Shown here: positions 1-64,000 of the stretch, one piece after another
Numbering within the stretch: position 1 is the first letter of the stretch
Layout: each line of letters starts with the position of its first letter
Assembly (NCBI GenBank): GCA_027487685.1
Contig: JAIYDC010000133.1
Coordinates: forward strand, 1 to 64,000
Source of the DNA: Pseudomonadota bacterium
GTDB lineage: Bacteria; Bdellovibrionota; Bacteriovoracia; Bacteriovoracales; Bacteriovoracaceae
Length of the DNA stretch: 64,000 nucleotides
Reading direction: 5' to 3'
Program-made: the position numbers and the translations under genes
The notes under the pieces: model-generated
Seen by the model: the letters and a program-made list of their open reading frames with translations, nothing else
What the model was told of the DNA's origin: nothing
Database searches by the model: none

Positions 1-862
1 CTGAGATGTGCTTCTCAACACCGTTCTCATCCATGAAGTCGCTGACCGTAAGGAGCCGCCTTGGATTAGCTCCAAGCTTCGGTCGGCACGCAAGGAGACC
101 CTTGGTGTACGGGTGTTTTGCGGTGGTGAAAATCTCGTCAGCATTGTTCTTTTCAACGACGTTAGAGCGGTACATGACGACAACGTCGTCTGCGATATCC
201 CCAATCACCCCAAGGTCGTGAGTGATGAACATCATACTCATCTGGTACTGCTGCTGAAGCTTATGCAGGAGATCCAGCACCTGCTTTTGGATCGTTACAT
301 CGAGGGCCGTTGTCGGTTCATCGGCAATCAGCAGCTTCGGCTCACAGGCAATCGCCATGGCGATCATGACCCGCTGTTTTTGCCCGCCAGACATCTCATG
401 GGGATACTTATGAGCACTAAGCGCCGGATTTGGAATCCCCACTTGATTCATCAGATCGACGGCCCGATCCCATGCCTCTTTTTTTGAAACACTTTTGTGG
501 ATCCGGATCGTTTCCGCGATTTGGTCAGCGACCTTAAAAACCGGATTGAGGCTCGTCATCGGTTCCTGGAAGATCATCGAAATCTGATTACCCCGGATCT
601 CGCGCATCTTGGATTCATCAAACTTAAGGAGGTCCTGGCCATTAAAAAGAACTTCTCCCTGTGGAATCCTAGCGGCAGGCCTCTGTAAGAGCCCAATCAC
701 GGCCAAGGAGGTCACTGATTTTCCGGAGCCAGATTCACCGACGATACCGATAGTCTTACCGGCGGGAATATCAAACGAAATATTATTCACGGCCCGAGTA
801 ATGCCCTCACCCGTCTGAAACTCGACGACCAGGTTTTTTACCGAGAGAAGCGGTGACGTCAT
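1..862 (-). CDS. oppD: Oligopeptide ABC transporter ATP-binding protein OppD/DppD (partial)
   Basis: Cytoplasmic ATPase that powers import of peptides bound by the upstream OppA through the OppB/OppC channel. Translating the minus strand from the ATG at 862 shows a Walker A GESGSGKS, the ABC signature MSGGQKQR, Walker [13 protein letters not shown] and a switch histidine in MFITHDLG, followed by the start of the oligopeptide-type C-terminal extension (PYTKGLL). A good ribosome site (AAAGGAAA) lies in the end of oppC, two bases upstream. The window edge removes the C-terminus after about 287 codons; OppD proteins are usually about 320-340 residues. It is the last gene seen of a four-gene operon. 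An oppF-like partner may lie outside the window. Confidence 0.93.
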
Positions 863-864
863 AG

Positions 865-1716
865 CTACTTTCCTTTTAGCTTAGGGTCGAGGGAATCACG
901 GAGTGCGTCCCCGAGGAGATTAAACGCAAGTACCACAACGAACATCGCCAGAGTTGCACCGGCGAGCTGCCACCAGACACCGCGTGAGAGTTCAAGCTTC
1001 GCGTCGTCGATCATGGTTCCCCAGCTCGGCTCCCCTTGGACTCCAAGACCCAGGTAAGACAAGATCACCTCGGACTTGATGGCGAACTGAAACTGAAGCG
1101 ACGTGTTGATGATCACTATGTGAGTAACGTTCGGAAGAATGTGAATGAAGAGTTTACGAAAATGCCCTCCCCCAATGGCCTCAGCAGCTTGCACATACTC
1201 GCGCTCCTTATGCTTCATGACCTCACCGCGGATGAGTCGGCAAAGCGTAACCCAACTCGTTGCTCCGAGAGCGATGTAGACGGCAAAGATTCCTTTGCCG
1301 AGGATCATCGTAATAGAGATCAGGAGCATGATATTCGGGATAGATGAAAACGTTGTATAGAGCCAGGTTATAACATCGTCGACCCATCCACCGAAATAAC
1401 CGGCGAGGGCACCTAAGACCACCCCAATGGGAATGGCGATCAGCGAGGTCACGAGCCCCACGGACATTGCAATCTGCGTGCCGCGAATTAGCTTCGCCAG
1501 AACATCACGCCCGAAGATATCAGTTCCAAACCAATGCTCGGCGGAAGGCGGAAGATTCGACCCTCCGACTTCCTTCGCCCAGTCTGCAGCGACCAGACCG
1601 GTTGCGGCCAGAAGTGCGACCAATGCATAGGCCAGAACAACAATAAGCGAGCCAAGAGCAAACTTGTCTTTAATGAGTCTACCGAAGGCGTCTTTCCAAA
1701 GAGAGTTTTCTTTCAT
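865..1716 (-). CDS. oppC: Oligopeptide ABC transporter permease OppC/DppC
   Basis: Inner-membrane permease, 283 residues, the second half of the peptide channel. It has the N-terminal transmembrane helix typical of OppC, several further hydrophobic helices, and a BPD_transp_1 permease domain with the ATPase-contact loop around EAIGGGHFRKLFIHILPN. The C-terminal part contains the family pattern LGLGVQGEPSWGTMI. I place the start at the ATG at 1716 (MKENSLWKD), 10 bases after the oppB stop, rather than at an upstream in-frame start that would overlap oppB. Order oppA-oppB-oppC-oppD on the minus strand supports one operon. Confidence 0.93.
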   Translation of the reverse strand: MKENSLWKDAFGRLIKDKFALGSLIVVLAYALVALLAATGLVAADWAKEVGGSNLPPSAEHWFGTDIFGRDVLAKLIRGTQIAMSVGLVTSLIAIPIGVVLGALAGYFGGWVDDVITWLYTTFSSIPNIMLLISITMILGKGIFAVYIALGATSWVTLCRLIRGEVMKHKEREYVQAAEAIGGGHFRKLFIHILPNVTHIVIINTSLQFQFAIKSEVILSYLGLGVQGEPSWGTMIDDAKLELSRGVWWQLAGATLAMFVVVLAFNLLGDALRDSLDPKLKGK

Positions 1717-1726
1717 AATTTCACTT

Positions 1727-2662
1727 CTACTTGAGCTTAACCCGCGGATCCGCAAACGTGTATAACACGTCCGTCAGAAGACTCAGGAGGATGTAAAGAA
1801 CACTTGAGAGAATCGCCATGGCCTTGATCACCGGGAAGTCCGACGAGTTCAGTGCATTTAAGGTGATCCCCCCAAGACCTGGGATACTAAAAAAGTTTTC
1901 TAGCAAAAGGGCGCCTAGGATCAATGACGGGATCTGTATCACAACGTAAGTGATGATCGGTATAAGAGCGTTTCGTAGCACGTGCTTCAAAAGCACGACG
2001 ATCTCCGAGAGACCTTTGGCCCGGGCCGTTCGAACATAGTCCTGGTAAATCTCATCGAGGATAACGGTCCGGAAGAAACGCACATCGGGCCCGAGACTCA
2101 GGAGGACAAAAATGATGGCCGGGAGTGCAACAAAGGGAACAAAATCAGGGAAGCCGTACTCGAAGCCAGAGATCTCAAACCAGCCGAGTTTATAGGCGAA
2201 GAAGTACTGGAAGAAGAGGATGTAGGCCAGAGCGGAGACGCTGACACCAGCGATGCACATGATCCGGACGAAGAGATCGATTCCCTTGCCTCTATAAAAA
2301 GCCGCCACCAACGAAATGATCAGGGAGAGAATCGTAGCAAAAACAAAGGCTGGGAGCGTAAGGCACAAGGACGGGTACGCCCCCTGGATGATCATCTGGG
2401 AGATGTCTTGCTTCGTTGCCCATGAAGTACCGAAGTTAAAAGTAAAAGCAGACCGAACGACATCGAAGTACTGCTGAAGGAGCGTCTTATTCAGACCCAG
2501 TTGCTCCCGCAACTCCGCCATCTGTCGAGCGGTTGCATTTTTTCCTAAGAGAACGGCGGTGGGATCTCCGGAGACCAGATTAAAAAGCACGAAGATAATA
2601 AAACTCACCCCTAGTAGAACTGGAATGAGGTAAAGCAGGCGCCGGATTACATACTTAATCAT
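1727..2662 (-). CDS. oppB: Oligopeptide ABC transporter permease OppB/DppB
   Basis: Inner-membrane permease, 311 residues, the usual length for OppB. The N-terminus MIKYVIRRLLYLIPVLLGVS is the classic DppB/OppB first helix. A large periplasmic loop carries LREQLGLNKTLLQQY, and the C-terminal half has the permease coupling motif YVRTARAKGLSEIVVLLKHVLRNA. It starts two bases after the oppA stop and ends 10 bases before oppC, so it is part of the same transcript. Exact substrate (dipeptide or longer peptides) cannot be told from sequence. Confidence 0.94.
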   Translation of the reverse strand: MIKYVIRRLLYLIPVLLGVSFIIFVLFNLVSGDPTAVLLGKNATARQMAELREQLGLNKTLLQQYFDVVRSAFTFNFGTSWATKQDISQMIIQGAYPSLCLTLPAFVFATILSLIISLVAAFYRGKGIDLFVRIMCIAGVSVSALAYILFFQYFFAYKLGWFEISGFEYGFPDFVPFVALPAIIFVLLSLGPDVRFFRTVILDEIYQDYVRTARAKGLSEIVVLLKHVLRNALIPIITYVVIQIPSLILGALLLENFFSIPGLGGITLNALNSSDFPVIKAMAILSSVLYILLSLLTDVLYTFADPRVKLK

Positions 2663-2664
2663 TT

Positions 2665-4419
2665 TTAGAACTTCTTACTCAGCTGTTTTTTTACTTCGAG
2701 ATCCACGTTCAGATACTGAAACTGGGAATGGTTAAATTCCATATGCTTAAAATTCTTAAGCCATGCCTGGGCCATGTAGATATCCGTTCGATGAAAACCA
2801 AAGACCCAAGGAGCATCCAGGGCCACCGACTCGTTTAACTTTTCGTACATGGCCGTTCGCTCTGGGGAGTCCTGGAGAACAGTTGCAGTCTTATAAAGCG
2901 CATCGAAGTCTGGGTTGCAGTAGTTGGCACCATTTGACCCAGGGGACTGATTCGGGCAATAGAGAAGACCCAAAAAGTTTTCCGCATCCGGGTAGTCCGC
3001 TCCCCAGGCCATAGTGTACATCTGGTGCTGTTTCTTGGAGACTTTGTTCACGAGTTCGGGCCAGGTGTTAGTTCCGACATCGATGTTGATGCCAATCTTT
3101 TCCATGGATTTTTCGAAAAACTCGACCTGTTGGCGGGCGACCGTATCGGACCTGGTCTGCACCACGATGGTTGGAAGGCCTCTCCCCTCTGGATACCCCG
3201 CTTCGACGAGGAGTCGCTTGGCCTGATCGAGGTCGTAGCGGACAAAAGGGTTCTTAAACTCTTTGCGGTTTCCGCCTAGTCCTGGGGGCACAGGCCCCTG
3301 AGCTTCGAAACCAGTATTTTCATGGAAGAGACGATTGAAGCCAGATCGGTCGAAGGCCATGTTCATAGCTTGCCGGAGCTTCCGGTTTTTAAAGATCGGC
3401 TCCTCGTGGTTGAACGCAAAATAAGTCACGTCCAACATCGGCTTCATGATCAGTCGTAAACCCTTTTCTTTGTGCTCGGCCTTCAGTTCCTTTTCTGGTG
3501 TAATCGCTTGCTGAATGTTCACGTCTTTAACTTCAATAAGGTCTTCCTTCGCCTTCATAAACGAAAGCCACTTCGGCTGGGACTCAACGATAATATGAAC
3601 GTTAATCTTATCAACCAAAGGGATTCTTTTGCCAGCATCAGCAAGGAGACCGAGCTTATCGTCACCCTCCTCGCCCTCGACAGGGTAAAACTTTTCCCTA
3701 AACTTCGGATTTCGGACGTAAGTAATTGTGCTCGTCTGCTCGAATTTCGGAAGAACGAAAGCGCCGGTTCCGACCGGGTAATTCAGGAACTCCTTCCCGA
3801 AGTGCTGAACCGCTTCCTTTGCGACGATAAAGGTATATGGCATAGCGAGGGCGTAGAGGAACTGTGGGAAAGGCTTCTTCAGTTTCATCTGGATCGTATA
3901 ATCATCAATCTTCTGTAACCCCTCGATCCCCTCTTCGTAGCTCGTGGCATCAAGCAGGGCATACTTAGCGCGCCATTCGTTAAGACCTGCCAGGCGCTCG
4001 TCGAGGAGCCACCAGCCCTTGGCGTTGAGCTTCGGGTCTGCGAGCCGCTTTAAGGAGTAGATCACATCGTCGGCCTTAAGCTCCCGTCCAATGCCATCCT
4101 TAAAAGCCGGGCTGTCGTGGAAGAGAACGCCTTTGCGGAGCTTAAATGTATAGGTTAGCCCATCCTCGGAAACCGTAGGCATGCTTTCGGCCAGGTTCGG
4201 CATGAGTTCATAGGGACGTTTGAGAGGGTGAAATTCGAAGAGTCCTTCGTAAACCTTTCCCGTTTCGTTCCCCGAGTAACGATCGGAAGCGTTGATAGGA
4301 TCAAAGCCGGCGATTTTCTCAGGAGAAATCAAGTTGATCTCCCGCTCGTCGAATTTATTTTCCTTGCTGCAGCCGAACACCAGCCACATCGCGCTAACAA
4401 GTAGTACCAAAGGCTTCAT
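2665..4419 (-). CDS. oppA: Peptide-binding lipoprotein, OppA/DppA family (SBP_bac_5)
   Basis: Periplasmic substrate-binding component, 584 residues. The N-terminus MKPLVLLVSAMWLVFGC is a lipoprotein signal with lipobox VFGC, so the protein is probably tethered to a membrane. The body matches the family: ISPEKIAGFDPINASDRYSG near residue 35, the domain-defining YTFKLRKGVLFHDSP, and later the LRQAMNMAFDRSGFN and AGYPEGRGLP segments. It is longer than E. coli OppA (about 540 residues). It is the first gene of the opp operon, and a weak promoter-like pair lies upstream at 4471-4497. Peptide uptake suits an organism that also encodes M3 and M28 peptidases in this window. Confidence 0.93.
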   Translation of the reverse strand: MKPLVLLVSAMWLVFGCSKENKFDEREINLISPEKIAGFDPINASDRYSGNETGKVYEGLFEFHPLKRPYELMPNLAESMPTVSEDGLTYTFKLRKGVLFHDSPAFKDGIGRELKADDVIYSLKRLADPKLNAKGWWLLDERLAGLNEWRAKYALLDATSYEEGIEGLQKIDDYTIQMKLKKPFPQFLYALAMPYTFIVAKEAVQHFGKEFLNYPVGTGAFVLPKFEQTSTITYVRNPKFREKFYPVEGEEGDDKLGLLADAGKRIPLVDKINVHIIVESQPKWLSFMKAKEDLIEVKDVNIQQAITPEKELKAEHKEKGLRLIMKPMLDVTYFAFNHEEPIFKNRKLRQAMNMAFDRSGFNRLFHENTGFEAQGPVPPGLGGNRKEFKNPFVRYDLDQAKRLLVEAGYPEGRGLPTIVVQTRSDTVARQQVEFFEKSMEKIGINIDVGTNTWPELVNKVSKKQHQMYTMAWGADYPDAENFLGLLYCPNQSPGSNGANYCNPDFDALYKTATVLQDSPERTAMYEKLNESVALDAPWVFGFHRTDIYMAQAWLKNFKHMEFNHSQFQYLNVDLEVKKQLSKKF

Positions 4420-4470
4420 TATCGCTCCTGAATTGAATAGGATAAGTTTAAGCTATTTCTCATATTATTC

Positions 4471-4497
4471 ACTATAAAAACAAAGTGCTGCTGGCAA
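4471..4497 (-). promoter_or_regulatory. Candidate promoter of the opp operon
   Basis: On the minus strand, TTGCCA (4497-4492) is followed after 15 bases by TATAGT (4476-4471), about 50 bases upstream of the oppA start in an AT-rich gap. The spacer is short for a sigma-70 promoter, so this is only a candidate. Confidence 0.3.
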
Positions 4498-4538
4498 GAG
4501 GTGCAATTTGCTACCAATTAACTCTGGAAAGAATTCCT

Positions 4539-5195
4539 TTACCAGAAGAGTTCCAGTGAAAACTCGGGAGGACGGATCTCCTCGTAGGTTCGATTTATGT
4601 AGAGACGAATGTCGATTTGATGAAAGAAAGACTCAGTAAGATTCTTCGCCACAAGCTCTAGACCAACGCCCGACCGGATGGTTCGGTGAATAACAAATTC
4701 TTGGTTGCGCGCCTCAATGCCATACCTTTCTTCATCCAAACGGCACTCGGTGACGACCTCCCGAGGGCCGCACTGATGCACTCGTCCCCAGAGTGGGGCC
4801 AGGGAAAAACGAACAAGGCCCCGAAGTTCGCGCATAAACTCTTCACTTGAGAGCATCCGGTCAAGACCCAGCCTCCGAAACTCATCGGCAATGCGCAACT
4901 CGAATGAGTCGGCCTCTTCAGCAGTGATATACGCCTCTTTTAGGTCCGGAAGGATCATCACCTCCTCACCATGAAGTGGAATGGCGACGGCCAGGATCCA
5001 GTCCTGATTTTCTCGAAGAACACTGTCAACTCCAAACACGTACTGTCGGGCCCCAAGTGTGAGACGACCCCGCCCCTCACCCACAAGGCGAACAGACCGG
5101 AGGAGTTTCTCAGGATCCATAGTTTCGAGGGATGGCCTGGGTTTAAATAGCGCGCAGGACGTGAAAAGGAAGATGAGGGGCAGGAGTTTCACCAT
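4539..5195 (-). CDS. Putative LolB-like outer-membrane lipoprotein
   Basis: A 218-residue predicted lipoprotein: the start MVKLLPLIFLFTSC has a short hydrophobic run and a lipobox-like FTSC, with Cys at residue 14. The following pattern (VGEGRGRLTLGARQYVF, then alternating beta-strand-like segments and AVAIPLHGEEVMIL) resembles LolB/DUF4292 proteins, which accept lipoproteins at the outer membrane. Sequence similarity alone is weak. The position directly after a TPR lipoprotein gene (38-base gap) matches the TPR-lolB arrangement common in proteobacteria and supports the assignment. It could be an unrelated small lipoprotein. Confidence 0.55.
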   Translation of the reverse strand: MVKLLPLIFLFTSCALFKPRPSLETMDPEKLLRSVRLVGEGRGRLTLGARQYVFGVDSVLRENQDWILAVAIPLHGEEVMILPDLKEAYITAEEADSFELRIADEFRRLGLDRMLSSEEFMRELRGLVRFSLAPLWGRVHQCGPREVVTECRLDEERYGIEARNQEFVIHRTIRSGVGLELVAKNLTESFFHQIDIRLYINRTYEEIRPPEFSLELFW

Positions 5196-5233
5196 GCCCC
5201 ATGATGAGATTATTTATTTCGAAACGCAAGAAC

Positions 5234-7090
5234 CTACTGATCAATTTTTGATGCGGGAATACGGTCACGCTCGAGTTCCTCGATTTGCCCCAAGATCTCC
5301 TGACGGTCGGTGTGGTAACGGACGTGCTTTAGCGCCGATTCCAGGAAGGACTTCGAGCGAACAAAATCCTTGAGATCGCGATGAATGACTGCCAGGTGCT
5401 TCAGAATCTCCACATCATCAGGTACTTTCTGGTGTGCAAGTTGTAACTCAACGAGGGCCTTCTTGATCTCACCTTTTTTGTAATAGTACCAACCAAGGGA
5501 GTCGCGGATATAACCGTCGTCGGGGCTAAGCTTCAGAGCGGTCTGAATGTACTCATACGCCCGCTCGATCTCATGACCTCGGACCAGAAGGGAGTAGCCC
5601 AGGAAGTTCCAGGCATGGGCATTTTTAGGCTCCTTCTCAAGGATTCCCATGACCAGGGCCGTAGACTCTTCATATTTTTTCTCTTTTTCGTAGAGATTCG
5701 CGAGGTAGTACTTGTGTTGAGTCGTGAAACCCTTCTCATCCTGCACCACCATCATGACTTCCATTGCGGAACGGTAGAGACCAATCCCCTCGTAAAATCC
5801 GGCCTTGATCACACTAAACTCGATACGCATGTCAGGCAGCTCGCCGATCTTCGCATTAACAAAACTCACGAAGCGTTTTCTCCATTCTTCTGGCCGCTTG
5901 GCCACATGCTCGGCCTGAGCAAGCGACGACAGCATGTTGGCCATCTGAACCGAGCTGTCAGAGTAAAGACCACTTGAAGCAGGGATTTGATTAAAGAATT
6001 CGATCGATTCCTGGAATTGGTTCAACTCTTGATGGATCGCTCCCAGGTAGTAGAGGATTTTGTCCGACTGCGGGGCCGCAGCGAGGAGGTCGCGGAAAAC
6101 GGAGATCGCCTCCGGGTACTTTTTGGCGTCCGTATACAGAATGCCAAGCTTAACTTTGAGATTGAGGTTCTCGGGCTCAAGGTCCGCCAGCCGCTCAGCA
6201 AAAGGAATAACTTCAGCGAATTGTTCTTTAAGGAACAGCACCTGGACCATACGAGTGAGAATAGCACTATCGCCAGGTTGCTTCTCGAGATAACTCCGGT
6301 AGATCCGCATCGCCTCTTTATGCTGATCGCGCTCCTCAAGAATGGTTCCTAGTGCTGCGACGGCTTCGCCCAGATCCGGCTGGCGTGCAAAGGCGCTACG
6401 GAAAGCTCCAATCGCTTTGGGAACCTGTCCCATATCGAGGTGAATCTTGCCCATATAGTAATCGTACATTCCATTCTTTTGATTGACCTTGGCACAGCGG
6501 GTGAGCTGATTCAAAGCGGCTTGTGTTTCTTTCCCCACGGCCAAGGATTTCCCTAGGAAAATGCAGGCGTCCTCATTCTTGGGATTCGAAGCGAGGAGTT
6601 CCCGGTACATCTTCCGAGCATCTACCTCGCGGTCTGTACCGGTGTAGACGCCAGCGAGAATAAGGCCGACACGCTCGTCTTTTGAAGCTGCATAAAGCTT
6701 CTCGAGCACACCCCGGGCCTCCTCGAGCTCTCCTTGGCGGATCAGGCTGATGGCAAACTTCTTCTGAATGAACTGATCGTCCGGAACTAATGCCGTCAAA
6801 TGCCGGAAAAGAACGCTAGCTGTGGCGTAGTCCCCGTCCAGCAGTGACATGTTGCCTTTCAGAAATAAGTCCGATGCAAGGTAGCTCTGAGTGGATTTAT
6901 TGGTTCGTGCTTGGGCGACCATTTCGCCCAGCCGTTTCGAGGCCAGATTCAAGGCTTCCCGGTTGAGCTCTTCGAGCTGATCGGGGGCCAGGTCAGCGAG
7001 TTCAGGCTTAGGTGCGTTCTTAAGTCCAGCACAACCGGTTGAGACTAGGCCCAAAAGGAACACGGAAAAAAAAGCGGGGACAAATTTCAT
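5234..7090 (-). CDS. TPR-repeat lipoprotein
   Basis: A 618-residue protein made almost entirely of tetratricopeptide repeats, for example EAMRIYRSYLEKQPGDSAI and the repeats ending NPKNEDA, EPENLNL, EPKNAHA and SPDDGYI. It begins with a lipoprotein signal (MKFVPAFFSVFLLGLVSTGC, Cys at residue 20), so it is probably anchored in the periplasm or outer membrane as a protein-protein scaffold. I chose the ATG at 7090, with AGGA six bases upstream, over an in-frame start 33 bases earlier because it places the signal peptide at the N-terminus. It is the first gene of a pair with the LolB-like lipoprotein. Confidence 0.85.
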   Translation of the reverse strand: MKFVPAFFSVFLLGLVSTGCAGLKNAPKPELADLAPDQLEELNREALNLASKRLGEMVAQARTNKSTQSYLASDLFLKGNMSLLDGDYATASVLFRHLTALVPDDQFIQKKFAISLIRQGELEEARGVLEKLYAASKDERVGLILAGVYTGTDREVDARKMYRELLASNPKNEDACIFLGKSLAVGKETQAALNQLTRCAKVNQKNGMYDYYMGKIHLDMGQVPKAIGAFRSAFARQPDLGEAVAALGTILEERDQHKEAMRIYRSYLEKQPGDSAILTRMVQVLFLKEQFAEVIPFAERLADLEPENLNLKVKLGILYTDAKKYPEAISVFRDLLAAAPQSDKILYYLGAIHQELNQFQESIEFFNQIPASSGLYSDSSVQMANMLSSLAQAEHVAKRPEEWRKRFVSFVNAKIGELPDMRIEFSVIKAGFYEGIGLYRSAMEVMMVVQDEKGFTTQHKYYLANLYEKEKKYEESTALVMGILEKEPKNAHAWNFLGYSLLVRGHEIERAYEYIQTALKLSPDDGYIRDSLGWYYYKKGEIKKALVELQLAHQKVPDDVEILKHLAVIHRDLKDFVRSKSFLESALKHVRYHTDRQEILGQIEELERDRIPASKIDQ

Positions 7091-7486
7091 AAGCGTCCTG
7101 TGACCTTGTGAGGGGCCAATCATTAGCTCCCTCGTTGTCCATTTATCGGTTCCTGCCCGGCCATTCTTAGGAATTGGTTTGACTCTCTGGAGGGAGAATT
7201 AAGTGCCCATCCTAGCCTCCTAAGTGATTAAAATAACTAGCCAAGCCTTTAGAATTCAAGGAAATTTTTACCCTCTTGAAGGTCATTCACTCTTCTTAAG
7301 GATTTTTTATGACCATCTGGGTTGACAGCAAAACTCGGGCTTAGTAAAACCCAACCGAAGGACACGGGGATAGTGCGCAAAAACATATTATTTTGAGGGC
7401 GCTGCCTCAACCGACGCAACAAATCATTAACAGATGTACCTTTAAAATGAATTTAAAAGGGTATAACCAAAAATTAGGGGAATAAC
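7091..7486. other. Intergenic region between divergent TPR and phaR-like genes
   Basis: About 400 bases without a convincing gene. It holds the plus-strand promoter candidate at 7322-7350, a small perfect stem (TTGAGG at 7393-7398 with CCTCAA at 7405-7410), and a tiny possible leader ORF starting at ATG 7308 (11 codons, MTIWVDSKTRA) preceded by AAGGA. None of these can be called functional from sequence alone. Confidence 0.4.
7322..7350 (+). promoter_or_regulatory. Candidate sigma-70 promoter for the phaR-like operon
   Basis: A perfect -35 hexamer TTGACA (7322-7327), a 17-base spacer and TAAAAC (7345-7350, four of six consensus bases) lie about 135 bases upstream of the phaR-like start. The spacing is ideal. 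The long leader leaves room for attenuation or other 5' control. Confidence 0.45.
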
Positions 7487-7879
7487 ATGAAAGACGTACG
7501 GATCATCAAGCGTTACCAGAACCGCAAGCTCTATGACACTTTCCAGAGCTGCTATGTTACACTCGAAGAGATCGCTCAGATTATCCGCGAAGGCCACGAG
7601 ATCCAGGTCATCGATAATAAATCTAAGAACGACATCACTTATATGACTCAGATCCAGCTTCTTTTCGAGCAGGAGCGCAAGTCACTCAAGCCGGGTAACA
7701 CCGAGCTTCTCAAGCGCGTCATTCGCTCTGAAGAAGGTACTCTTACTGGTTACATCGCTGGTCTCGAAAGCAGACTCAACCTCACTTTCGAGATGCCTGC
7801 TGCGACCGTCGTAACAGAGATGCCTGCTTTCGTAGCTGGTCTTAACTCTTCTATGGAAAATCCTGCTACTTTGAACTAG
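7487..7879 (+). CDS. PHA/PHB accumulation regulator DNA-binding domain protein (PhaR-like)
   Basis: A 130-residue protein whose first 65 residues (VRIIKRYQNRKLYDTFQSCY, then VTLEEIAQIIREGHEIQVID) match the PhaR/PHB_acc_N DNA-binding domain (PF07879) that represses granule-associated genes in PHA-accumulating bacteria. Residues 50-66 (NDITYMTQIQLLFEQE) match the conserved DIT..T..Q.. segment. The C-terminal half is shorter than in PhaR of Cupriavidus and lacks a clear PHB-binding region. A strong ribosome site (AGGGGA) precedes the ATG. Such domain proteins are widespread in delta-type bacteria and do not always regulate PHA. A PHB depolymerase-type esterase lies at 56009, but no PHA synthase is in the window. 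Confidence 0.85.
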   Translation: MKDVRIIKRYQNRKLYDTFQSCYVTLEEIAQIIREGHEIQVIDNKSKNDITYMTQIQLLFEQERKSLKPGNTELLKRVIRSEEGTLTGYIAGLESRLNLTFEMPAATVVTEMPAFVAGLNSSMENPATLN

Positions 7880-7888
7880 TCTTAGTTC

Positions 7889-8611
7889 ATGAGTAAGACA
7901 ATTTCTTTAATGCTCATGGCCGCAATTGCGGCCATGAGTTTTTTGACCCCCGCCTCTTCCCTGGCCCAGCCAGTTCCACCCAAATCATTTACACCAAAAA
8001 TCAAAACTCCGAATACTTCAGCAGAACTGCGGACAAAAGATGCCGTGAAAGATGATGTGGAAGAAGAGGCGCTGCCAAGAGACGCTAAGGTTCAAGTACA
8101 TTCTGGTTCACCCAGACGGCTGCAACAGCATGGTTTAGGTTTTGGACTTGGGCAAACTTCCCTTCTAGGCGACTACGGTAAATACGGTAACGATAAAATA
8201 GCTTTGGACCTTCTTTACTCCTACGCCGCTAGCTACTCATTTGACCTGCTGGTGAACGCTCATGTCTCCGAGCATCGGGACAACGACGAGCGCATGAGAG
8301 TCATGGGACTCACGTCTTCTATCAAGGGACGATTCGTCGAGTATGACAACCTCTCACCATTTTTTCTAGGTGGACTGGGCTTCTACGCTCCCCGGGCCAA
8401 GCGCGGTTCTGGCGGCGATGCCAAGTGGTCCGATCAGAAAATGACCTTTGGATTAAACTTCGGCGGCGGTGTTGATCTTCGCCTGAACGAGCATTATGTT
8501 GTTGGCGTAATGGGACAGATGCACTGGCCATTCAAGGTGGAGCAGGACAACATGTCTGATCTCAAAGGCTATTATTTCAAGCTCCTCATCACCGGGATGT
8601 ATCTTTTCTAA
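7889..8611 (+). CDS. Outer-membrane beta-barrel protein
   Basis: A 240-residue exported protein. Residues 1-27 form a signal peptide ending near SSLAQP. After a proline/charged linker, the rest shows alternating hydrophobic strands, Gly-rich turns (GLGFGLGQTSLLGDYG, FGLNFGGGVDLRLNEHYVVGV) and a terminal aromatic residue (LLITGMYLF), as expected for an OmpA/OmpW-like eight-stranded barrel. Substrate or role is not recognisable. It starts nine bases after the phaR-like stop and its TAA overlaps the ATG of the next gene. Its signal-peptide region contains a perfect palindrome followed by six T's (7913-7944), which may attenuate its expression. Confidence 0.7.
   Translation: MSKTISLMLMAAIAAMSFLTPASSLAQPVPPKSFTPKIKTPNTSAELRTKDAVKDDVEEEALPRDAKVQVHSGSPRRLQQHGLGFGLGQTSLLGDYGKYGNDKIALDLLYSYAASYSFDLLVNAHVSEHRDNDERMRVMGLTSSIKGRFVEYDNLSPFFLGGLGFYAPRAKRGSGGDAKWSDQKMTFGLNFGGGVDLRLNEHYVVGVMGQMHWPFKVEQDNMSDLKGYYFKLLITGMYLF
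7913..7944 (+). terminator. Intrinsic-terminator-like perfect palindrome inside the barrel gene's 5' end
   Basis: Positions 7913-7925 and 7926-7938 are exact reverse complements (13 bp arms, starting CTCATGGCCGC), directly followed by TTTTTT at 7939-7944. This is a textbook rho-independent terminator shape. It lies 34 bases after the phaR-like stop but within codons 9-19 of the beta-barrel gene, so it could end or attenuate transcription between the two. Confidence 0.6.
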
Positions 8612-9426
8612 TGACCAAGCCCCGCCGCCTATACATATTCACTGGCAAAGGTGGCGTGGGTAAAACAACACTGGCCAAGGCCTTCACCCGTTGTTTACTT
8701 GAGCACGATCTCCAAGCGGCTTATGTCACCTTACAGAATCAATCCCTTGGTGAACGGAATACCGGCACAAAGGATTCTAAGGTTGACGGTATTCGCGAGA
8801 TTTCACTTGATCTCGAAGATGCTGCTCGCGGATACATCGAGAAAAAGCTCGGCTCAAAGCTCATTGCATCCTGGATCGTTAAAACCCCCTTCTTTCGCGC
8901 TCTGGTCAACATGATGCCTGGCTTTAGTTACTTGATCTTTTTGGGGAAAATGCTTCAGTTAGGAGCTGACGACCCACGCCTTATTTTAGTTCTGGATGCA
9001 CCGGCCTCTGGACACGCCTTAACCATGATTGAAAGTACAACCAACTTCCAACAGATCTTCGAGAGTGGTGCGATTTTTGATGATACGATGAAGATGCTGA
9101 GTCGACTGAATGACCCAGAGTATACCAAAATCCATGTCGTGAGCTTGCCAAGCTTGATGTCCTGGCAGGAGGCGCAGGAACTTAGGGCCGGGCTGATCCA
9201 ACGGACACCGGTTACAGTAGATATCACCGTCAATAATTGCCTTTATCCCCTGCTCGAAGAGAATCTGGATGAACTTCCAGCGGGCCTGCGGGAGAAGGCC
9301 TTGTACGAGCGCCAGCTCGTTTCAGAACACCGAGATCAGATGCGTTGCGTTCTTCCTCACTCGCTCGCTCGGGATACTGCGTTGGTACAGGCGGATTTAC
9401 TTGGGTCCCTCCCTAATCTCATATAG
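8611..9426 (+). CDS. ArsA/GET3-family ATPase, degenerate partner A
   Basis: A 271-residue P-loop ATPase of the SIMIBI class. It carries the deviant Walker A with signature lysine, FTGKGGVGKTT (residues 10-20), and the family's VVSLPSLMSWQEAQEL segment, seen here as IHVVSLPSLMSWQEAQEL. The switch I segment that normally reads DPA is replaced by VTLQNQSLGE, so the hydrolytic centre looks incomplete. The next gene has the reverse situation, suggesting an obligate pair. In this family ATP-driven dimers transport oxyanions, insert tail-anchored proteins or act in cell-surface processes; arsenic resistance is unlikely as no arsB or arsR is near. The ATG overlaps the TAA of the barrel gene by one base. 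Confidence 0.82.
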   Translation: MTKPRRLYIFTGKGGVGKTTLAKAFTRCLLEHDLQAAYVTLQNQSLGERNTGTKDSKVDGIREISLDLEDAARGYIEKKLGSKLIASWIVKTPFFRALVNMMPGFSYLIFLGKMLQLGADDPRLILVLDAPASGHALTMIESTTNFQQIFESGAIFDDTMKMLSRLNDPEYTKIHVVSLPSLMSWQEAQELRAGLIQRTPVTVDITVNNCLYPLLEENLDELPAGLREKALYERQLVSEHRDQMRCVLPHSLARDTALVQADLLGSLPNLI

Positions 9427-9454
9427 AATGAGAGGACTTTAAAAGGATCCCGAA

Positions 9455-10501
9455 GTGACACTTACCAGTAAATCATTCGAGATTTTCTGTGGCACCGGTG
9501 GAGTCGGTAAGACGACTCTCGCTACCGCTCGGGGAATTGCACTCGCAAAGGCGGGGAAGCGAGTCCTACTCATAACCATCGATCCGGCCCGTCGGCTCAA
9601 AGATCTCTTGGGCCTCTCCGGAGACCAGGTTGGAGAAGTGGTACCGGTTGAAGTTATAGGAGTGAAACTCCACGCTCTTCTCATGTCTCCAGAGAAGACC
9701 ATCCTCCGCATGTCGCAAAAGTATCAGAAACCGGATCTCGCCACTAATAGGATTGTGCAGATCCTCTCCCGGCCCTACGGAGGAATGAATGAGATTTTGT
9801 CTCTGGTAGAGGTGCAGATGCAGTTTGAGACCGGCTCCTATGACGTCGTGGTCCTGGATACTCCACCAGGAGCACACTTCCTGGACTTCCTCGAGAGCTT
9901 GAGTAAAATTCGCTCATTCTTCGATCAGAATTTCATGGAGATTTTTAGCTATCTCGGGCAAAAAACCGCCCAGGCCGGCAAGAAAGTCTTTGGCCGTGGA
10001 ATTATCAATCGCTTCATCTCGGGTGGTGTCCGAAAACTCCTGAGCTATCTTGAGGCAGTCACTGGTGGCCAGTTCATCGACGACTTTATCCAAGCTGTTC
10101 AGATCATCTACCAGTCCAAGGACGCATTTATGAAGGGCCTCTCCCTTCAGGATCGGTTGAAATCCCCTCGTGAGTGCAACTGGTTTCTCGTGACCTCTGT
10201 GGAGCAAGGTAAGGCCTCGGAGGCGATTGAACTTCGCTCCCATGCTGGCCATTTCATCCACCAGGATCACTTCCTCGTGCTCAACAAGTGCCTTGCAAAA
10301 GACCTTGAGACCTGGACACCGACCGACTTAAAAATGAAGGCCGTGAAAAAATCGTTAACGGACAATGAGCAAGATCTAAAAGGACTTCTCCGTAACGTAT
10401 TTCCCATGGTCCTCGAGTTCCCAGAGGTTATCAGTTTATCGCCGATCGAACACCTAAAACACCTAACGGAAAAATGGAATTCCTATGCCTCACAAAGTTA
10501 A
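9455..10501 (+). CDS. ArsA/GET3-family ATPase, partner B
   Basis: A 348-residue paralogue of the preceding gene. Start GTG at 9455, preceded by AAGGA. The P-loop reads CGTGGVGKTT (residues 11-20): the signature lysine of the KGGVGK motif is Thr here, while switch I (LLITIDPARRLKDLLGL) and the Walker B-like VVLDTPPGAHFLDFL are intact. That is complementary to partner A, which has the lysine but not the DPA motif. Adjacent tandem genes and complementary losses suggest a heterodimer with one or two composite ATP sites. The stop overlaps the start of the gshA-type gene by 17 bases. Function in the cell is not known. Confidence 0.85.
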   Translation: MTLTSKSFEIFCGTGGVGKTTLATARGIALAKAGKRVLLITIDPARRLKDLLGLSGDQVGEVVPVEVIGVKLHALLMSPEKTILRMSQKYQKPDLATNRIVQILSRPYGGMNEILSLVEVQMQFETGSYDVVVLDTPPGAHFLDFLESLSKIRSFFDQNFMEIFSYLGQKTAQAGKKVFGRGIINRFISGGVRKLLSYLEAVTGGQFIDDFIQAVQIIYQSKDAFMKGLSLQDRLKSPRECNWFLVTSVEQGKASEAIELRSHAGHFIHQDHFLVLNKCLAKDLETWTPTDLKMKAVKKSLTDNEQDLKGLLRNVFPMVLEFPEVISLSPIEHLKHLTEKWNSYASQS

Positions 10502-11720
10502 TACGAAGGCCGAGCTCGAACAGTTTATTTGCAAAAGTTGGAATCTGGTCAACGATTGGATCGACGGCGAGCAAAGGGGCCTACCACAACCCCTTACTTC
10601 CAGCGTTGACGTCCGCGAGAGCCGGACGAAGTACGCCCCTGTGGATCATAATATGTATCCCGCCGGCTTCAATAATCTCTGCAGTAAAGATCTCCTGAAC
10701 TGCTCGGATCATTTCCGGAGATGCTTCGATTCTATAAAACCCGGTCTTCGCCGTGTTGGCCTTCTCCCTGAGTCCCATACAAAGAACAAGTACTACCTCG
10801 ATCATTTGTATAAACTTAAGTCAACAATTGAGATGGCCGAGGCGGAAGTCATTTTGTTCTCCCCCGATCCTAACCTCTTCCTTGAGAGTGGTGGGAACCT
10901 GGTTGAACTCGAATCCTTCTCGGGACATCGCCTTGAAATTCATCGAGCACAAGTTCAGGACGCACAGTTTATCGCCATGGATCCAGCGATCCGCTTCGAT
11001 TTTGAGGCCATCCTTTTGAACAACGATCAGTCCGTACCTCTCGAGGTGAATTGGCGGACAATTTCGACACCGGTGCTACCGTCACCCTACGCCGGCTGGT
11101 TTAAGCGCCAGAAGATCCACCACTTCAAACATTACCAAGAAACCGCGAACCGATTCTGTCATCAATTTGAGATTAACCCTGATTTGATTCAGGCCCAGTT
11201 CTCGTCCGTCGATAACGTCGACTTCAATACCAAAGAGGGCCTCGATGAAATCGCCGCCGAGGTGGATCGTGTTCTGGCAACTCTACCGGCCGGGGCGTCG
11301 GTATTTGTAAAGGCCTCTCAGGGAACCTACGGAATGGGGATCTCAGTTGTCGCGAGTGGGGACGAGATTCGCTCCATGAACCGAAAAGTTCGAAACAAAA
11401 TGGACGTTGGAAAAAATAACCTCAAGTTCACCTCTGTCCTGATCCAGGAGGGTGTTGAGACGATGGTGAAATATGACGACGCGCCGGCAGAGGTGACGAT
11501 CTATCTCGTCAACGGGAAGAGTTCTGGTGGTTTCATGCGCACAAACCCACTCAAGGGAACTCAGGCAAACCTGAACGCCCAAGGGATGATTTACCAGAAG
11601 CTGTGCCTCTCTGACGTGAAACAGGACTGTGACCACACTATTAAAGAAGCAGTATATTCGGTGATCGCCCGACTTTCGGTCCTCGCCGCCGCATATGAAA
11701 TGAAAGAGCTAACGGAGTAA
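10485..11720 (+). CDS. gshA: Glutamate-cysteine ligase, GshA family (PF08886 type)
   Basis: Makes gamma-glutamylcysteine, the first step of glutathione synthesis. The 411-residue protein is typical of the proteobacterial GshA family found in Acidithiobacillus and relatives rather than E. coli GshA. Recognisable segments are YAPVDHNMYPAGFNNL near residue 50, the SHTKNKYYL basic patch, VEVNWRT-like PLEVNWRTI, and the ATP-binding VFVKASQGTYGMGI near residue 270. It starts inside the 3' end of the ArsA-B gene and is followed after two bases by a cystathionine-type PLP enzyme, which together suggest a thiol-metabolism unit. A glutathione synthetase gene is not visible here. A GST lies at 44503. 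Confidence 0.9.
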   Translation: MPHKVNTKAELEQFICKSWNLVNDWIDGEQRGLPQPLTSSVDVRESRTKYAPVDHNMYPAGFNNLCSKDLLNCSDHFRRCFDSIKPGLRRVGLLPESHTKNKYYLDHLYKLKSTIEMAEAEVILFSPDPNLFLESGGNLVELESFSGHRLEIHRAQVQDAQFIAMDPAIRFDFEAILLNNDQSVPLEVNWRTISTPVLPSPYAGWFKRQKIHHFKHYQETANRFCHQFEINPDLIQAQFSSVDNVDFNTKEGLDEIAAEVDRVLATLPAGASVFVKASQGTYGMGISVVASGDEIRSMNRKVRNKMDVGKNNLKFTSVLIQEGVETMVKYDDAPAEVTIYLVNGKSSGGFMRTNPLKGTQANLNAQGMIYQKLCLSDVKQDCDHTIKEAVYSVIARLSVLAAAYEMKELTE

Positions 11721-11722
11721 AA

Positions 11723-12874
11723 ATGAAAGAAATGAAGTTTGAGACAAAAGTAATCCACGTCGGTGGCGAGCCAGATCCGGTAACCGGCGCGATCATGCCA
11801 CCCATTTTCCAGACCTCTACCTACGTCCAGTCATCGCCGGGCGCGCACAAGGGCTACGAGTACACACGCTCGCACAATCCGACACGCACCAGACTTCAGG
11901 AGTGTCTTGCAGCAACTGAGAACGCCAAGCACTGCTTTGTGACAGCTTCGGGCCTCGCGGCTTCGACTCTGATTATGCATATGCTGCCTAAGGGATCGAA
12001 GATCCTCTGTGGTGATGACGTTTACGGAGGAACCTACCGCCTCTTCTCGAAGGTCTTTCCGGATATCCACCATTTCAAGTTTGTCGATACGACGAACGTC
12101 AAGACCTTTGAAGCAGAGATCGCGGAGTTCAAACCAACTTTGGTGTGGCTTGAGACACCGACGAATCCACTTTTAAAAATCTCTGATATCGCGGCAATCT
12201 CTGGTTTGGCGAAAAAGCACGGAGCACTGACCGTTGTGGACAATACCTTCATGAGCCCGTACTTCCAAAATCCACTGGACCAGGGAGCGGATATCGTTCT
12301 CCATTCGATGACCAAGTTCATCAACGGCCACTCCGACGTGGTCGGTGGTGCCCTGATGTTTAACTCCGATGAGATCAGAGATAAGATTTTCTTTTATCAG
12401 AATGCTATTGGCCCTTGCCAGTCACCATTCGACTCCTGGCTAGTCCTCCGGGGCCTCAAGACTCTGGCAGTTCGAATGAAGCAGCATGAACAGAACGCGA
12501 TCAAGATTGCGGCCTACCTCGAACGCCACCCCAAGGTTGAACGAGTTGTTTACCCAGGACTAAAATCCCACCCTCAGCACGAGTTGGCCAAGAAGCAGAT
12601 GAAAGGGTTTGGAGGGATGATCACGTTTTTCCTCAAAGGCGGAATCGTCGAGTCCCGTCGCTTCTTAGAGAATGTGAAACTCTTCGCCCTAGCGGAAAGC
12701 CTCGGAGGCGTTGAAAGTCTGGTGGATCATCCTGCAATCATGACCCACGCCTCAATCCCGAAAGAGGTTCGAGAAGGACTTGGGATTTATGATAACTTAA
12801 TCCGGCTTTCTGTAGGCATCGAGGATGGCGATGATCTGATCAACGACCTCGAGATCGCTTTCGCTAAAGCGTAG
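11723..12874 (+). CDS. Cystathionine gamma-synthase/gamma-lyase family PLP enzyme
   Basis: Cys/Met metabolism PLP-dependent enzyme, 383 residues, the normal length. Family markers: YEYTRSHNPTR near residue 48, ASGLAA (PLP phosphate binding) near residue 77, YGGTYRLF, ETPTNPLLK, the VVDNTF aspartate that contacts the PLP ring, and the Schiff-base lysine in HSMTKFINGHSDVVGG near residue 200. The C-terminal SLGGVESL and HPAIMTHA are typical. Lyase (cystathionine to cysteine) and synthase cannot be separated by eye; its place right behind gshA suggests cysteine supply for glutathione. It ends convergently, overlapping the next gene by 11 bases. Confidence 0.9.
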   Translation: MKEMKFETKVIHVGGEPDPVTGAIMPPIFQTSTYVQSSPGAHKGYEYTRSHNPTRTRLQECLAATENAKHCFVTASGLAASTLIMHMLPKGSKILCGDDVYGGTYRLFSKVFPDIHHFKFVDTTNVKTFEAEIAEFKPTLVWLETPTNPLLKISDIAAISGLAKKHGALTVVDNTFMSPYFQNPLDQGADIVLHSMTKFINGHSDVVGGALMFNSDEIRDKIFFYQNAIGPCQSPFDSWLVLRGLKTLAVRMKQHEQNAIKIAAYLERHPKVERVVYPGLKSHPQHELAKKQMKGFGGMITFFLKGGIVESRRFLENVKLFALAESLGGVESLVDHPAIMTHASIPKEVREGLGIYDNLIRLSVGIEDGDDLINDLEIAFAKA

Positions 12875-13514
12875 TAACAGACTTTGGAGGTCCGGAGTGC
12901 ATGGGTTCTACCTGCGCCTCCGGGTTCTCTTTCTTGACTTCTATCTCTTGCTTCGGGAGGCCCCCCGGTATCGGAGATCCCTCTATGCGTTCAATAAAGA
13001 TATCTGGAACTTCAGTGTACCGACTAAAGATTACAGACTCATTAAGGTATCTCTTTAAGAGCAAGTAAGTGCAATATGTCTTGCCGTGATCGGATCCTAG
13101 ATTATCCCGATCACCCTCAGCAAAGATAAGACCATCATCTTGAATCACATCCATGAGGACGTAGAACTGGGAGCAGAAGTCAGAGGTATCCCGTGTCTTA
13201 TCGGCGTTCTGGCAGCTCACTTCTTTCTTCGCCACGTCTACGCCGGTGGCGGAGGTCACTTTGATATGCACCGGCTCCCGGCAGACGTCGACGAACCATT
13301 CTCGAGGAAGATACTTTCGGTGTGTCACATGGATGAGGCAATTTTTTTTGTTAATCACAAACTCTTGCTTCAGAAGTCCGAAGAGTGGACCTCGCTGAAT
13401 CATCTTCATCTTGTACGATGAATCTACACAGCTCTTCGAGCTGAAGCGGGCCTCTAGAGCGTAGGCATTCGAAAGTGAGAAGAGCAGTACGAAACTATAC
13501 TTTATGAATGCCAT
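12864..13514 (-). CDS. Secreted Cys-containing protein of unknown function
   Basis: A 216-residue exported protein. The first 19 residues (MAFIKYSFVLLFSLSNAYA) form a signal peptide ending in an AYA cleavage site. The mature part carries about seven cysteines (for example SKSCVD, INKKNCLI, DVCREP, VSCQNA, DFCSQF, TYCTYL), which suggests periplasmic disulfides, and a Pro/Glu-rich tail. No family recognised. Its first 20 bases overlap the end of the upstream pseudophosphatase gene, so the two are likely co-transcribed. Confidence 0.7.
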   Translation of the reverse strand: MAFIKYSFVLLFSLSNAYALEARFSSKSCVDSSYKMKMIQRGPLFGLLKQEFVINKKNCLIHVTHRKYLPREWFVDVCREPVHIKVTSATGVDVAKKEVSCQNADKTRDTSDFCSQFYVLMDVIQDDGLIFAEGDRDNLGSDHGKTYCTYLLLKRYLNESVIFSRYTEVPDIFIERIEGSPIPGGLPKQEIEVKKENPEAQVEPMHSGPPKSVTTL

Positions 13515-14622
13515 GTCTGGTAACCTCCATCAGCGCGACGGTCGCGTCTCGTTTTAAAAATCCGGCGCCACTGGTTTCCTTGAGCGCGATGAAAAGTTCG
13601 GCCAGAATCTCGGTCGCAGGCAAGTGCATGTGACCTTCGATAACAGTGGCAAGCACTTTCCCCGGGTAAGCTTCCTTCCAATTAAAAAGGAATCCTGAAG
13701 AGAAAACAATGACTTTCTCAGCCTTTTCGAGCCGAAACGACTGCCCCCGAACCGGCCTCACCGGCCCCTTAGGAAAACTAAGGAGCTCGGCCTTACTGTC
13801 CGTTAAGAAAGTCAGAGTTTGAGAAGCGAGGTCGATTTCGGTAAGAAGGAGATCGACCTCGGCGCGTGTTTTCCGCGTACTATTAATAGTCTCGGCTTCG
13901 GCGCGAAAATCTACCAGAAATTTCCCCGGGTCAAAACCTCGCTCTTTGTGCTGAGCAAGGACTCCAATGACTGCGCTCGAAATGAGATAGGACTGGCTTG
14001 AGAGCAGAATCTGATACACTTTGGTTGAGGTTTGAATCAGATCGTAGAGCTCGCCGCCGCCACCATTGCCGGCAGCGTACCGATTCTGGAACTGGATTCC
14101 ACGGATCTCCTCTGTTCGCCGGGGAACAAGGGCCGCATGCAGGTGTTTTGCACGGTGCATCTCCTCCTCCGCGTTCTGCAGCACCTGGTCCAACTCAAGG
14201 CTAAGCTGCGCCATGTGCTTCTGTAGCTTGCGCTGGTCCTCAAGAAGGCCCCAAAGAAACTGGAGCTGGTTCGACAGGATAGTCCAGTTCAAGGGCGGCA
14301 TCGGCAGCCCATGGCCACCAATAATTTTAGAGAGGAGTGGAGCCTCGGCTTCAACCCATAGTCGGGCCTCTTCGTCCGTCGCATCGTAAAAGAAGATGGC
14401 ACCAAGGAAGGTATTTAAAACAGCGCGAAAGGCGTCAAGTTTATCACGCTTGACCATGAGGGTGCGCGCGTCGATCAGGAGTACGTCGGTCCGCCGAGTG
14501 AGTCCAAGACCAGAGAAGGCAGCGGCGTCTAGAATCGTGAGTTCTTCGAAGAAATCGTAGAAGGCAAAGTCTTTGGATTCCAGGGCTGGTCTGACAAAGT
14601 TCCGTTCGTCCAGGATGATCAT
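13495..14622 (-). CDS. Degenerate SpoIIE/RsbU-like PP2C phosphatase with N-terminal receiver-like domain
   Basis: A 375-residue cytoplasmic protein. Residues 1-110 have the alternating pattern of a receiver-like domain (DVLLIDARTLM near 46-55) without a clear phosphorylation site. Residues 128-165 form a coiled coil ending in KHLHAALVPRRTEEIRGIQF, the usual entry to an RsbU/SpoIIE phosphatase domain. The metal-binding GGDFYD is GGGELYD (188-194), and the expected GDVxGHG region is SSQSYLISS (208-216), so the catalytic aspartates are missing. It is probably a binding or regulatory pseudophosphatase. The next gene on the other strand encodes an HD-GYP protein. Confidence 0.65.
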   Translation of the reverse strand: MIILDERNFVRPALESKDFAFYDFFEELTILDAAAFSGLGLTRRTDVLLIDARTLMVKRDKLDAFRAVLNTFLGAIFFYDATDEEARLWVEAEAPLLSKIIGGHGLPMPPLNWTILSNQLQFLWGLLEDQRKLQKHMAQLSLELDQVLQNAEEEMHRAKHLHAALVPRRTEEIRGIQFQNRYAAGNGGGGELYDLIQTSTKVYQILLSSQSYLISSAVIGVLAQHKERGFDPGKFLVDFRAEAETINSTRKTRAEVDLLLTEIDLASQTLTFLTDSKAELLSFPKGPVRPVRGQSFRLEKAEKVIVFSSGFLFNWKEAYPGKVLATVIEGHMHLPATEILAELFIALKETSGAGFLKRDATVALMEVTRHGIHKV

Positions 14623-14783
14623 TTTTCAAGGCCCTCTTGTCGATAAAAACCCGTAGTTACTGAGGCTTAGATGCGGTCGTGAGATATATCATATTTTACC
14701 GTTTATTTTTCCGCAAAACAACCGAAGAGAAACCATCAGGTGACGAGGATCACCGGAAGAGTCTTAGCGTTTGCTGGAGAAGC

Positions 14784-15506
14784 ATGAAAAGAAACAACGT
14801 CTTCGAGCTACCATCACTGAGTACGGCGCTGTCCCTTCTGGGTATGGCATCGCAGGTGGAAAGCCTCAAGGCCGATAACAAAAAAATCAGCGAACAGGCC
14901 GCCCGGACCATCCTTAAGGCCCTCGATGCGAAAGATAATTATACTTTTGCTCATAGCATGCGTGTCGCTTATTTCTCAATCGTAACAGGATCTCAAGCGG
15001 GCCTCAATCCGGATCAGATGTACGAGCTCGAAATCTCGGCCATCTTCCATGACATCGGAAAGATCGGAACACCCGACGCAGTGTTGAATAAACCCTCTCG
15101 CCTGACCGAGGACGAGTTTCTTGTCATGAAGAAGCATCCAGAAAATTCCTTCGAGATTCTCAAGGACTTTCCTTACTTCGAAAAGATAGCAGTTAATGCC
15201 CAACTCCATCACGAGCGCTTTGACGGGAAGGGCTATCCTCTAGGCCTTAAGGGTGAAGAGATTCCTCTTGCTGCCAGAATAATACTGATCGCAGATACAT
15301 TCGATGCCATGACATCAACTCGCCCATACCGGAAGGGACTGCCCTACGAGGTCGCATTCGACGAACTCAACCAATTTTCGGGATCCCAGTTCGATCCTGC
15401 TCTCGTACGGCTATTTATCGAGGGGATGCATCAGGAAGCCAAGAAAGGTGAAGAACAGTTCTACATCCCGCTTCTAGATCGCCGTTTTAATAAGAACGCA
15501 GCTTAG
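14784..15506 (+). CDS. HD-GYP domain phosphodiesterase
   Basis: A 240-residue protein consisting of an HD-GYP domain, expected to hydrolyse cyclic di-GMP (or a related dinucleotide). Residues visible: HSMRVAYFS, the HD motif IFHDIGKIGTPD, HHERFDGKGYP (which carries the GYP), IPLAARIILIADTFDAMTS and TRPYRKGL. All metal-ligand positions look intact. I chose the ATG at 14784 because GGAGA sits just upstream; an earlier in-frame start at 14679 would add 35 residues with no recognisable content. The domain is stand-alone with a short N-terminal helix and no sensory domain. It sits divergently from the pseudophosphatase gene, suggesting a signalling neighbourhood. Confidence 0.9.
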   Translation: MKRNNVFELPSLSTALSLLGMASQVESLKADNKKISEQAARTILKALDAKDNYTFAHSMRVAYFSIVTGSQAGLNPDQMYELEISAIFHDIGKIGTPDAVLNKPSRLTEDEFLVMKKHPENSFEILKDFPYFEKIAVNAQLHHERFDGKGYPLGLKGEEIPLAARIILIADTFDAMTSTRPYRKGLPYEVAFDELNQFSGSQFDPALVRLFIEGMHQEAKKGEEQFYIPLLDRRFNKNAA

Positions 15507-15509
15507 ACA

Positions 15510-16577
15510 TCAATCGCAAAATTCGGTCTTAGAACTGGATGATACCATCCGATTCTGCATGTTCTCGCAGCCCTTCAACGTCTCGTAGACACTCTGGGGA
15601 TAACATTCTATTTTCTTACCCAGATACTTCAGAGAGGAGTGATTATGCTCACAGGTCCTGAAGCTTGGGGCATCGACACAGGCCCAGTGTTTGCCTTGGC
15701 AGTTGTAAACAAGCCCACGTCCACGATACTCATAATCTGGAGGAGCGACATATTCTTTTTTCTGCTCAACTGGCTTACTTCCCTTCGCTTGTTTCTCGAG
15801 GTCTTGAAGGATCTGATCGGTGATCGTTTCACCACCGGCCGTGGTGGGCTCGGTGCCGTCGACACTATCCGTGGTAGTCGGTGTATTGTCCGACGTTGGT
15901 TCAGAGGTCGGAACGTCGGTGACGGGAGTTTCAGTCTGACTAGGTTCAGTAGTTGGAGTAGAGACTGTAGGTGATTCTGTTGCCGGTGCTTCTGTGGTTG
16001 GCGCCGTGGTCGTCGGTGATTCCGTTGCCGCTTCTTCTGTCTTTGGAGGATCGGTCACCGCAGGGCCAGGCTCAGCGGGAAGCTCAGTTGACGTCACTTC
16101 CACGAGTGAGTCATCGTTTGTTTCTTTCGTTCCTTCAGTCGTCGGTGTTTCAGTCACAGGAGTTTCTGTAACCGGATCGACTTTCTTGTCTTCTACCACC
16201 GCCACGTTCTTCTTGGGCCGCTTTTTAAGCGTTGTCACGGGCACTTCAGGTGACTCAGCATCAGGGGGGAATATTTCGTCGGAAAGAAGGATCACCACGA
16301 CACCGACCCCAATACTTATCTGCAGGATACGACTAATCTTCTTCTTTTTCTCAAAGCCCTCGTCCCCCTCTTTAAGCTTGCGAAGATTAGTGATGGAGGT
16401 AAGAGAAGATTTTAGGCGATCTTTAAGGGATAACTTCTCGTGCTCTTCCGTGCCACCATCACCCACGGAGACGTTGGTCGCCTCCGTCTCATCAGGAGAA
16501 TCGGAGGTCTCGTCGATCTCTTGGGACTCGTCGTCATCTGCCTTGGGCTTCTTCCCGAAGGGCAGCTTCGACTTCAA
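15510..16577 (-). CDS. Single-pass membrane protein with long Thr/Pro/Glu-rich linker and Cys-rich C-terminus
   Basis: About 355 residues from a TTG at 16577. Layout: an acidic, charged N-terminus (cytoplasmic), a transmembrane helix at about 85-103 (ILQISIGVGVVVILLSDEIF), a low-complexity stretch of about 140 residues rich in T, P, E and S (repeats such as TETPVTETP), and a C-terminal 80-residue domain with six cysteines (YNCQGKHWACVD, RTCEHNH, KIECYP, KGCENM, EFCD). The linker would hold the Cys-rich domain away from the inner membrane. A strong Shine-Dalgarno (AGGAGGGG, 16603-16610) lies 25 bases upstream of the TTG but just in front of an in-frame ATC at 16601, so the true start is uncertain. 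No known family. Confidence 0.65.
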   Translation of the reverse strand: MKSKLPFGKKPKADDDESQEIDETSDSPDETEATNVSVGDGGTEEHEKLSLKDRLKSSLTSITNLRKLKEGDEGFEKKKKISRILQISIGVGVVVILLSDEIFPPDAESPEVPVTTLKKRPKKNVAVVEDKKVDPVTETPVTETPTTEGTKETNDDSLVEVTSTELPAEPGPAVTDPPKTEEAATESPTTTAPTTEAPATESPTVSTPTTEPSQTETPVTDVPTSEPTSDNTPTTTDSVDGTEPTTAGGETITDQILQDLEKQAKGSKPVEQKKEYVAPPDYEYRGRGLVYNCQGKHWACVDAPSFRTCEHNHSSLKYLGKKIECYPQSVYETLKGCENMQNRMVSSSSKTEFCD

Positions 16578-16713
16578 GTCATTAAGTAGTTTGTCGAGGA
16601 TAACCCCTCCTGTGAATTGGGTCTTGTCCTAAGCCTTAGTTATCCAGTATTCTCATTATAAATGGGCCTGTGTTATTTGCAATAAAATCCCACCGGACAT
16701 CAAGGACTTATCC

Positions 16714-17331
16714 GTGACGACGAACCGAGACGAAGGTGTCATCAAGTTTAAACTGACACTAAAACGTGCGCCCGCGCCGGAAATGAATCAAGTCATTGCC
16801 CTTGAAAAATGGCGGGCCCTGTTTTTTAAGCTAGGTCTCATCGGAGAATACCCTATCGACAAGATCGGCTATGGAAACCTCTCCTCGCGTCTTGGGGCGA
16901 AGACCTTCATTATTACCGGTAGCCAGACGGGACACCTCGCCCATCTCCAGGCCCATCACTATACCCGGGTGATCGACTGCGACTTGAAAAAGGGGTCTGT
17001 GACGGCCGAAGGCTTGATTCCACCGTCGAGTGAATCTCTCACCCATTACGGTATCTACCGGGATAATCCGGCCGTGAGCTACGTTTTTCATGTTCACCAT
17101 CAAAAACTCTGGGACCTTCTCTGTGCCGGGCCTTACGACTTTATAGATGAAGACATCGCCTATGGTACGGAGGAAATGGCGGAGGCAGCAGCGAGACTAC
17201 TCGTAGGGAAGACCTCAGGTATCTTCGTCATGAAGGGCCACGACGACGGCATTGTTTCCTATGGCGCCACCGCTGAAGATGCTGGCCGCGTTATCTTAGA
17301 CCTCTACCGGAAACTCGCATCCAGGCAGTAG
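16714..17331 (+). CDS. Class II aldolase/adducin-family protein
   Basis: A 205-residue protein of the AraD/FucA fold. It starts at GTG 16714, preceded by AAGGA. The family pattern is clear: IGYGNLSSRLG near residue 48, FIITGSQTG, a PPSSES substrate loop, the zinc ligands of HVHHQKLW near residue 130, and MKGHDDGIVSYGATAEDAG near residue 177. The first zinc histidine pair and the third histidine are present, so it may be an active sugar-phosphate aldolase, epimerase or dehydratase; the substrate cannot be told. Its 3' end overlaps the convergent ATP-grasp gene by 36 bases. Confidence 0.8.
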   Translation: MTTNRDEGVIKFKLTLKRAPAPEMNQVIALEKWRALFFKLGLIGEYPIDKIGYGNLSSRLGAKTFIITGSQTGHLAHLQAHHYTRVIDCDLKKGSVTAEGLIPPSSESLTHYGIYRDNPAVSYVFHVHHQKLWDLLCAGPYDFIDEDIAYGTEEMAEAAARLLVGKTSGIFVMKGHDDGIVSYGATAEDAGRVILDLYRKLASRQ

Positions 17332-18366
17332 CGAGCGAAGTTCCGCCAGCCGCGCCCACCCGATGACCGCCGACGGGGCAGTAAGGAAAAAGACCTCGAA
17401 GCGTGTATCTCCTGGAGAGAGGTAAAAAAGCCCAGGGACTTTTTCCACTCGTCTCTGGATGAAGGAGAAAACATCGAGGACCTTTGGCGGCCGAACCAGA
17501 AAAAAAAGTGACCATGTGTCATCGCCGGCGAAGCGCTTCGAGAGAAGCCAGGCCATCAGTCCCATCGTTTTTCGATAATTAATCTCAGTAATAGTCCTAA
17601 TGAGGGATTTACCCTGACTGACGAAGCTGAAAGAATCCACGCTGTAACCGCCTCCAACACCCTCCTCTGAAACAAAGTCTCGGATGAGTGCAAATTCACG
17701 AAGAAATTGTGCCCAGCATTCACTCTCGTGCTCTGAGAAAAAACTCAGTGAAGCCACTGTAGGGTTTCGGAGATCAGAGAAGAGAGTCCCCTTATACTGG
17801 AAGCGCGCATCGACAAGATTCTGGTAGCAGATGACCTCGTCTGGAGAAAGGACGTAGTGAGAAAAGTCCCGATGACGTTCCAAGAGTGGCTCAGCGATGA
17901 GTCTTCCGGAGCGTGCGAGGATCTGAGAGAGAGCTTCAAGAGGGGTCCCTGGGGACCAAATGTGGAAGTTCTGGCCCGACATTCCGTAGGGTGATTTTAA
18001 AAGATACCGAGTTACGGGTTGAGGATGAAAATCCTCTGCGACTGACACAAGAGTTGTATCCGGTGAGAAAGGGATGATAACTTCCTTCGAGTTGAGGCGC
18101 TGCTCTTTTGGGAGGTCGGTAAGTGGGCCCCACCAATTTTCTACGACACCATCTAGGGTCACCTCGGGAGTTCTTCCCGTCAGCTCTTCTACGTGCCGGA
18201 GATATTCCGGAGCATAAGATTTTTGGGAATACAGTGGGCGCTCATCAAGAAAGAGAGCGAGAAATTCGATAGATTCATTAATAATCCGAGGCCCGGTCTT
18301 GCCACTAAAAAGGGCAATTTCGTAGTCAGCATTCACTCGAACCGCTTTCGAATCCGAAGACTTCAT
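17296..18366 (-). CDS. ATP-grasp-like enzyme of unknown substrate
   Basis: A 356-residue protein with an ATP-grasp layout: a nucleotide-binding lysine in YLLKSPYGMSGQNFHIW (Lys at about 124, with the Gly-rich loop), the linker LIAEPLLERHRDFSHYVL (Glu at about 159), and the Mg-binding segment VDSFSF ... ITEINYRKTMG (about 243-269), where E-x-N matches the metal site. ATP-grasp enzymes ligate a carboxylate to an amine or thiol. The substrate is not recognisable. Its ATG overlaps the TGA of the DUF455 gene (ATGA), so the two are translationally coupled, and both sit behind an RNA helicase gene. Confidence 0.7.
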   Translation of the reverse strand: MKSSDSKAVRVNADYEIALFSGKTGPRIINESIEFLALFLDERPLYSQKSYAPEYLRHVEELTGRTPEVTLDGVVENWWGPLTDLPKEQRLNSKEVIIPFSPDTTLVSVAEDFHPQPVTRYLLKSPYGMSGQNFHIWSPGTPLEALSQILARSGRLIAEPLLERHRDFSHYVLSPDEVICYQNLVDARFQYKGTLFSDLRNPTVASLSFFSEHESECWAQFLREFALIRDFVSEEGVGGGYSVDSFSFVSQGKSLIRTITEINYRKTMGLMAWLLSKRFAGDDTWSLFFLVRPPKVLDVFSFIQRRVEKVPGLFYLSPGDTRFEVFFLTAPSAVIGWARLAELRSLLPGCEFPVEV

Positions 18367-19208
18367 CAGTGCGAGCGCTTCGTCACTTTAAAAGGATCCT
18401 GAAAGGCCATAAGCTCAGTCACAAAGGCTTCATCCCCTACCGCTCGCCGACGAAGTTCAGGGTCGAAGTCTATCCCTCGCGCCCGGGCGGGTGTCAGGGG
18501 CCAAGGGAGAACACTCTGGTAATAACTCCAAAGATCCTTATCCTCCTTCCACCTCTTCATCCAATGGGCCCCAAACGCCACATGCGTGACTTCGTCGGCC
18601 AGGACGGTTTCGAGGATTCCGGCCGTTGTAGCATCATCATTTTTACGAAAGAGACGGGCATAGAACTGAGCGAAATCGAGGTTAGCGGCTTCAAAAGTGA
18701 GCGCCATCACTGCCGTATACTCGGCCGGAGTTGCAAGTTTTTCCATCTGCCGCCAGAAATAATCGTTAAGTGGAAAATCCCCGAAGTCGAATCCCAGCTC
18801 GCGGAGACGACCTACGTAGAGGCTTAGATGAATTTGCTCATCTTTAAGGGCGCTAAGGATGCCCTTTTTAAAGCGAATATCATCTTCGGTTTCGTGGGGA
18901 TAAATCAGCAGCGCAGTCGCCATCATTTCGATGGCGAGGAGTTCGTGATTAGCAAAACTGTGAAGAGCGATGGCCTTATTTTCTGGCACCATGAGGTGAT
19001 GAGACTTAGGGAACTTGATCTGCTTATCAGAGAAAGCAATCCGTCCCTGCCGACCCGGGTGAGGCGGAATCTTGTATGAAATCCTTCCGTTCCAATGAAC
19101 GGGTGCCTCAAGGAGCTTACTTTCCAGAGTTTCGCCCTCGAGAATCGAACGAGCGAAGTCATGGTAGCTAATCTTATCGGTGTTTTCTGAAGGCCTGAGC
19201 TGCATCAT
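18366..19208 (-). CDS. DUF455 ferritin-like di-iron protein
   Basis: A 280-residue four-helix-bundle protein of the DUF455 family (PF04305), whose fold resembles MiaE tRNA hydroxylase. Metal-ligand motifs are in place: SFANHELLAIEMMATAL, LKDEQIHLSLYVGRL, and LADEVTHVAFGAHWMKRW. The open frame extends upstream inside the helicase gene, but that part is Val/Arg-rich shadow sequence. The start is one of the Met codons at 19220, 19208 or 19205; I use 19208, which has GGAG about 12 bases upstream. It overlaps the helicase gene by about 35 bases and the ATP-grasp gene by ATGA. Known DUF455 proteins have no settled function. Confidence 0.8.
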   Translation of the reverse strand: MMQLRPSENTDKISYHDFARSILEGETLESKLLEAPVHWNGRISYKIPPHPGRQGRIAFSDKQIKFPKSHHLMVPENKAIALHSFANHELLAIEMMATALLIYPHETEDDIRFKKGILSALKDEQIHLSLYVGRLRELGFDFGDFPLNDYFWRQMEKLATPAEYTAVMALTFEAANLDFAQFYARLFRKNDDATTAGILETVLADEVTHVAFGAHWMKRWKEDKDLWSYYQSVLPWPLTPARARGIDFDPELRRRAVGDEAFVTELMAFQDPFKVTKRSH

Positions 19209-21963
19209 TTTTTTTACCATCTCCACCAGGTTTCGCTCCTCCAGAACGGCGGCGCTTGTTGCGCTTGCCCCCCTGACCAGGGCCACTGCCCGCACTACTA
19301 TTTCCTGAGCCCTGAGCTGGACTTCCCTCGGCCCGGCCTGGAGCTGGACGGTCACGGTTCTCATGACGTCGCCCTTGGTTCCGGTCATTCCGAGGGCCAC
19401 CACCCCGCCGGTCGCCTCGACCGCCAGGGCCATCACCAGGAGAAGCCTCTCGCGGAGGTCTGCGACTGAAGCGACGCTTGGAGAAGCACTCATCGCAGAT
19501 ATTAAAGCGAGCATTGGCCGGCATCTTACAGCTACAGTTCGAGCAAGTCTTACCGATCTTATCCGAAAGGAGCGCATTCAGGCGCTCAATAGCCTTCGAC
19601 TTGTTCTCAAGGAGCTGGTGCTCTTCGAACATGAAATTTTTCTGATCAAAGTGACGCGAGAGCCATTGGTAGAGTTCCACGCACTTGATAGAAGTCTCAA
19701 GATAGTCGATATTATCTGAGCTCTCATCAATCGGTTCGTTATAGATGCTCTGGCCACTCACGTAGTGATTCAGAATCCAAAGGTAATACTGAACGTGCTC
19801 GATGAGCCCAAGGTTTACCGGGGCGCAGGCGAAGCCAAAGATCTCAGAGTTAGACAACGTCCGATTTTCATCGGCGGCCTCGACCATCTCCGCAAGCTCG
19901 ATCATCTCTTTCATATCGACGCAGTAGAAGGGCTTCTCAAAGGTCATGGTATTAAAAAGGAGGAGGAATTCAGAGAGCTTGAGTGTTGGGAGCCCATGCA
20001 TATCCAGGGCATTATTCACAGAACTGAAGATGTCGAGGTCCGGACCGACCATCGCCTTTCCCTGCTGGCCAAGGTGATAGCTCAGGGCCTCTTGGAGAAT
20101 CCCCAGACCACCTTCCACCCGATTGAGCGTCGTCACTTCTCCCACGGGAAAGCGGTTAAAGCGCCCGGCACGGCCTGCGATCTGCTTGATCTCCGAAAAA
20201 GAAAGTTGGTTCTCTTTATTATCGACGAACTTTGAGAGGGTCGAGAAAACGATTCGTTTAACGGGAAGATTCATTCCCATCGCGATGGCGTCTGTGGAAA
20301 CCATAATGTCGGTTTCGCCCTCATCGAACTTCCGCGCCTGCTCACGACGGACCTCCGGTGAGAGGCGACCATAGACGATGGAAACCTTGAAATCAAGCTC
20401 CTCCAGATCCGCCTTGTATTTCAGAGCGTTCCGACGAGAGAAAACAATCAAGGCATCATTTTTCTGGAGTTCGGTCAGCGGAATCTGGTGCTTTAAGACA
20501 TGCAGCTCGGTCATCCGATTATACTCTCGGACTTCAAGGGTATCTCCACAGAGTGCAAGAATTTTCTTAACGAGCTCAAGGACCGAGTGATCACCGCAGA
20601 TGTGAACCTCGTCGGCCTGGATGTTCACCAGGGCCCGGGTCCAGGCCCAACCACGTTGCGGATCAGTGAGCATCTGAATCTCGTCAATCACGCAGCAGTC
20701 AAAGTGAGTCTGAAGCTTCGCCATTTCAATGGTCGAAGAAAAATGAGTGGAGTTGGGAATTTCTACAACTTCTTCACCCGTAAGAAGAGTGGTTGGAACA
20801 CCCTTGTTATTCATAGTATCGAAAAGCTCAGACGCCAGAAGTCGGAGTGGCGCCAGGTAGCACCCCTTCGGCGCCTTACAGAGGGCCTCGATGGCGTGGT
20901 AGGTCTTTCCTGAATTCGTCGGTCCCATGTGGTAGACGATTTTTCGGTTCATCCGACGAGCATCGGCGTGGAGCCAGAACTGCCCCAGGTATTCCCGGAG
21001 AATTCCTGAAGATACGTCCTTTCGTTTCAGCGCAAGGATAGCCGAAGTAAAGCGTTCGAATTCTTTTCTAAGAAACTCTTCTCCCTTCCAGATATTTGTC
21101 TCAAGCTGAAGGTAGAACCGCTCGTATTCTCCCTGGGCAACGAGTTCCGGCTTAAGACCCCGTTCCACGAGGAGCGTATTGAAGAAGACGCTCAGCTTCT
21201 CCTTATAAACTTTACCTAAATCAGATTTGGGACCAAACTTGGTGCGAAAATAGGCCTTAACTTCGGTTTCAAGTTTATTCACGGAAGAGCGCTTGAGCTT
21301 GTTCCGCATCTGATGAAAGTTTTTATCCAGATTTTTTTTAAGATCGAAGACTGCGTTTGAAATATCGCCAATCTTGCGAACGAGGACCCAGTCATGAAGC
21401 TTCTCTTCGGCCTTATCGATGATCGATGTTTGTGCAGCGTAGACCGCTTCACGAACCTGAGTCCGATAATCCCCGAGGCACTGGACGCACTGACAATCAA
21501 GATCCTTGTCCACGAGTTTCATGTCGAAATTAGTCTTCAGGAGTTCCTGAGTCTTGACGTGACCGACACTCTTATGTTCGACCCAGGCCTTATAGGTGTC
21601 CTGGTATGACGAAACAAGTTCGGTACTAAAACTTCCTTCGACAAGCATTGGGTATGTTGTTGTGACCGGAAAGAGGTAGTCTTCGATTAAGCAAGTTTCA
21701 ACGATCGCCTCGCGGTCGAAAACTTCACGAACGCGACCAAAATTCTTCTCAAAGAGGGATTCTAGGGAGGGATGCAAATCGATCAAAGCGCGGGTCTCAA
21801 CAGCTATGAACTCAAGTGCCTGAAGAACTGCCTGAGATTGCTCAAGAGAACGGATACTGGGGGATGTATCGTCCCCCAGTATGCTCGTTGTTAAAAGTGC
21901 TTTACGTGATGTTTCTAGATTAGTGCGGATTTCCTGGTACAGAGACCGTAATTCATTACTCAA
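19174..21963 (-). CDS. SUV3-like ATP-dependent RNA helicase with C-terminal zinc ribbon and RG-rich tail
   Basis: A 929-residue superfamily 2 helicase of the SUV3/SUPV3L1 group, which in mitochondria unwinds RNA for degradation. Motif I is HMGPTNSGKT (345-354), motif II is DEIQ (427-430), motif III-like ICGDHSVLELV follows, and motif VI is QIAGRAGRFNR (near 590), all SUV3-like. An N-terminal region of about 340 residues holds a CQCVQC cluster (157-162). The C-terminus has a four-Cys zinc ribbon (CSNCSCKM ... CDECF) and about 80 basic Gly/Arg-rich residues, probably RNA binding. Bacterial members are sporadic. A perfect 11-bp hairpin lies 80-110 bases after the start codon. It is the first gene of a three-gene overlapping operon. 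Confidence 0.88.
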   Translation of the reverse strand: MSNELRSLYQEIRTNLETSRKALLTTSILGDDTSPSIRSLEQSQAVLQALEFIAVETRALIDLHPSLESLFEKNFGRVREVFDREAIVETCLIEDYLFPVTTTYPMLVEGSFSTELVSSYQDTYKAWVEHKSVGHVKTQELLKTNFDMKLVDKDLDCQCVQCLGDYRTQVREAVYAAQTSIIDKAEEKLHDWVLVRKIGDISNAVFDLKKNLDKNFHQMRNKLKRSSVNKLETEVKAYFRTKFGPKSDLGKVYKEKLSVFFNTLLVERGLKPELVAQGEYERFYLQLETNIWKGEEFLRKEFERFTSAILALKRKDVSSGILREYLGQFWLHADARRMNRKIVYHMGPTNSGKTYHAIEALCKAPKGCYLAPLRLLASELFDTMNNKGVPTTLLTGEEVVEIPNSTHFSSTIEMAKLQTHFDCCVIDEIQMLTDPQRGWAWTRALVNIQADEVHICGDHSVLELVKKILALCGDTLEVREYNRMTELHVLKHQIPLTELQKNDALIVFSRRNALKYKADLEELDFKVSIVYGRLSPEVRREQARKFDEGETDIMVSTDAIAMGMNLPVKRIVFSTLSKFVDNKENQLSFSEIKQIAGRAGRFNRFPVGEVTTLNRVEGGLGILQEALSYHLGQQGKAMVGPDLDIFSSVNNALDMHGLPTLKLSEFLLLFNTMTFEKPFYCVDMKEMIELAEMVEAADENRTLSNSEIFGFACAPVNLGLIEHVQYYLWILNHYVSGQSIYNEPIDESSDNIDYLETSIKCVELYQWLSRHFDQKNFMFEEHQLLENKSKAIERLNALLSDKIGKTCSNCSCKMPANARFNICDECFSKRRFSRRPPREASPGDGPGGRGDRRGGGPRNDRNQGRRHENRDRPAPGRAEGSPAQGSGNSSAGSGPGQGGKRNKRRRSGGAKPGGDGKKNDAAQAFRKHR
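21854..21882 (-). promoter_or_regulatory. Perfect 11-bp hairpin in the 5' coding region of the SUV3-like helicase
   Basis: Arms ATACTGGGGGA (21854-21864) and TCCCCCAGTAT (21872-21882) are exact reverse complements around a 7-base loop, within codons 28-37 of the helicase mRNA. No T-run follows on either strand, so it is not an intrinsic terminator. A structural mRNA role is possible but unproven. Confidence 0.45.
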
Positions 21964-21980
21964 AATTTTTTATCTTCCTG

Positions 21981-23168
21981 TTAGTTCGCTAATTCCACTA
22001 CGAAAGACGTAGCTAGCTTAGCAAACTTAACAGAGTGCTGTGCGTTACCGCCAGCAGTTTCTAATGTATCACGACCCGTATGGATACTACCGTTGATATC
22101 TTCCATGTTGGATTCAAAAGGCATAGACGCCGGGTAACCGTTAGCAGTCCAAGAAGCGTGATCCGAGCAGCCATAACCACAGCGAGAATAACCCCATGGA
22201 ACCTTCACGTACTCATCAATGAGTCTGCCCAAAAACTCATTCTGAGCAGCATTCGTAAAATCTGACATCATGACAATGTCCTTATCCACAGTTCCTTTGA
22301 AGAGAGTCATATCTAGCTGCATGACACCGACGACTTTCGCGGCTTTTTGCTTATAACTTGCAGCGATCTCTTTTGATCCGAGAAGACCAACCTCTTCTGC
22401 GGCGTAGCCCATAAACTGGACCGTTCTCTTCGGCTTAAAGTTGGCGTCCATAAGGATGCGAATCGTTTCCGTGATTGTTGCAATCCCAGAGGCGTTATCA
22501 TCAGCACCCGGAGCACGACTGTTGGCACCACCGAACATGCCCGCGATGGAGTCCGCGTGGCCGCCCACCACAACTATTTCATCTGGACGCTCCGAACCCG
22601 TGATCGTCATGACGATCGAGGCCTGTGGCCACTTAGGGTGCTTCAGGAGCTCCACTGTGACGTCGTTACGGCGACGAGCAAGATTGGCCCATGTATCTCG
22701 GATAAACTCAGATGATTTAACACCGGTGTCGGACTTATAGTGGCGGGTATTAAATGCCGTGAGCTTCTCAATCATCGCGCGGATGGAAGCTTCTTCAACC
22801 CGTGCCACCACTGGCGCAGTGAAGGCCTGCTGGTCGATGGCATAATCACTGAAGATTGCGCGCTTTGCAAAATGAAGGTCTCCCTGAGAATTTAACGCCT
22901 CCATGGCCTCCTCACGGGAGTCATGCTGAATGAAACCACCGCACCGGTGAAGCTCGTGGTGGATCACGTCGGAGAGCTGTTCGACTTCCCGGGCCGAAAG
23001 GTTCACGACAGTTGCGCCTTCGGCCGAGTAGACCGCTTGTACGGATTTATTGAGCTTGGGACGGATTTTGGCCAGCACCTGATTGTCGACAGTCACCCAA
23101 TGGGAGTTGGGACTAGCAAAAGCTGTGGCCGAGAGAGAAAGTACCATCAATCCAAATATCTTTTTCAT
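21981..23168 (-). CDS. Secreted M28-family zinc aminopeptidase
   Basis: A 395-residue exported protease similar in layout to Vibrio leucyl aminopeptidase. The signal peptide is residues 1-18 (MKKIFGLMVLSLSATAFA). The M28 catalytic domain shows all five zinc-ligand segments: VVGGHADSI (His), GADDNASG (Asp bridging both zincs), YAAEEVGLLGS (catalytic Glu and Glu ligand), VMQLDM (Asp) and GCSDHASW (His). The N-terminal 110 residues look like a propeptide. It probably trims amino-terminal residues from peptides outside the inner membrane, which fits with the Opp peptide importer. The gene stands alone; the region upstream is shared with the divergent gene at 23291. Confidence 0.9.
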   Translation of the reverse strand: MKKIFGLMVLSLSATAFASPNSHWVTVDNQVLAKIRPKLNKSVQAVYSAEGATVVNLSAREVEQLSDVIHHELHRCGGFIQHDSREEAMEALNSQGDLHFAKRAIFSDYAIDQQAFTAPVVARVEEASIRAMIEKLTAFNTRHYKSDTGVKSSEFIRDTWANLARRRNDVTVELLKHPKWPQASIVMTITGSERPDEIVVVGGHADSIAGMFGGANSRAPGADDNASGIATITETIRILMDANFKPKRTVQFMGYAAEEVGLLGSKEIAASYKQKAAKVVGVMQLDMTLFKGTVDKDIVMMSDFTNAAQNEFLGRLIDEYVKVPWGYSRCGYGCSDHASWTANGYPASMPFESNMEDINGSIHTGRDTLETAGGNAQHSVKFAKLATSFVVELAN

Positions 23169-23230
23169 TTTTTTCCATCCTTGCTACAAAAATGATTGAT
23201 ACAATTAACACATAGATTAATCTTGAACGG

Positions 23231-23254
23231 AAGGTAAGTTCTATGACTTTACCT
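23231..23254. promoter_or_regulatory. Imperfect inverted repeat in a divergent promoter region
   Basis: AAGGTAAGT (23231-23239) and ACTTTACCTT (23246-23255) pair with one bulged base around a 6-base loop, between the divergent aminopeptidase and nitronate monooxygenase genes. It may be an operator. No poly-T follows it. Confidence 0.3.
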
Positions 23255-23290
23255 TACAAGAATCGGCCCACTTAGCGCACGAGGAGAATC

Positions 23291-24277
23291 ATGAAAACCG
23301 CTCTGACGGAAATGCTAGGGATAGAATTACCAATCATTATGGCGCCGATGTTTCTTGTGACCAACACAGAGATGATCGTTTCGGCAGCAGAGTGCGGGAT
23401 CGCCGGCTGCATTCCCGCCCTTAACTTTAGGACCATAGAGGATCTGGAGACGGGAATAAAAGAGATTAAGTCGCGCACCAAGAAGCCTTTCGGTGTGAAC
23501 CTCATTGTGAATAAATCCAATGTCCTGGCCCGAAAGCAACTCTTCAAGTGCCTTGATCTCGGCGTCTCATTCTTCATCACCTCTCTGGGTTCACCTGAGG
23601 AAGTGATAAAGGAGTCTCGGAAGCATGGGGTCCGCGTGTTCTGCGACGTGATTGAGGAGACCTACGCTAAAAAAGTTGAGGCCCTCGGAGCTGACGGAGT
23701 TATTGCCGTTAACTCCGGCGCTGGAGGTCATCGCGGGAATCTCCCCGCTTCCATCTTGGTTCCCGCTCTTAAGGCCACATGTAAAATCCCGGTCATCTCC
23801 GCCGGCGGTGTCGGAAACGGCGCTGGTATTCTCTCCATGCTGGCCCTCGGGGCCGATGGCCTCTCTATAGGCTCGCCTTTCATCGCTACGAACGAGGCTG
23901 GCGTTACGACAGAGTATAAGCAGGCCTGCATCGACTACGGCGCGGAAGATATCGTGGTGACGACGAAGCTCTCCGGTACTCCCTGCACCGTCATCAACAC
24001 CCCCTACGTGAAAAAGATCGGCACCGAACAGAACCTGGTCGAGGGGCTTTTGAACAAAAGTAAGCAACTTAAGAAGTACGCAAAGATGGTGACCTACTAC
24101 AAGGGCATGAAGCTGCTCGAAAAGGCGGCCTTCAGTGCTTCTTACAAGACCGTGTGGTGCGCTGGAAGCTCGATTGAATTCACGAAAAAGGTGGAACCGA
24201 TCGCCACCATCGTTGAGCGCTACAAGAATGAGCTGAATGAGGCCCGGATTCAACTCACACGGACGCTGGAGTCATAG
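23291..24277 (+). CDS. Nitronate monooxygenase / 2-nitropropane dioxygenase-like FMN enzyme
   Basis: A 328-residue TIM-barrel flavoprotein of the NPD/FabK family. Segments: LPIIMAPMFLVTN at the N-terminus, GADGVIAVNSGAGGHRG near residue 140 (catalytic His and FMN phosphate contacts), VISAGGVGNGAGILSMLALGADGLSIGSPFIAT near residue 178. Members oxidise nitronates or reduce enoyl-ACP (FabK), and the two cannot be separated here. AGGAG precedes the ATG. The next gene, a hotdog-fold thioesterase-like protein, starts immediately after the stop, which hints at a fatty-acyl rather than a nitronate role. Confidence 0.85.
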   Translation: MKTALTEMLGIELPIIMAPMFLVTNTEMIVSAAECGIAGCIPALNFRTIEDLETGIKEIKSRTKKPFGVNLIVNKSNVLARKQLFKCLDLGVSFFITSLGSPEEVIKESRKHGVRVFCDVIEETYAKKVEALGADGVIAVNSGAGGHRGNLPASILVPALKATCKIPVISAGGVGNGAGILSMLALGADGLSIGSPFIATNEAGVTTEYKQACIDYGAEDIVVTTKLSGTPCTVINTPYVKKIGTEQNLVEGLLNKSKQLKKYAKMVTYYKGMKLLEKAAFSASYKTVWCAGSSIEFTKKVEPIATIVERYKNELNEARIQLTRTLES

Positions 24278-24787
24278 ATGAAACTCATGTATAAGATGAT
24301 CGATAAGCTCCTCGCCAATCCAACGTCTCTCAATATTCTCGGTCTCGACAACATCCTACGGATTGGCATTCCATTCAATGCCCCTCATGGCTTTAAAATT
24401 TTAAAGCTAGGCCCTGATGAGGTCGTGGTGGCACTTCCGAATAGAAAGCTGAACCAAAACCATCTCGGAGGAGTCCATGCCTGCGCTATGGCGACAGTCG
24501 GGGAGTACGCCGCAGGGATGTCGCTCCTGACTTCCTTCGGTATCTCCCGCTACCGCCTGATCCTCGCCGAGCTTAACGTTCGCTATACGTACCAGGGACG
24601 CGTGGACCTCCAAGCGGTTTGCTCACTCCGACAAATCGACCAATCGTTAGTTGCTGCGGGTCTTGCCTCCGAGGGGAAGCACCTCCAGCGGCTCACGACC
24701 CTCATAAGAGACAAAGAGGGCAAAGAGGTCGCCGAAGTTGAGACCGTCTGGCAGCTCAAGCCTTGGGAACAAGTTAGGACAAAATAA
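24278..24787 (+). CDS. Hotdog-fold thioesterase-like protein (DUF4442)
   Basis: A 169-residue protein with the hotdog pattern of DUF4442/PaaI-like thioesterases: NAPHGFKILKLGPDEVVVALPNRKLNQNHLGGVHACAMATVGEYAAGM, with the N-x-x-G-x-x-H-A core at about residues 63-70, then FGISRYRLILAELNVRYTYQGRVDL. Probably acts on acyl-CoA or acyl-ACP. The ATG follows the upstream stop directly, so it is translated with the FMN enzyme. Its 3' end overlaps the convergent feoB by 14 bases. Confidence 0.75.
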   Translation: MKLMYKMIDKLLANPTSLNILGLDNILRIGIPFNAPHGFKILKLGPDEVVVALPNRKLNQNHLGGVHACAMATVGEYAAGMSLLTSFGISRYRLILAELNVRYTYQGRVDLQAVCSLRQIDQSLVAAGLASEGKHLQRLTTLIRDKEGKEVAEVETVWQLKPWEQVRTK

Positions 24788-26627
24788 TAACTAGCTGCCG
24801 CGCAAAAAAGGCGAAGAGGTAGGCCAGGGCCATGGTGTAGACCACCATGATAGAGGGCCAGCGCAAAGAATTTGTCTCTCGCTTCATGACGGCGAAGGTT
24901 GAGATACACTGAGGTGCAAACACAAACCAGATTAAGAGCGCAACCAAGGTGCCCAGGCCAAACTGCTGAGCTAGTGCCGTCGCCATATTCTGCTGATTCT
25001 CACCGTCCACTGCAAGGACCAGAGAGAGCGCACTCACGACAACCTCTCGGGCACCGATGCTCGGAATCAAAGCCGTTGTGATGCGCCAGTCGAAGCCCAG
25101 AGGTGCAAAAACAGGTTCAAAAAAGCGGCCTATATCGGCGGCGTAAGACTCCTCAATCTGAGTCACCCCATTCGTCTGGGGAAAAGTGACCAGCGCCCAG
25201 ATCACGATACTCACAGCAAGGATAATTCCTCCAGCCTTTTTGATGAAAATCGTCGCCTTGTTCTTCATCGTTAAAAGAAGGTTGCGTGCTTTTGGGATCC
25301 TATAAGGAGGAAGCTCCATCAGGAGCATCGAAGGAGAAGACTGAGGAAGAGTATTTTTAAAGATCAGGGAGACCATGAGGGCAGAGCAAAAACCCAGCAT
25401 ATAGAGGGCAAAGAGTGCGAGACCCGGAAGCCGAAGCCAAGGGAGACCTCCCACTGCGATGTCAGGGATGACAGCAGCGATCAGTATGGCATAAACCGGC
25501 AGGCGGGCCGAGCAAGTTGTTAGCGGAATCACCAGCATGGTTATCAACCGCTCCCGATGATTATCGATCACACGGGTCGCAAGGATCCCCGGGATAGCGC
25601 AAGCGTGGGACGACAAAAGCGGGATCACAGACTTACCCGGAAGACCAATCCGTCGCATAACAGAGTCCATGAGAAAAGCCGCGCGCCCCAGGTAACCGAC
25701 ATCTTCCAGGAACTGGATAAAGAAAAAAAGTAAAACGATCTGTGGCAAAAAAACCAGAACGCCGCCGACCCCGCTGATGATCCCATCCACCACCAAACTC
25801 CGAAGTAGCGGCTGGGAAATCGTCGCAGTGGCAAACTCTCCGGTCATCGCAAATCCGGCCTCGATGACATCCTGAAGTGGAGAGGCCCAGGTAAAGAGGG
25901 TTTGGAAGATAAGAATCAGCAAAAGAAAAAGTGTAACGATCCCCCAAAATGGATGAAGCACGAGGCGGTCGATGCGCTCAGAAAATGTATCTGCTTTAAG
26001 TTTAGAGATTGTGACTTCAGTGAGAAGGGCATCAATCTGGCGGAAAATCTTATTCACATAGGCCGGGGCCCTGAAGACTTTCTGCGAGTGCTCCGGGACT
26101 TTTAATTCATACTGCTGGCCACGTCCAAGCTCAGCAGTGATAGCGCGCACCAGATTGGCGACGCCGTCACCGCTGGCAGCACTGGTAGGCACGACAACCG
26201 CACTCAGGCGCTCAGCAAAGAGGTCAAGGTCGAGTTCAAAGCTTCTTTTCTTGGCCTCGTCCATGAGATTGAGAGCAATAACGAGCGGGTAACCGAGCTC
26301 CTTCAGCTGGAATGCCAAATAAAGGGACTTATCAAGATTCGTAGCATCCAGGACGAGAACAAAGAGATCGGCCGAGGCTTCTCGCTCCTTTTTCAAGAGA
26401 AAGTCCTTTGTTACCTTCTCGTCCAGCGTCGTCGCGTCAAGGGAGTAGATACCAGGAAGATCGATGACCTCCAAGACGCGCACACCGTTATCACTCACCC
26501 AACCAGTCTTTTTCTCGACGGTTACCCCAGGGAAATTGGCGACACGCTGAAAACTTCCGGTCAGCTTATTAAAAAGAGCAGTTTTCCCCACGTTCGGCAT
26601 TCCGACCAAGGCGATTCGAGGAATCAC
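24774..26627 (-). CDS. feoB: Ferrous iron transporter FeoB
   Basis: Inner-membrane Fe(II) transporter, 617 residues, a compact FeoB compared with 773 in E. coli. The N-terminal GTPase domain shows G1 GMPNVGKT (9-16), the G2-like FPGVTVEKK, G3 DLPGIYSL and G4 NLMD. The membrane part includes Gate motifs: SVIPLLSSHACAIPGILATRVI with the conserved Cys, and GAREVVVSALS and a CISTFAVMKRET segment near the C-terminus. It is translationally coupled to feoA (ATGA overlap at 26624-26627). A perfect palindrome in front of feoA probably controls both genes. Confidence 0.95.
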   Translation of the reverse strand: MIPRIALVGMPNVGKTALFNKLTGSFQRVANFPGVTVEKKTGWVSDNGVRVLEVIDLPGIYSLDATTLDEKVTKDFLLKKEREASADLFVLVLDATNLDKSLYLAFQLKELGYPLVIALNLMDEAKKRSFELDLDLFAERLSAVVVPTSAASGDGVANLVRAITAELGRGQQYELKVPEHSQKVFRAPAYVNKIFRQIDALLTEVTISKLKADTFSERIDRLVLHPFWGIVTLFLLLILIFQTLFTWASPLQDVIEAGFAMTGEFATATISQPLLRSLVVDGIISGVGGVLVFLPQIVLLFFFIQFLEDVGYLGRAAFLMDSVMRRIGLPGKSVIPLLSSHACAIPGILATRVIDNHRERLITMLVIPLTTCSARLPVYAILIAAVIPDIAVGGLPWLRLPGLALFALYMLGFCSALMVSLIFKNTLPQSSPSMLLMELPPYRIPKARNLLLTMKNKATIFIKKAGGIILAVSIVIWALVTFPQTNGVTQIEESYAADIGRFFEPVFAPLGFDWRITTALIPSIGAREVVVSALSLVLAVDGENQQNMATALAQQFGLGTLVALLIWFVFAPQCISTFAVMKRETNSLRWPSIMVVYTMALAYLFAFFARQLVIILS

Positions 26628-26869
26628 AGTAAGACCTCCACCTTGACGAGGCTTGCCTCGTCAAAAGAAAGCGCTACGCTACGACCTCGAACCTCGACCA
26701 GAAGTGGCTCTTTGAAAAGCGGTGCTTTCCGAGTCACTCGGATCACTTCACCGTGGAGAAATCCCAAATGCATCAGCCGGGATTCTAAGTCGGAAAGCTC
26801 TCGCTCCTCATCGGTGTGGAACGACCTCACGACAAGATTAGCATTCATCGGGGCCTGATTGATCGTCAT
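26624..26869 (-). CDS. feoA: Ferrous iron transport protein FeoA
   Basis: Small SH3-like cytoplasmic partner of FeoB, 81 residues from the ATG at 26869. Core pattern LESRLMHLGFLHGEVIRVTRKAPLFKEPLLVEVRGRSVALSFDEASLVKV matches the FeoA family throughout. An upstream in-frame TTG (26887) lies inside the palindrome and an internal ATG (26848) has a better-placed AGG; 26869 gives the best alignment with the family N-terminus. It overlaps feoB by four bases. Confidence 0.92.
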   Translation of the reverse strand: MTINQAPMNANLVVRSFHTDEERELSDLESRLMHLGFLHGEVIRVTRKAPLFKEPLLVEVRGRSVALSFDEASLVKVEVLL

Positions 26870-26873
26870 AATT

Positions 26874-26889
26874 GTTTGGTATACCAAAC
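26874..26889. promoter_or_regulatory. Perfect 16-bp palindrome upstream of feoAB (candidate metalloregulator operator)
   Basis: GTTTGGTATACCAAAC is fully self-complementary and sits four bases before the feoA start codon. Its position suits a repressor site for iron-responsive control; the window also encodes a DtxR-family regulator at 33941-34462. It is not a classic Fur box. Confidence 0.55.
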
Positions 26890-26998
26890 TCTATCCACAT
26901 TGGCCACCAAATTTCCAGTCCGCCAACCTATTAACTGACTAAGACACTGGCCTCTTTTTCGAACTACGATTAAAGTCTCTCCTACATCCGGAGGAATT

Positions 26999-28525
26999 AT
27001 GAAGTCAGTAGCACTCTTTACATTCGTCTTTCTCGTGTCCTGCGCACAGCTAACGGAAAAAAAACCCGTCAAGCTCACAATCCTTCACACGAATGACCAC
27101 CATGGCCGATTCTGGGCCAACAAAGACGGCGAGTATGGACTGGCGGCCCGGGCCACTCTCATTCGCCGACTCCGTGAGGAAATTAAGGCGAGCGGAGGTG
27201 AGGTTCTCCTGCTCGATGCCGGCGATGTGAATACCGGGATCCCCCAATCTGATCTCCTGGCAGCCGAGCCGGATTTCAGAGGCATGTCGGTGATCGGTTA
27301 TGATGCCATGGCGATTGGTAATCATGAATTCGACAACTCCCTAAGCGTCATCCAAAAGCAGCAAGCGGAGTGGGCCAAGTTTCCATTTATTTCGGCCAAC
27401 ATTTACCATAAAAAGAATCTGAGTCGCGTCTTCCCTTCCCACATCACAAGAACATTGGGCGGAGTTCGGGTAGTTATCTTTGGGCTTACAACAGAGGATA
27501 CTCCGAAAAAATCCAAGGCGGAGCACACTCAAGACATCACCTTCACACCGGCGGCGGAAGAGGCCAGGGCCCTAGTTCCGCAACTGCGCCCCAAGGCAGA
27601 TGTCCTTATCGCTCTGACACACACCGGCCACTATCCTGACGAGAAGCATGGCTCAGACGCGCCGGGAGACGTGACAATTGCTCGCCAGGCACCGGGAATC
27701 GATCTGATTATAGGCGGGCATACCCAAAAGCCCCTCTTTAAACCGGATATCCAGAATGGAACCGTCATCGTACAGGCCCATGAATGGGGTAAGTACGTAG
27801 GCCGAGTGGATCTGGAAGTCCTGGATGGTAAGGTTCGTCTCACTGGTTACAAGCTTATTCCAGTTAACCTCAAAGATTCTCAAGAGCGCATCACTCCTGC
27901 TGCGGACCTCGAGAAGATGCTGAGACCGTACAAAGAAAAGGGTGAAAAGGCCCTGCTGATAAAGGTCGCGACAGCGGATGGGGAATTCATCGGAAAGCGA
28001 GAAGTAGTCCGGACCCAAGAAACAAACCTCGCAAACCTTATCACAAGGGCGATGCAGGCCAAATTCAAAGCGGACCTTGCGGTCATGAATTCGGGAGGCA
28101 TCCGCGAGTCGCTTTTCCCGGGCGATGTCACCATCGAAAATATTCTGACTGTTCTCCCTTTCGGAAGCGAAATCGTGACGGCAGAATTAACAGGCGACGC
28201 ACTCCGCAAGTATCTTGAAGAGGTCATCACTCTCGGCACACCTGGATCAGGAAGTTTTCCCCAGCTATCCGGAGTCGAGGTAATTCTGGATAAATCGACA
28301 GGTAAACTAAAAGATCTTCGGATCGGTGGCAAGGAAGTCAATCTTCAGAAAAAGTACCTTGTTGCCCTTCCGGAGTTTATCGCTAACGGTGGCGATAAGT
28401 ATCCCATCCTCAATTTCAGAAAATATGGTCATGTGGATGCTGACGTTCTTAAGGAATACCTCCTCAAGGTGAAAACCTTGAAGACGCAGAACTTCTCTCC
28501 ACGCAAAAACCTGAGGTACGAATAA
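26999..28525 (+). CDS. 5'-nucleotidase/UshA-family metallophosphatase lipoprotein
   Basis: A 508-residue enzyme that dephosphorylates nucleotides or related phosphoesters outside the inner membrane. The N-terminal lipobox is LVSC (Cys at 15). The calcineurin-like domain has TILHTNDHHGRF, LLLDAGDVNTGIPQSD, AIGNHEFDNS, IALTHTGHYPDE and LIIGGHTQKPLF, giving all dimetal ligands; the C-terminal 5'-nucleotidase domain carries LAVMNSGGIRESLFPGDVT and VLPFGSEIV. GGAGG precedes the ATG. Surface nucleotide breakdown fits with the nucleoside-carrier-like gene at 32727 and deoC at 45087. Confidence 0.92.
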   Translation: MKSVALFTFVFLVSCAQLTEKKPVKLTILHTNDHHGRFWANKDGEYGLAARATLIRRLREEIKASGGEVLLLDAGDVNTGIPQSDLLAAEPDFRGMSVIGYDAMAIGNHEFDNSLSVIQKQQAEWAKFPFISANIYHKKNLSRVFPSHITRTLGGVRVVIFGLTTEDTPKKSKAEHTQDITFTPAAEEARALVPQLRPKADVLIALTHTGHYPDEKHGSDAPGDVTIARQAPGIDLIIGGHTQKPLFKPDIQNGTVIVQAHEWGKYVGRVDLEVLDGKVRLTGYKLIPVNLKDSQERITPAADLEKMLRPYKEKGEKALLIKVATADGEFIGKREVVRTQETNLANLITRAMQAKFKADLAVMNSGGIRESLFPGDVTIENILTVLPFGSEIVTAELTGDALRKYLEEVITLGTPGSGSFPQLSGVEVILDKSTGKLKDLRIGGKEVNLQKKYLVALPEFIANGGDKYPILNFRKYGHVDADVLKEYLLKVKTLKTQNFSPRKNLRYE

Positions 28526-28530
28526 GTCCG

Positions 28531-30588
28531 CTAGCTCGGAAGCACCGGCACGACTTCTTCGTACTTTGGCAGCTCGATGAGGAAGGTCGTATTAATGGCT
28601 TCGTCTTGATAGAAGAGCCGACCCTTATGCTCCTCAATAATACCTCGGGAAATACTTAATCCAAGACCCGTTCCGACACCGATCTCCTTAGTGGTAAAGA
28701 AAGGCTGAAAGAGCTTATGCCGGATCGGAGCGGAAATCTTCTCCCCGCAGTCCGTGACAGAGATCCGGTACCCTCTTCCAGTATCCTCCATCTTGATCCG
28801 GATCCATGGGTGCGGGAAAGAAGATGTCGCCTGATAGGAATTATTAATTAGGTTCAGAAGAACTTGGGAGATCTCCACCGGTCGGCACAAAATGTCAGAT
28901 CCGTTCTGGAGATACTCAACCTCCACGGCCGTACCGTTATTGTTAATCCGCTCCTGACAGATATCTAGGGTTTCTTCAATAATCTTATTCAGCGAATATT
29001 TCTCCTTCTCATCCATCGATGACTCGCGAGCAAAACGGCGCATGCCGTTCACAATCCGAGAAATCCGAGAAACAGTCTGATCCATCTTATCGATGTATTG
29101 GAGCAGAAGCTCGGGGCCCAGAGACTGGCGCGACGAATGGCGACGGAGCAGGTCAATATAGCCTTTTATAATGCTCAAGGGGTTGTTAATCTCGTGAGCA
29201 ATCCCTCCTGCCATTTCGCCGAGTGCTGAAAGCTTGGACGCTTGTGCCAACCGCATTTCGGCCTCTTTCTTGGAGGAAATATTCTCGGCCATAACGATGA
29301 CGCCGCCAATCTCACCACTCGCAGTTTTCCAGGGCTGGATCGCCCAACGCAGCCAGAACTCCGCTCCGTTTCCAAAATCGAGGAGTTCTTCATCCTGCTT
29401 CAAAGTCTCCCCCATAAGACCTCGCTCCATCGTATGGATCCAATCTGGCCGAAAGCCCTCCCGGATAGTTTCTCCTTCCCTGGCCTTCCCGAAGTTCTGC
29501 CACTCTTCCAGCCACCGAGAACTATAGGCGAGATAGCGGAGATTCCGGTCAAACATCGCTACTGGCGTCGGCAAGGATTGGATCATCGCCTTCAACTGTT
29601 GTTCGGAAATAATGAGGCTCTGCTCCCATTTCACAATCGGGGTCACGTTAACATTCACGCCGATCAGCCTTAGAGGAACACCGAATTGATCCTTGTGGAT
29701 GATGCAGCCACGGTCCAGGCACCATTGGATTTCACCATACTTAGTTATCATCCGGTAGCGGCATTCGTAGAAGATCGTTTCTCCGCGGACGTGCCGCTCC
29801 AACTCCTCAATCACACGAGGAGCGTCGTCAGGGTGGAGAACCTTTTTTAACGTTTCAAAAGACTGTGGAAGTTCGTTATTGCTATAACCGAGCTTGGTGT
29901 ACCAGGTTTTGTTGAGCGCTAACTTGTTATTCTGAAGGTCCCAGTCCCATTTGCCCACCTGCGCCCCCTCAAGTGCCAGGTCGAGGCTTAACTTCGCTTC
30001 ATTAAGATCGTCGAGTTTCTTCTTTAGGGAGTTTTCGAGGTAGTTGATCCGATGCCGCAGCTCTATTTCATAAGCATGCCGCTTCTCAGTCTCGATTAAG
30101 CGACCGATAACATCCGCGAGGCTCGTTACAAAGTTCTTGTCATGCAGATCCCACTCTCTCGTTGTCGTATGCTCGGAGCAAACGATCCCTATCATTTCCC
30201 CATCGGAGAAGATGGGAGAATCAAGGAGGGCGCGCACGCGATTGGGTTTCATGTAGATGTTGACGAACTCTCCAACGACAGGATCAATAAAAGTATCAGA
30301 ACTAGCTATCAATCTCTCTGCCGAGAGGTGGTTAAAATAGACCGGATAGTCATCGCGGCGGAGGATCAGTCCATGGTGAGGCTTCTGATCATTCGAGAAG
30401 GTCACCTCTTCGCAAATAGCACCTCGGTCAATAGTGAAGAACCAGACTCCGATCCGATCAATCGCCATTGCCGCCATACTCTTGCGACAGATCAGTTCGA
30501 GCGCATGCGTGCGGTTCGCCCGATGAAGCTCAGAGTTCTTCGCAAACCAGGTTAAGGCGGCATGATAAACTTCAAATTTATCGGACAT
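28531..30588 (-). CDS. GAF-PAS-PAS sensor histidine kinase
   Basis: A 685-residue cytoplasmic sensor kinase with no transmembrane helix. Order: GAF domain (about 20-165), a coiled linker (about 170-205), a PAS/PAC domain (KWDWDLQNNKLALNKTWYTKLGY, about 210-325), a second PAS (about 345-440), a dimerisation domain with the phospho-acceptor His in LGEMAGGIAHEINNPLS (about 460), and an ATPase domain with N box QVLLNLINNSYQA, G1 VTDCGEKIS and G2 GVGTGLGLSISRGIIEEHKG. All catalytic boxes look intact. No response regulator is adjacent; two lie at 39545-40893. It ends five bases from the convergent 5'-nucleotidase gene. Confidence 0.93.
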   Translation of the reverse strand: MSDKFEVYHAALTWFAKNSELHRANRTHALELICRKSMAAMAIDRIGVWFFTIDRGAICEEVTFSNDQKPHHGLILRRDDYPVYFNHLSAERLIASSDTFIDPVVGEFVNIYMKPNRVRALLDSPIFSDGEMIGIVCSEHTTTREWDLHDKNFVTSLADVIGRLIETEKRHAYEIELRHRINYLENSLKKKLDDLNEAKLSLDLALEGAQVGKWDWDLQNNKLALNKTWYTKLGYSNNELPQSFETLKKVLHPDDAPRVIEELERHVRGETIFYECRYRMITKYGEIQWCLDRGCIIHKDQFGVPLRLIGVNVNVTPIVKWEQSLIISEQQLKAMIQSLPTPVAMFDRNLRYLAYSSRWLEEWQNFGKAREGETIREGFRPDWIHTMERGLMGETLKQDEELLDFGNGAEFWLRWAIQPWKTASGEIGGVIVMAENISSKKEAEMRLAQASKLSALGEMAGGIAHEINNPLSIIKGYIDLLRRHSSRQSLGPELLLQYIDKMDQTVSRISRIVNGMRRFARESSMDEKEKYSLNKIIEETLDICQERINNNGTAVEVEYLQNGSDILCRPVEISQVLLNLINNSYQATSSFPHPWIRIKMEDTGRGYRISVTDCGEKISAPIRHKLFQPFFTTKEIGVGTGLGLSISRGIIEEHKGRLFYQDEAINTTFLIELPKYEEVVPVLPS

Positions 30589-30692
30589 GTTAGCTTCCCT
30601 TACATTAAGACGCGAAGCTAACGCTTAAACAGACTCGAGTAAACTTAATAAACCTTGAGTTTCGAGAGCATAGAACAAGGGCTTAAATACCT

Positions 30693-32720
30693 TCAGTGAA
30701 GGCCTGCTCGCCTTAAGAGAGCACCCACATCCGGCTCCTGCCCCCTGAACTTTTTATAAAGCTCCATCGGATGCTCAGTTCCTCCTTTCTCAAGGATGAA
30801 CTCCCGGAACTTCATGGCAACGTCACGGTTGAAAATACCGAAGGTCTGAAAGAACTCGAAAGCATCCGCGTCCAGAACTTCGGCCCACTTGTAGGAGTAA
30901 TAGCCAGCCGAGTACCCGCCGGCAAAGATATGCGAAAAGGATGTTGAGATACTTGTCCCTGGCAGGCGCGGAACCAGGCTCGTCCGCGCGATCGTCGCAG
31001 CTTCGAACTCTGCAACATCTGTGACTTTCGTCGGGTCCTGAGAATGGTAGGCCATATCAAGGAACGCATAGGAAAGCTGGCGGAGCGTGGCGAGACCTTC
31101 GAGAAATTTTCCGCTGGCCTTGATCTTCCGGACTAGATCCTCAGGGATCGGTGCTCCTGTCTCATAGTGACGGGCGAAGAGGTCTAAACACTCCTTCTCC
31201 AAAACCCAGTTCTCCATAATCTGCGAAGGAAGCTCAACGAAGTCCCAATACACATTCGTTCCCGAGAGATCACGGTACTTAACCTTTGAGAGAAGGCCAT
31301 GCAACGCATGGCCAAACTCATGATAAAGTGTCAGCACCTCATCTAGGGTTAAGAGAGATGGCTTGGTCTTAGTGGGTTTGGTGAAGTTGCAGACGATCAT
31401 GATATGCGGTCGCTCGATACGCCCATGGTACATCCCCTGCTCTTTAATGCCGGACATCCAGGCCCCGCCCCGTTTCGTGGTCCGAGGGAAGAAATCGGTA
31501 TAGAACAGGCCTACGAAATCATTTGTTGTTTCATCGTGGACTTCGAAGGTGCGCACATCCTCATGGTACTTAGGGATATTGGAGACCTCAGAGAACTTTA
31601 GTCCATAGAGGCGCTGGGCGACTTCGAAGATACCAGAGACAACAGTCTCAAGCTTAAAATAAGGCCTAAGCATCTCATCGTCGATAGCCAGCTCTCGCTT
31701 CTTTAAAATCTCCGAGTAGTAGGTGGTATCATAAGCCTGCAGTTCAGTGATGCCGTCCTCAACGGCCAGGGCCCGGAGTTTATCAAGATCCCTGTGGGCA
31801 TGCGGCGTGGCCTTCTGAAGCAACTCATCCAGGAAGTCATGGACCCTCTTAGGTGACATCGCCATACGCTCCTCAAGAACATAGTCAGCGTGAGTGTTAT
31901 AACCCAAGAGCTTCGCACGCTCGGTCCGAAGTAAAAGGATCTCTTTGAGCGAATCCTGGTTGTCGTATTTAGTATTGTAAGTCTTCGAGGCCCCTGCGAG
32001 GAAGAGAGTCTTCCGAAGATCTCGGTTCTGGGCGTAGGTCATAAACGGGAGATAGCTCGGCATATCCAGGTTGAAACACCATTTGCCCGGCCTTTCTTTT
32101 TTCTCCGCCAATTCAGCGGCGGCCTCGATGGCGCCATCGGGTAGCCCTGCGAGGTCGGCGCGGTCGTTGACTTCGAGAAGATATTCGTTGGTGGCCTTCA
32201 GGACATTTTGAGAAAAAGTCAGGCCAAGCTTGGCGAGGCGCTCATCGAGTTCCCGCAGGCGCTCTTTCTCACTCACGGCGAGGAGAGCACCATTTCGGAC
32301 GTAGGAGCGGTAGGTCTTTTCAATGATCGTTAGCTCTTCCTTGGAGAGGTTTTGGTCGAAGCGCCCTTCGAAGCAAGCCTTCACTTTCGCAAAGATCACT
32401 GGGTCGAGAGTGATGTCATTTCCAAAGCGGGTGAGGATCTCTGAGACCTCAGAGGAGATGCGGTCGAGCTCCTCCGTGCATTCAGCAGAGTGGAGGTTAA
32501 AGAAGATCCCAGCGATGGTGTCTACAGGTTCAGTCAGGTCAGCCTTCTCGACAATCACATGCTGAAAGTGGGTCCGGGCATCGAGCTTAAAAGTCTCAAG
32601 CTTACGTTTGGCGGTCTCAATGGCCGCCGTGAGGGCCGGAATAAAGTGCTCCGGAAGAATTTTATCAAACGCATAGGCACCGTGATGAGCGGTGGGGGTT
32701 TCGAGCAGCGGGTTTTGCAT
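30693..32720 (-). CDS. M3-family zinc oligopeptidase (Dcp/OpdA-like)
   Basis: A 675-residue cytoplasmic-type peptidase (no signal peptide) that cleaves short peptides, consistent with degrading peptides imported by Opp. The zinc motif is LYHEFGHALHGLLS (HEFGH) with the distal glutamate in a later helix, and the N-terminus NPLLETPTAHHGAYAFDKILPEHFIPAL resembles peptidyl-dipeptidase Dcp. The C-terminal GGYSAGYYSYKWAEVLDADAF and FREFILEKGGTEHPMELYKKFRGQEP are conserved in the family. It starts six bases after the transporter gene stop, so it belongs to the DtxR-transporter-peptidase operon. Confidence 0.93.
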   Translation of the reverse strand: MQNPLLETPTAHHGAYAFDKILPEHFIPALTAAIETAKRKLETFKLDARTHFQHVIVEKADLTEPVDTIAGIFFNLHSAECTEELDRISSEVSEILTRFGNDITLDPVIFAKVKACFEGRFDQNLSKEELTIIEKTYRSYVRNGALLAVSEKERLRELDERLAKLGLTFSQNVLKATNEYLLEVNDRADLAGLPDGAIEAAAELAEKKERPGKWCFNLDMPSYLPFMTYAQNRDLRKTLFLAGASKTYNTKYDNQDSLKEILLLRTERAKLLGYNTHADYVLEERMAMSPKRVHDFLDELLQKATPHAHRDLDKLRALAVEDGITELQAYDTTYYSEILKKRELAIDDEMLRPYFKLETVVSGIFEVAQRLYGLKFSEVSNIPKYHEDVRTFEVHDETTNDFVGLFYTDFFPRTTKRGGAWMSGIKEQGMYHGRIERPHIMIVCNFTKPTKTKPSLLTLDEVLTLYHEFGHALHGLLSKVKYRDLSGTNVYWDFVELPSQIMENWVLEKECLDLFARHYETGAPIPEDLVRKIKASGKFLEGLATLRQLSYAFLDMAYHSQDPTKVTDVAEFEAATIARTSLVPRLPGTSISTSFSHIFAGGYSAGYYSYKWAEVLDADAFEFFQTFGIFNRDVAMKFREFILEKGGTEHPMELYKKFRGQEPDVGALLRRAGLH

Positions 32721-32726
32721 AGTACC

Positions 32727-33944
32727 TCAGTTACTTAGGCGGCGGTGAATCTTGAAAGTGCGAACGACGAGGATCATCCAAAGGAGGAGAAATCCCGTCA
32801 TCATTACATTAAGAATGAAAGAGGTTTGCAGATAAATCAAGACGGCTGCGATCAATGCCTTGGAAAAGCGGTACACGAGCATATCGGTTAGGTATTTGGC
32901 CCCATATTTCTGCTCAGGACGAAGTGCCTGGTACAGAAGCTCTTTCCCTGCGCTAAAGAGGGAGTAATCGGAGGCCTTGAGGAAGGTGTAGAAGGCCGCG
33001 ATGGGAAAGAGACCCGGGAATCCGCCGAAAGCGACAAGACCAGAAAGTGCCAGGTAGGAAATCGGGATGAATAGGTGCAGGGAGCGTTCGCTGATTCGTG
33101 GCAAAATGATCGGCAGTGCCAGGAACTGCAGCAGAAGTCCGATGAGGTTCGTCCAAGTATACACCACGCCGAGATAGGCAGTGCGATCACTCGAGAAGAG
33201 AACACTTTTCTCGAAGGCCAGATTGAACTTAAAGTCGGCAATATTGATCACGAACTGCGAGAGCATCACGATCAGGGCCAGGTGAAAGACATAAGAACGA
33301 ATGGCGGGAGTGTCGAGTGTCTGGAGCGGTGACTCCGCTGTCTCCTGGCCCTCCGAACGAAGCTCCGTCGTCTTAAGGAACATGAGGGCCGGGAGAAGCA
33401 CGAAAGCAAGAGACGACCAGGAAACGATGACCGTTCCCCACTCTTTTGAAATGACCGTCGTAAGGAGTCCGCCCAAGATACCACCGAGACTCCCAATCGC
33501 ACCCACGGGGCCTATCATGGAGCGGAAATCTTCCCGACCGAAATAGTTATTGGCGTAGGCCAGAAGCAAGTGAACCTGGAGCACGATACAGATTTCTTTC
33601 CAAATGAAGGAGACGTAGGAGGCGTAAGGAACTCCGGAAGAAACACCCAGTGTGCTTAGAGCGAAGAGAATCGTGGATAAGAGTGAGCCCCAGAGAAAGA
33701 CTCGCTGGACAGAGTGCCGGGCCTGGAGCCGGTTAAAACCGAGCACCGTTAGAAAGAGAATAAAGACAGTTAAGACCCAAGCAATCGGAGAAGATCGCGC
33801 ACCAAATTCATCGAAGAACATGGTCGTCGAGGCCGCCCGAACAAGGGGGTAATTAAAAAGAGCGAAGAAGTAGGATCCGAGAAAAAACCAGAGATGACCC
33901 CGGTAGCGAGGGTCGCGGCTCCGAAGGAGCTCGACGATTTTCAT
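32727..33944 (-). CDS. ATP:ADP-antiporter-like / MFS transporter (Npt-related)
   Basis: A 405-residue protein with about 12 hydrophobic segments. The C-terminal signature FLKASDYSLFSAGKELLYQALRPEQKYGAKYLTDMLVYRFSKA resembles the nucleotide-carrier (TLC/Npt) family pattern, in which a DYSLF-x-x-x-K/R-E element is followed by K-x-K-x-x-x-D-x-x-x-x-R. True energy-parasite carriers have charged residues across the helices that I cannot verify by eye, so a general MFS transporter remains possible. The gene overlaps the DtxR-type regulator by ATGA and is followed directly by an M3 peptidase gene. Confidence 0.65.
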   Translation of the reverse strand: MKIVELLRSRDPRYRGHLWFFLGSYFFALFNYPLVRAASTTMFFDEFGARSSPIAWVLTVFILFLTVLGFNRLQARHSVQRVFLWGSLLSTILFALSTLGVSSGVPYASYVSFIWKEICIVLQVHLLLAYANNYFGREDFRSMIGPVGAIGSLGGILGGLLTTVISKEWGTVIVSWSSLAFVLLPALMFLKTTELRSEGQETAESPLQTLDTPAIRSYVFHLALIVMLSQFVINIADFKFNLAFEKSVLFSSDRTAYLGVVYTWTNLIGLLLQFLALPIILPRISERSLHLFIPISYLALSGLVAFGGFPGLFPIAAFYTFLKASDYSLFSAGKELLYQALRPEQKYGAKYLTDMLVYRFSKALIAAVLIYLQTSFILNVMMTGFLLLWMILVVRTFKIHRRLSN

Positions 33945-34462
33945 TCAGATTTAAGGTACATATCACCCTTTTGAATCTCCTCAAAATCGTGCGGATGCTC
34001 GAACTGAGAAAAGTCAAAAGACGTCGTGAATTGGGCTTTTTTGAAGTCTTCGTTAGTAAGGGCCTTCATGAAATTAAAGAACTTTTCCCGAGTCTCCGTG
34101 CTCATGAGGTGCTCCATAAGACAGGAGTCCTTATGCGCCACAACTTCGTCAACACCGATGATGTCTTTGAGAAAATAGTAGAGCAGTGTGCGAGAAGAGA
34201 GAATGCCGTGAACCGCCTCGTGTCCTAAGGGCGACAAGGAGAGAAACTTGCTCTCATCCTCGAGGACCAGTTCCCGTTTCTTAAGGTTCGTAAGCGCCGT
34301 CGAAACGGAACCTTTGGTCAGGCCCATTTCATAGGCAATGTCCGTCACACGAGCATACCCCTTGGACTCTTTGAGTTTATGAATCGCCAGAAGGTAATGC
34401 ACCATCGAATGAGTGAGATCGTTATCGTGGGTGTGCTGGATACTAGGTTTTTTGTCAGACAT
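33941..34462 (-). CDS. DtxR/MntR-family metal-dependent regulator
   Basis: A 173-residue transcription factor. The N-terminal winged helix (MVHYLLAIHKLKESKGYARVTDIAYEMGLTKGSVSTALTNLKKRELV, about 20-65) and the dimerisation/metal domain with the DSCLMEHLMS motif (about 113-122) match the DtxR family, where Cys/Glu/His of this motif bind iron or manganese. The C-terminal SH3 domain of DtxR is absent, as in MntR. Inverted repeats directly upstream suggest autoregulation. It heads the operon with the Npt-like carrier and the M3 peptidase, an unusual regulon for this family. Confidence 0.88.
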   Translation of the reverse strand: MSDKKPSIQHTHDNDLTHSMVHYLLAIHKLKESKGYARVTDIAYEMGLTKGSVSTALTNLKKRELVLEDESKFLSLSPLGHEAVHGILSSRTLLYYFLKDIIGVDEVVAHKDSCLMEHLMSTETREKFFNFMKALTNEDFKKAQFTTSFDFSQFEHPHDFEEIQKGDMYLKSE

Positions 34463-34492
34463 GGGTATAACTTACTTATCCCCCCGATACCC
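34463..34492. promoter_or_regulatory. Candidate DtxR-family operator, inverted GGGTAT repeat
   Basis: GGGTAT (34463-34468) and ATACCC (34487-34492) are exact inverted copies, spaced by 18 bases. Inside, GGGTATAA and TTATCCCC also pair with one mismatch. They lie immediately upstream of the regulator start codon. Confidence 0.35.
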
Positions 34493-34648
34493 GTCAAACG
34501 ATAAATATTTGTTGCATTCAAGTGGAACTTCAAGGACTTAAAGCTCAACCTAACCGACTGAATTCACTGCCCCTTTAGAGGAAGGAATTTCACTCACTTC
34601 ACCACTGCCCGGGACGTGATAAAATCAGGAGTAATAAAGGCCATCTTC

Positions 34649-36310
34649 ATGAAACAGGTTTTCCGCTCGCTCCTCCCACTTTTCCTCGTTATTCATCTGG
34701 TACAGGCCCAGAGCACCATCGACCCAAGTTCAAACTCCGTCGATTCGCAGTTTGAAACTCCGGCGAACCTCTCCGACGAAAAAATGGAGAAGGCCAAGGG
34801 CTTCGTGCACCGGGGGGTGAAGGACCGAGTTTACAAAGAGAAGTGCGCGGCCGTGAACGACTGTAAAGACGACGACGGCCTACCACTCGAAGACATGATC
34901 AGAAGTGCCTACGCCTTAGTTGGTGGACTTGCGGGGGGATTGGTGCGTAGTCCTGAGACGCCGGCGGCTACGGCGGGAGCGACAGCGGGAGCTGCAACAG
35001 GAGAAGCAGCAGGGGCTGCAACAGGACAAGCAGCAGGAACTGCAACAGGGCAAGCAGCCGGAGCTGCAACAGGGCAAGCAGCGGGAGCGACCCCTGCCGC
35101 CGCCAACCAACGTCCCGAAGAACAAAAAGACTACTGCAGCTACATCGCCATGGGATATGAAGCCATTGCCGGGGTCATCCAGATGTCACTCCAGAAGAAG
35201 GCCGACGGCAAGGCCGTACCTGGCGATGAGCAGCTCCAGGCACTAGTCCGCTTGCGTGAAACTCACAAAACCCGGGAGAAGACATCAAAATTCCAGTCCA
35301 TGATCTATGCCGGTGTGACCGCGTGCTATGTGGGACTTGCCTCTACAGGCACAGCATTGAATACGGCCATGATTTTGAAAATGTCCGGTGCGGGTGCCCT
35401 TACCCTGCTCTACATCCGGAAGGCCAACAAGCATAAGAACGCCGCCAAAAAAATCGGTGAAGTCATTGACTCGCTGGAGTTCGCTGGAAAGAACTGTAAT
35501 CCTTGGACCAAAACCGCTTGCTTCTGCTCAGAATCGACCTCTAAAACTTTATACCCAAGTGAGTACCAGGAAGTTTGCGTCCTCAACAACGGCAACCCAG
35601 AAACTCCTCGGATGGCCGTGGGTTGTACCGCGAAGACAGGCAACACGGCGACCTACGATCAAGAATGTGGCTGCAGACAGACGAACACCTGCCTCCGATC
35701 GAATCTCACCGCCTACACCCCACGCTTAGGAACCGGAGTCAATCTCATGGCCGAGGCCAATACCACCTTCGATACCCTTGCCACTGGCGATGTAGATCAG
35801 GGCCAGATTGAGCGGGCATCCTTGCGGCAGTCCGCTATTGCCGCTCGTGTTGCCGCCAAGTACGGGGCGAAACTTCCGACTCCGGCGCTACTGACGGAGC
35901 AGCAGAGACAGGTCGCACAGGGCCTGGGAGGAATATTGCCGGCGAATGTGGCGGCCATGGCGGCATCAGCGAGGCCGGTCAACGGGAGCGGTGTCCGTGA
36001 GAGTGGCATCGGGGCCGCAGCGGTTAGTAAGATTCCTCCTAAAATACGTGAGCGCCTCGCCGAGGCCATCAGCGTGGGTTACCAGACAGGTGGTGGAAGT
36101 GTTCAGGCCGCTGAGGAGCCGGGGTTCGTAATGCCTACGATTCCAGGTATGGAGGAGGCACCACAGGGAGGAACTGAGGTCGTGAATTTCGCTGACAGGG
36201 CAACCAGCCGAGCGGAAATTTCCAACCTTCCCTCGACTCCGATTTTCGACATCATCTCCAACCGGTACCGCAGGTCCGCCTGGAACCGGTTAGACACCGC
36301 CGGAAACTAG
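34649..36310 (+). CDS. Secreted Cys-containing protein with 8-residue AATGQAAG repeats
   Basis: A 553-residue exported protein from the ATG at 34649 (signal peptide MKQVFRSLLPLFLVIHLVQA). A first region of about 100 residues ends in an acidic segment and is followed by four 8-residue repeats (AGAATGQA type, bases 34988-35083). Then come two hydrophobic helices (about 210-250: MIYAGVTACYVGLASTGTAL and GALTLLYI) and a Cys-rich region (CNPWTKTACFCSE ... CVLNNG ... ECGCRQTNTC). The C-terminal 180 residues are Ala/Gly-rich. No known domain. An earlier GTG (34616) is possible but would put residues before the signal peptide. Confidence 0.65.
   Translation: MKQVFRSLLPLFLVIHLVQAQSTIDPSSNSVDSQFETPANLSDEKMEKAKGFVHRGVKDRVYKEKCAAVNDCKDDDGLPLEDMIRSAYALVGGLAGGLVRSPETPAATAGATAGAATGEAAGAATGQAAGTATGQAAGAATGQAAGATPAAANQRPEEQKDYCSYIAMGYEAIAGVIQMSLQKKADGKAVPGDEQLQALVRLRETHKTREKTSKFQSMIYAGVTACYVGLASTGTALNTAMILKMSGAGALTLLYIRKANKHKNAAKKIGEVIDSLEFAGKNCNPWTKTACFCSESTSKTLYPSEYQEVCVLNNGNPETPRMAVGCTAKTGNTATYDQECGCRQTNTCLRSNLTAYTPRLGTGVNLMAEANTTFDTLATGDVDQGQIERASLRQSAIAARVAAKYGAKLPTPALLTEQQRQVAQGLGGILPANVAAMAASARPVNGSGVRESGIGAAAVSKIPPKIRERLAEAISVGYQTGGGSVQAAEEPGFVMPTIPGMEEAPQGGTEVVNFADRATSRAEISNLPSTPIFDIISNRYRRSAWNRLDTAGN
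34988..35083 (+). repeat. Four 24-bp tandem repeats within a coding region
   Basis: Units begin at 34988, 35012, 35036 and 35060. Each encodes eight residues close to GAATGQAA; the first has E for Q. Differences are mostly synonymous or A/T substitutions, so the array is old or under selection. Length variation by slippage is possible. Confidence 0.85.
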
Positions 36311-36317
36311 TCCGCGC

Positions 36318-36752
36318 TTACTCGCCTAGAAGATTAAACTGTTCTACCCGGAGCTGGTGGCGGCCACCCTCGAACTCGGTGGAGAGAAAAACGCTGGAAA
36401 TGCGCTTTAAAAGCTCGGTCGGGGTTTTTCGACCTGAAAGACAGAGGACATTTGCATTGTTGTGAAGCCGGGACATCCGTGCGTCGTCTTCGTCTCGGCA
36501 AAGGGCCGCGCGGATGTCCTTATAGCGGTTGGCGGCCATGCTGACACCGATGCCCGAGCCACAAAGGAGAATTCCAAGGCTTTGCTCCCGACGGACATTC
36601 TCAACCAGAAGTTTTACCCATTCAGGATAGTTTGTTGACTCAGGACCGTGAGTGCCGAGGTCTACGACTTCGTAAATTTTGCGGAGTTCCCCCACCAAAA
36701 GTTGCTTTTCCTGGAAGGCGGCATGATCGGAGGCGACGAAGATTTTGTTCAT
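36318..36752 (-). CDS. rpiB: Ribose-5-phosphate isomerase B
   Basis: Interconverts ribose-5-phosphate and ribulose-5-phosphate in the pentose phosphate pathway. The 144-residue product from the ATG at 36752 begins MNKIFVASDHAAFQEKQLL and has the catalytic-Cys segment LLCGSGIGVSMAANRYKDIRAAL and the HNNANVLCLSGRK motif. An open frame reaches further upstream to 36920, across the ahcY terminator and the ahcY 3' end, but this part has no family similarity. No good ribosome site is visible. It lies downstream of ahcY and its terminator. Confidence 0.92.
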   Translation of the reverse strand: MNKIFVASDHAAFQEKQLLVGELRKIYEVVDLGTHGPESTNYPEWVKLLVENVRREQSLGILLCGSGIGVSMAANRYKDIRAALCRDEDDARMSRLHNNANVLCLSGRKTPTELLKRISSVFLSTEFEGGRHQLRVEQFNLLGE

Positions 36753-36778
36753 GCTGCTATCGTAGCAATAAAGGGACT

Positions 36779-36810
36779 GAAAAAAAAGAAGGCCCGCGCG
36801 ATGGCGGGCC
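36779..36810 (-). terminator. Rho-independent terminator after ahcY
   Basis: On the minus strand GGCCCGC and GCGGGCC (36791-36810) form a 7-bp GC-only stem with a 6-base loop, followed by a T-rich tract (36790-36779). It lies about 20 bases after the ahcY stop and 40 bases before rpiB. Confidence 0.85.
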
Positions 36811-36831
36811 CTCCTTAAGAAACAGAAGAAA

Positions 36832-38172
36832 TTAGTATCTGTAGTACTCTGGCTTGAACGGACCTGAAGCAGAAATACCGAGGTACTCTGACTGGTCTGG
36901 CGAGAGAACATCAAGGTCAACGCCGATCTTCTTCAAATGAAGACGGGCAACCTTCTCGTCCAGGTGCTTAGGAAGCATATAGACCTTCTTCTCGTAGGTA
37001 TGAGCGTTCGCCCAAAGTTCGAGCTGGGCCAGAACCTGGTTAGCAAATGAAGTCGACATAACAAAGCTCGGGTGACCTGTGGCACAACCAAGGTTCACGA
37101 GGCGGCCTTCGGCGAGAAGGATGACCTGCTTGTTGCCTGGAAGGGTGTAGAGGTCAACCTGTGGCTTAATGGTATCTTTCGTGTGGCCGTAGTTCTTGTT
37201 GAGCCACGCCATGTCGATCTCGATATCGAAGTGACCGATATTACAAACAATTGCCTTGTCTTTCATGGCAAGGAAGTGGCGGCCAACGACGATGTCTTTA
37301 CAACCAGTCGTAGTTACGACGATGTCGGCTTCTTTAACCGCGTCGTCCATCTTCTTCACTTCATAGCCTTCCATTGCTGCCTGAAGAGCGCAGATAGGAT
37401 CAATTTCAGTCACAATAACCCGGGCGCCAGCACCACGGAGAGATTCTGCAGAGCCCTTACCAACGTCACCGAAGCCAGCAACAACTGCGACCTTACCAGC
37501 GATCATCACGTCCGTCGCACGGCGAATAGCGTCAACACAAGATTCCCGGCAGCCGTACTTGTTATCAAACTTAGATTTCGTGACGGAGTCGTTAACGTTG
37601 ATACATGGAACAGGAAGCTTGCCGAGCTTGGCAAGCTCATACAGACGGTGCACACCCGTTGTCGTCTCTTCCGAAATGCCTTTAATGCCCTTATAGAGCT
37701 CAGGGTATTTCTCTAGGATGAGCTGAGTGAGGTCGCCGCCGTCATCGAGAATCATGTTAAGCGGCTCTTTCTTATCGCCGAAGAACACAGTCTGGTCGAT
37801 ACACCACATGAATTCTTCTTCAGTCATGCCTTTCCAGGCGTAAACTGGAACACCGGCAGCAGCGATGGCGGCCGCAGCGTGGTCTTGAGTAGAGAAGATA
37901 TTGCAAGAAGACCAAGTGACATCGGCCCCGAGTTCAACCAGAGTTTCAATCAGAACGGCCGTCTGAATAGTCATGTGAAGGCAGCCAGCAACGCGAGCGC
38001 CCTTGAGTGGCTTGGACTTGCCGAACTCTTCTCGAAGCGCCATGAGACCTGGCATTTCGGCTTCCGCGAGCTTAATCTCCTTACGGCCCCAGTCCGCAAG
38101 AGTAATGTCTTTGACCTTGTACTTCAAGCGGGTTGAGTTGCCGTAAGTACTTTCTGAAAAAGTTGCCTTCAT
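36832..38172 (-). CDS. ahcY: Adenosylhomocysteinase (S-adenosylhomocysteine hydrolase)
   Basis: Splits S-adenosylhomocysteine into adenosine and homocysteine, removing the by-product inhibitor of methyltransferases. The 446-residue product matches the family from end to end: [58 protein letters not shown], the NAD-binding [24 protein letters not shown], and the C-terminal KPEYYRY. Homocysteine made here could feed the cystathionine route at 11723. A terminator lies directly downstream. I looked for an SAH-type riboswitch in the short leader (38173-38309) and saw none. Confidence 0.97.
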
Positions 38173-38309
38173 TTATAAATCCTTTTCCTAAAACCACATG
38201 GGTCTGGTAAATAAACACGAATTCCAATAATTCCTGAAAAAGTTAGCACTTTCTCCTTGGAGTCTCAAGTGTCGGGAGTCCATATCAAGGGTTTATCTAA
38301 GGTCAAATC

Positions 38310-39548
38310 ATGAAAAAATACCGCTTCGAGTACTTTGCTTCCTGCCCAGTGGGTATAGAGGAGCTGTTAAAGCAGGAAATCCTGTCCCTTGGGGCAAAAA
38401 CCGCCACCACCACCCGGGGGGGCGTGCAGTTTGAGGCTTTCCACGAAATTGCCCTCAAAGTCATCCTCTATTCCCGGCTCGCAAGCCGGGTTTTTAAGTT
38501 TCTGTACCAATTCGAAGTACTTAACGAAAAAGACTATTACCTTGAGGCGACAGAAATCAAGTGGCAGAGCCTGATGGACGTGCACCATACGTTCCGGCTG
38601 ACCACGATATTTGGTGACCTCCCGCGGGAGCGTGAAGAGTTTCGTAACTCCCAGTTTGCGACCTTGAAGCTCAAGGACGCCATCGTCGACTGGTTAAAAA
38701 AAAAAAAAAAAGAGAGACCGAGTGTGGCCAAGGATTACCCGGATGTCTCCTTCCTGGCGCGCATCGACCGGGGCCAAGAAAAACCATACCTCGTGACCAT
38801 TCTCTACGACCTTTGTGGAGATCCCCTCAATCAGCGGGGCTATAGGATCTCGAAGACCGAGGCCCCTGTTAAAGAAAACCTAGCGGCAGCGATGTTAAAA
38901 ATCGTCGGCTGGAACCCCCAGGAAGAGCATCTCCTGGATGCCATGTGTGGATCGGGCACAATTGCGATCGAAGCAGCACTCATGGCGGGAAATATCCCTC
39001 CGAGTTTTCTGAAAGTAGACCGCTACCTAAAGAATGTTAACTTTAAACTCTGGACCTTTCAGAACTACCCATGGCTTACGAAGGACGAACACCTTCAGGC
39101 GAACTTTACGCAACTCTTGAAGAACATCCTTGCCGAAACCGAGAAAGGTCTCGCTGAGCTCCGCCAGAGGCCTGGTCTGATCGTGGCCAATGACCTCTCC
39201 TCAATGTGCGTTGGAGCGGCAAAAGATAATGCTCGGAAGGCGCGGCTGGATGACATCATCGAATTCACCCAGCTCGACGCACGAGAGACGTACCCAGCAG
39301 GTGCAAAGACTCTCTTTATATGTAATCCACCTTACGGCGAGCGCCTTGAGCCAGGAGAAGACGAAAGGCTTCGCGCCCTTTATAAAGGCCTAGGGGATCA
39401 TTGGAAGCACAATTTCAAAGGTCACAGGGCAGCGCTCTTCACCGGAAATCTTGAGATGCTAAAGGCCGTAGGGCTCAAGACATCGAAGCGCCACATTCTT
39501 CACAACGGCGACATTGAATGTCGACTGGCGGAATACACGTTTTACTAA
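38310..39548 (+). CDS. THUMP-domain RNA (guanine/adenine-N2) methyltransferase, RlmL-like
   Basis: A 412-residue RNA methyltransferase. The N-terminal THUMP region (YFASCPVGIEELLKQEI to about 160) binds RNA, and the C-terminal Rossmann domain has the SAM motif LLDAMCGSGTIAIEAALMAGNIPP and the catalytic NPPYGERL near residue 340. This is the layout of the N-terminal half of RlmKL (23S rRNA m2G2445). It lacks the second RlmK methyltransferase domain. Two sequence oddities occur inside the gene: a terminator-like hairpin at 38473-38495 and a run of 16 A's at 38696-38711 coding for five lysines. Confidence 0.88.
   Translation: MKKYRFEYFASCPVGIEELLKQEILSLGAKTATTTRGGVQFEAFHEIALKVILYSRLASRVFKFLYQFEVLNEKDYYLEATEIKWQSLMDVHHTFRLTTIFGDLPREREEFRNSQFATLKLKDAIVDWLKKKKKERPSVAKDYPDVSFLARIDRGQEKPYLVTILYDLCGDPLNQRGYRISKTEAPVKENLAAAMLKIVGWNPQEEHLLDAMCGSGTIAIEAALMAGNIPPSFLKVDRYLKNVNFKLWTFQNYPWLTKDEHLQANFTQLLKNILAETEKGLAELRQRPGLIVANDLSSMCVGAAKDNARKARLDDIIEFTQLDARETYPAGAKTLFICNPPYGERLEPGEDERLRALYKGLGDHWKHNFKGHRAALFTGNLEMLKAVGLKTSKRHILHNGDIECRLAEYTFY
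38473..38495 (+). terminator. Terminator-like hairpin within the RlmL-like gene
   Basis: CCCGGCT (38473-38479) and AGCCGGG (38484-38490) form a perfect 7-bp stem with a CGCA loop, directly followed by TTTTT. It lies about 165 bases after the start codon, in coding sequence. It may cause partial termination. Confidence 0.5.
38696..38711 (+). repeat. Homopolymer of 16 A's in a coding region
   Basis: The run is in the reading frame TTA-(AAA)5-GAG of the RlmL-like gene. Long A-runs are slippage-prone for polymerases, so frame heterogeneity (or an assembly length error) is possible. The current length keeps the frame open. Confidence 0.9.
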
Positions 39549-40219
39549 GTCTTGCTTTTTTGAATGAGGAGAAGGTTTTCCTCACGGACCTTGATTATGT
39601 AATCCCAGGCCTCGAGCTTAGACTTGAGGTTTGTGAGGTGGGTATTAATGGTGCCGGGCTTCACAGGATCTAGGCCCCAGATTTTTTCAATCAGTTCCTG
39701 GCGGCTCAGGTTCCTAGGGAAAGCTCGTACAATATGACTTAAGAGCCGGAGTTCAAGAAGAGTCAGGTCAACAGAGGTCCCCGATAGAGATGCCCGCATG
39801 GTGGTGGCATCGAGGTCGAGGTTCCCCAATTCAAGGCTTGTGGAGCGGTCGACGAAGAAGCGGATCTTGTTCGTGAGGCGCACTACTAGCTCTTCATACC
39901 CGATAGAACGATGAAAAAAATCCATCGCCCCTTCCTGATAGGCCTTCAACTTCACCTCATCGCTTGGATCTCCAGAGATAAAGAATACGGGACACCCGTT
40001 GTAGTGCGGGTGCGATAAGATCCTTTGATAGAGACTATGCCCATCGATGATAGGCATATGGACATCCATCAAAAGGGCGTGGGGATAGACTCGCTCCAAG
40101 AGCTCAGGGAACTTAGTCTCGTCCTGTAGGCCAAAAACGTAAAAATCATCGGCCAGGATCTGCTCAAAGAACTCGATGTTGTGTCGCTTGTCGTCGATAA
40201 CAACAAGATTCCATTTCAT
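39545..40219 (-). CDS. Response regulator, receiver plus winged-helix output (copy 2)
   Basis: A 224-residue OmpR-type regulator. The receiver has the acidic pair in VVIDDK, the phospho-acceptor Asp in ALLMDVHMPIIDG (about 54), Thr/Ser in FFISGDPSDE and a C-terminal position where Lys is expected but RSIGYEEL is seen. The winged helix (about 135-224) contains LTLLELRLLSHIVRAFPRNLSRQELIEKIWG and NTHLTNLKSKLE, with the DNA-recognition helix. It is a close paralogue of the next gene (40216) and overlaps it by ATGA. The missing receiver Lys suggests atypical phosphorylation. Confidence 0.88.
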   Translation of the reverse strand: MKWNLVVIDDKRHNIEFFEQILADDFYVFGLQDETKFPELLERVYPHALLMDVHMPIIDGHSLYQRILSHPHYNGCPVFFISGDPSDEVKLKAYQEGAMDFFHRSIGYEELVVRLTNKIRFFVDRSTSLELGNLDLDATTMRASLSGTSVDLTLLELRLLSHIVRAFPRNLSRQELIEKIWGLDPVKPGTINTHLTNLKSKLEAWDYIIKVREENLLLIQKSKT

Positions 40220-40893
40220 ACGGAGGCTTTCTTCATGAGCTGGAGTCCACGGAACTTAAGACTATTGATCTCGAAGTCCCACTCACCAAGCTTACTGTTG
40301 AGATTGGAAACGTGAGTATAAATGGTTGCGTCGAGGACATGATCAGTCCGCCAGACCTGCTTGATCAGCAAATCCTTCGAGACGACATCTGGATAGTTCC
40401 GCAGCAAGAGGCAGAGGATCTTAAACTCAATGAATGTAAGCGGAAGTTCCTTATTCCCAAGGTACCCCTTAAGTAAGGTCAAGTTGATACGCAGGTTCGT
40501 GAATTCGATGATACTCCGGTGCTTTTCGAAAAACTGGATCTTGGACTTGATCCGAGCAATCAACTCCTCCGGACGGATACCGCGGTTCAAGAAATCTACC
40601 GCCCCGAGGAGGAAGGATTTGATCCGAGCGCTGTCGGACTCGTCAGAGGAGATAAAAAGGATTGGGCAGCCATTGTAATGATGATGCTCGATGAGCTTCT
40701 CGTAGAGCGTGAAGCCATCTATCACGGGCATATGAATATCAATAAGAATAGCGGCGTAGGAGGCGGCGGGGTACTCCACAAGAAAGGCTTCAGGCCGCTG
40801 GAAAGTTTTTACAATGAAGTCGGCTTCGAGGACGGTCCTGATGCAATCAAGGTTCAAGTCGTTATCATCGACGTAGGCGATGTCTAATTTCAA
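40216..40893 (-). CDS. Response regulator, receiver plus winged-helix output (copy 1)
   Basis: A 225-residue paralogue of the downstream gene. The receiver has IAYVDDND, the phospho-acceptor Asp in ILIDIHMPVIDGFTLYEKL, and SSDESDSARIKS, with FLNRGIRPEELIARIKSKI where the usual Lys is replaced by Arg or Asn. The output winged helix carries LTFIEFKILCLLLRNYPDVVSKDLLIKQVWRTDH and YTHVSNLNSKLGEWDFEI. It shares with copy 2 the phrases HHYNGCP and DGFTLYEKL/DGHSLYQRI, pointing to a recent tandem duplication. It starts 21 bases after the PD-(D/E)XK-like gene stop. Confidence 0.88.
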   Translation of the reverse strand: MKLDIAYVDDNDLNLDCIRTVLEADFIVKTFQRPEAFLVEYPAASYAAILIDIHMPVIDGFTLYEKLIEHHHYNGCPILFISSDESDSARIKSFLLGAVDFLNRGIRPEELIARIKSKIQFFEKHRSIIEFTNLRINLTLLKGYLGNKELPLTFIEFKILCLLLRNYPDVVSKDLLIKQVWRTDHVLDATIYTHVSNLNSKLGEWDFEINSLKFRGLQLMKKASV

Positions 40894-40914
40894 AACTTCT
40901 TCCTCAAAAAGTCT

Positions 40915-41739
40915 CTACTTCAACCGGTCTTCGAGCCTCATCGCTAAAGTAGGACTTGCAAATTTCAATAGCGCAGTCTTGTTCACAACTTTGCCAAAAT
41001 GCTTTTCCGATTTGCTGAAAAAGTATCCCGCGACGTCTTGATCCTTGAGAAAAATAGTATGTCCCTTCGTATCAAACTTTCGAAGAATAAATTCCGAGTC
41101 TAAGAACAAAATGTCTCGAATCGTAAAGTTCTTGGCCACATACATAATAATGCAATAGTTCGATAGTTCAGCTAAAGATTTCTTGATCTTGACACCCTTG
41201 GGAGAAGTCGAGTCGTGCCAATGGACCTTGACCTCCACAACCTTCCCTTCTTCTGTCATAAAATCAAAACCCCGCTGAGATGATGATTTGATTTGATGGA
41301 GACCAAAAATGATCTTCGAGTACCATTCTCCCAACTGAATGGGCAGATTCTTGCCGTTCATCAGAACCTTATGATCTTTGAGAATCTGAAAGGTTTGATG
41401 CACGACCTCTACCGTATCGAAGATGGCCTTCTGATCCGGGAGATGGAGAATGCCGATATTCTTCATGACCTTGCTGGAGAGCCGCTTATTGAATTGCGTT
41501 TGATACCACTGATCGAACTCATTCACTTCAAGGAAGTCGTAGGAACTGAAAACGAAACCCTCGGCCTTGAGCTTATTGATGGAATCAATGTCGGGAAATT
41601 CTTTCAGTAGATAAGAATACGGGACGTATTCCCGGTCATTGCTACCTCTGACATAGATCGTATCTTTGTCATAGTCGGAACTGCCATGGGTTGACCCAGA
41701 GAACTTCTGGGCCAGCTCATAGACCTTATCTTTTAACAC
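40915..41739 (-). CDS. PD-(D/E)XK nuclease-like protein of unknown role
   Basis: A 274-residue protein with no signal peptide. Residues 136-173 (QLGEWYSK ... GFDFMTEEGKVVEVKVHW) fit the PD-(D/E)XK nuclease core: Glu138 in the first helix, Asp159, then Glu169-x-Lys171 on the next strand. The helix after it (SLAELSNYCIIMYVAKN) and the ILFLDSEFI strand are consistent with the fold. The N-terminal 90 residues are unrecognised. It is the first gene of an apparent operon with two response regulators, a combination I do not know. A non-nuclease member of the fold is possible. Confidence 0.55.
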   Translation of the reverse strand: MLKDKVYELAQKFSGSTHGSSDYDKDTIYVRGSNDREYVPYSYLLKEFPDIDSINKLKAEGFVFSSYDFLEVNEFDQWYQTQFNKRLSSKVMKNIGILHLPDQKAIFDTVEVVHQTFQILKDHKVLMNGKNLPIQLGEWYSKIIFGLHQIKSSSQRGFDFMTEEGKVVEVKVHWHDSTSPKGVKIKKSLAELSNYCIIMYVAKNFTIRDILFLDSEFILRKFDTKGHTIFLKDQDVAGYFFSKSEKHFGKVVNKTALLKFASPTLAMRLEDRLK

Positions 41740-41784
41740 GGTGAACCTTTTAAATAAATTAACACCACTCTAACACGAGAAAGA

Positions 41785-43512
41785 TCAAATCTCTAGCGTT
41801 GTCATGTCCTCAGTGAAGTCTGAGATGGTCTTAGCGATCGAGAGGTTATGAACCAAATACTGGGAACAATACACCTTAAAGTCGGTGATCTTCGATTCAT
41901 AATATTTTCTATCTTCTAGGGATGCGGTCGAGAGTTTTTGGTCGGAGAGCACAGCTGAATCAAGGAGTCTCCAGGCAATAACCATCTGCGAAGAGAAGGC
42001 GAGAAAATCAGTACAGTTTTGAAGAATCAGATTGAAATTATTATTTTTTGCGTAGCCCGAGATCTGCTGCATAACGCCCTGAGCACTCATAAGAACTTTT
42101 CCGAAGAGCTCCTTTTCCCTTTTAAACTTCGCGTCATCGAGGCCCTGAACGCTGGCCACAATTTCCTGGGAAAGCGCTGAAAGAGTTTTACCCCCATCCT
42201 TAAGAATTTTTCGCATCACAAAGTCGATGGCCTGAATCCCATTGGTTCCCTCATAGATCATCGCAATCTGGGTGTCCCGAACGAACTGCTCGACCCCGTA
42301 CTCTGTACAGTAACCGTAACCGCCGTGGGCCTGAAGGGCCGTGGAAGAAACGTTAAACCCTTGCTCTGAGCAGTAGGCCTTGCAGATCGGTGTCAGAAGA
42401 CTAATCAGCGCTTCTTCCTTTGGATCGTGGTGGGCCTTGTTGAAAAGATTTGCAGTATAGAGACAGAGCGCGCGCATCCCCCGCGACATGGCCCGCATCC
42501 GCAGAAGGTTTCGGCGAACGTCAGGGTGGAGCACGATATCTTTTCCAAACTGCGCCCGTTCGCGAGTGTATTTTTCTGCCATCATATAGGCGAGGTTGGC
42601 CTGGGCTTCCCCTTGAAGACCACAATAGAGCCTTGCCTCATTCATCATAATAAACATTGTCTCCATGCCGTGGAACTCTTCACCAATCAGCCAACCCTCA
42701 GTCTGAGCGTCCTGACCAAATTGGAGTTCGCAGGTTGCCGAAGCATGAATTCCCATCTTGTGCTCGATCTTGGAGCAAACGACGTTATTCGATTCGCCCA
42801 AAGCGCCGTCGGAATTGATTTTAAAGCGCGGAACAACAAAAAGAGAAATACCCTTGGTCCCGGCCTCGGCACCAGGTGTGCGAGCAAGGACGAGATGAAT
42901 ATTATTTTCGTAAAGATCAGACTCCCCGGAAGAAATAAAGATCTTGGTCCCTTTTATGGCGTAACGACCGCTCCCGAGGGGCTGCGCTGTACTGCGGAGG
43001 GCCCCAACATCGGAGCCGGCGTTTGGTTCCGTAAGGCACATGGTTCCGCCCCACTTACCTTCCATCATCCTTGGAACGATGTGGGTTCGCATGAATTGGT
43101 CACCCTTGAGGTTAACCACATTAAGCGCCGCTCGAGAGAGGCCCGGGTACATGGTCCATGCACAGTTAGCGCCGGTTGCGAGTGACATACAAGCGACGTA
43201 GAGTGCCTCAGGAACTGGAGTTCCACCGATCTCGGCCGGTAACCCAAGAGCAAACCAACCATTGTCATAAAAAGATCGGTTCAAGGCGTGAAGGACCTCT
43301 GGCACGATAACCTTACCGTTGACCTGCTTGACCCCAACGTGGTCGGATGGCTCACGGGTGGGGAAGACTTCGTTTTCAACGTACTTTGAATATTCGGCGA
43401 CGATGCCTTTAATGTCATTCTCTTCGAGACCGAACTCCTTCCAGTCTTGAACCCTTAGAAGCTCGTTTAAATTAAACTCTATGTCACGGAGGTCGGCCTT
43501 GTAGTAACCCAT
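41785..43512 (-). CDS. Acyl-CoA dehydrogenase, FadE-like with C-terminal extension
   Basis: A 575-residue FAD enzyme that introduces the alpha-beta double bond in acyl-CoA. FAD and substrate segments are clear: MCLTEPNAGSDVGALRSTA, IKGTKIFISSGESDL, GMGIHASATCELQF, and the catalytic Glu in AMIYEGTNGIQAIDFVMRKIL (about 430). It is longer than medium-chain enzymes (about 380) and has the extra C-terminal helical domain seen in the bacterial subgroup with PF12806. It forms a stand-alone unit with the terminator-like hairpin upstream. Likely part of fatty-acid breakdown. Confidence 0.93.
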   Translation of the reverse strand: MGYYKADLRDIEFNLNELLRVQDWKEFGLEENDIKGIVAEYSKYVENEVFPTREPSDHVGVKQVNGKVIVPEVLHALNRSFYDNGWFALGLPAEIGGTPVPEALYVACMSLATGANCAWTMYPGLSRAALNVVNLKGDQFMRTHIVPRMMEGKWGGTMCLTEPNAGSDVGALRSTAQPLGSGRYAIKGTKIFISSGESDLYENNIHLVLARTPGAEAGTKGISLFVVPRFKINSDGALGESNNVVCSKIEHKMGIHASATCELQFGQDAQTEGWLIGEEFHGMETMFIMMNEARLYCGLQGEAQANLAYMMAEKYTRERAQFGKDIVLHPDVRRNLLRMRAMSRGMRALCLYTANLFNKAHHDPKEEALISLLTPICKAYCSEQGFNVSSTALQAHGGYGYCTEYGVEQFVRDTQIAMIYEGTNGIQAIDFVMRKILKDGGKTLSALSQEIVASVQGLDDAKFKREKELFGKVLMSAQGVMQQISGYAKNNNFNLILQNCTDFLAFSSQMVIAWRLLDSAVLSDQKLSTASLEDRKYYESKITDFKVYCSQYLVHNLSIAKTISDFTEDMTTLEI

Positions 43513-43614
43513 AATGATTCCTCATCCTTGGAAAAAAAATAGTTAGTATGAGGATACCGTAAGTTGGAAAATTTTGTGAGAGAGGAGGTGAAAAAAGGCA
43601 AGACAAAAAACCTG

Positions 43615-43648
43615 ACCAAAAAGTTTGGGCGGCATTGCTGCCGCCCAA
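43615..43648 (-). terminator. Rho-independent terminator after the 43677 lipoprotein gene
   Basis: TTGGGCGGCA (43625-43634) and TGCCGCCCAA (43639-43648) form a perfect 10-bp stem with a 4-base loop. On the minus strand it is followed by ACTTTTTGG. It lies about 30 bases past the lipoprotein stop. Confidence 0.75.
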
Positions 43649-43676
43649 TTGAGGTATTTATAAGAGAAGTAAAAGT

Positions 43677-44279
43677 TTAGTAGACTCGGACTATCACATC
43701 ATAGCGCTCAGTCTGCGAACTTTCCGACTTTTGTACTGGGTTAAGTGCCGAGTGGTAGCCCCGGTCAATGAAGTAGCTAATTACGGCCCCATTTGAAGCA
43801 AGAAAGTCGAGCCGGCTTGCCGTAGCAGAGACATCCACGGCAGTAATAAGTGTCCCAGCCTGACCGGAGAAGACTAGATTCAGGTCTTGATTCCCCTTAT
43901 TCCTGATCGCAGTGCCGTTCTGAGTGAGTGCAACCCCCGTCTGCTCTGACACAACGGATTCCTGGCCGTAAGACCCCAAAGAAGTACAGTACTGGTATAT
44001 GATACCAAGGAAGCTTCTTTGTTGGCAGTTTTGACCGCTGTTATAATTTCGACGAACTCGCCGGATGTTGACCACCTGACCTGTCCCGGATTCTTGGGTA
44101 CTGTTGTACCAGGCACCAACTTTCTCGACCACTTGTTGGCTGGTAGAAGAGAGACCAGAGTTAGAGATGTTAATAGGGTTTGAATTCTGAGATGATTTTT
44201 TGCCCGACTTGTTGTCTTTGCCACAGCCAACGACGGTGAAGAGTGTGAGACCAAGAATGCAAAAAAGAAGATGTTTCAT
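43677..44279 (-). CDS. Small lipoprotein of unknown function
   Basis: A 200-residue predicted lipoprotein: MKHLLFCILGLTLFTVVGC with lipobox VVGC (Cys at 19), followed by a Lys/Ser/Asn-rich linker. The mature part has one Cys-containing loop (GQNCQQRSFLGIIYQYCTSLG) that could form a disulfide, and alternating strands to the C-terminus (RYDVIVRVY). No known domain. It stands alone, with a terminator at 43615-43648. Confidence 0.7.
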   Translation of the reverse strand: MKHLLFCILGLTLFTVVGCGKDNKSGKKSSQNSNPINISNSGLSSTSQQVVEKVGAWYNSTQESGTGQVVNIRRVRRNYNSGQNCQQRSFLGIIYQYCTSLGSYGQESVVSEQTGVALTQNGTAIRNKGNQDLNLVFSGQAGTLITAVDVSATASRLDFLASNGAVISYFIDRGYHSALNPVQKSESSQTERYDVIVRVY

Positions 44280-44502
44280 GTGTTACCCCCAAAAGTTTAA
44301 AGTCATTCATTGCTTTGACAATCTATATCCAAGATCAATGCCAACTCACCTCGAGTGATTTTGGTTAGTTAGACAGAGGGGAAGTGTCTGGTTTTTTGAC
44401 GATCGTGAAAAAATGGCGAAATGATGAGCGACGAGAAAGACCGAAAGATTTTTTGCCATCTCCCTAACGGGATTTTAAAATCAATCAAAACGGAGTTACC
44501 CT

Positions 44503-45090
44503 ATGAGCTACACCCTGATCGGATCGCACCCTTCACCTTTTGTCCGGCGGATCCGGATGCTTATGGAGTCTATTCCCTTCGATTTTCGTGAAATCAACAT
44601 TTACGAGAGCGAAGGTCACTTGGAGCTCTCGCGCTTAAATCCGGTGAAGCAGATCCCGGTCCTGATCGACGGCGACAGGACTATCTGGGATTCTCGGGTC
44701 ATCTTCAGTTATCTCTCCGACAAGTACGGACTGGCCCGTCTCAACTGGGAGCAGGAAAATCTCCTCACAGCAATCGACGGCGCTCTGAACTCAGGTGTTG
44801 CACTTCTACTCATGAAGCGCTCGGGAATCGACATCACGTCCCCACTAATGATTGTAAACCGCCACCGCGAGCGAATCGAATCTGTCCTCGACTTCCTTTT
44901 ACCCTTCGCCACTGGCGACGGACTTCGGGACTGGAACTTTGTCACGATGTCTCTTTATAGCTTCATCGACTGGGCACTCTTTCGCGAGGTCATCACGCTC
45001 AACGATCGGCCCGCCTACAAAATCTTTTTATCAACTCATGCCGAGCGGCCTAGTGTCCGTGCCACGCAAATCCCAGAGGCACTAAGATGA
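44503..45090 (+). CDS. Glutathione S-transferase-like protein
   Basis: A 195-residue protein with the GST fold: an N-terminal thioredoxin-like domain (YTLIGSHPSPFVRRIRMLMESI, then LNPVKQIPVLIDGDRTIWDSRVIFSYLSDKYG with the cis-Pro and the Glu/Asp-Ser glutathione contact) and a helical C-terminal domain. GGAG precedes the ATG. It overlaps deoC by four bases (ATGA). A role in detoxification by glutathione conjugation is likely, given the GshA homologue in this window. Confidence 0.88.
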   Translation: MSYTLIGSHPSPFVRRIRMLMESIPFDFREINIYESEGHLELSRLNPVKQIPVLIDGDRTIWDSRVIFSYLSDKYGLARLNWEQENLLTAIDGALNSGVALLLMKRSGIDITSPLMIVNRHRERIESVLDFLLPFATGDGLRDWNFVTMSLYSFIDWALFREVITLNDRPAYKIFLSTHAERPSVRATQIPEALR

Positions 45091-45752
45091 ATATTAATAA
45101 GACCATCGACCACACGGCGCTTAAACCAGAAACAACCCTGGCACAAATTGAAACCCTTTGTGCAGAGGCCAGGGAATATGACTTTTGCTCTGTCTGCTTA
45201 AATTCATTTTATGTAAAAAAGGCTTCAGCACTCCTAGGGGGGTCATCCGTCAAAGTCTGCACAGTGGTTGGCTTTCCACTTGGGGCATCGACCATGGAGG
45301 CCAAGCGCTTCGAGGCGATGAAAGCTGTCGCCGACGGGGCAAGAGAAATCGATATGGTCATTAATCTCTCAGCACTTAAGTCGGGTGACTGGCAGTATGT
45401 CCTCGACGATATGTCCTCGCTGGCACAGGTTACACACCAGCAAGGTGCACTCCTGAAGGTCATCCTTGAGACCTGTCTTTTGACAGATGAGGAGAAAAGA
45501 CGGGCCTGTGAGGTGGCGGTTAAAGCTGAAGTCGATTTCGTAAAAACCTCCACCGGATTTTCCAGTGCAGGCGCAAGTGTTGAAGACGTGCGCCTCATGC
45601 GGTCTATCGTCGGATCTCTTGGCGTCAAGGCCAGCGGTGGAATCCGAGACCTCGAGACCGCGAAATTGATGATAGAAGCTGGGGCCACACGGCTCGGGAC
45701 GAGCGCCGGAGTCGCTATCATGAAAGGTCTTTCAGGATCGGCGGGCTACTAA
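45087..45752 (+). CDS. deoC: Deoxyribose-phosphate aldolase
   Basis: Cleaves deoxyribose-5-phosphate into glyceraldehyde-3-phosphate and acetaldehyde, the last step of deoxynucleoside catabolism. The 221-residue product shows IDHTALKPETT, VVGFPLGAS, the Schiff-base Lys in VDFVKTSTGFSSAGAS (about 150) and VKASGGIRDLETA. The start overlaps the GST stop by ATGA, and the TAA touches the convergent tyrS stop. It fits with nucleotide scavenging from the 5'-nucleotidase at 26999. Confidence 0.94.
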   Translation: MNINKTIDHTALKPETTLAQIETLCAEAREYDFCSVCLNSFYVKKASALLGGSSVKVCTVVGFPLGASTMEAKRFEAMKAVADGAREIDMVINLSALKSGDWQYVLDDMSSLAQVTHQQGALLKVILETCLLTDEEKRRACEVAVKAEVDFVKTSTGFSSAGASVEDVRLMRSIVGSLGVKASGGIRDLETAKLMIEAGATRLGTSAGVAIMKGLSGSAGY

Positions 45753-46972
45753 CCCTCACCGATCAATTTTAGCATCCGGAGCTTTCCGATTTTAAGGATG
45801 ATTTCCTGACCTGTCCCGAGGGCAAGAGTTTCATCCGTGTGGCCTTCAAAGTTAGCTTTAACTGCGTTCTGCTGAAGGAGCCGCCGCCCTTCAGACTTTG
45901 ACTTAATAAGCTGTAGCTCAAGGAATAAATCTAGGAGCTGAATGGAGCCGGGTACTTTAATAATAGTTTGAATATCGTCTGGGATTTGCTTCTTCGAGAA
46001 CCGTGCCTCGAATTTCTCACGCTCTTCTCGACCGGCGGCCTCTCCGTGATAATAGCCAGTAATTTCCGCGGCAAGAATTTTCTTGGCCTCCATCGGATGG
46101 AGCGTATCGTCGGTAATTCCTGCAATCAAAGCGTCGACTTCTTGAGCGGACCTTCGAGAAAGTAGGAGATAATACTTTTTCATAAGCTCGTCTGAAATTG
46201 ACATGAGTTTACCAAACATGTTCGTGGGCGTGTCCGTAAGAGCGATGTAGTTGTCCATCGACTTCGACATCTTGTGAACTCCGTCCGTCCCTTCGATCAA
46301 TGGCATCGTAAGAATGCACTGCGCTTCCTGCTCGTAGGCATGCTGGAGGTGGCGACCCATCATAAGGTTGAAGGTCTGATCTGTTCCTCCGAGTTCGAGG
46401 TCGGCCTTAAGGAAAACCGAGTCGTAGCCCTGGAGGATCGGGTAGACGAACTCGTGGAGATAAATTGCTTCGGAATTGGTATAACGCTTATTGAAATCGT
46501 CCCGCTGCAGAATCGCGCCGACCGTGGCCTTCGCCATGAGCTGAATAAGATCCAGCCCTGAAAACTTACCTAGCCAATCCTTATTAAAAACAACATGGGT
46601 CTTGGACATATCTAGAACTTTCCCTACTTGTTCCTTATAGGTCTGAGCATTCTGCATAACCTCTTCAGCGGTGAGAATGGGCCGAGTCTTATTCTTTCCC
46701 GTCGGATCTCCGATCTGCGCCGTATAATCCCCGATCAAGAAGTAGATCTCGTGGCCAAAATCCTGGAGCAACCTCAGCTTCTGTAGCACAACCGTATGAC
46801 CTAAATGAATGTCCGGCCGAGAAGGATCGGCCCCAAACTTGACCACGAGAGGTTTTTGTTTCTCGTAAGACTTGGTTAACTTCTTAAGAAGCTCTTCCTC
46901 GGGTAGGATTTCAAATACTCCTCTTTTCAATTCTTTTAGCTGCTGCTCGGGGGAAATCGTGATGCGGGACAT
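45749..46972 (-). CDS. tyrS: Tyrosyl-tRNA synthetase
   Basis: Class I aminoacyl-tRNA synthetase charging tRNA(Tyr), 407 residues. The HIGH motif is HLGHT (about 57) and the KMSKS motif is KMSKS in GVHKMSKSMDNYI. The C-terminal S4-like RNA-binding region (SIQLLDLFLELQLIKSKSEGRRLLQQNAVKAN) is present, as in the TyrZ/TyrS2 subgroup. No T-box or leader hairpin was seen upstream. Confidence 0.96.
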   Translation of the reverse strand: MSRITISPEQQLKELKRGVFEILPEEELLKKLTKSYEKQKPLVVKFGADPSRPDIHLGHTVVLQKLRLLQDFGHEIYFLIGDYTAQIGDPTGKNKTRPILTAEEVMQNAQTYKEQVGKVLDMSKTHVVFNKDWLGKFSGLDLIQLMAKATVGAILQRDDFNKRYTNSEAIYLHEFVYPILQGYDSVFLKADLELGGTDQTFNLMMGRHLQHAYEQEAQCILTMPLIEGTDGVHKMSKSMDNYIALTDTPTNMFGKLMSISDELMKKYYLLLSRRSAQEVDALIAGITDDTLHPMEAKKILAAEITGYYHGEAAGREEREKFEARFSKKQIPDDIQTIIKVPGSIQLLDLFLELQLIKSKSEGRRLLQQNAVKANFEGHTDETLALGTGQEIILKIGKLRMLKLIGEG

Positions 46973-47117
46973 AGGTTCTCCTTGAACAGAACCATTCTAG
47001 ACGGGACTGAAAGGTTCGTGAACCCTTTTCGCGGGAAGACAAGCTAGAGTTTCTCAAGTCGTACTCTAACTTACCCCCTCAATGTTTTATCAAGTCGAAG
47101 TAGAGATCGAGGATCTT

Positions 47118-47324
47118 CTAAGTTTCATTGATGAGCTTAAAGACCGGGACCGTAGTCGGGTATTTCATCATGAATGGTGTTTGCCCTGTTATAAAAAGCT
47201 CGACCGAATGCAGGTAGCACAACCGGATAGCAGAGGGCCTCTCTTTCTGGCAGACATTGTAAAGGCAACTCGCGGTGGTCTTCCGTCCGTCGGCGCGACA
47301 AGCTTCGCAGTGTTTTTTTTTCAT
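47118..47324 (-). CDS. Possible small Cys-rich (zinc-binding?) protein
   Basis: A 68-residue minus-strand frame starting MKKKHCEACRADGRKTTASC and containing CxxC plus further cysteines in YNVCQK and RLCYLH, a pattern typical of small zinc-binding proteins. The opposite strand frame (47082-47342) of similar length has an unlikely composition. No clear ribosome site. Lies 145 bases upstream of tyrS on the same strand. Confidence 0.4.
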   Translation of the reverse strand: MKKKHCEACRADGRKTTASCLYNVCQKERPSAIRLCYLHSVELFITGQTPFMMKYPTTVPVFKLINET

Positions 47325-47450
47325 GTGCTGAGTTGTCGATAAGTGCTGTTAAACGAAAGGATAAAAGAACAATTACGCAAAACTTGACTCATCTACCCTG
47401 ATAATTTTGGAATCAGATCGCTTATAATACATCAAAAGGAGTTAGAGTTT

Positions 47451-47837
47451 ATGCGAGTTATCTACTTCGATGGCGTCTGCGGACTGTGCAACGGATTCGT
47501 TGATTTTATTCTAAAAATGGATCGGAAACACCAGTTCACTTTCTCTCCACTCCAGAGCGATTTTGCCAAGGCCAACCTGCCTCAGGCCCTGACCCAAGAT
47601 CTCAAATCTGTGGTCTACCAGAAGGAGACCGAAGTCTATGTTCGCTCCGACGCCGTCATCCGTATACTGAAGGACATGGGTGGGTTCTGGAGCGTTGCAG
47701 GCCTCGCTAGCGTGTTACCATCGAAGCTTGGTGACAGTGCCTATGACCTCGTTGCTGAAAATCGCTACCGTCTTTTTGGTCGTAAAGAAACCTGCAGAAT
47801 TCCGACCCCTGAAGAGCGTTCGCGCTTTATCACCTAA
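47451..47837 (+). CDS. DCC-family thiol-disulfide oxidoreductase-like protein (DUF393)
   Basis: A 128-residue protein with the family hallmark FDGVCGLCNGFVDFIL at its N-terminus (the D-G-x-C-x-x-C motif), followed by FTFSPLQSDFA and the segment VYVRSDAVIRILKDMGGFW. The fold is thioredoxin-like and the Cys pair suggests redox activity, but the substrate of these proteins is not known. AAGGAG precedes the ATG. It ends 11 bases from the convergent trpS. Confidence 0.9.
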   Translation: MRVIYFDGVCGLCNGFVDFILKMDRKHQFTFSPLQSDFAKANLPQALTQDLKSVVYQKETEVYVRSDAVIRILKDMGGFWSVAGLASVLPSKLGDSAYDLVAENRYRLFGRKETCRIPTPEERSRFIT

Positions 47838-47848
47838 AGAGAACCTGC

Positions 47849-48856
47849 CTAATACCTAACCAAACCAACGCTCTGATATACACGATCAAGAGTTGTTCGC
47901 GCCCGAACCTGTGCACGGGAAGCTCCTTTTTTAAGTAACTCATCAAGATAATCACGGTTCTTCATAAGCAGATCATACTGCTCACGGACTGGCCGTAAGG
48001 TCTCGACCACAAGGTCGGCCAGGTCGACTTTTAGATGACCGTACATTTTCCCGGCGTAGTCCGTTTCAAGCTGTTGAATACTTTTTTCACTTAACACGGA
48101 GTAGATTGTCATCAGATTTGAAAGGCCCGGCTTCTTGTCCAGGTCAAAGGTAATATCTGAGCCAGAGTCCGTAGTCGCAGATTTGATTTTTTTCTCAATT
48201 TTTTTGGCATCATCGATGATGGAAACAAAGTTCTTCTCGTTATCATCGGACTTGGACATTTTTTTCTCGGGTTCCTGAAGGGACATTATACGTGCCCCCT
48301 GTTTGCCCACATAGGCATCAGGGAGCTTGAAGACTCCAGTGCCGTACCGGTGCTCGAAAAAGCCAACGATGTCCCGAGTCAGTTCTAAATGCTGACGCTG
48401 GTCCTCACCGACTGGTACAAGGTCCGCCTGGTAAAGTAAGATGTCCGCTGCCATGAGTACAGGGTAAGTAAAGAGACCGGAATTAACATTCTTAACGTGT
48501 TTTTCCGCCTTTTCCTTAAACTGTGTCATCCGATTAAGAAATCCCATGGGCGTGAGACAGGTAAGGATCCACATGAGTTCAGCATGCTCGTGAACATGGG
48601 ACTGAGCGAAGATAACATTCTTTTCGGGATCTAAACCTAGCGCCAGGTACTGGGCAAAGAAACTATAGGTCCGCTGCCGTAGGACTTGAGGATCCTGGAA
48701 AACTGTCAGAGCATGGAGGTCGGCCAAGAAATAAAGACAGTCATAGTCCTCCTGAAGCTTCTTCCAGTTATTAATTGCCCCTAGATAGTTACCGATGGTC
48801 AAATCACCCGTGACAGTACTTGCACTTAAAATGGTTTTTTTCATGTGAAGCATCAT
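47849..48856 (-). CDS. trpS: Tryptophanyl-tRNA synthetase
   Basis: Class I synthetase charging tRNA(Trp), 335 residues. The N-terminal HIGH-type motif is TIGNYLGAI, as in the Bacillus enzyme. The active site includes DLHALT and the KMSKS motif is in EPEKKMSKSDDNEKN. The start could be the ATG at 48856, 48853 or 48844; AAGGG precedes the first two closely. It is divergent from the motor-like operon at 48976, from which it is separated by 119 bases. Confidence 0.95.
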   Translation of the reverse strand: MMLHMKKTILSASTVTGDLTIGNYLGAINNWKKLQEDYDCLYFLADLHALTVFQDPQVLRQRTYSFFAQYLALGLDPEKNVIFAQSHVHEHAELMWILTCLTPMGFLNRMTQFKEKAEKHVKNVNSGLFTYPVLMAADILLYQADLVPVGEDQRQHLELTRDIVGFFEHRYGTGVFKLPDAYVGKQGARIMSLQEPEKKMSKSDDNEKNFVSIIDDAKKIEKKIKSATTDSGSDITFDLDKKPGLSNLMTIYSVLSEKSIQQLETDYAGKMYGHLKVDLADLVVETLRPVREQYDLLMKNRDYLDELLKKGASRAQVRARTTLDRVYQSVGLVRY

Positions 48857-48975
48857 ACCCTTGACGATTTTGAAGGTGAAGCACTAAGCTCTCTAAAATT
48901 TCCGACCAGTCTGGTCACTCTTTCCTTGATGAAAAATTTCGTCACATTTCAACCCATTTCTCCGATGAGTCTTTT

Positions 48976-50883
48976 ATGAAAGGATTCAAGTACCATAAAT
49001 TGAAGGAAGAAGTCAGCACCTCAGACTCCTGGGGTTCGTACTCCGATCTCTTTATGGTGCTCTCGTTCGTCTTCCTGATGATGTACGTCGTGGCTTCCCT
49101 CAGAACTGGTACAAGCTCGATCCATGAAAAAATAGAAAAGAAAAAACTCGGCCGTGAGAATCAGGAACTCCGTGCGCAAATCAAGGCGTACAATACATTG
49201 AAAGACCAAGCACTCAAGGAGGAGACTCCCGAAGAACAGCAGGTTTACCAAGACCTCATGGGGAAGCTTTCCCTTCTCGAAGAAAAGGCAAAAGCAGAAA
49301 AGGTAAAACTGCGCCAGGAAGCGCTCGATCGTGAACAAAAAGAAATGGCGCTCAATAACTATCAACAAATCGTAAAAAGCATCATCGACGCCAACCTTCT
49401 TGCCAAAAATAAGCTACAAGTCCGTGAGGAAATCATCGAGAAAAAGAACGATGAACTCAAAAATCACAAGGCTGAGATTACCCAAAACAATGTGGCCATC
49501 AATGAAATCCAATCCGACCTTAAGCGGAAGATAGAAGAACTTTCGGAGGCACAGCGAACCTTTACCATCAGTCGAGATAGTGCGAAGGAACAAATTGCAA
49601 AACTTCAGGCCTTAAGCCAGGACCAGATAAATAAACTGAGTGAGAAAAATCGTCTGGCAGAGGCCAAGGCGGTCGAGGTTGCAAGAGAGCTAGCAGAAAG
49701 CCAGAGCCGTGTTAGCATAGTTGAACAGGAGAAAATAAAGCTCAAGCGAGACCTCGCATCATCGACTGAGAAACTCGAAATGACAGTCAAAGATTACGAG
49801 AAACAGATCGGCGCCGCACGTGCCGAACATCTCGCCAGGATTGCCGAAGAGCGTAAGACTTTGGAAAAAAATTTTGCTGAGGCGAATCTGAGCTCCAAAG
49901 AAAAACAGCGTCAACTAGAAGAATTCAACCAGAGATTGAAAGAAAATGAACAACAAGTCCAGGCCCGGGTTAATGAACTCCAAGCGGCCCTCAGTGAGAC
50001 AAAAAACCGTGAGCTCGAAGCGACAAAAGAGAAAGAAAAACTATCTCAAAAACTCACCGATACTGTAAGCGATTATAAAAAACAGATCACTGACATGCAG
50101 GCCAGCTATGATCTGAAGATGGCAAAAGATAAAGTCGAGTTCCAAGACAAGCTTCGTACGGCCAACATCTCCGCAGAGGAGAAGGCCCGTCAGCTCGTCG
50201 AGTATAACAAAAGAGCGAAGCTCCGGGAATCGGCACACGCCAGCGAAGTTGCAAAGCTTAAAGAGAATCTAACGGATGCTCAAACGAAGGCCCAGGCGAG
50301 AGTCAAACTCTCACGCGACATCAGCTCTGCCCTTCACAAAGCTGGAGTCGAGGCGAGTGTTGACCCCGAGACAGGGGACGTCGTCATAACATTCGGGAAA
50401 GACTTCTTTGACAAAGGCTCCGCCGATCTTAAGCCAAGTATGAAAGAGGTGCTTCAGAAATTTATTCCCAAATACTCCGAATCACTCCTTCGGGATCCTG
50501 AAATAGCTCGAAAGATCTCTTCCGTTGAGATCATTGGCTTCGCCTCCCCTACTTACCGGAACAAATACGTCGACCCGAATAGTCTTGATGCCCAAGACCA
50601 GGGAGCTGCTAAGTATAACCTAGACCTAAGTTTCCGCCGAGCACGCTCGATCTATGACTACATTTTCGACACCAAGACGATCCGCTATACGTACCAAAAA
50701 GATCTCCTCGCCAAGGTTAAGGTTTCTGGCCGAAGCTTTTTTAGTGAGGACCGTGCCCCGGCCGGAGTCATACCAGGTATGCCACAAAGCAAGTTCTGCG
50801 AACTCGTAGACTGCAAACAGGCACAGAGAGTTATCATAAAATTTAATCTCGATGAAAAGAATGTCACAAGGAGTGAGCCGTGA
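48976..50883 (+). CDS. MotB-like stator protein with very long coiled coil and OmpA-like domain
   Basis: A 635-residue protein. The N-terminal segment SWGSYSDLFMVLSFVFLMMYVVASL (19-42) matches the MotB plug helix: Asp24 sits where MotB has its proton-binding Asp at the cap of the single transmembrane helix. Residues about 45-468 are an almost unbroken heptad-type coiled coil rich in E, K, Q. Residues 469-635 form an OmpA-like peptidoglycan-binding domain (VVITFGKDFFDKGSADLKPS, EIIGFASP, NLDLSFRRARSIYDYI, CKQAQRVIIKF). The coil places this domain far from the membrane, unlike flagellar MotB (about 300 residues). It is coupled to the next gene by a GTGA overlap. GATGAG is the only ribosome-site candidate. 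Confidence 0.75.
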   Translation: MKGFKYHKLKEEVSTSDSWGSYSDLFMVLSFVFLMMYVVASLRTGTSSIHEKIEKKKLGRENQELRAQIKAYNTLKDQALKEETPEEQQVYQDLMGKLSLLEEKAKAEKVKLRQEALDREQKEMALNNYQQIVKSIIDANLLAKNKLQVREEIIEKKNDELKNHKAEITQNNVAINEIQSDLKRKIEELSEAQRTFTISRDSAKEQIAKLQALSQDQINKLSEKNRLAEAKAVEVARELAESQSRVSIVEQEKIKLKRDLASSTEKLEMTVKDYEKQIGAARAEHLARIAEERKTLEKNFAEANLSSKEKQRQLEEFNQRLKENEQQVQARVNELQAALSETKNRELEATKEKEKLSQKLTDTVSDYKKQITDMQASYDLKMAKDKVEFQDKLRTANISAEEKARQLVEYNKRAKLRESAHASEVAKLKENLTDAQTKAQARVKLSRDISSALHKAGVEASVDPETGDVVITFGKDFFDKGSADLKPSMKEVLQKFIPKYSESLLRDPEIARKISSVEIIGFASPTYRNKYVDPNSLDAQDQGAAKYNLDLSFRRARSIYDYIFDTKTIRYTYQKDLLAKVKVSGRSFFSEDRAPAGVIPGMPQSKFCELVDCKQAQRVIIKFNLDEKNVTRSEP

Positions 50884-51869
50884 ACGATCTGATCTCTGGG
50901 ATGCTTACCGCGCTAATGAATGTCGCGACGGATCTTCTCATGCCGTTGATGGCCTTTACTTTCGCAGGCGCAGTGACACTGCGCTTTCTCATATGGGCAA
51001 CGGTAAAGCGTGAAGCTTGGTTTGCCCGAGGATTTGAAAAGAGGACTCTGGAGTACCTCAAAAAGACGCGAAAGAATCCTGCTAAATACACATCTTTTTT
51101 TGTCACGACCAAGATGCTCTTGGAGAAGACCTATTACGAGCTCTTCATCATGCGCTCTCTTCTGAAGCGTCGTAACCCTGACCTCATCATGGATAAGTCG
51201 GATAGAATTCTACTTGTGCAAGCAGGTTGCGCACGACTAGTGAAGGATACCCTGAAGCACGTCGAGTACTTTGACTATAAGGATGGGAAGCCGGACACCT
51301 TTGGCACGACCACCCAGATTTTCGAAAAAAATCCTCAATTTAATGCTGTATTTGGGTACCTTCCGGTGGGTACCTGCAATGACATCATCAACATCCTTCC
51401 TGGGATCTTCATCGTCGCAGGGATCTTCGGAACCTTCCTAGGAATCATGAGTGCATTACCAGAATTAGGAGCGATGGATCTGGCGGACATCGATAAGTCG
51501 AAACTCGTGATGGATCAATTTTTGGTCAAGATGTCGTATTCTATGATCACCTCGATCTTCGGAATCGTATTAAACGTAAGTCTAACTATCATCAACGCCC
51601 TGATGAACCCCAACAAGGTCTTCGTTGATTCTGTTGAGCGCTTTTGCCACTCTCTGGAGAAGCTTTGGACCACCTGCTCAAACAACGTGATGCCACAGGA
51701 CATAAAAGACTTCGATGAGCATAAAGATCCAATCGAGGCCCTGGCAGAGGAATCCGTCGACATGGAATACCGTCAGTCGAAATACTACATAGAAGAGATG
51801 GCCGATACCGAGGACAAAAATCTCCGCAAGATCGTTAAGTCAAACTCGGAGAAAGAACGGGCGGCGTAG
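50880..51869 (+). CDS. MotA/TolQ/ExbB-like proton-channel protein
   Basis: A 329-residue inner-membrane protein. Three hydrophobic segments: 16-40, 169-193 (INILPGIFIVAGIFGTFLGIM) and 218-242 (MSYSMITSIFGIVLNVSLTI). The GIFGTFLGIM pattern with a later S-I-x-G-I motif is the family core of ExbB/TolQ and of ZorA. A cytoplasmic loop of about 125 residues lies between the first two helices and a charged tail follows. It starts at GTG, preceded by AAGGAG, and overlaps the MotB-like stop by four bases. MotB-like before MotA-like is reversed from the usual flagellar order. It probably forms the ion channel around the MotB-like helix. Confidence 0.75.
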   Translation: MNDLISGMLTALMNVATDLLMPLMAFTFAGAVTLRFLIWATVKREAWFARGFEKRTLEYLKKTRKNPAKYTSFFVTTKMLLEKTYYELFIMRSLLKRRNPDLIMDKSDRILLVQAGCARLVKDTLKHVEYFDYKDGKPDTFGTTTQIFEKNPQFNAVFGYLPVGTCNDIINILPGIFIVAGIFGTFLGIMSALPELGAMDLADIDKSKLVMDQFLVKMSYSMITSIFGIVLNVSLTIINALMNPNKVFVDSVERFCHSLEKLWTTCSNNVMPQDIKDFDEHKDPIEALAEESVDMEYRQSKYYIEEMADTEDKNLRKIVKSNSEKERAA

Positions 51870-51872
51870 CAC

Positions 51873-53270
51873 ATGAATGGAACCGATAAAATCATCGTTT
51901 TGATTGATGGCCCCCAAGGCACGCAGCAAGTGTCGATGGCAAAATCGACCTTCGTTTTGGGACATGGCGCCCAATCGGACATAGACCTAGGCATAGATAC
52001 CATAGCTCAAAAGCAGACCCGAATCACCTTCACCGGGGGAGAACTTTGGGTCGAAGATCTCTCTAGCGCAAACGGCACATGGTTGAATGGGAAACGTCTT
52101 ACACTCGGGAAGCGCGTCCGAATGAATTCTACCGACCACTTGACCTTCGGGACGAATCACAGGCTAACTGTGAGTCTCGTTATTTTAGAGACTGAGCAGG
52201 TCGTGTCTGAACGGCTCGTCGCTAATGGATCATCATTTTTTGTCAATGAAGATCCTTACCCCACCGGGGAAAGACCCCACAGTGGCCTTGCTCTCGTAGA
52301 AATTATTGACGAATCTTCTGCCCGCGAAATTTTGGAAGAGGAATACGAAGCTTGTCACCAACGACTCACCAAGTCTCTCGAGGAAGAACGAAAACTCTTG
52401 GAAGATCTGCGCAGACAGCGAGAGGAAATAGAAGGACAATATCAACAGACCCCTACACCGGTCTTACCATCAGATAGGATCTTATCCTCGGATGCGGCCT
52501 CAGACCTTTCGGTCCGACTTGCCGATCTCATCCAGAGCCAACTCAAGGTTAATCACGGCCGATTTATCGATGACAGCTACTTAAAGGAATTTCGAGCAGA
52601 GGCCGTGGACCTTTTCCATGACGAACTTCTTGGAAAGGACTCAGAGGAGTCCCTAAGGCTCAAGGCGCGACACCAGAGGCTGGCGGTGGCCAAAAAAAGA
52701 AAACAGCGCCTATTTCGTGGTCTAAGCCTCGTTGGTGTCTTAGCTAGCTTTGTCCTCATGGCCCACTTCCTCCGCCCCGACCTCAGTGTTAGAGGCCAGA
52801 ACTCAATGACCGAGCTTTTCTCAAAAAAGCGCTACCAGAACGCTGAGGAATTTGCCCGTAAGAAGATCATTGCTACACGCCAGCGTCATACGTACGCGCC
52901 GACGACGACTCCCGAATTCAAACTGACCTTTTACGAGAATGTCCTCTTCACCACGGATTTCCTCTCAAAATTCCGTAAGAGTGTTTACCAGGACAAGTGG
53001 ATCATTGACCTTAACGACTTCTTTATTCATAGGCTCGACGTTAAGGATACGACCATCATACGCTACGTTTCACTCGAGGCGAACTTCCTCAACGAACTTG
53101 AGAAGCTCAAGGCCTCCGTAGACCCCCGCAACCCGGCCCCTAAGATCGCTCAGATGAAGGCCTTGGAGCGCGAATTCAAAGAAAAACTCGCAACGATCTT
53201 TGAGGACCCGGATAAGGTGGCAGTCTTCTACGAGTTCCATCAAAGCTTCTGGAAGGACTTCTACCCATAA
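51873..53270 (+). CDS. Membrane-anchored FHA-domain protein
   Basis: A 465-residue protein that starts three bases after the MotA-like stop. Residues about 27-105 are an FHA domain with the turn SSANGTWLNGKRL and DHLTFGTNHRL, but the phosphothreonine-contact residues differ from consensus: GR is GH (30-31) and the SRxHA segment reads AQKQTR. A coiled coil (150-190), a helical segment, a transmembrane helix at 282-300 (RGLSLVGVLASFVLMAHF) and a 165-residue C-terminal part follow. With FHA facing the cytoplasm, the C-terminal part would be periplasmic. In the context it may receive or transmit a signal for the stator proteins. Confidence 0.75.
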   Translation: MNGTDKIIVLIDGPQGTQQVSMAKSTFVLGHGAQSDIDLGIDTIAQKQTRITFTGGELWVEDLSSANGTWLNGKRLTLGKRVRMNSTDHLTFGTNHRLTVSLVILETEQVVSERLVANGSSFFVNEDPYPTGERPHSGLALVEIIDESSAREILEEEYEACHQRLTKSLEEERKLLEDLRRQREEIEGQYQQTPTPVLPSDRILSSDAASDLSVRLADLIQSQLKVNHGRFIDDSYLKEFRAEAVDLFHDELLGKDSEESLRLKARHQRLAVAKKRKQRLFRGLSLVGVLASFVLMAHFLRPDLSVRGQNSMTELFSKKRYQNAEEFARKKIIATRQRHTYAPTTTPEFKLTFYENVLFTTDFLSKFRKSVYQDKWIIDLNDFFIHRLDVKDTTIIRYVSLEANFLNELEKLKASVDPRNPAPKIAQMKALEREFKEKLATIFEDPDKVAVFYEFHQSFWKDFYP

Positions 53271-53300
53271 AACTATCGATTAAAACAACCATCCACAAAC

Positions 53301-53325
53301 TTATTATCACTTTTACCGATAATAA
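53301..53325. promoter_or_regulatory. 8-bp inverted repeat between the FHA and beta-barrel genes
   Basis: TTATTATC (53301-53308) and GATAATAA (53318-53325) pair perfectly around nine bases. It is an AT-rich element in the 97-base gap before a GTG-start gene; it could be an operator or a weak terminator of the upstream operon. Confidence 0.3.
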
Positions 53326-53367
53326 ATCCTAGACTATTATCCCTCTAATCAAGAGGAGTTTTCATCT

Positions 53368-54075
53368 GTGACATCTTTCATTAATCTTTGCATCTTCTTC
53401 ATACTCTCTCTTTCGAGTCCGGCATGGTCTCAGCAGAATTTTTTTAACATTCCCTCCGGTCAGCTCACTCGCCCAGGAAAATATTTTTATCAGCACCAGT
53501 TAAACCTCTACGCTCCTGGCGCGTTGTCCTCTAAGCAGCACTTGGTCTACGGCATCGCTCACGGATTAGAAGGAGGTGTAAACTTCCTCAATTTTACTCC
53601 CCGGCAAAATACAACGACAGACCTAAATGATCCTGCGGCCAACACTCTCGCACTCACGTTTCAGAAACGTTTTCGTCTTGATCGCCGCGTATCGTTTAAC
53701 GTAGGAACTCAGGCGGGAACGACACAGATTGGAACAGGTCAGGGCAATCAGTTCACTTCCAAAAGCTACGGCCTTCTTTCCTGGCACCACCGAGAGACCC
53801 ATTTGCGTGTTACCGGCGGAGCTTGGATCTCTGATCGTCGCTTTAATGGCAACGGCGACACCGAAGGGATATTACTCGGGGCGGAATGGAAATACTCTGA
53901 CCGCTTCTATCTCATGGGGGATTGGATCTCCGGTGGAACAAAGAATTCGGTTGCGGTACTTGGGGGTATGGCAGACGTAACCTCGAATCTTCAGCTCTGT
54001 TATGGGGTACTTTTTCCCAATAAAAATAGCCGGGAGGGCGAGGGCCTAGTTTTGGAGCTAAACCTCTTCAATTAG
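53368..54075 (+). CDS. Secreted outer-membrane beta-barrel-like protein
   Basis: A 235-residue exported protein starting at GTG 53368, preceded by AGAGGAG. The signal peptide ends near SSPAWSQQ (about residue 20). The mature part consists of short amphipathic strands with aromatic ends (KYFYQHQLNLY, LALTFQKRFRLDRRVSFNVG, LLSWHHRETHLRVTGGAW, RFYLMGDWI) and ends LVLELNLFN, as in small outer-membrane barrels. Family not recognised. Stands alone between the FHA operon and a decayed region. Confidence 0.65.
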   Translation: MTSFINLCIFFILSLSSPAWSQQNFFNIPSGQLTRPGKYFYQHQLNLYAPGALSSKQHLVYGIAHGLEGGVNFLNFTPRQNTTTDLNDPAANTLALTFQKRFRLDRRVSFNVGTQAGTTQIGTGQGNQFTSKSYGLLSWHHRETHLRVTGGAWISDRRFNGNGDTEGILLGAEWKYSDRFYLMGDWISGGTKNSVAVLGGMADVTSNLQLCYGVLFPNKNSREGEGLVLELNLFN

Positions 54076-54115
54076 GTAAAGAATTCTCACGATCGATATT
54101 CTTAACACTCCCTAT

Positions 54116-54436
54116 CTAGAAAGCACTCTCCTGGGCGAGATCGAAGGTCCCACGCCGCCACCACTCCTCTCCTTCGTCAATGGAGAGACTCTCCCCTAGC
54201 GCCACTTTCAGGAGTTTTGCCTGATCACCCTTTTCGTTATTATTCTTTCCATCAACCAAGACACTGCGAACATGATCCGGATGAAAGAGGAAAAATGTCC
54301 GAAGAGGGCCACCGAAGTAAGCTAAGTACCCGTATCGGTCACGAAACGTTTCGATGGCACTCAAGGGATCATTCTTAAACGGCCGTATACACTTCAGATA
54401 ATCCAAGCCCTTTACCGGGGTCAAGTTTCGCTTCAC
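54116..54436 (-). pseudogene. Cytochrome P450, N-terminal fragment
   Basis: A 106-residue frame from GTG 54436 that matches the first quarter of bacterial cytochrome P450s: DPLSAIETFRDRYGYLAYF, FLFHPDHVRSVLVD, LGESLSIDEGEEWWRR and a QESAF end, aligning with the usual HPxxVxxVL, GEGLLxxEGExWRRxR and QPAF segments. The stop falls at the point where the B'/C helices should begin, so the I-helix, ExxR and heme-binding Cys loop are missing. No rest of the gene is found on either strand nearby. It is most likely a remnant. Confidence 0.65.
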
Positions 54437-54974
54437 AGAAAAACATTCTCTCGACCTTCTCCTAACCTACCAAACACACACTCGTAACTATTTCGCTCAA
54501 GCTTTTTCATGGCTATGACGATGGGTAATAAATGAACTTAAACCTCCTAAGAATCGCTCTGTTCTTAGTCGTCCAAGCTCTTCCTTGTCATGGGATTTTA
54601 CCTGAAAACATAGGTGGGACCCATTACGGGATCGGCTACCTTGCCGCGGGAGAGGTCCAGGCGTCTGTACAGTCTCATCGAGGATGGCATTACGGGCCCA
54701 TCACCTGACCTACCGGGAATCCTCTCCAGAGTACCTGGAGCAGATCGGAAAGCTTTCATAAGACTTACGGCCCACCTCCAAGAAATTGTCCGTGAAAAGT
54801 CTCCATGGCTCTTCATGATCGGTAATAACTTCTTTGCTCCCGGAGTGACTATCCAGCAGCAGCGACGAGGAAAGCCTCCTAAACAAGCTTAAAAGATCAT
54901 AATGCCTCGCAAATCCTCTGTAGAATTTTCAGAAGACCTCACTCTATCTCTCTTCACGTGTACACTCCCCACCT
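54437..54974. other. Low-content region with decayed or very short ORFs
   Basis: About 540 bases without a convincing full-length gene. A plus-strand frame 54532-54708 (58 codons) begins MNLNLLRIALFLVVQALPC and looks like an exported protein start, then stops. An overlapping frame to 54892 reads through a protein-like segment (SPWLFMIGNNFFAPGV) in another register, suggesting a frameshifted remnant. With the P450 fragment beside it, the region looks like gene debris. Confidence 0.5.
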
Positions 54975-55934
54975 ATGAACGCCTTGACCACCACTACGCT
55001 CTTACTCATCCTGTTAGCAAGCTCAGCGCATGCTCAGATTCTGCGCGCTTTCAGCGCCAGCTCCCTCATCGAGTTTGGGCCAGCGGCCGAAGAGGGATTC
55101 TGGATCAATCCCATGGGACCACTTGCTCGCGGGAGAGGTGTCACTGGTTCGTACGGGCCGCTGGGAAATCTCGGTCCCTTCGGCGAGGCCATCTGGAACT
55201 CCACTAACGCCTTCAGAGCTGCCGGTAACTGGGAACAACTGGCCCAGGCCCTCTCCCGGATGAACGGTCCACTAAGTGCTTCAGGCCCGGTCTTTCTCAC
55301 CACCGAGCTCGGTCAGGCCATGCTGAACTTCAATGGAGCTGCACACCTTCTTGCTCCGGGTGGCGTCCTTCACGCTCTCGGGAACGCGGGCCCCCTTGGT
55401 CCCCTTGGCATCGCCGGCATGCTCGGACCCAATGGAGCTCATGGGTTCTCCCGCAACGCCGCGGGGAACTACTTGGACCAGAACAGGAACGTTGTGAGAA
55501 CTATTCGCATTAATAGCCATGAGGGGCCAAAGGAGTTCGACCTCTATGAACTTTATAAACTAGACAGTTTTCGGAGCAGCGAGATCCTTGATACCTCCTT
55601 CGGCCTCCGAGGTAAAATCGATCGCGGCCAGATCGTTCAACTTCGAGTTGCCTCCAAGCGAGCTCAATGGGTGAACTTCCTGGTGGTTAATGAATACGAG
55701 CTCGATAGCTTCGCCCTACAGGTCGCGGACGAAGCCGGAGGTGTGATCGAGTCTAACGCTGAAACCCTTTCCAACTTCATCAGCGTCAAAGTGAGACCGG
55801 GAACTCGCCTCAAAGTTAGCTTAACGCACCGTTCTTCACTTCACGCCTTCCGAAAGCCCTTCCGCCTTTATGTCACAGGCTCCGAAGGCGCAACGGAGGT
55901 AAGTCGCCCTTTTCATTACGTTCAGGGACGCTAG
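54975..55934 (+). CDS. Secreted GPLG-rich protein of unknown function
   Basis: A 319-residue exported protein with signal peptide to about residue 20 (TTLLLILLASSAHA). The first half is rich in Gly-Pro-Leu-Gly phrases (NPMGPLARGRG, GPLGNLGPFG, NAGPLGPLGIAG, MLGPNGAHGFS) around WN and NxxG turns, which suggests a compact repeat-bearing surface domain. The second half (about 165-319) has a beta-rich pattern (IVQLRVASKRAQWVNFLVVNEYELDSFALQV, SVKVRPGTRLKVSLTHRSS) like a C-terminal carbohydrate or pre-peptidase beta-sandwich domain. No family recognised by eye. No obvious ribosome site (CCACCT precedes the ATG). Confidence 0.6.
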   Translation: MNALTTTTLLLILLASSAHAQILRAFSASSLIEFGPAAEEGFWINPMGPLARGRGVTGSYGPLGNLGPFGEAIWNSTNAFRAAGNWEQLAQALSRMNGPLSASGPVFLTTELGQAMLNFNGAAHLLAPGGVLHALGNAGPLGPLGIAGMLGPNGAHGFSRNAAGNYLDQNRNVVRTIRINSHEGPKEFDLYELYKLDSFRSSEILDTSFGLRGKIDRGQIVQLRVASKRAQWVNFLVVNEYELDSFALQVADEAGGVIESNAETLSNFISVKVRPGTRLKVSLTHRSSLHAFRKPFRLYVTGSEGATEVSRPFHYVQGR

Positions 55935-56008
55935 GTTAAGAAAACAACTCCTTCCCTTCCCTTTCCCCTCCCTATCATGCTAAAAATTTCTCCTCATCTG
56001 GGGGAATC

Positions 56009-56947
56009 ATGTTTAAAAATTTAGCCTTTGCCGCTCTCGCTCTTTTCTCTTTCGCCGCCGTGGCGGAAGTCACTCTCACTCAAGTCAATAACTTCGGTAC
56101 CAACCCCGGCGATCTCCGGATGTTCTACTACGGGCCCAAGAATCTCGCTGCCAAGGCACCCCTGGTGGTTCTCCTCCACGGATGCGCTCAAGCAGCTTCA
56201 GAATTCGATGACGAAACTGGCTGGACTAAGCTCGCCGACGAGAATGGTTTTTACCTCCTCCTCCCTCAACAGCGGGAAGTGAATAACTCTTCAAGATGCT
56301 TTAACTGGTTCGAGGCAGCGGACATCCGACGTGACGGTGGTGAAGCTGCGTCGATTGTTGAGATGGTCGACGCCATGGAAAAGATAGTTCCTATCGACCC
56401 CACTAAGATTTTTGTCGCGGGCCTCTCGGCCGGCGGGGCTATGACCAGCGTCATGCTGGCCAACTACCCCGAAGTTTTCAACGCCGGCGCCATCGTCGCA
56501 GGTGTACCTTTCGGCTGCGCTACAAGCCTTTCTAACGCCTTTAACTGCATGTTCGGGAACTCTTTCCCGGCACCAACTGCTCAGCAGCGCGGAGACGCCG
56601 TTCGCCGTGCCGCCGGCAGCTACAGTGGGCCATGGCCACGGGTGATGGTCGTCCACGGAACTTCCGACGAACTCGTTAACCTCAAAAACGCTCAGCTCAA
56701 CGTTGAACAGTGGACCAACGTCCACGGCACCGATGCTCAGGCCGACGCCACAACGACGGTTCAGGGCCAGCAGTACATGGAATTTAAGAAAGGTAATAAT
56801 GTGGTAGTAAGCCTTCTCACGATCCGCAACCAGCGCCACGGCTACCCGGTCGACGTTCGGAATGATTGCGGCGAGGCCGGCAAGTACGTCCTCGACTCTG
56901 GGGTCTGTGCTTCGAAGCACATCTTGAACTTCTTTAAGATTAAGTAA
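56009..56947 (+). CDS. Secreted PHB depolymerase/feruloyl-esterase-type hydrolase
   Basis: A 312-residue exported alpha/beta-hydrolase. Signal peptide at 1-19 (MFKNLAFAALALFSFAAVA). The oxyanion-hole segment LVVLLHGCAQAASEF and the lipase box GLSAGGAM (nucleophile Ser140) match the esterase PHB depolymerase family (Esterase_phd, PF10503), with catalytic Asp likely in HGTSDELVN and His in NQRHGYPVDV. Such enzymes cleave poly(3-hydroxybutyrate), acetylxylan or feruloyl esters; the substrate cannot be told. There is no substrate-binding domain. An intrinsic terminator follows. A PhaR-like gene occurs at 7487. Confidence 0.85.
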   Translation: MFKNLAFAALALFSFAAVAEVTLTQVNNFGTNPGDLRMFYYGPKNLAAKAPLVVLLHGCAQAASEFDDETGWTKLADENGFYLLLPQQREVNNSSRCFNWFEAADIRRDGGEAASIVEMVDAMEKIVPIDPTKIFVAGLSAGGAMTSVMLANYPEVFNAGAIVAGVPFGCATSLSNAFNCMFGNSFPAPTAQQRGDAVRRAAGSYSGPWPRVMVVHGTSDELVNLKNAQLNVEQWTNVHGTDAQADATTTVQGQQYMEFKKGNNVVVSLLTIRNQRHGYPVDVRNDCGEAGKYVLDSGVCASKHILNFFKIK

Positions 56948-56956
56948 ACCTCTCAT

Positions 56957-56990
56957 GGCCTTGAGGGTTCTCCTTCAAGGCCTTTTTTTT
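56957..56990 (+). terminator. Rho-independent terminator after the PHB depolymerase-like gene
   Basis: GGCCTTGA and TCAAGGCC form an 8-bp perfect stem (56957-56982) extended by GG/CC pairs, followed by TTTTTTTT. It lies 10 bases after the stop. Confidence 0.9.
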
Positions 56991-57133
56991 CTAAGAACTC
57001 ATATACTCTAAGCACATTGTGTTTACCTTAACTTGAGAAGAAGCTAGACTTAAAGTCATCCGATAATAAGAGAAATCAAATCTTCACACGAAAAGCATTG
57101 CCTTAGTCAAATCAGTAAAGTCATCATGTTAAC

Positions 57134-57739
57134 ATGATTAAATTAATCCTTGTTACGTCCCTTTGGATCGTGTCCATAGGCATGTGTGAAGCCAAATCTC
57201 ACTTTTCTCTTGGGCTCAATCGGACTCTAAAAGATGTTCAAGACTCCAACGGCAAAGTGGAAGAAAAGCCCTTCTCTCCCTATCTGGGCTGGGGATATCA
57301 TTTTAATCTTTTCGACTCAGGTTTCGGATTTTCACCTCAGGTGGGTTACATCCACACGACAGACGTCGCGAACGACAGTTTCGGCAAGCAAACAACTCAC
57401 TCTTATTTTTTCAACTGGGATTTCCTCTATATCCCCTCCTTCTCAAATCAGACGGCGTTTCGCTTCGGTATCGGCAATTTCATCAAGAGAATAAGTGGGA
57501 AGGGCGGAACCGTGGAGATTCCCAACGGGAATAGCACGGCGACAGCTCGTAGACCCGGCAAGACAGTGACCTCATACTCAAGCACATTCAATCTTGGAGC
57601 AGACTATAATTTCAATACCCAGCTTCCGAGCCTAGGAATCACCGACCTTGGTCTTCGCTTCGAACTCTTCACATTCAGACCCCTCTCGCAGGAATACCGG
57701 AACTACGCCTTTAATCTCGGCGTACTGATGTACTATTAA
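57134..57739 (+). CDS. Small outer-membrane beta-barrel-like protein
   Basis: A 201-residue exported protein: signal peptide to about residue 20 (SIGMCEAKS), then amphipathic strands with aromatic girdle residues (LGWGYHFNLF, GFGFSPQVGYIHTT, FFNWDFLYIPSFSNQTAFRFGIGNFI, FNLGADYNFNTQLP, LGLRFELFTFRPLS) ending in FNLGVLMYY. The pattern is an eight-strand-type barrel; no family recognised. The ATG is inside a perfect palindrome (57123-57138). It is followed after 12 bases by a metalloprotease gene. Confidence 0.65.
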   Translation: MIKLILVTSLWIVSIGMCEAKSHFSLGLNRTLKDVQDSNGKVEEKPFSPYLGWGYHFNLFDSGFGFSPQVGYIHTTDVANDSFGKQTTHSYFFNWDFLYIPSFSNQTAFRFGIGNFIKRISGKGGTVEIPNGNSTATARRPGKTVTSYSSTFNLGADYNFNTQLPSLGITDLGLRFELFTFRPLSQEYRNYAFNLGVLMYY

Positions 57740-57751
57740 AGGGAAGCCACT

Positions 57752-58462
57752 ATGAAGATTCTCATCCTCCTCAGCATATTCTACTCTTCACTCTCCTTCG
57801 GATTTGTTCTGATCTATCCAAAATACGAACTCCGTGATGCTACAAAGACAAAGATCAAGCTTTCCTCAGAAGGCTGTACCGCAAATGGCATCCCAGACAG
57901 TAAAATCGTCGAGGCGATAAAAATATCGATCGATTTCTGGAACGACGCTCCCGAATCTCGCCTGAATCTTAAATACGGGGGTAGGTCCTCGGCCTCCCTC
58001 ACAGATTCAAGAATCCCCGTGAACGAAATCATCGTGGGCTGCGCCTCCCTCCCGAGCATCAATATCCTGGGCTCCGCTGAGCATGACCGTGATAACGGTT
58101 CGGCGAGAGTCAAAATGAACTCAGACGTTTATACCGGAAGCTACAGCGATGCGAGCTTCATAGGTACCATGATTCATGAGATAGGCCATGGCATTGGTCT
58201 AGCTCATAGCAAAGACGCCGCTTCCGTAATGACCTACTCAGCTAACGGCTGGGGCGATCGGCCGAAGTACATCTCCCAGGACGATGTTGATGGAATAGTT
58301 TACCTCTATCCGAATGAAAAGGAGATAGGGGGATTAGCGGGCAGTTGCAGTTCGTTTGCGAACGAGGGCGGAAAGCCCAAGAACTTCTACCTTGATGCCA
58401 TTCTGGGTTTTGTGTTTATGTTCCTCTTTGCCTTCGTATTCAAGAAAATCATAAAAAGATAA
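57752..58462 (+). CDS. Matrixin-like zinc metalloprotease with C-terminal membrane anchor
   Basis: A 236-residue exported protein. The signal peptide (about 1-17) is followed by a metzincin catalytic domain with HEIGHGIGLAH (142-152) and the Met-turn VMTYS at 159-163. A DDVDGIVYLYP segment typical of matrixins follows. A C-terminal tail has Cys199 in GSCSSF, a hydrophobic helix (214-230, LDAILGFVFMFLFAFVF) and a basic end KKIIKR, which resembles processed sorting tails such as MYXO-CTERM. No propeptide Cys switch is seen. It lies just downstream of the barrel protein at 57134. Confidence 0.85.
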   Translation: MKILILLSIFYSSLSFGFVLIYPKYELRDATKTKIKLSSEGCTANGIPDSKIVEAIKISIDFWNDAPESRLNLKYGGRSSASLTDSRIPVNEIIVGCASLPSINILGSAEHDRDNGSARVKMNSDVYTGSYSDASFIGTMIHEIGHGIGLAHSKDAASVMTYSANGWGDRPKYISQDDVDGIVYLYPNEKEIGGLAGSCSSFANEGGKPKNFYLDAILGFVFMFLFAFVFKKIIKR

Positions 58463-58814
58463 TTCGCCTGGCGAGGCAATAACTAGATCCTAGTTTAGTT
58501 GCGACATCTCACCTCGCGATTAGTAAGCGATCGAATACAGTAAGAAGAGTGGTCTGGTTTATCTAATCCCTCGATGGCCCTATTATTAGGCCAGGTCTTG
58601 AGAATGGAAACATAGCAACTGTTGACGCACAAAAGCCAAACACAGAGCTAATTCTAAGAAATAGAAGCAAACCCCATTCGTAATGCACTGCATCATTCGC
58701 CATATTCGGGCACTTAGCTAAAACTAAACCTTAGGAATTCCTAAAGATTTATAATAGATTCTATCTCTTGATATTTGTTTCATTACTAATTTTTTTTCAT
58801 AAAATTGAAAAACT
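58463..58814. other. AT-rich intergenic region before the surface-glycan cluster
   Basis: About 350 bases with no gene. A short perfect inverted repeat AACTAG-ATC-CTAGTT lies near 58481-58495. A drop in GC begins here and continues into the next genes. No tRNA or att-like repeat was seen. Confidence 0.4.
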
Positions 58815-59600
58815 ATGCATACTCCTTTAATTAGTATCGTTTTACCCTGCTACAACTCAGCGAATTTTATAATTGAAACGATCGAATCAGTACTCATCCA
58901 AACATATACCAATTGGGAATTAATCGTCATTGATGACTCCTCTAATGACCAAACGCTAAAGCAAATTAGCAAGTTTTCCCATGACCCTAGAATTAAGGTC
59001 TTGAAGAACGAAAAGAACATGGGAATTGCCTATTCACGAAACGCAGGAATCGACAGGGCCCAGGGCGAATTCATTGCCTTTCTCGACAGCGATGACCTCT
59101 GGAAGCCAAACAAGCTAGAAACGCAAGTCGATTTCATGCTAAGAAACGATCACAAATTCACTTACACCTCATACGAACAAATAGACGAGGCCGGTGCATT
59201 TTCGAGGAACATTCAAATCCCGGACACCACTTGTTACATGAAGATGCTTAAGGGATCAGACATCGCTTGTCTAACAGTCATGCTGCACAAGGGCCTGCTC
59301 AAAGAGAACCGCTTCGCCGCTGGATTCCATGAGGACTACGTCTTATGGTTGAAAATCATGGAGGATAATAATATTCAAGCTCGTGGGGTCAATAAAATCT
59401 TGGCCTCTTACAGAATCAGGAAAGGATCAACGTCATCGAATAAGATTAAGTGCGCCAGGATGCAATGGAATATTTACCGAAGAACTTTGAAGCTAGGCTA
59501 TCTGCAATCGATTCGTTACTTCACGTCTTATGCTTTTAAGAATATTAGGAAACACTATTTATCAATTTCTTTACCAGTCTCTTTGACCACGCTTTTATAG
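58815..59600 (+). CDS. Glycosyltransferase family 2
   Basis: A 261-residue GT2 enzyme that adds a sugar to a lipid- or surface-linked glycan. The GT-A core is typical: SIVLPCYNSANFIIETIESVLIQTYTNWELIVIDDSSNDQT at the N-terminus, GIAYSRNAGIDRAQGEFIAFLDSDDLW with the metal-binding DSDD, then a variable acceptor half. Acceptor and donor are not known. No strong ribosome site is visible. It is on the plus strand, alone, overlapping the 3' end of the next gene by 56 bases (convergent). Confidence 0.9.
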   Translation: MHTPLISIVLPCYNSANFIIETIESVLIQTYTNWELIVIDDSSNDQTLKQISKFSHDPRIKVLKNEKNMGIAYSRNAGIDRAQGEFIAFLDSDDLWKPNKLETQVDFMLRNDHKFTYTSYEQIDEAGAFSRNIQIPDTTCYMKMLKGSDIACLTVMLHKGLLKENRFAAGFHEDYVLWLKIMEDNNIQARGVNKILASYRIRKGSTSSNKIKCARMQWNIYRRTLKLGYLQSIRYFTSYAFKNIRKHYLSISLPVSLTTLL

Positions 59601-60228
59601 TAAAGAAGAGCTTCCAGCCCGCGCCAAACTTAGATCCTATAATCTCTGCAATCTCATGATCTCTTGCATATGACAGTTTACTGCTCATTCCGAAATTATC
59701 GTAATAAACAAAACCTTCAGAAGGATTCATCGAAAGTTGCTCGTATCCGTGCTGTAGGTAATAAAGATAATCGGCGGCGATTTTAAAATCTAAACTATAG
59801 GACATTTTTAAATTCTCGAAGATGATCCCCTGGTGATTGTAAGGCATACCAAGTTTATGGCTCTTTGACTCAACAGTCGTAAGCATTCCGAAACGCATGT
59901 ATTTCACAGTCACGAGACTAGGAATTTTCTTAATGTATTTTAAAACCTGTCCTGAAAAATAATCACCAGAATTAAGGAAGTATAAACCATCCCCGGTGGC
60001 GAGTTTAACGCCCTTATTCATGGCATCATATGGCCCATGGTCGGGCCCAGAAATCCATTTAACGTAGGTCCTGTTTAAGGTGGAGAGATATTCAGGAGTT
60101 CCGTCTTTTGATCCACCGTCAACGACTATGACCTCGAAAGGAAGAAGGTCTTGAGCATGAATGGAGTCTAAGGTCGCCTTCAAATTTTCGAGATTATTAA
60201 AACATACTGTGATGATGGAAATTTTCAC
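59545..60228 (-). CDS. Glycosyltransferase family 2, WcaE-like
   Basis: A 227-residue GT2 enzyme: SIITVCFNNLENLKATLDSIHAQDLLPFEVIVVDGGSKDGT, then ISGPDHGPYDAMNKGVKLATGDGLYFLNSGDYF with the NSGD metal-binding variant found in the colanic-acid WcaE-type subgroup. It is the last gene of a tight operon with ATGA overlaps and probably transfers one sugar of a surface polysaccharide. Confidence 0.9.
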   Translation of the reverse strand: MKISIITVCFNNLENLKATLDSIHAQDLLPFEVIVVDGGSKDGTPEYLSTLNRTYVKWISGPDHGPYDAMNKGVKLATGDGLYFLNSGDYFSGQVLKYIKKIPSLVTVKYMRFGMLTTVESKSHKLGMPYNHQGIIFENLKMSYSLDFKIAADYLYYLQHGYEQLSMNPSEGFVYYDNFGMSSKLSYARDHEIAEIIGSKFGAGWKLFFTIKAWSKRLVKKLINSVS

Positions 60229-61433
60229 TTCTTGCTCCTACTTTTAAAGCTTGGGATATAAGAAGGAGTAAGAGAATAGTACGTAATTCCTTTAGACTCT
60301 CCAAACTTAAGGAGCTGCTCTAAGAAGTCACAGTGCTGATCATAGTAAGAAGCGTAATTTCTATCTCTAAAAAAAGAGGGATGAACTTGAAAAGCACTGT
60401 CCATGTGTGAATGCATCTGAGCAGTTTTACTATGCTGCCAAAAATACTTTTCATCCGGATTTCTCCCGTCCGCACCGATCACGGCCACTTCCTTCGTGAG
60501 AGCAGAGGCGAGAGGAAGCATCAAAAAAGTTAAGACGTTATCAGAACTTCGTACAGAAAATGAATTTGCCGTTGGGAAATGGAACTCCCGCTGAGTTCGA
60601 ATTCCTAAAACTTTGCCAGAGAGTTCTGGGTACCAGCCAAGTAGTATTGGCACGGAGGACTCGGGAATGATCAAAATAGCTTCAGGGTACAATCTCGTGC
60701 AATTCAATACATAGTCTCTAAAGAGATGAGCATATGTGCTCGGAGAAAAATGGAATACAGGATCAGCGAAGACGATAATGTCTGGCCCTCCGATAACGGA
60801 TAAAAAGTCGGTATTTTTGACTGCACTATTGCAAACAATTTTCAGATCCGTGGAAGAATATCTAAACGCACCATACTGGTCAAAACTGGGTCCAGTTGTG
60901 AAGCAAATGGAACGTGTTTTGTTACCGACCCTCTTCAGGAACATCGAAAAGATGGAGCTCGACTCATCAAAAATTCTCTGTTTCTCGGAATCCGCCAAGA
61001 TCTCAAAGGACAGCTTTCGTAATTGGTCGGATTCTGTACTCGAAAAAAAAACAGGATCGATGAGACGAGTTTTTTCCCACTTAAACCAAATGGAAGGGAA
61101 AAAAAAAGACTTCCAGCTGTGGATCAAGATCAAGTCAAAATCTCTTAGATCGGCAGTGTCAATGTGCTGAAGATTTTGCACCTGATGGACAAAATTTTCC
61201 TGAGAATTAACAAATGGAACAGGCTTCACGCCCAGGAAAGAAACTGTCGCCCTGGATTTTCCAAGCGCCCAGGCAATCCGATTAAGGATGTCATAAGAGG
61301 TCTTGGAGTCTTTGAAGGCAGGGTACACGATAATTTTCTGGGCCGCCACCGCCCTATCGGAGGATGTCCGCTTAAGATAAAAAATAATGACGTAGCAGAC
61401 CTTTCTTGAAAGATATGAAATTAGCTTTGTCAT
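60225..61433 (-). CDS. DUF115/sialyltransferase-like protein
   Basis: A 402-residue protein. The segment SICFTTGPSFDQYGAFRYSS, KIVCNSAVKNTDFL, PDIIVFADPVFHF and VIGADGRNPDEKYFW follows the pattern of DUF115/MptE-like proteins and GT42-type sialyltransferases (nucleotide-binding GxGPSL, then D near a PDIIVFxD). The placement next to a CMP-sugar-type cytidylyltransferase supports transfer of a CMP-activated sugar. The N-terminal 180 residues are unrecognised. Confidence in the exact activity is low. Confidence 0.5.
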   Translation of the reverse strand: MTKLISYLSRKVCYVIIFYLKRTSSDRAVAAQKIIVYPAFKDSKTSYDILNRIAWALGKSRATVSFLGVKPVPFVNSQENFVHQVQNLQHIDTADLRDFDLILIHSWKSFFFPSIWFKWEKTRLIDPVFFSSTESDQLRKLSFEILADSEKQRIFDESSSIFSMFLKRVGNKTRSICFTTGPSFDQYGAFRYSSTDLKIVCNSAVKNTDFLSVIGGPDIIVFADPVFHFSPSTYAHLFRDYVLNCTRLYPEAILIIPESSVPILLGWYPELSGKVLGIRTQREFHFPTANSFSVRSSDNVLTFLMLPLASALTKEVAVIGADGRNPDEKYFWQHSKTAQMHSHMDSAFQVHPSFFRDRNYASYYDQHCDFLEQLLKFGESKGITYYSLTPSYIPSFKSRSKK

Positions 61434-62110
61434 CTGTCTGCCTTCGACAGAGTTCGTGCGACCGATTCGGCGACGAGAAAATCTTCAGGCGTATCGATGT
61501 CAAAAGCTTCCAATTTGGGGATCTCATACATCAGAGGATTTTTGCCAATTCTTTTCTGCTGATTACTCATAAAGGAGTCACGAGAAAAAAAGTAGAAACA
61601 CGAGTTTTCCTCGTAAAGCGGAGGCAAATCCTGGGTTCTCAGTAATTCCTGGGGATGATGGTTCAAGGCCTTGCCTGCTTGATCATAGAATCTCGATTGG
61701 TGCCGAGTCACTGTGAATAAGCTGTCGAAATCGCGCTGCTGCAAGAAGTCGCTACATGCTTTCTCTAATGTTTTTGACGTTAGTAATGGGTTCGTAGAGT
61801 GAGTCTGAACGAAAAGGTCCTCATCCTTGATGACCGAAAGATCATAGTTAATGATCTCATTCATGGAGACAAAGTCACCCTGGATTCCCTTGGGACGAGC
61901 GATGATACCAACTTCGTTTGAAAACCTCTGAACCATTTCAGAAATCAGATCCGAATCTGTATCTACGTAGACCTTTTTAATAGAGGGACACTCAAGCAAT
62001 GTCTTAAGAACGTGTTCAAAAAGAGGTCTACCGTTGAAACTTTTTATATTCTTAGACGGAACTCTCTCTGAATGTCCTTTCATGGGTAAAAGGGCTATGA
62101 AAGACTTCAT
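61430..62110 (-). CDS. CMP-sugar cytidylyltransferase (NeuA/KdsB/PseF-type)
   Basis: A 226-residue enzyme of the acylneuraminate cytidylyltransferase family, which makes a CMP-activated sugar or acid. Key segments: ALLPMKGHSERVPSKNIKSFNGRPL (nucleotide-binding, with the mononucleotide RVPxKN), KKVYVDTDSDLI, FVQTHSTNPLL and FDIDTPEDFLVAE. Which sugar is activated is unknown; no NeuB-type synthase is in view. It overlaps its operon neighbours by four bases at each end. Confidence 0.88.
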   Translation of the reverse strand: MKSFIALLPMKGHSERVPSKNIKSFNGRPLFEHVLKTLLECPSIKKVYVDTDSDLISEMVQRFSNEVGIIARPKGIQGDFVSMNEIINYDLSVIKDEDLFVQTHSTNPLLTSKTLEKACSDFLQQRDFDSLFTVTRHQSRFYDQAGKALNHHPQELLRTQDLPPLYEENSCFYFFSRDSFMSNQQKRIGKNPLMYEIPKLEAFDIDTPEDFLVAESVARTLSKADR

Positions 62111-63042
62111 AATCCCCTCCTCTTTATTTCATCGAGAAGATTCTCAACCGCCATAAGACCTTGTCGCTGAACATTCTCGAGCGTTCTAGAAGCTACATGG
62201 CCAGTGATCAAAACATTATCTAACTTAGAAAGTGCATGATTCTTTATCATCGGCTCTACTTCCATAACGTCGGTGAGATAAGCCGCAATTTTTTTACCAA
62301 CCAGAGCTTCATAGAGCTCCGCTTCATCAACCAAGGAGCCACGGGCAGTATTGATCAGGACCAAATTTGGATTAGCTTTTTTCAGAAGCCTGCCATTAAC
62401 AAGACCCTTTGTTTCAGAATTTAATGGAGCATGCAAACTCAGGTAGTCACAGTTCCTAACGAGTTCCCCTAAGGTTGCCGGAGCAACCCCCTGACTTAAA
62501 AATACTTCATCGCTTGCATACGGATCACAGGCCAAGACAGTCATCCCAAAGGCCTTGGCAAGGCCGCTAACTCTCTGTCCAATCTTACCAAAACCCAGGA
62601 TCCCAAACTTCTTTTGATCCAGTTCCAGTCCAGTCTTTCGAACCCAGTCTCCATTCCTTGTTGAGGAGACTATTTCAAAAATCCGCCGATTGTAGGAAAG
62701 AAGAAGCGCAAAAACGTGCTCGGCCACCGCATTCTGATTCACTCCAACGCAATTCCGAACACTCACGTTATTCTTTTTGCAGCTATCGAGATCGATCTTA
62801 TCTAAGCCGACTCCATACTTAGAAATGATCTTAAGGCCCCTCGCCGCTGCCACTTCAATAAAGTTCTGATCGAAATGATCATCTCCACAAAGGATGGCAT
62901 CGTGCTCGTCGTAGTTTTCTAAAAGCACCTTCGAGGACAAGGGACCTTTCACAAGCTTGCAGTCAAAATTCTGAGCTCTTAAGAGTTCCTGATGCTTGCC
63001 GGGAGTTTCAATGAATGAGGGTGTTGTTACTAGTACTTTCAT
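62107..63042 (-). CDS. D-2-hydroxyacid dehydrogenase (PGDH-like)
   Basis: A 311-residue NAD-dependent dehydrogenase. The nucleotide-binding GILGFGKIGQRVSGLAKAFG and the catalytic segments NTARGSLVDEAEL (Arg) and ITGHVAS (His) are intact, with the Glu in YLTDVMEVEP. Similar to phosphoglycerate dehydrogenase but short, without a regulatory ACT domain. In this operon it may make or oxidise a hydroxy-acid precursor of an unusual glycan. Confidence 0.88.
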   Translation of the reverse strand: MKVLVTTPSFIETPGKHQELLRAQNFDCKLVKGPLSSKVLLENYDEHDAILCGDDHFDQNFIEVAAARGLKIISKYGVGLDKIDLDSCKKNNVSVRNCVGVNQNAVAEHVFALLLSYNRRIFEIVSSTRNGDWVRKTGLELDQKKFGILGFGKIGQRVSGLAKAFGMTVLACDPYASDEVFLSQGVAPATLGELVRNCDYLSLHAPLNSETKGLVNGRLLKKANPNLVLINTARGSLVDEAELYEALVGKKIAAYLTDVMEVEPMIKNHALSKLDNVLITGHVASRTLENVQRQGLMAVENLLDEIKRRGL

Positions 63043-63683
63043 ATTCCTCTAATCGTGCTCTCAAGGTTCGACAAATCTTCTGAGCCAAGGCCACGGTAGT
63101 TCGCAAAGTATTGAGCATTGATGGGTGTCTTTCGGAGAAAAAAATGTGTATTGAGATCGATACTCGCCGTATAGTCTGTCAGAGCATCTCCCACGAAAAG
63201 GACATCTCTTTCAGAATATGAATTTTCTGATAAGATTTTCTTGCCCCAAGTAGTTTTGCTCTCTGGTGAACCAAAGATCCCTTTAAAATATTGATCTAGG
63301 CCTCGCTCACGACAAATGTATCGTAGCTCATCGGTTGGAGTGCCCGATATGACCCAGAAATCGTACTTCTCATGATGGGCCGTCAAAAAGTCCATCGCTC
63401 CTTCAACGAAAGGAGACCGGAGTACTTTCTGGAGGGCAATGTCTGAAAACCTCTGTCCCATCTCCTTGAGTGACGCCTCGGACAGATCCTGATTCAAAAA
63501 GTTTAGATGGTAATGCTTAAACTTTTCGAAACGAGAAATCCCACCGTTCTTCTCATGGTGAGCGACCACTTGTTGGACAACTTCTGGTCCGTACGGCAAA
63601 TACATTTCCTCAAACGCCCTCGTCTTCGCATCCACAGATTCAAGGATGACACCGTCAAAGTCGAAGAATATCGCCCTAATCAT
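63039..63683 (-). CDS. HAD-superfamily phosphatase
   Basis: A 214-residue HAD hydrolase with motif I FFDFDGVILES (nucleophile Asp at about 9), motif II VISGTPTDEL, a Lys in KTTWGKKI and motif IV VGDALTDY. The cap is a small C1 helical insert. It probably removes phosphate from a sugar or acid phosphate intermediate in this glycan operon. It overlaps its neighbours by four and eight bases. Confidence 0.88.
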   Translation of the reverse strand: MIRAIFFDFDGVILESVDAKTRAFEEMYLPYGPEVVQQVVAHHEKNGGISRFEKFKHYHLNFLNQDLSEASLKEMGQRFSDIALQKVLRSPFVEGAMDFLTAHHEKYDFWVISGTPTDELRYICRERGLDQYFKGIFGSPESKTTWGKKILSENSYSERDVLFVGDALTDYTASIDLNTHFFLRKTPINAQYFANYRGLGSEDLSNLESTIRGI

Positions 63684-64000
63684 GTCTTAACTTTCCAAGT
63701 GCAGTACAAGGGGCACCGTCGGCATGCTCAATCCTAAGAGGCGCGATGACCAGAGTTTCAAACACGGCACCAGAAGGGACGTGCGAAAAATTCATGTCTT
63801 CGACGATGAGTAAGTCGGAATCAACCAGGAAGCTTTTGTGAGCTTCCCTTCCGATGTCCTTATTCATCCAAGGATTCATCGAAATTGAGTCCATCCCTAT
63901 AGCTCTCAACGATGGACATTTTTTCTTCAAGTAAGCTGCGACGTCCCCATGGAAACCTGGGTTACGTGACCAGTATGCCTCATTGACTCTGATCTTGTGG
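63676..64000 (-). CDS. Cyclase-family (kynurenine formamidase-like) hydrolase, partial
   Basis: The C-terminal 105 or so residues of a cyclase-family enzyme (PF04199), cut by the right edge. The minus-strand reading continues before any start codon and shows WSRNPGFHG, then LRAIGMDSISMNPW, HKSFLVDSDLLIVEDMNF and FETLVIAPLRIEHADGAPCTALGKL, the end typical of this metallo-hydrolase family. It overlaps the HAD gene by eight bases and thus heads the glycan operon as far as it can be seen. Confidence 0.8.
   Translation of the reverse strand, partial: HKIRVNEAYWSRNPGFHGDVAAYLKKKCPSLRAIGMDSISMNPWMNKDIGREAHKSFLVDSDLLIVEDMNFSHVPSGAVFETLVIAPLRIEHADGAPCTALGKLRHD

Follow-up and report, generated by a model that had tools for sequence, protein, structure and literature searches.

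What kind of machine is encoded where a MotB-like gene, a MotA-like gene and a gene for an FHA protein stand in a single operon, and what part does the third gene play in it? The question is raised by a locus in a genome of the Bacteriovoracaceae, phylum Bdellovibrionota (GenBank assembly GCA_027487685.1), within positions 1 to 64,000 of contig JAIYDC010000133.1; this stretch of 64,000 nucleotides is hereafter called the window. Rotary ion motors form a small class, one member of which, Zorya, is to our knowledge known only as phage defence. Relatives of the locus were searched for in 369 Bdellovibrionota genomes and in plasmids, and statements on absence apply within that phylum.

Organization of the operon

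Gene 1 (48976..50883, + strand) encodes a ZorB/MotB-like axle or anchor protein of 635 amino acids (PADLOC ZorB1 1.2e-31; Pfam OmpA 4.9e-5, marginally short of the cut-off), gene 2 (50880..51869, +) a ZorA-like ring protein of 329 amino acids with three transmembrane (TM) helices (PADLOC ZorA1 8e-9; NCBIfam ZorA 1.1e-7), and gene 3 (51873..53270, +) a protein of 465 amino acids in which an FHA domain is followed by a coiled coil, a TM helix and a helical domain predicted to be periplasmic. The products of genes 1 and 2 are referred to as the B and A subunits. The open reading frames bear out the first-pass annotation, which had described three genes joined by a GTGA overlap, the GTG start of gene 2 lying within the stop of gene 1, and by a spacing of 3 bases between genes 2 and 3. 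Its domain assignments also held: a MotB-type helix with an Asp (D24, in an invariant YSDLF motif), an OmpA-like C-terminal domain, a three-helix ExbB/ZorA-like protein and an FHA protein with one helix (Pfam FHA 4.3e-11), both helix counts being confirmed by hydropathy.

The gene order of the operon was found again in 85 sampled loci, far above chance, with median gaps of 11.5 bp from the B to the A gene and 18 bp from the A to the FHA gene; gaps were no longer than 60 bp at 83 of 84 B–A and 58 of 67 A–FHA junctions. An FHA gene follows the motor at 67 of the 85 loci, the conservation on which the first-pass annotation had made its proposal depend. Compared with the nearest relative (genome G006, locus L024), identity was 79, 93 and 67% for genes 1, 2 and 3, and dN/dS was about 0.05, 0.02 and 0.08, rough values since dS is saturated; all three genes are under purifying selection with strong constraint. 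That the third gene is an operon bystander with no functional tie to the motor is very unlikely in our judgement. It is missing at some loci, and one genus has a solitary FHA-TM paralogue beside lipid and glycosyltransferase genes, but against this stand the adjacency across many families with operon-like gaps and the genome-wide pattern, in which the C-terminal domain of the FHA protein (present in 132 of 369 genomes) mostly adjoins the motor, exceptions being largely at contig ends.

PADLOC gave no match to the Zorya effector genes ZorC/D, ZorE or ZorF/G among five flanking genes of the window and none for the gene 3 product, in line with the earlier remark that no Zorya effector gene adjoins the operon. 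No flagellar genes were found beside the operon and no TolA, TonB or Pal genes were seen within it. Downstream, a 106-aa reading frame (54116-54436, −) resembles by eye an N-terminal piece of cytochrome P450 and is possibly a truncated gene, and a secreted-looking protein of 319 amino acids (54975-55934, +) carries repeated Gly-Pro-Leu-Gly stretches and has no Pfam match.

The ZorB-like subunit

Hydropathy indicated one TM helix in the gene 1 product, at residues 24-42, the predicted ion-binding D24 (codon 49045..49047, +) standing at its start. Among homologues at 80 loci, the Asp of the YSDLF motif is present in 79, the remaining one being an N-terminally incomplete frame; in Zorya, D24 of ZorB is essential (PMC11890865). 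The helix is linked to the OmpA-like domain by a long segment of coiled-coil type (49100..50400, +, borders approximate), recognized from its sequence and from coiled-coil proteins among weak profile matches, which if straight would exceed the width of the periplasm. B subunits of relatives are mostly 500-830 amino acids long, with a maximum of 1036. The OmpA-like domain (50404..50757, +), predicted from profile matches and conserved residues to bind peptidoglycan, contains the motif N-x-x-L-S-x-x-R (N548, L551, S552, R555), invariant in the 80 homologues. The canonical GH of peptidoglycan-binding domains is GF in the window, as in 63 of the 80 homologues (GH in 13), and since in Zorya the corresponding ZorB His is important for holding peptidoglycan (PMC11890865), binding by the gene 1 product is likely rather than certain. 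Together with the ZorB1 match, the conserved D24 and motif identify a ZorB-type subunit with an ion-site Asp and a peptidoglycan-binding domain. A Cys pair near the C-terminus (C608...C613; 50797..50814, +), found in 80 of 80 homologues, is a signature of the family; this Cys-x4-Cys ending might form a periplasmic disulphide.

The ZorA-like subunit

The three TM helices of the gene 2 product were placed at residues 20-38, 172-190 and 223-241 by hydropathy. ZorA profiles gave its best matches, yet far below their curated cut-offs; MotA_ExbB (PF01618) scored 0.005, also below cut-off, and TolQ 0.078. An AlphaFold model based on a 51-sequence alignment (pLDDT 88.7) had ZorA chains as top matches in a fold search (Z about 12); ExbB and TolQ scored no more than about 1 unit lower, and flagellar MotA was absent from the list. 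T185 in TM2 and S225 in TM3 (51432..51554, +), invariant in 85 of 85 homologues, are candidate polar-ring residues. A quick tree grouped the ZorA-like family into a single clade, from which 17 PF01618 paralogues were separate; nine of the 17 come from genome G154, which we take to be Bdellovibrio bacteriovorus HD100. Two true ZorA rows fell on the side of the family, on long branches, and we therefore do not claim that it is the sister of ZorA. The long cytoplasmic tail of ZorA is absent from the A subunit (329 amino acids in the window, 301 in the HD100 copy).

The profile comparison places the pair with ZorAB, in keeping with the first-pass view that this is no ordinary flagellar or gliding motAB; its broader assignment to a non-flagellar MotAB/ZorAB-type class was sound but is narrowed here to ZorAB-like. 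An extra MotAB, paralogous to the flagellar stator, would account for the MotB-like layout, the OmpA-type domain and the conserved Asp. We rejected this reading, which we regard as extremely improbable: hydropathy and the model agree on three rather than four TM helices, B precedes A, flagellar neighbours are lacking, and profiles and tree are distant from the flagellar-type paralogues of the HD100 genome.

The FHA-transmembrane protein

The FHA domain of the gene 3 product (51954..52151, +) is predicted to be cytoplasmic, and a residue table showed that its phospho-binding residues have decayed: of the phospho-threonine signature (GR, S-x-x-H, NG), the window copy has GH in place of GR and no S-x-x-H. 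In relatives, the site retains Arg in 48, Ser in 52, His in 52 and Asn in 46 of 65 sequences; in group B of the window's genus the phospho-threonine residues are all lost. In the window copy and its close genus relatives the domain must therefore have another way of working or be vestigial. The proposal of an FHA-gated machine thus keeps its conserved FHA gene, but gating by phosphorylation is unsupported for the window copy. The Yop-YscD_cpl profile also matched gene 3, just below its cut-off (7.7e-8).

A short coiled coil links the FHA domain of the window copy to a single TM helix (residues 280-298; 52710..52766, +), identified by hydropathy, with positive residues on its N-terminal side indicating an N-in, C-out orientation. 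FHA homologues range from 465 to 1440 amino acids (median 973), and all 52 with a detected TM helix have one only, about 166 residues before the protein end. The C-terminal domain of about 130 residues (52878..53267, +), conserved in an alignment of 56 sequences, is predicted to be periplasmic and all-helical (AlphaFold, pLDDT mostly >90 there). A fold search of the PDB gave no convincing relative of it (best Z 5.2, spidroin N-terminal domain), and no function was therefore read from this domain; TonB_C did not match the gene 3 product.

Some variants of the locus were observed in passing. Genome G006 holds two copies of the operon (L024 and L025), one near that of the window and the other of a second group, with the FHA phospho-site lost. 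Solitary FHA-coiled-coil-TM proteins with the shared C-terminal domain occur without a motor at L211, L212, L214 and L216, all of one genus, and at L213; the one at L214 adjoins glycosyltransferase-9, mannosyltransferase-like, PAP2 and LpxR genes. In genome G009, a natural deletion (L215, 5497-7659) has removed the A subunit, leaving the B subunit and, of the FHA protein, the C-terminal end.

Exchange of the partner gene

At 12 of the 85 sampled loci, the gene after the motor encodes a cyclic-nucleotide-binding (CNB) protein of 146-164 amino acids instead of an FHA protein. With a second sample of loci, 24 CNB partners were examined, and the phosphate-binding cassette (G-E-L/M ... R) of CNB domains was present in 24 of 24; the CNB loci form one clade, in which B subunits are longest, reaching 1036 amino acids. 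In genome G128, the FHA gene is replaced by a response-regulator receiver (REC) of 179 amino acids (PF00072, 6.7e-26; L226:812-1351, −, equivalent to L247:3463-4002) located 9 bp after the A gene, the only REC case seen and a single locus. Neither an FHA nor a CNB gene lies on the same strand at 6 of the 85 loci: L036 is cut off by the contig edge, the CNB gene at L042 is convergent, L108 has a reading frame of 2164 amino acids that the models do not recognise, L099 has an ankyrin gene upstream of the motor, and the partner gene is absent from L038 and L039, which indicates that the motor can exist without a partner.

Upstream ankyrin-TM proteins of 497-695 amino acids, encoded divergently, were found at L099, L253, L254, L256, L257 and L258, in two families. 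Their N-terminal domain looks FHA-like by eye, and these loci have no downstream partner gene. The ankyrin-TM protein possibly fills the partner slot there, although divergent transcription makes its tie to the motor weaker. The partner slot is thus exchangeable between FHA, CNB and REC proteins. The FHA partner had been put forward as a distinctive trait of the locus, a view qualified both by this exchange and by precedent, since the pairing of an FHA-transmembrane protein with a motor is already known from GltG and AglRQS: in Myxococcus gliding, GltG interacts with the TolQ-like AglR in two-hybrid assays (PMC3169522).

Distribution in Bdellovibrionota

Of the 369 genomes searched, 179 carry the A subunit; it is present in 121 of 235 good genomes and in 87 of 182 genera. 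The genome taken as HD100 carries the operon at 1,107,724-1,112,616, some 2 kb ahead of ftsY, and its FHA site is intact. No match to the motor was obtained in two genomes that are presumably those of B. exovorus JSS and Halobacteriovorax marinus SJ, which argues that predation in itself does not require the motor. The tree of A subunits broadly tracks bacterial families, and plasmids searched with the A subunit and the FHA protein yielded no true relative. The distribution is unlike that of a defence island.

These results bear on whether the operon could be a divergent Zorya anti-phage system, in which the ZorB-like protein would sense phage-disturbed peptidoglycan and the motor would signal to an unlinked effector via the third protein, replacing the ZorA tail. 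By profile and fold, ZorA and ZorB are the closest homologues of the motor, and the long cytoplasmic rod of ZorA, which is needed for defence (PMC11890865), might have a counterpart in the coiled coil of the FHA protein. True ZorA1 profile matches, however, occurred in only 2 of 291 genomes, against the 121 of 235 for the motor described here; the broadly family-like tree shows no island-like scatter, a CNB protein of 150 amino acids cannot serve as a tail, and none of the flanking window genes tested matched a PADLOC defence gene. We consider such a system quite unlikely.

Proposed mechanism and significance

In our model, which we believe slightly more than we doubt, a 5:2 motor powered by ions is held by peptidoglycan, and a signal module in the cytoplasm gates it. 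The operon would specify a three-part motor of the envelope, inherited within Bdellovibrionota, with five copies of the ZorA-like protein around two of the ZorB-like protein, and ions crossing the D24 site would power their relative rotation. At the tip of the long coiled coil, the OmpA domain of the ZorB-like protein would hold peptidoglycan. The third gene would provide a regulatory input, its single TM helix docking at the ring and its helical C-terminal domain lying in the periplasm; the cytoplasmic FHA head, carried by a coiled coil whose length varies, would read a signal (phospho-threonine where the FHA site is intact) and accordingly allow or stop the passage of ions. Elsewhere in the phylum a CNB protein, once REC, and in two families possibly the ankyrin-TM protein would occupy the same slot. 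The analysis establishes the linkage of the genes, their homology and conservation, the predicted folds and the exchange of partners, and the motor part of this model is well supported. We infer the 5:2 assembly, rotation, docking, and gating with its direction, the pentamer around a dimer and its ion-dependent rotation from homology to ZorAB, for which a 5:2 ion motor is established (PMC11890865).

The main rival to an input role is an output role, as for GltG with AglR: the operon would then encode an Agl/Glt-type machine for gliding or force transduction, in which motor force passes through the envelope by way of the FHA-TM protein. GltG is itself an FHA-TM protein that binds a motor subunit, the FHA copy of the HD100 genome scores 9.8e-11 with GltG over residues 13-187, and one TM helix followed by a folded periplasmic domain recalls the layout of TonB, TolA and GltG. 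This reading fits poorly with a C-terminal domain that is helical and has no detectable TonB_C, with a long helix on the cytoplasmic side, and with a motor that is ZorAB-like rather than TolQR-like and, in the HD100 genome, stands apart from the remaining paralogues of MotA/TolQ type. Nor does the exchange for CNB or REC suit a transducer, since a small soluble protein could stand in for a regulator but scarcely for a tail that transmits force. We regard this machine as unlikely. As the slot accepts unrelated soluble receiver domains, input is the most likely role of the partner, which could alternatively report the state of the motor instead of controlling it.

The first-pass annotation called the motor a candidate undescribed one. 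Searching the literature for an FHA-motor operon in Bdellovibrio turned up the Glt system and Bd0474, an unrelated FHA protein linked to Tad (PMC6561027, PMC12034629), and nothing else; none of the papers searched describes a three-gene ZorAB-like unit. The module is phylum-wide and not a local oddity. A survey of MotAB relatives omitted Zorya proteins from its phylogeny (PMC12505986) and so could have missed a ZorAB-like family. Our results suggest an undescribed three-gene unit of an ion-driven motor and an interchangeable signal-sensing partner, that is, a motor switched by cell signals. A motor that swaps partners and occurs in about half of the phylum and in the model predator Bdellovibrio would reveal roles of ZorAB outside defence and bear on the possible origin of Zorya. 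If gating is true, cyclic nucleotides or protein phosphorylation would be linked directly to an envelope motor. More broadly, the ZorAB-type motor may be a general envelope engine of Bdellovibrionota set by an interchangeable cytoplasmic receiver (for phospho-threonine, cyclic nucleotide or phospho-aspartate), and hence a signal-gated rotary family outside flagella, Tol/Ton and defence, a generalization to which we give a little less than an even chance.

Comparison with known systems

The window copy shares with the cytoplasmic FHA-like domain of YscD/PrgH from type III secretion an FHA fold without phospho-site in a single-TM protein, but the match is one of fold only and the operon is without secretion genes. 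Flagellar MotAB is likewise an Asp-dependent motor with an OmpA-type anchor, and differs in its four-TM MotA, its A–B order and its lack of a third gene. TolQR and ExbBD have a three-TM A subunit in common with the operon, whereas the B subunit described here has an OmpA-like domain and a long coil. In AglRQS-GltG of Myxococcus gliding, an ion-driven motor of TolQ/MotA type is also paired with an FHA-TM protein; that system has a TolQR-type motor, a TonB-type C-terminus in GltG and a large set of Glt genes, in contrast to the ZorAB-type motor, the helical C-terminal domain and the three-gene unit found here. The best profile and structure matches of both subunits are to ZorA and ZorB of Zorya types I and II, with which they share the one-TM B subunit with D24 and peptidoglycan-binding domain and the three-TM A subunit. 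Since the features of the Zorya motor core are present and the ZorC/D/E effector and the long tail of the A subunit are not, the operon is ZorAB-like but not a Zorya system, and it is set apart from Zorya by the Cys pair and the long coiled coil of its B subunit, by the order B–A, by the additional FHA, CNB or REC partner and by its phylum-wide inheritance.
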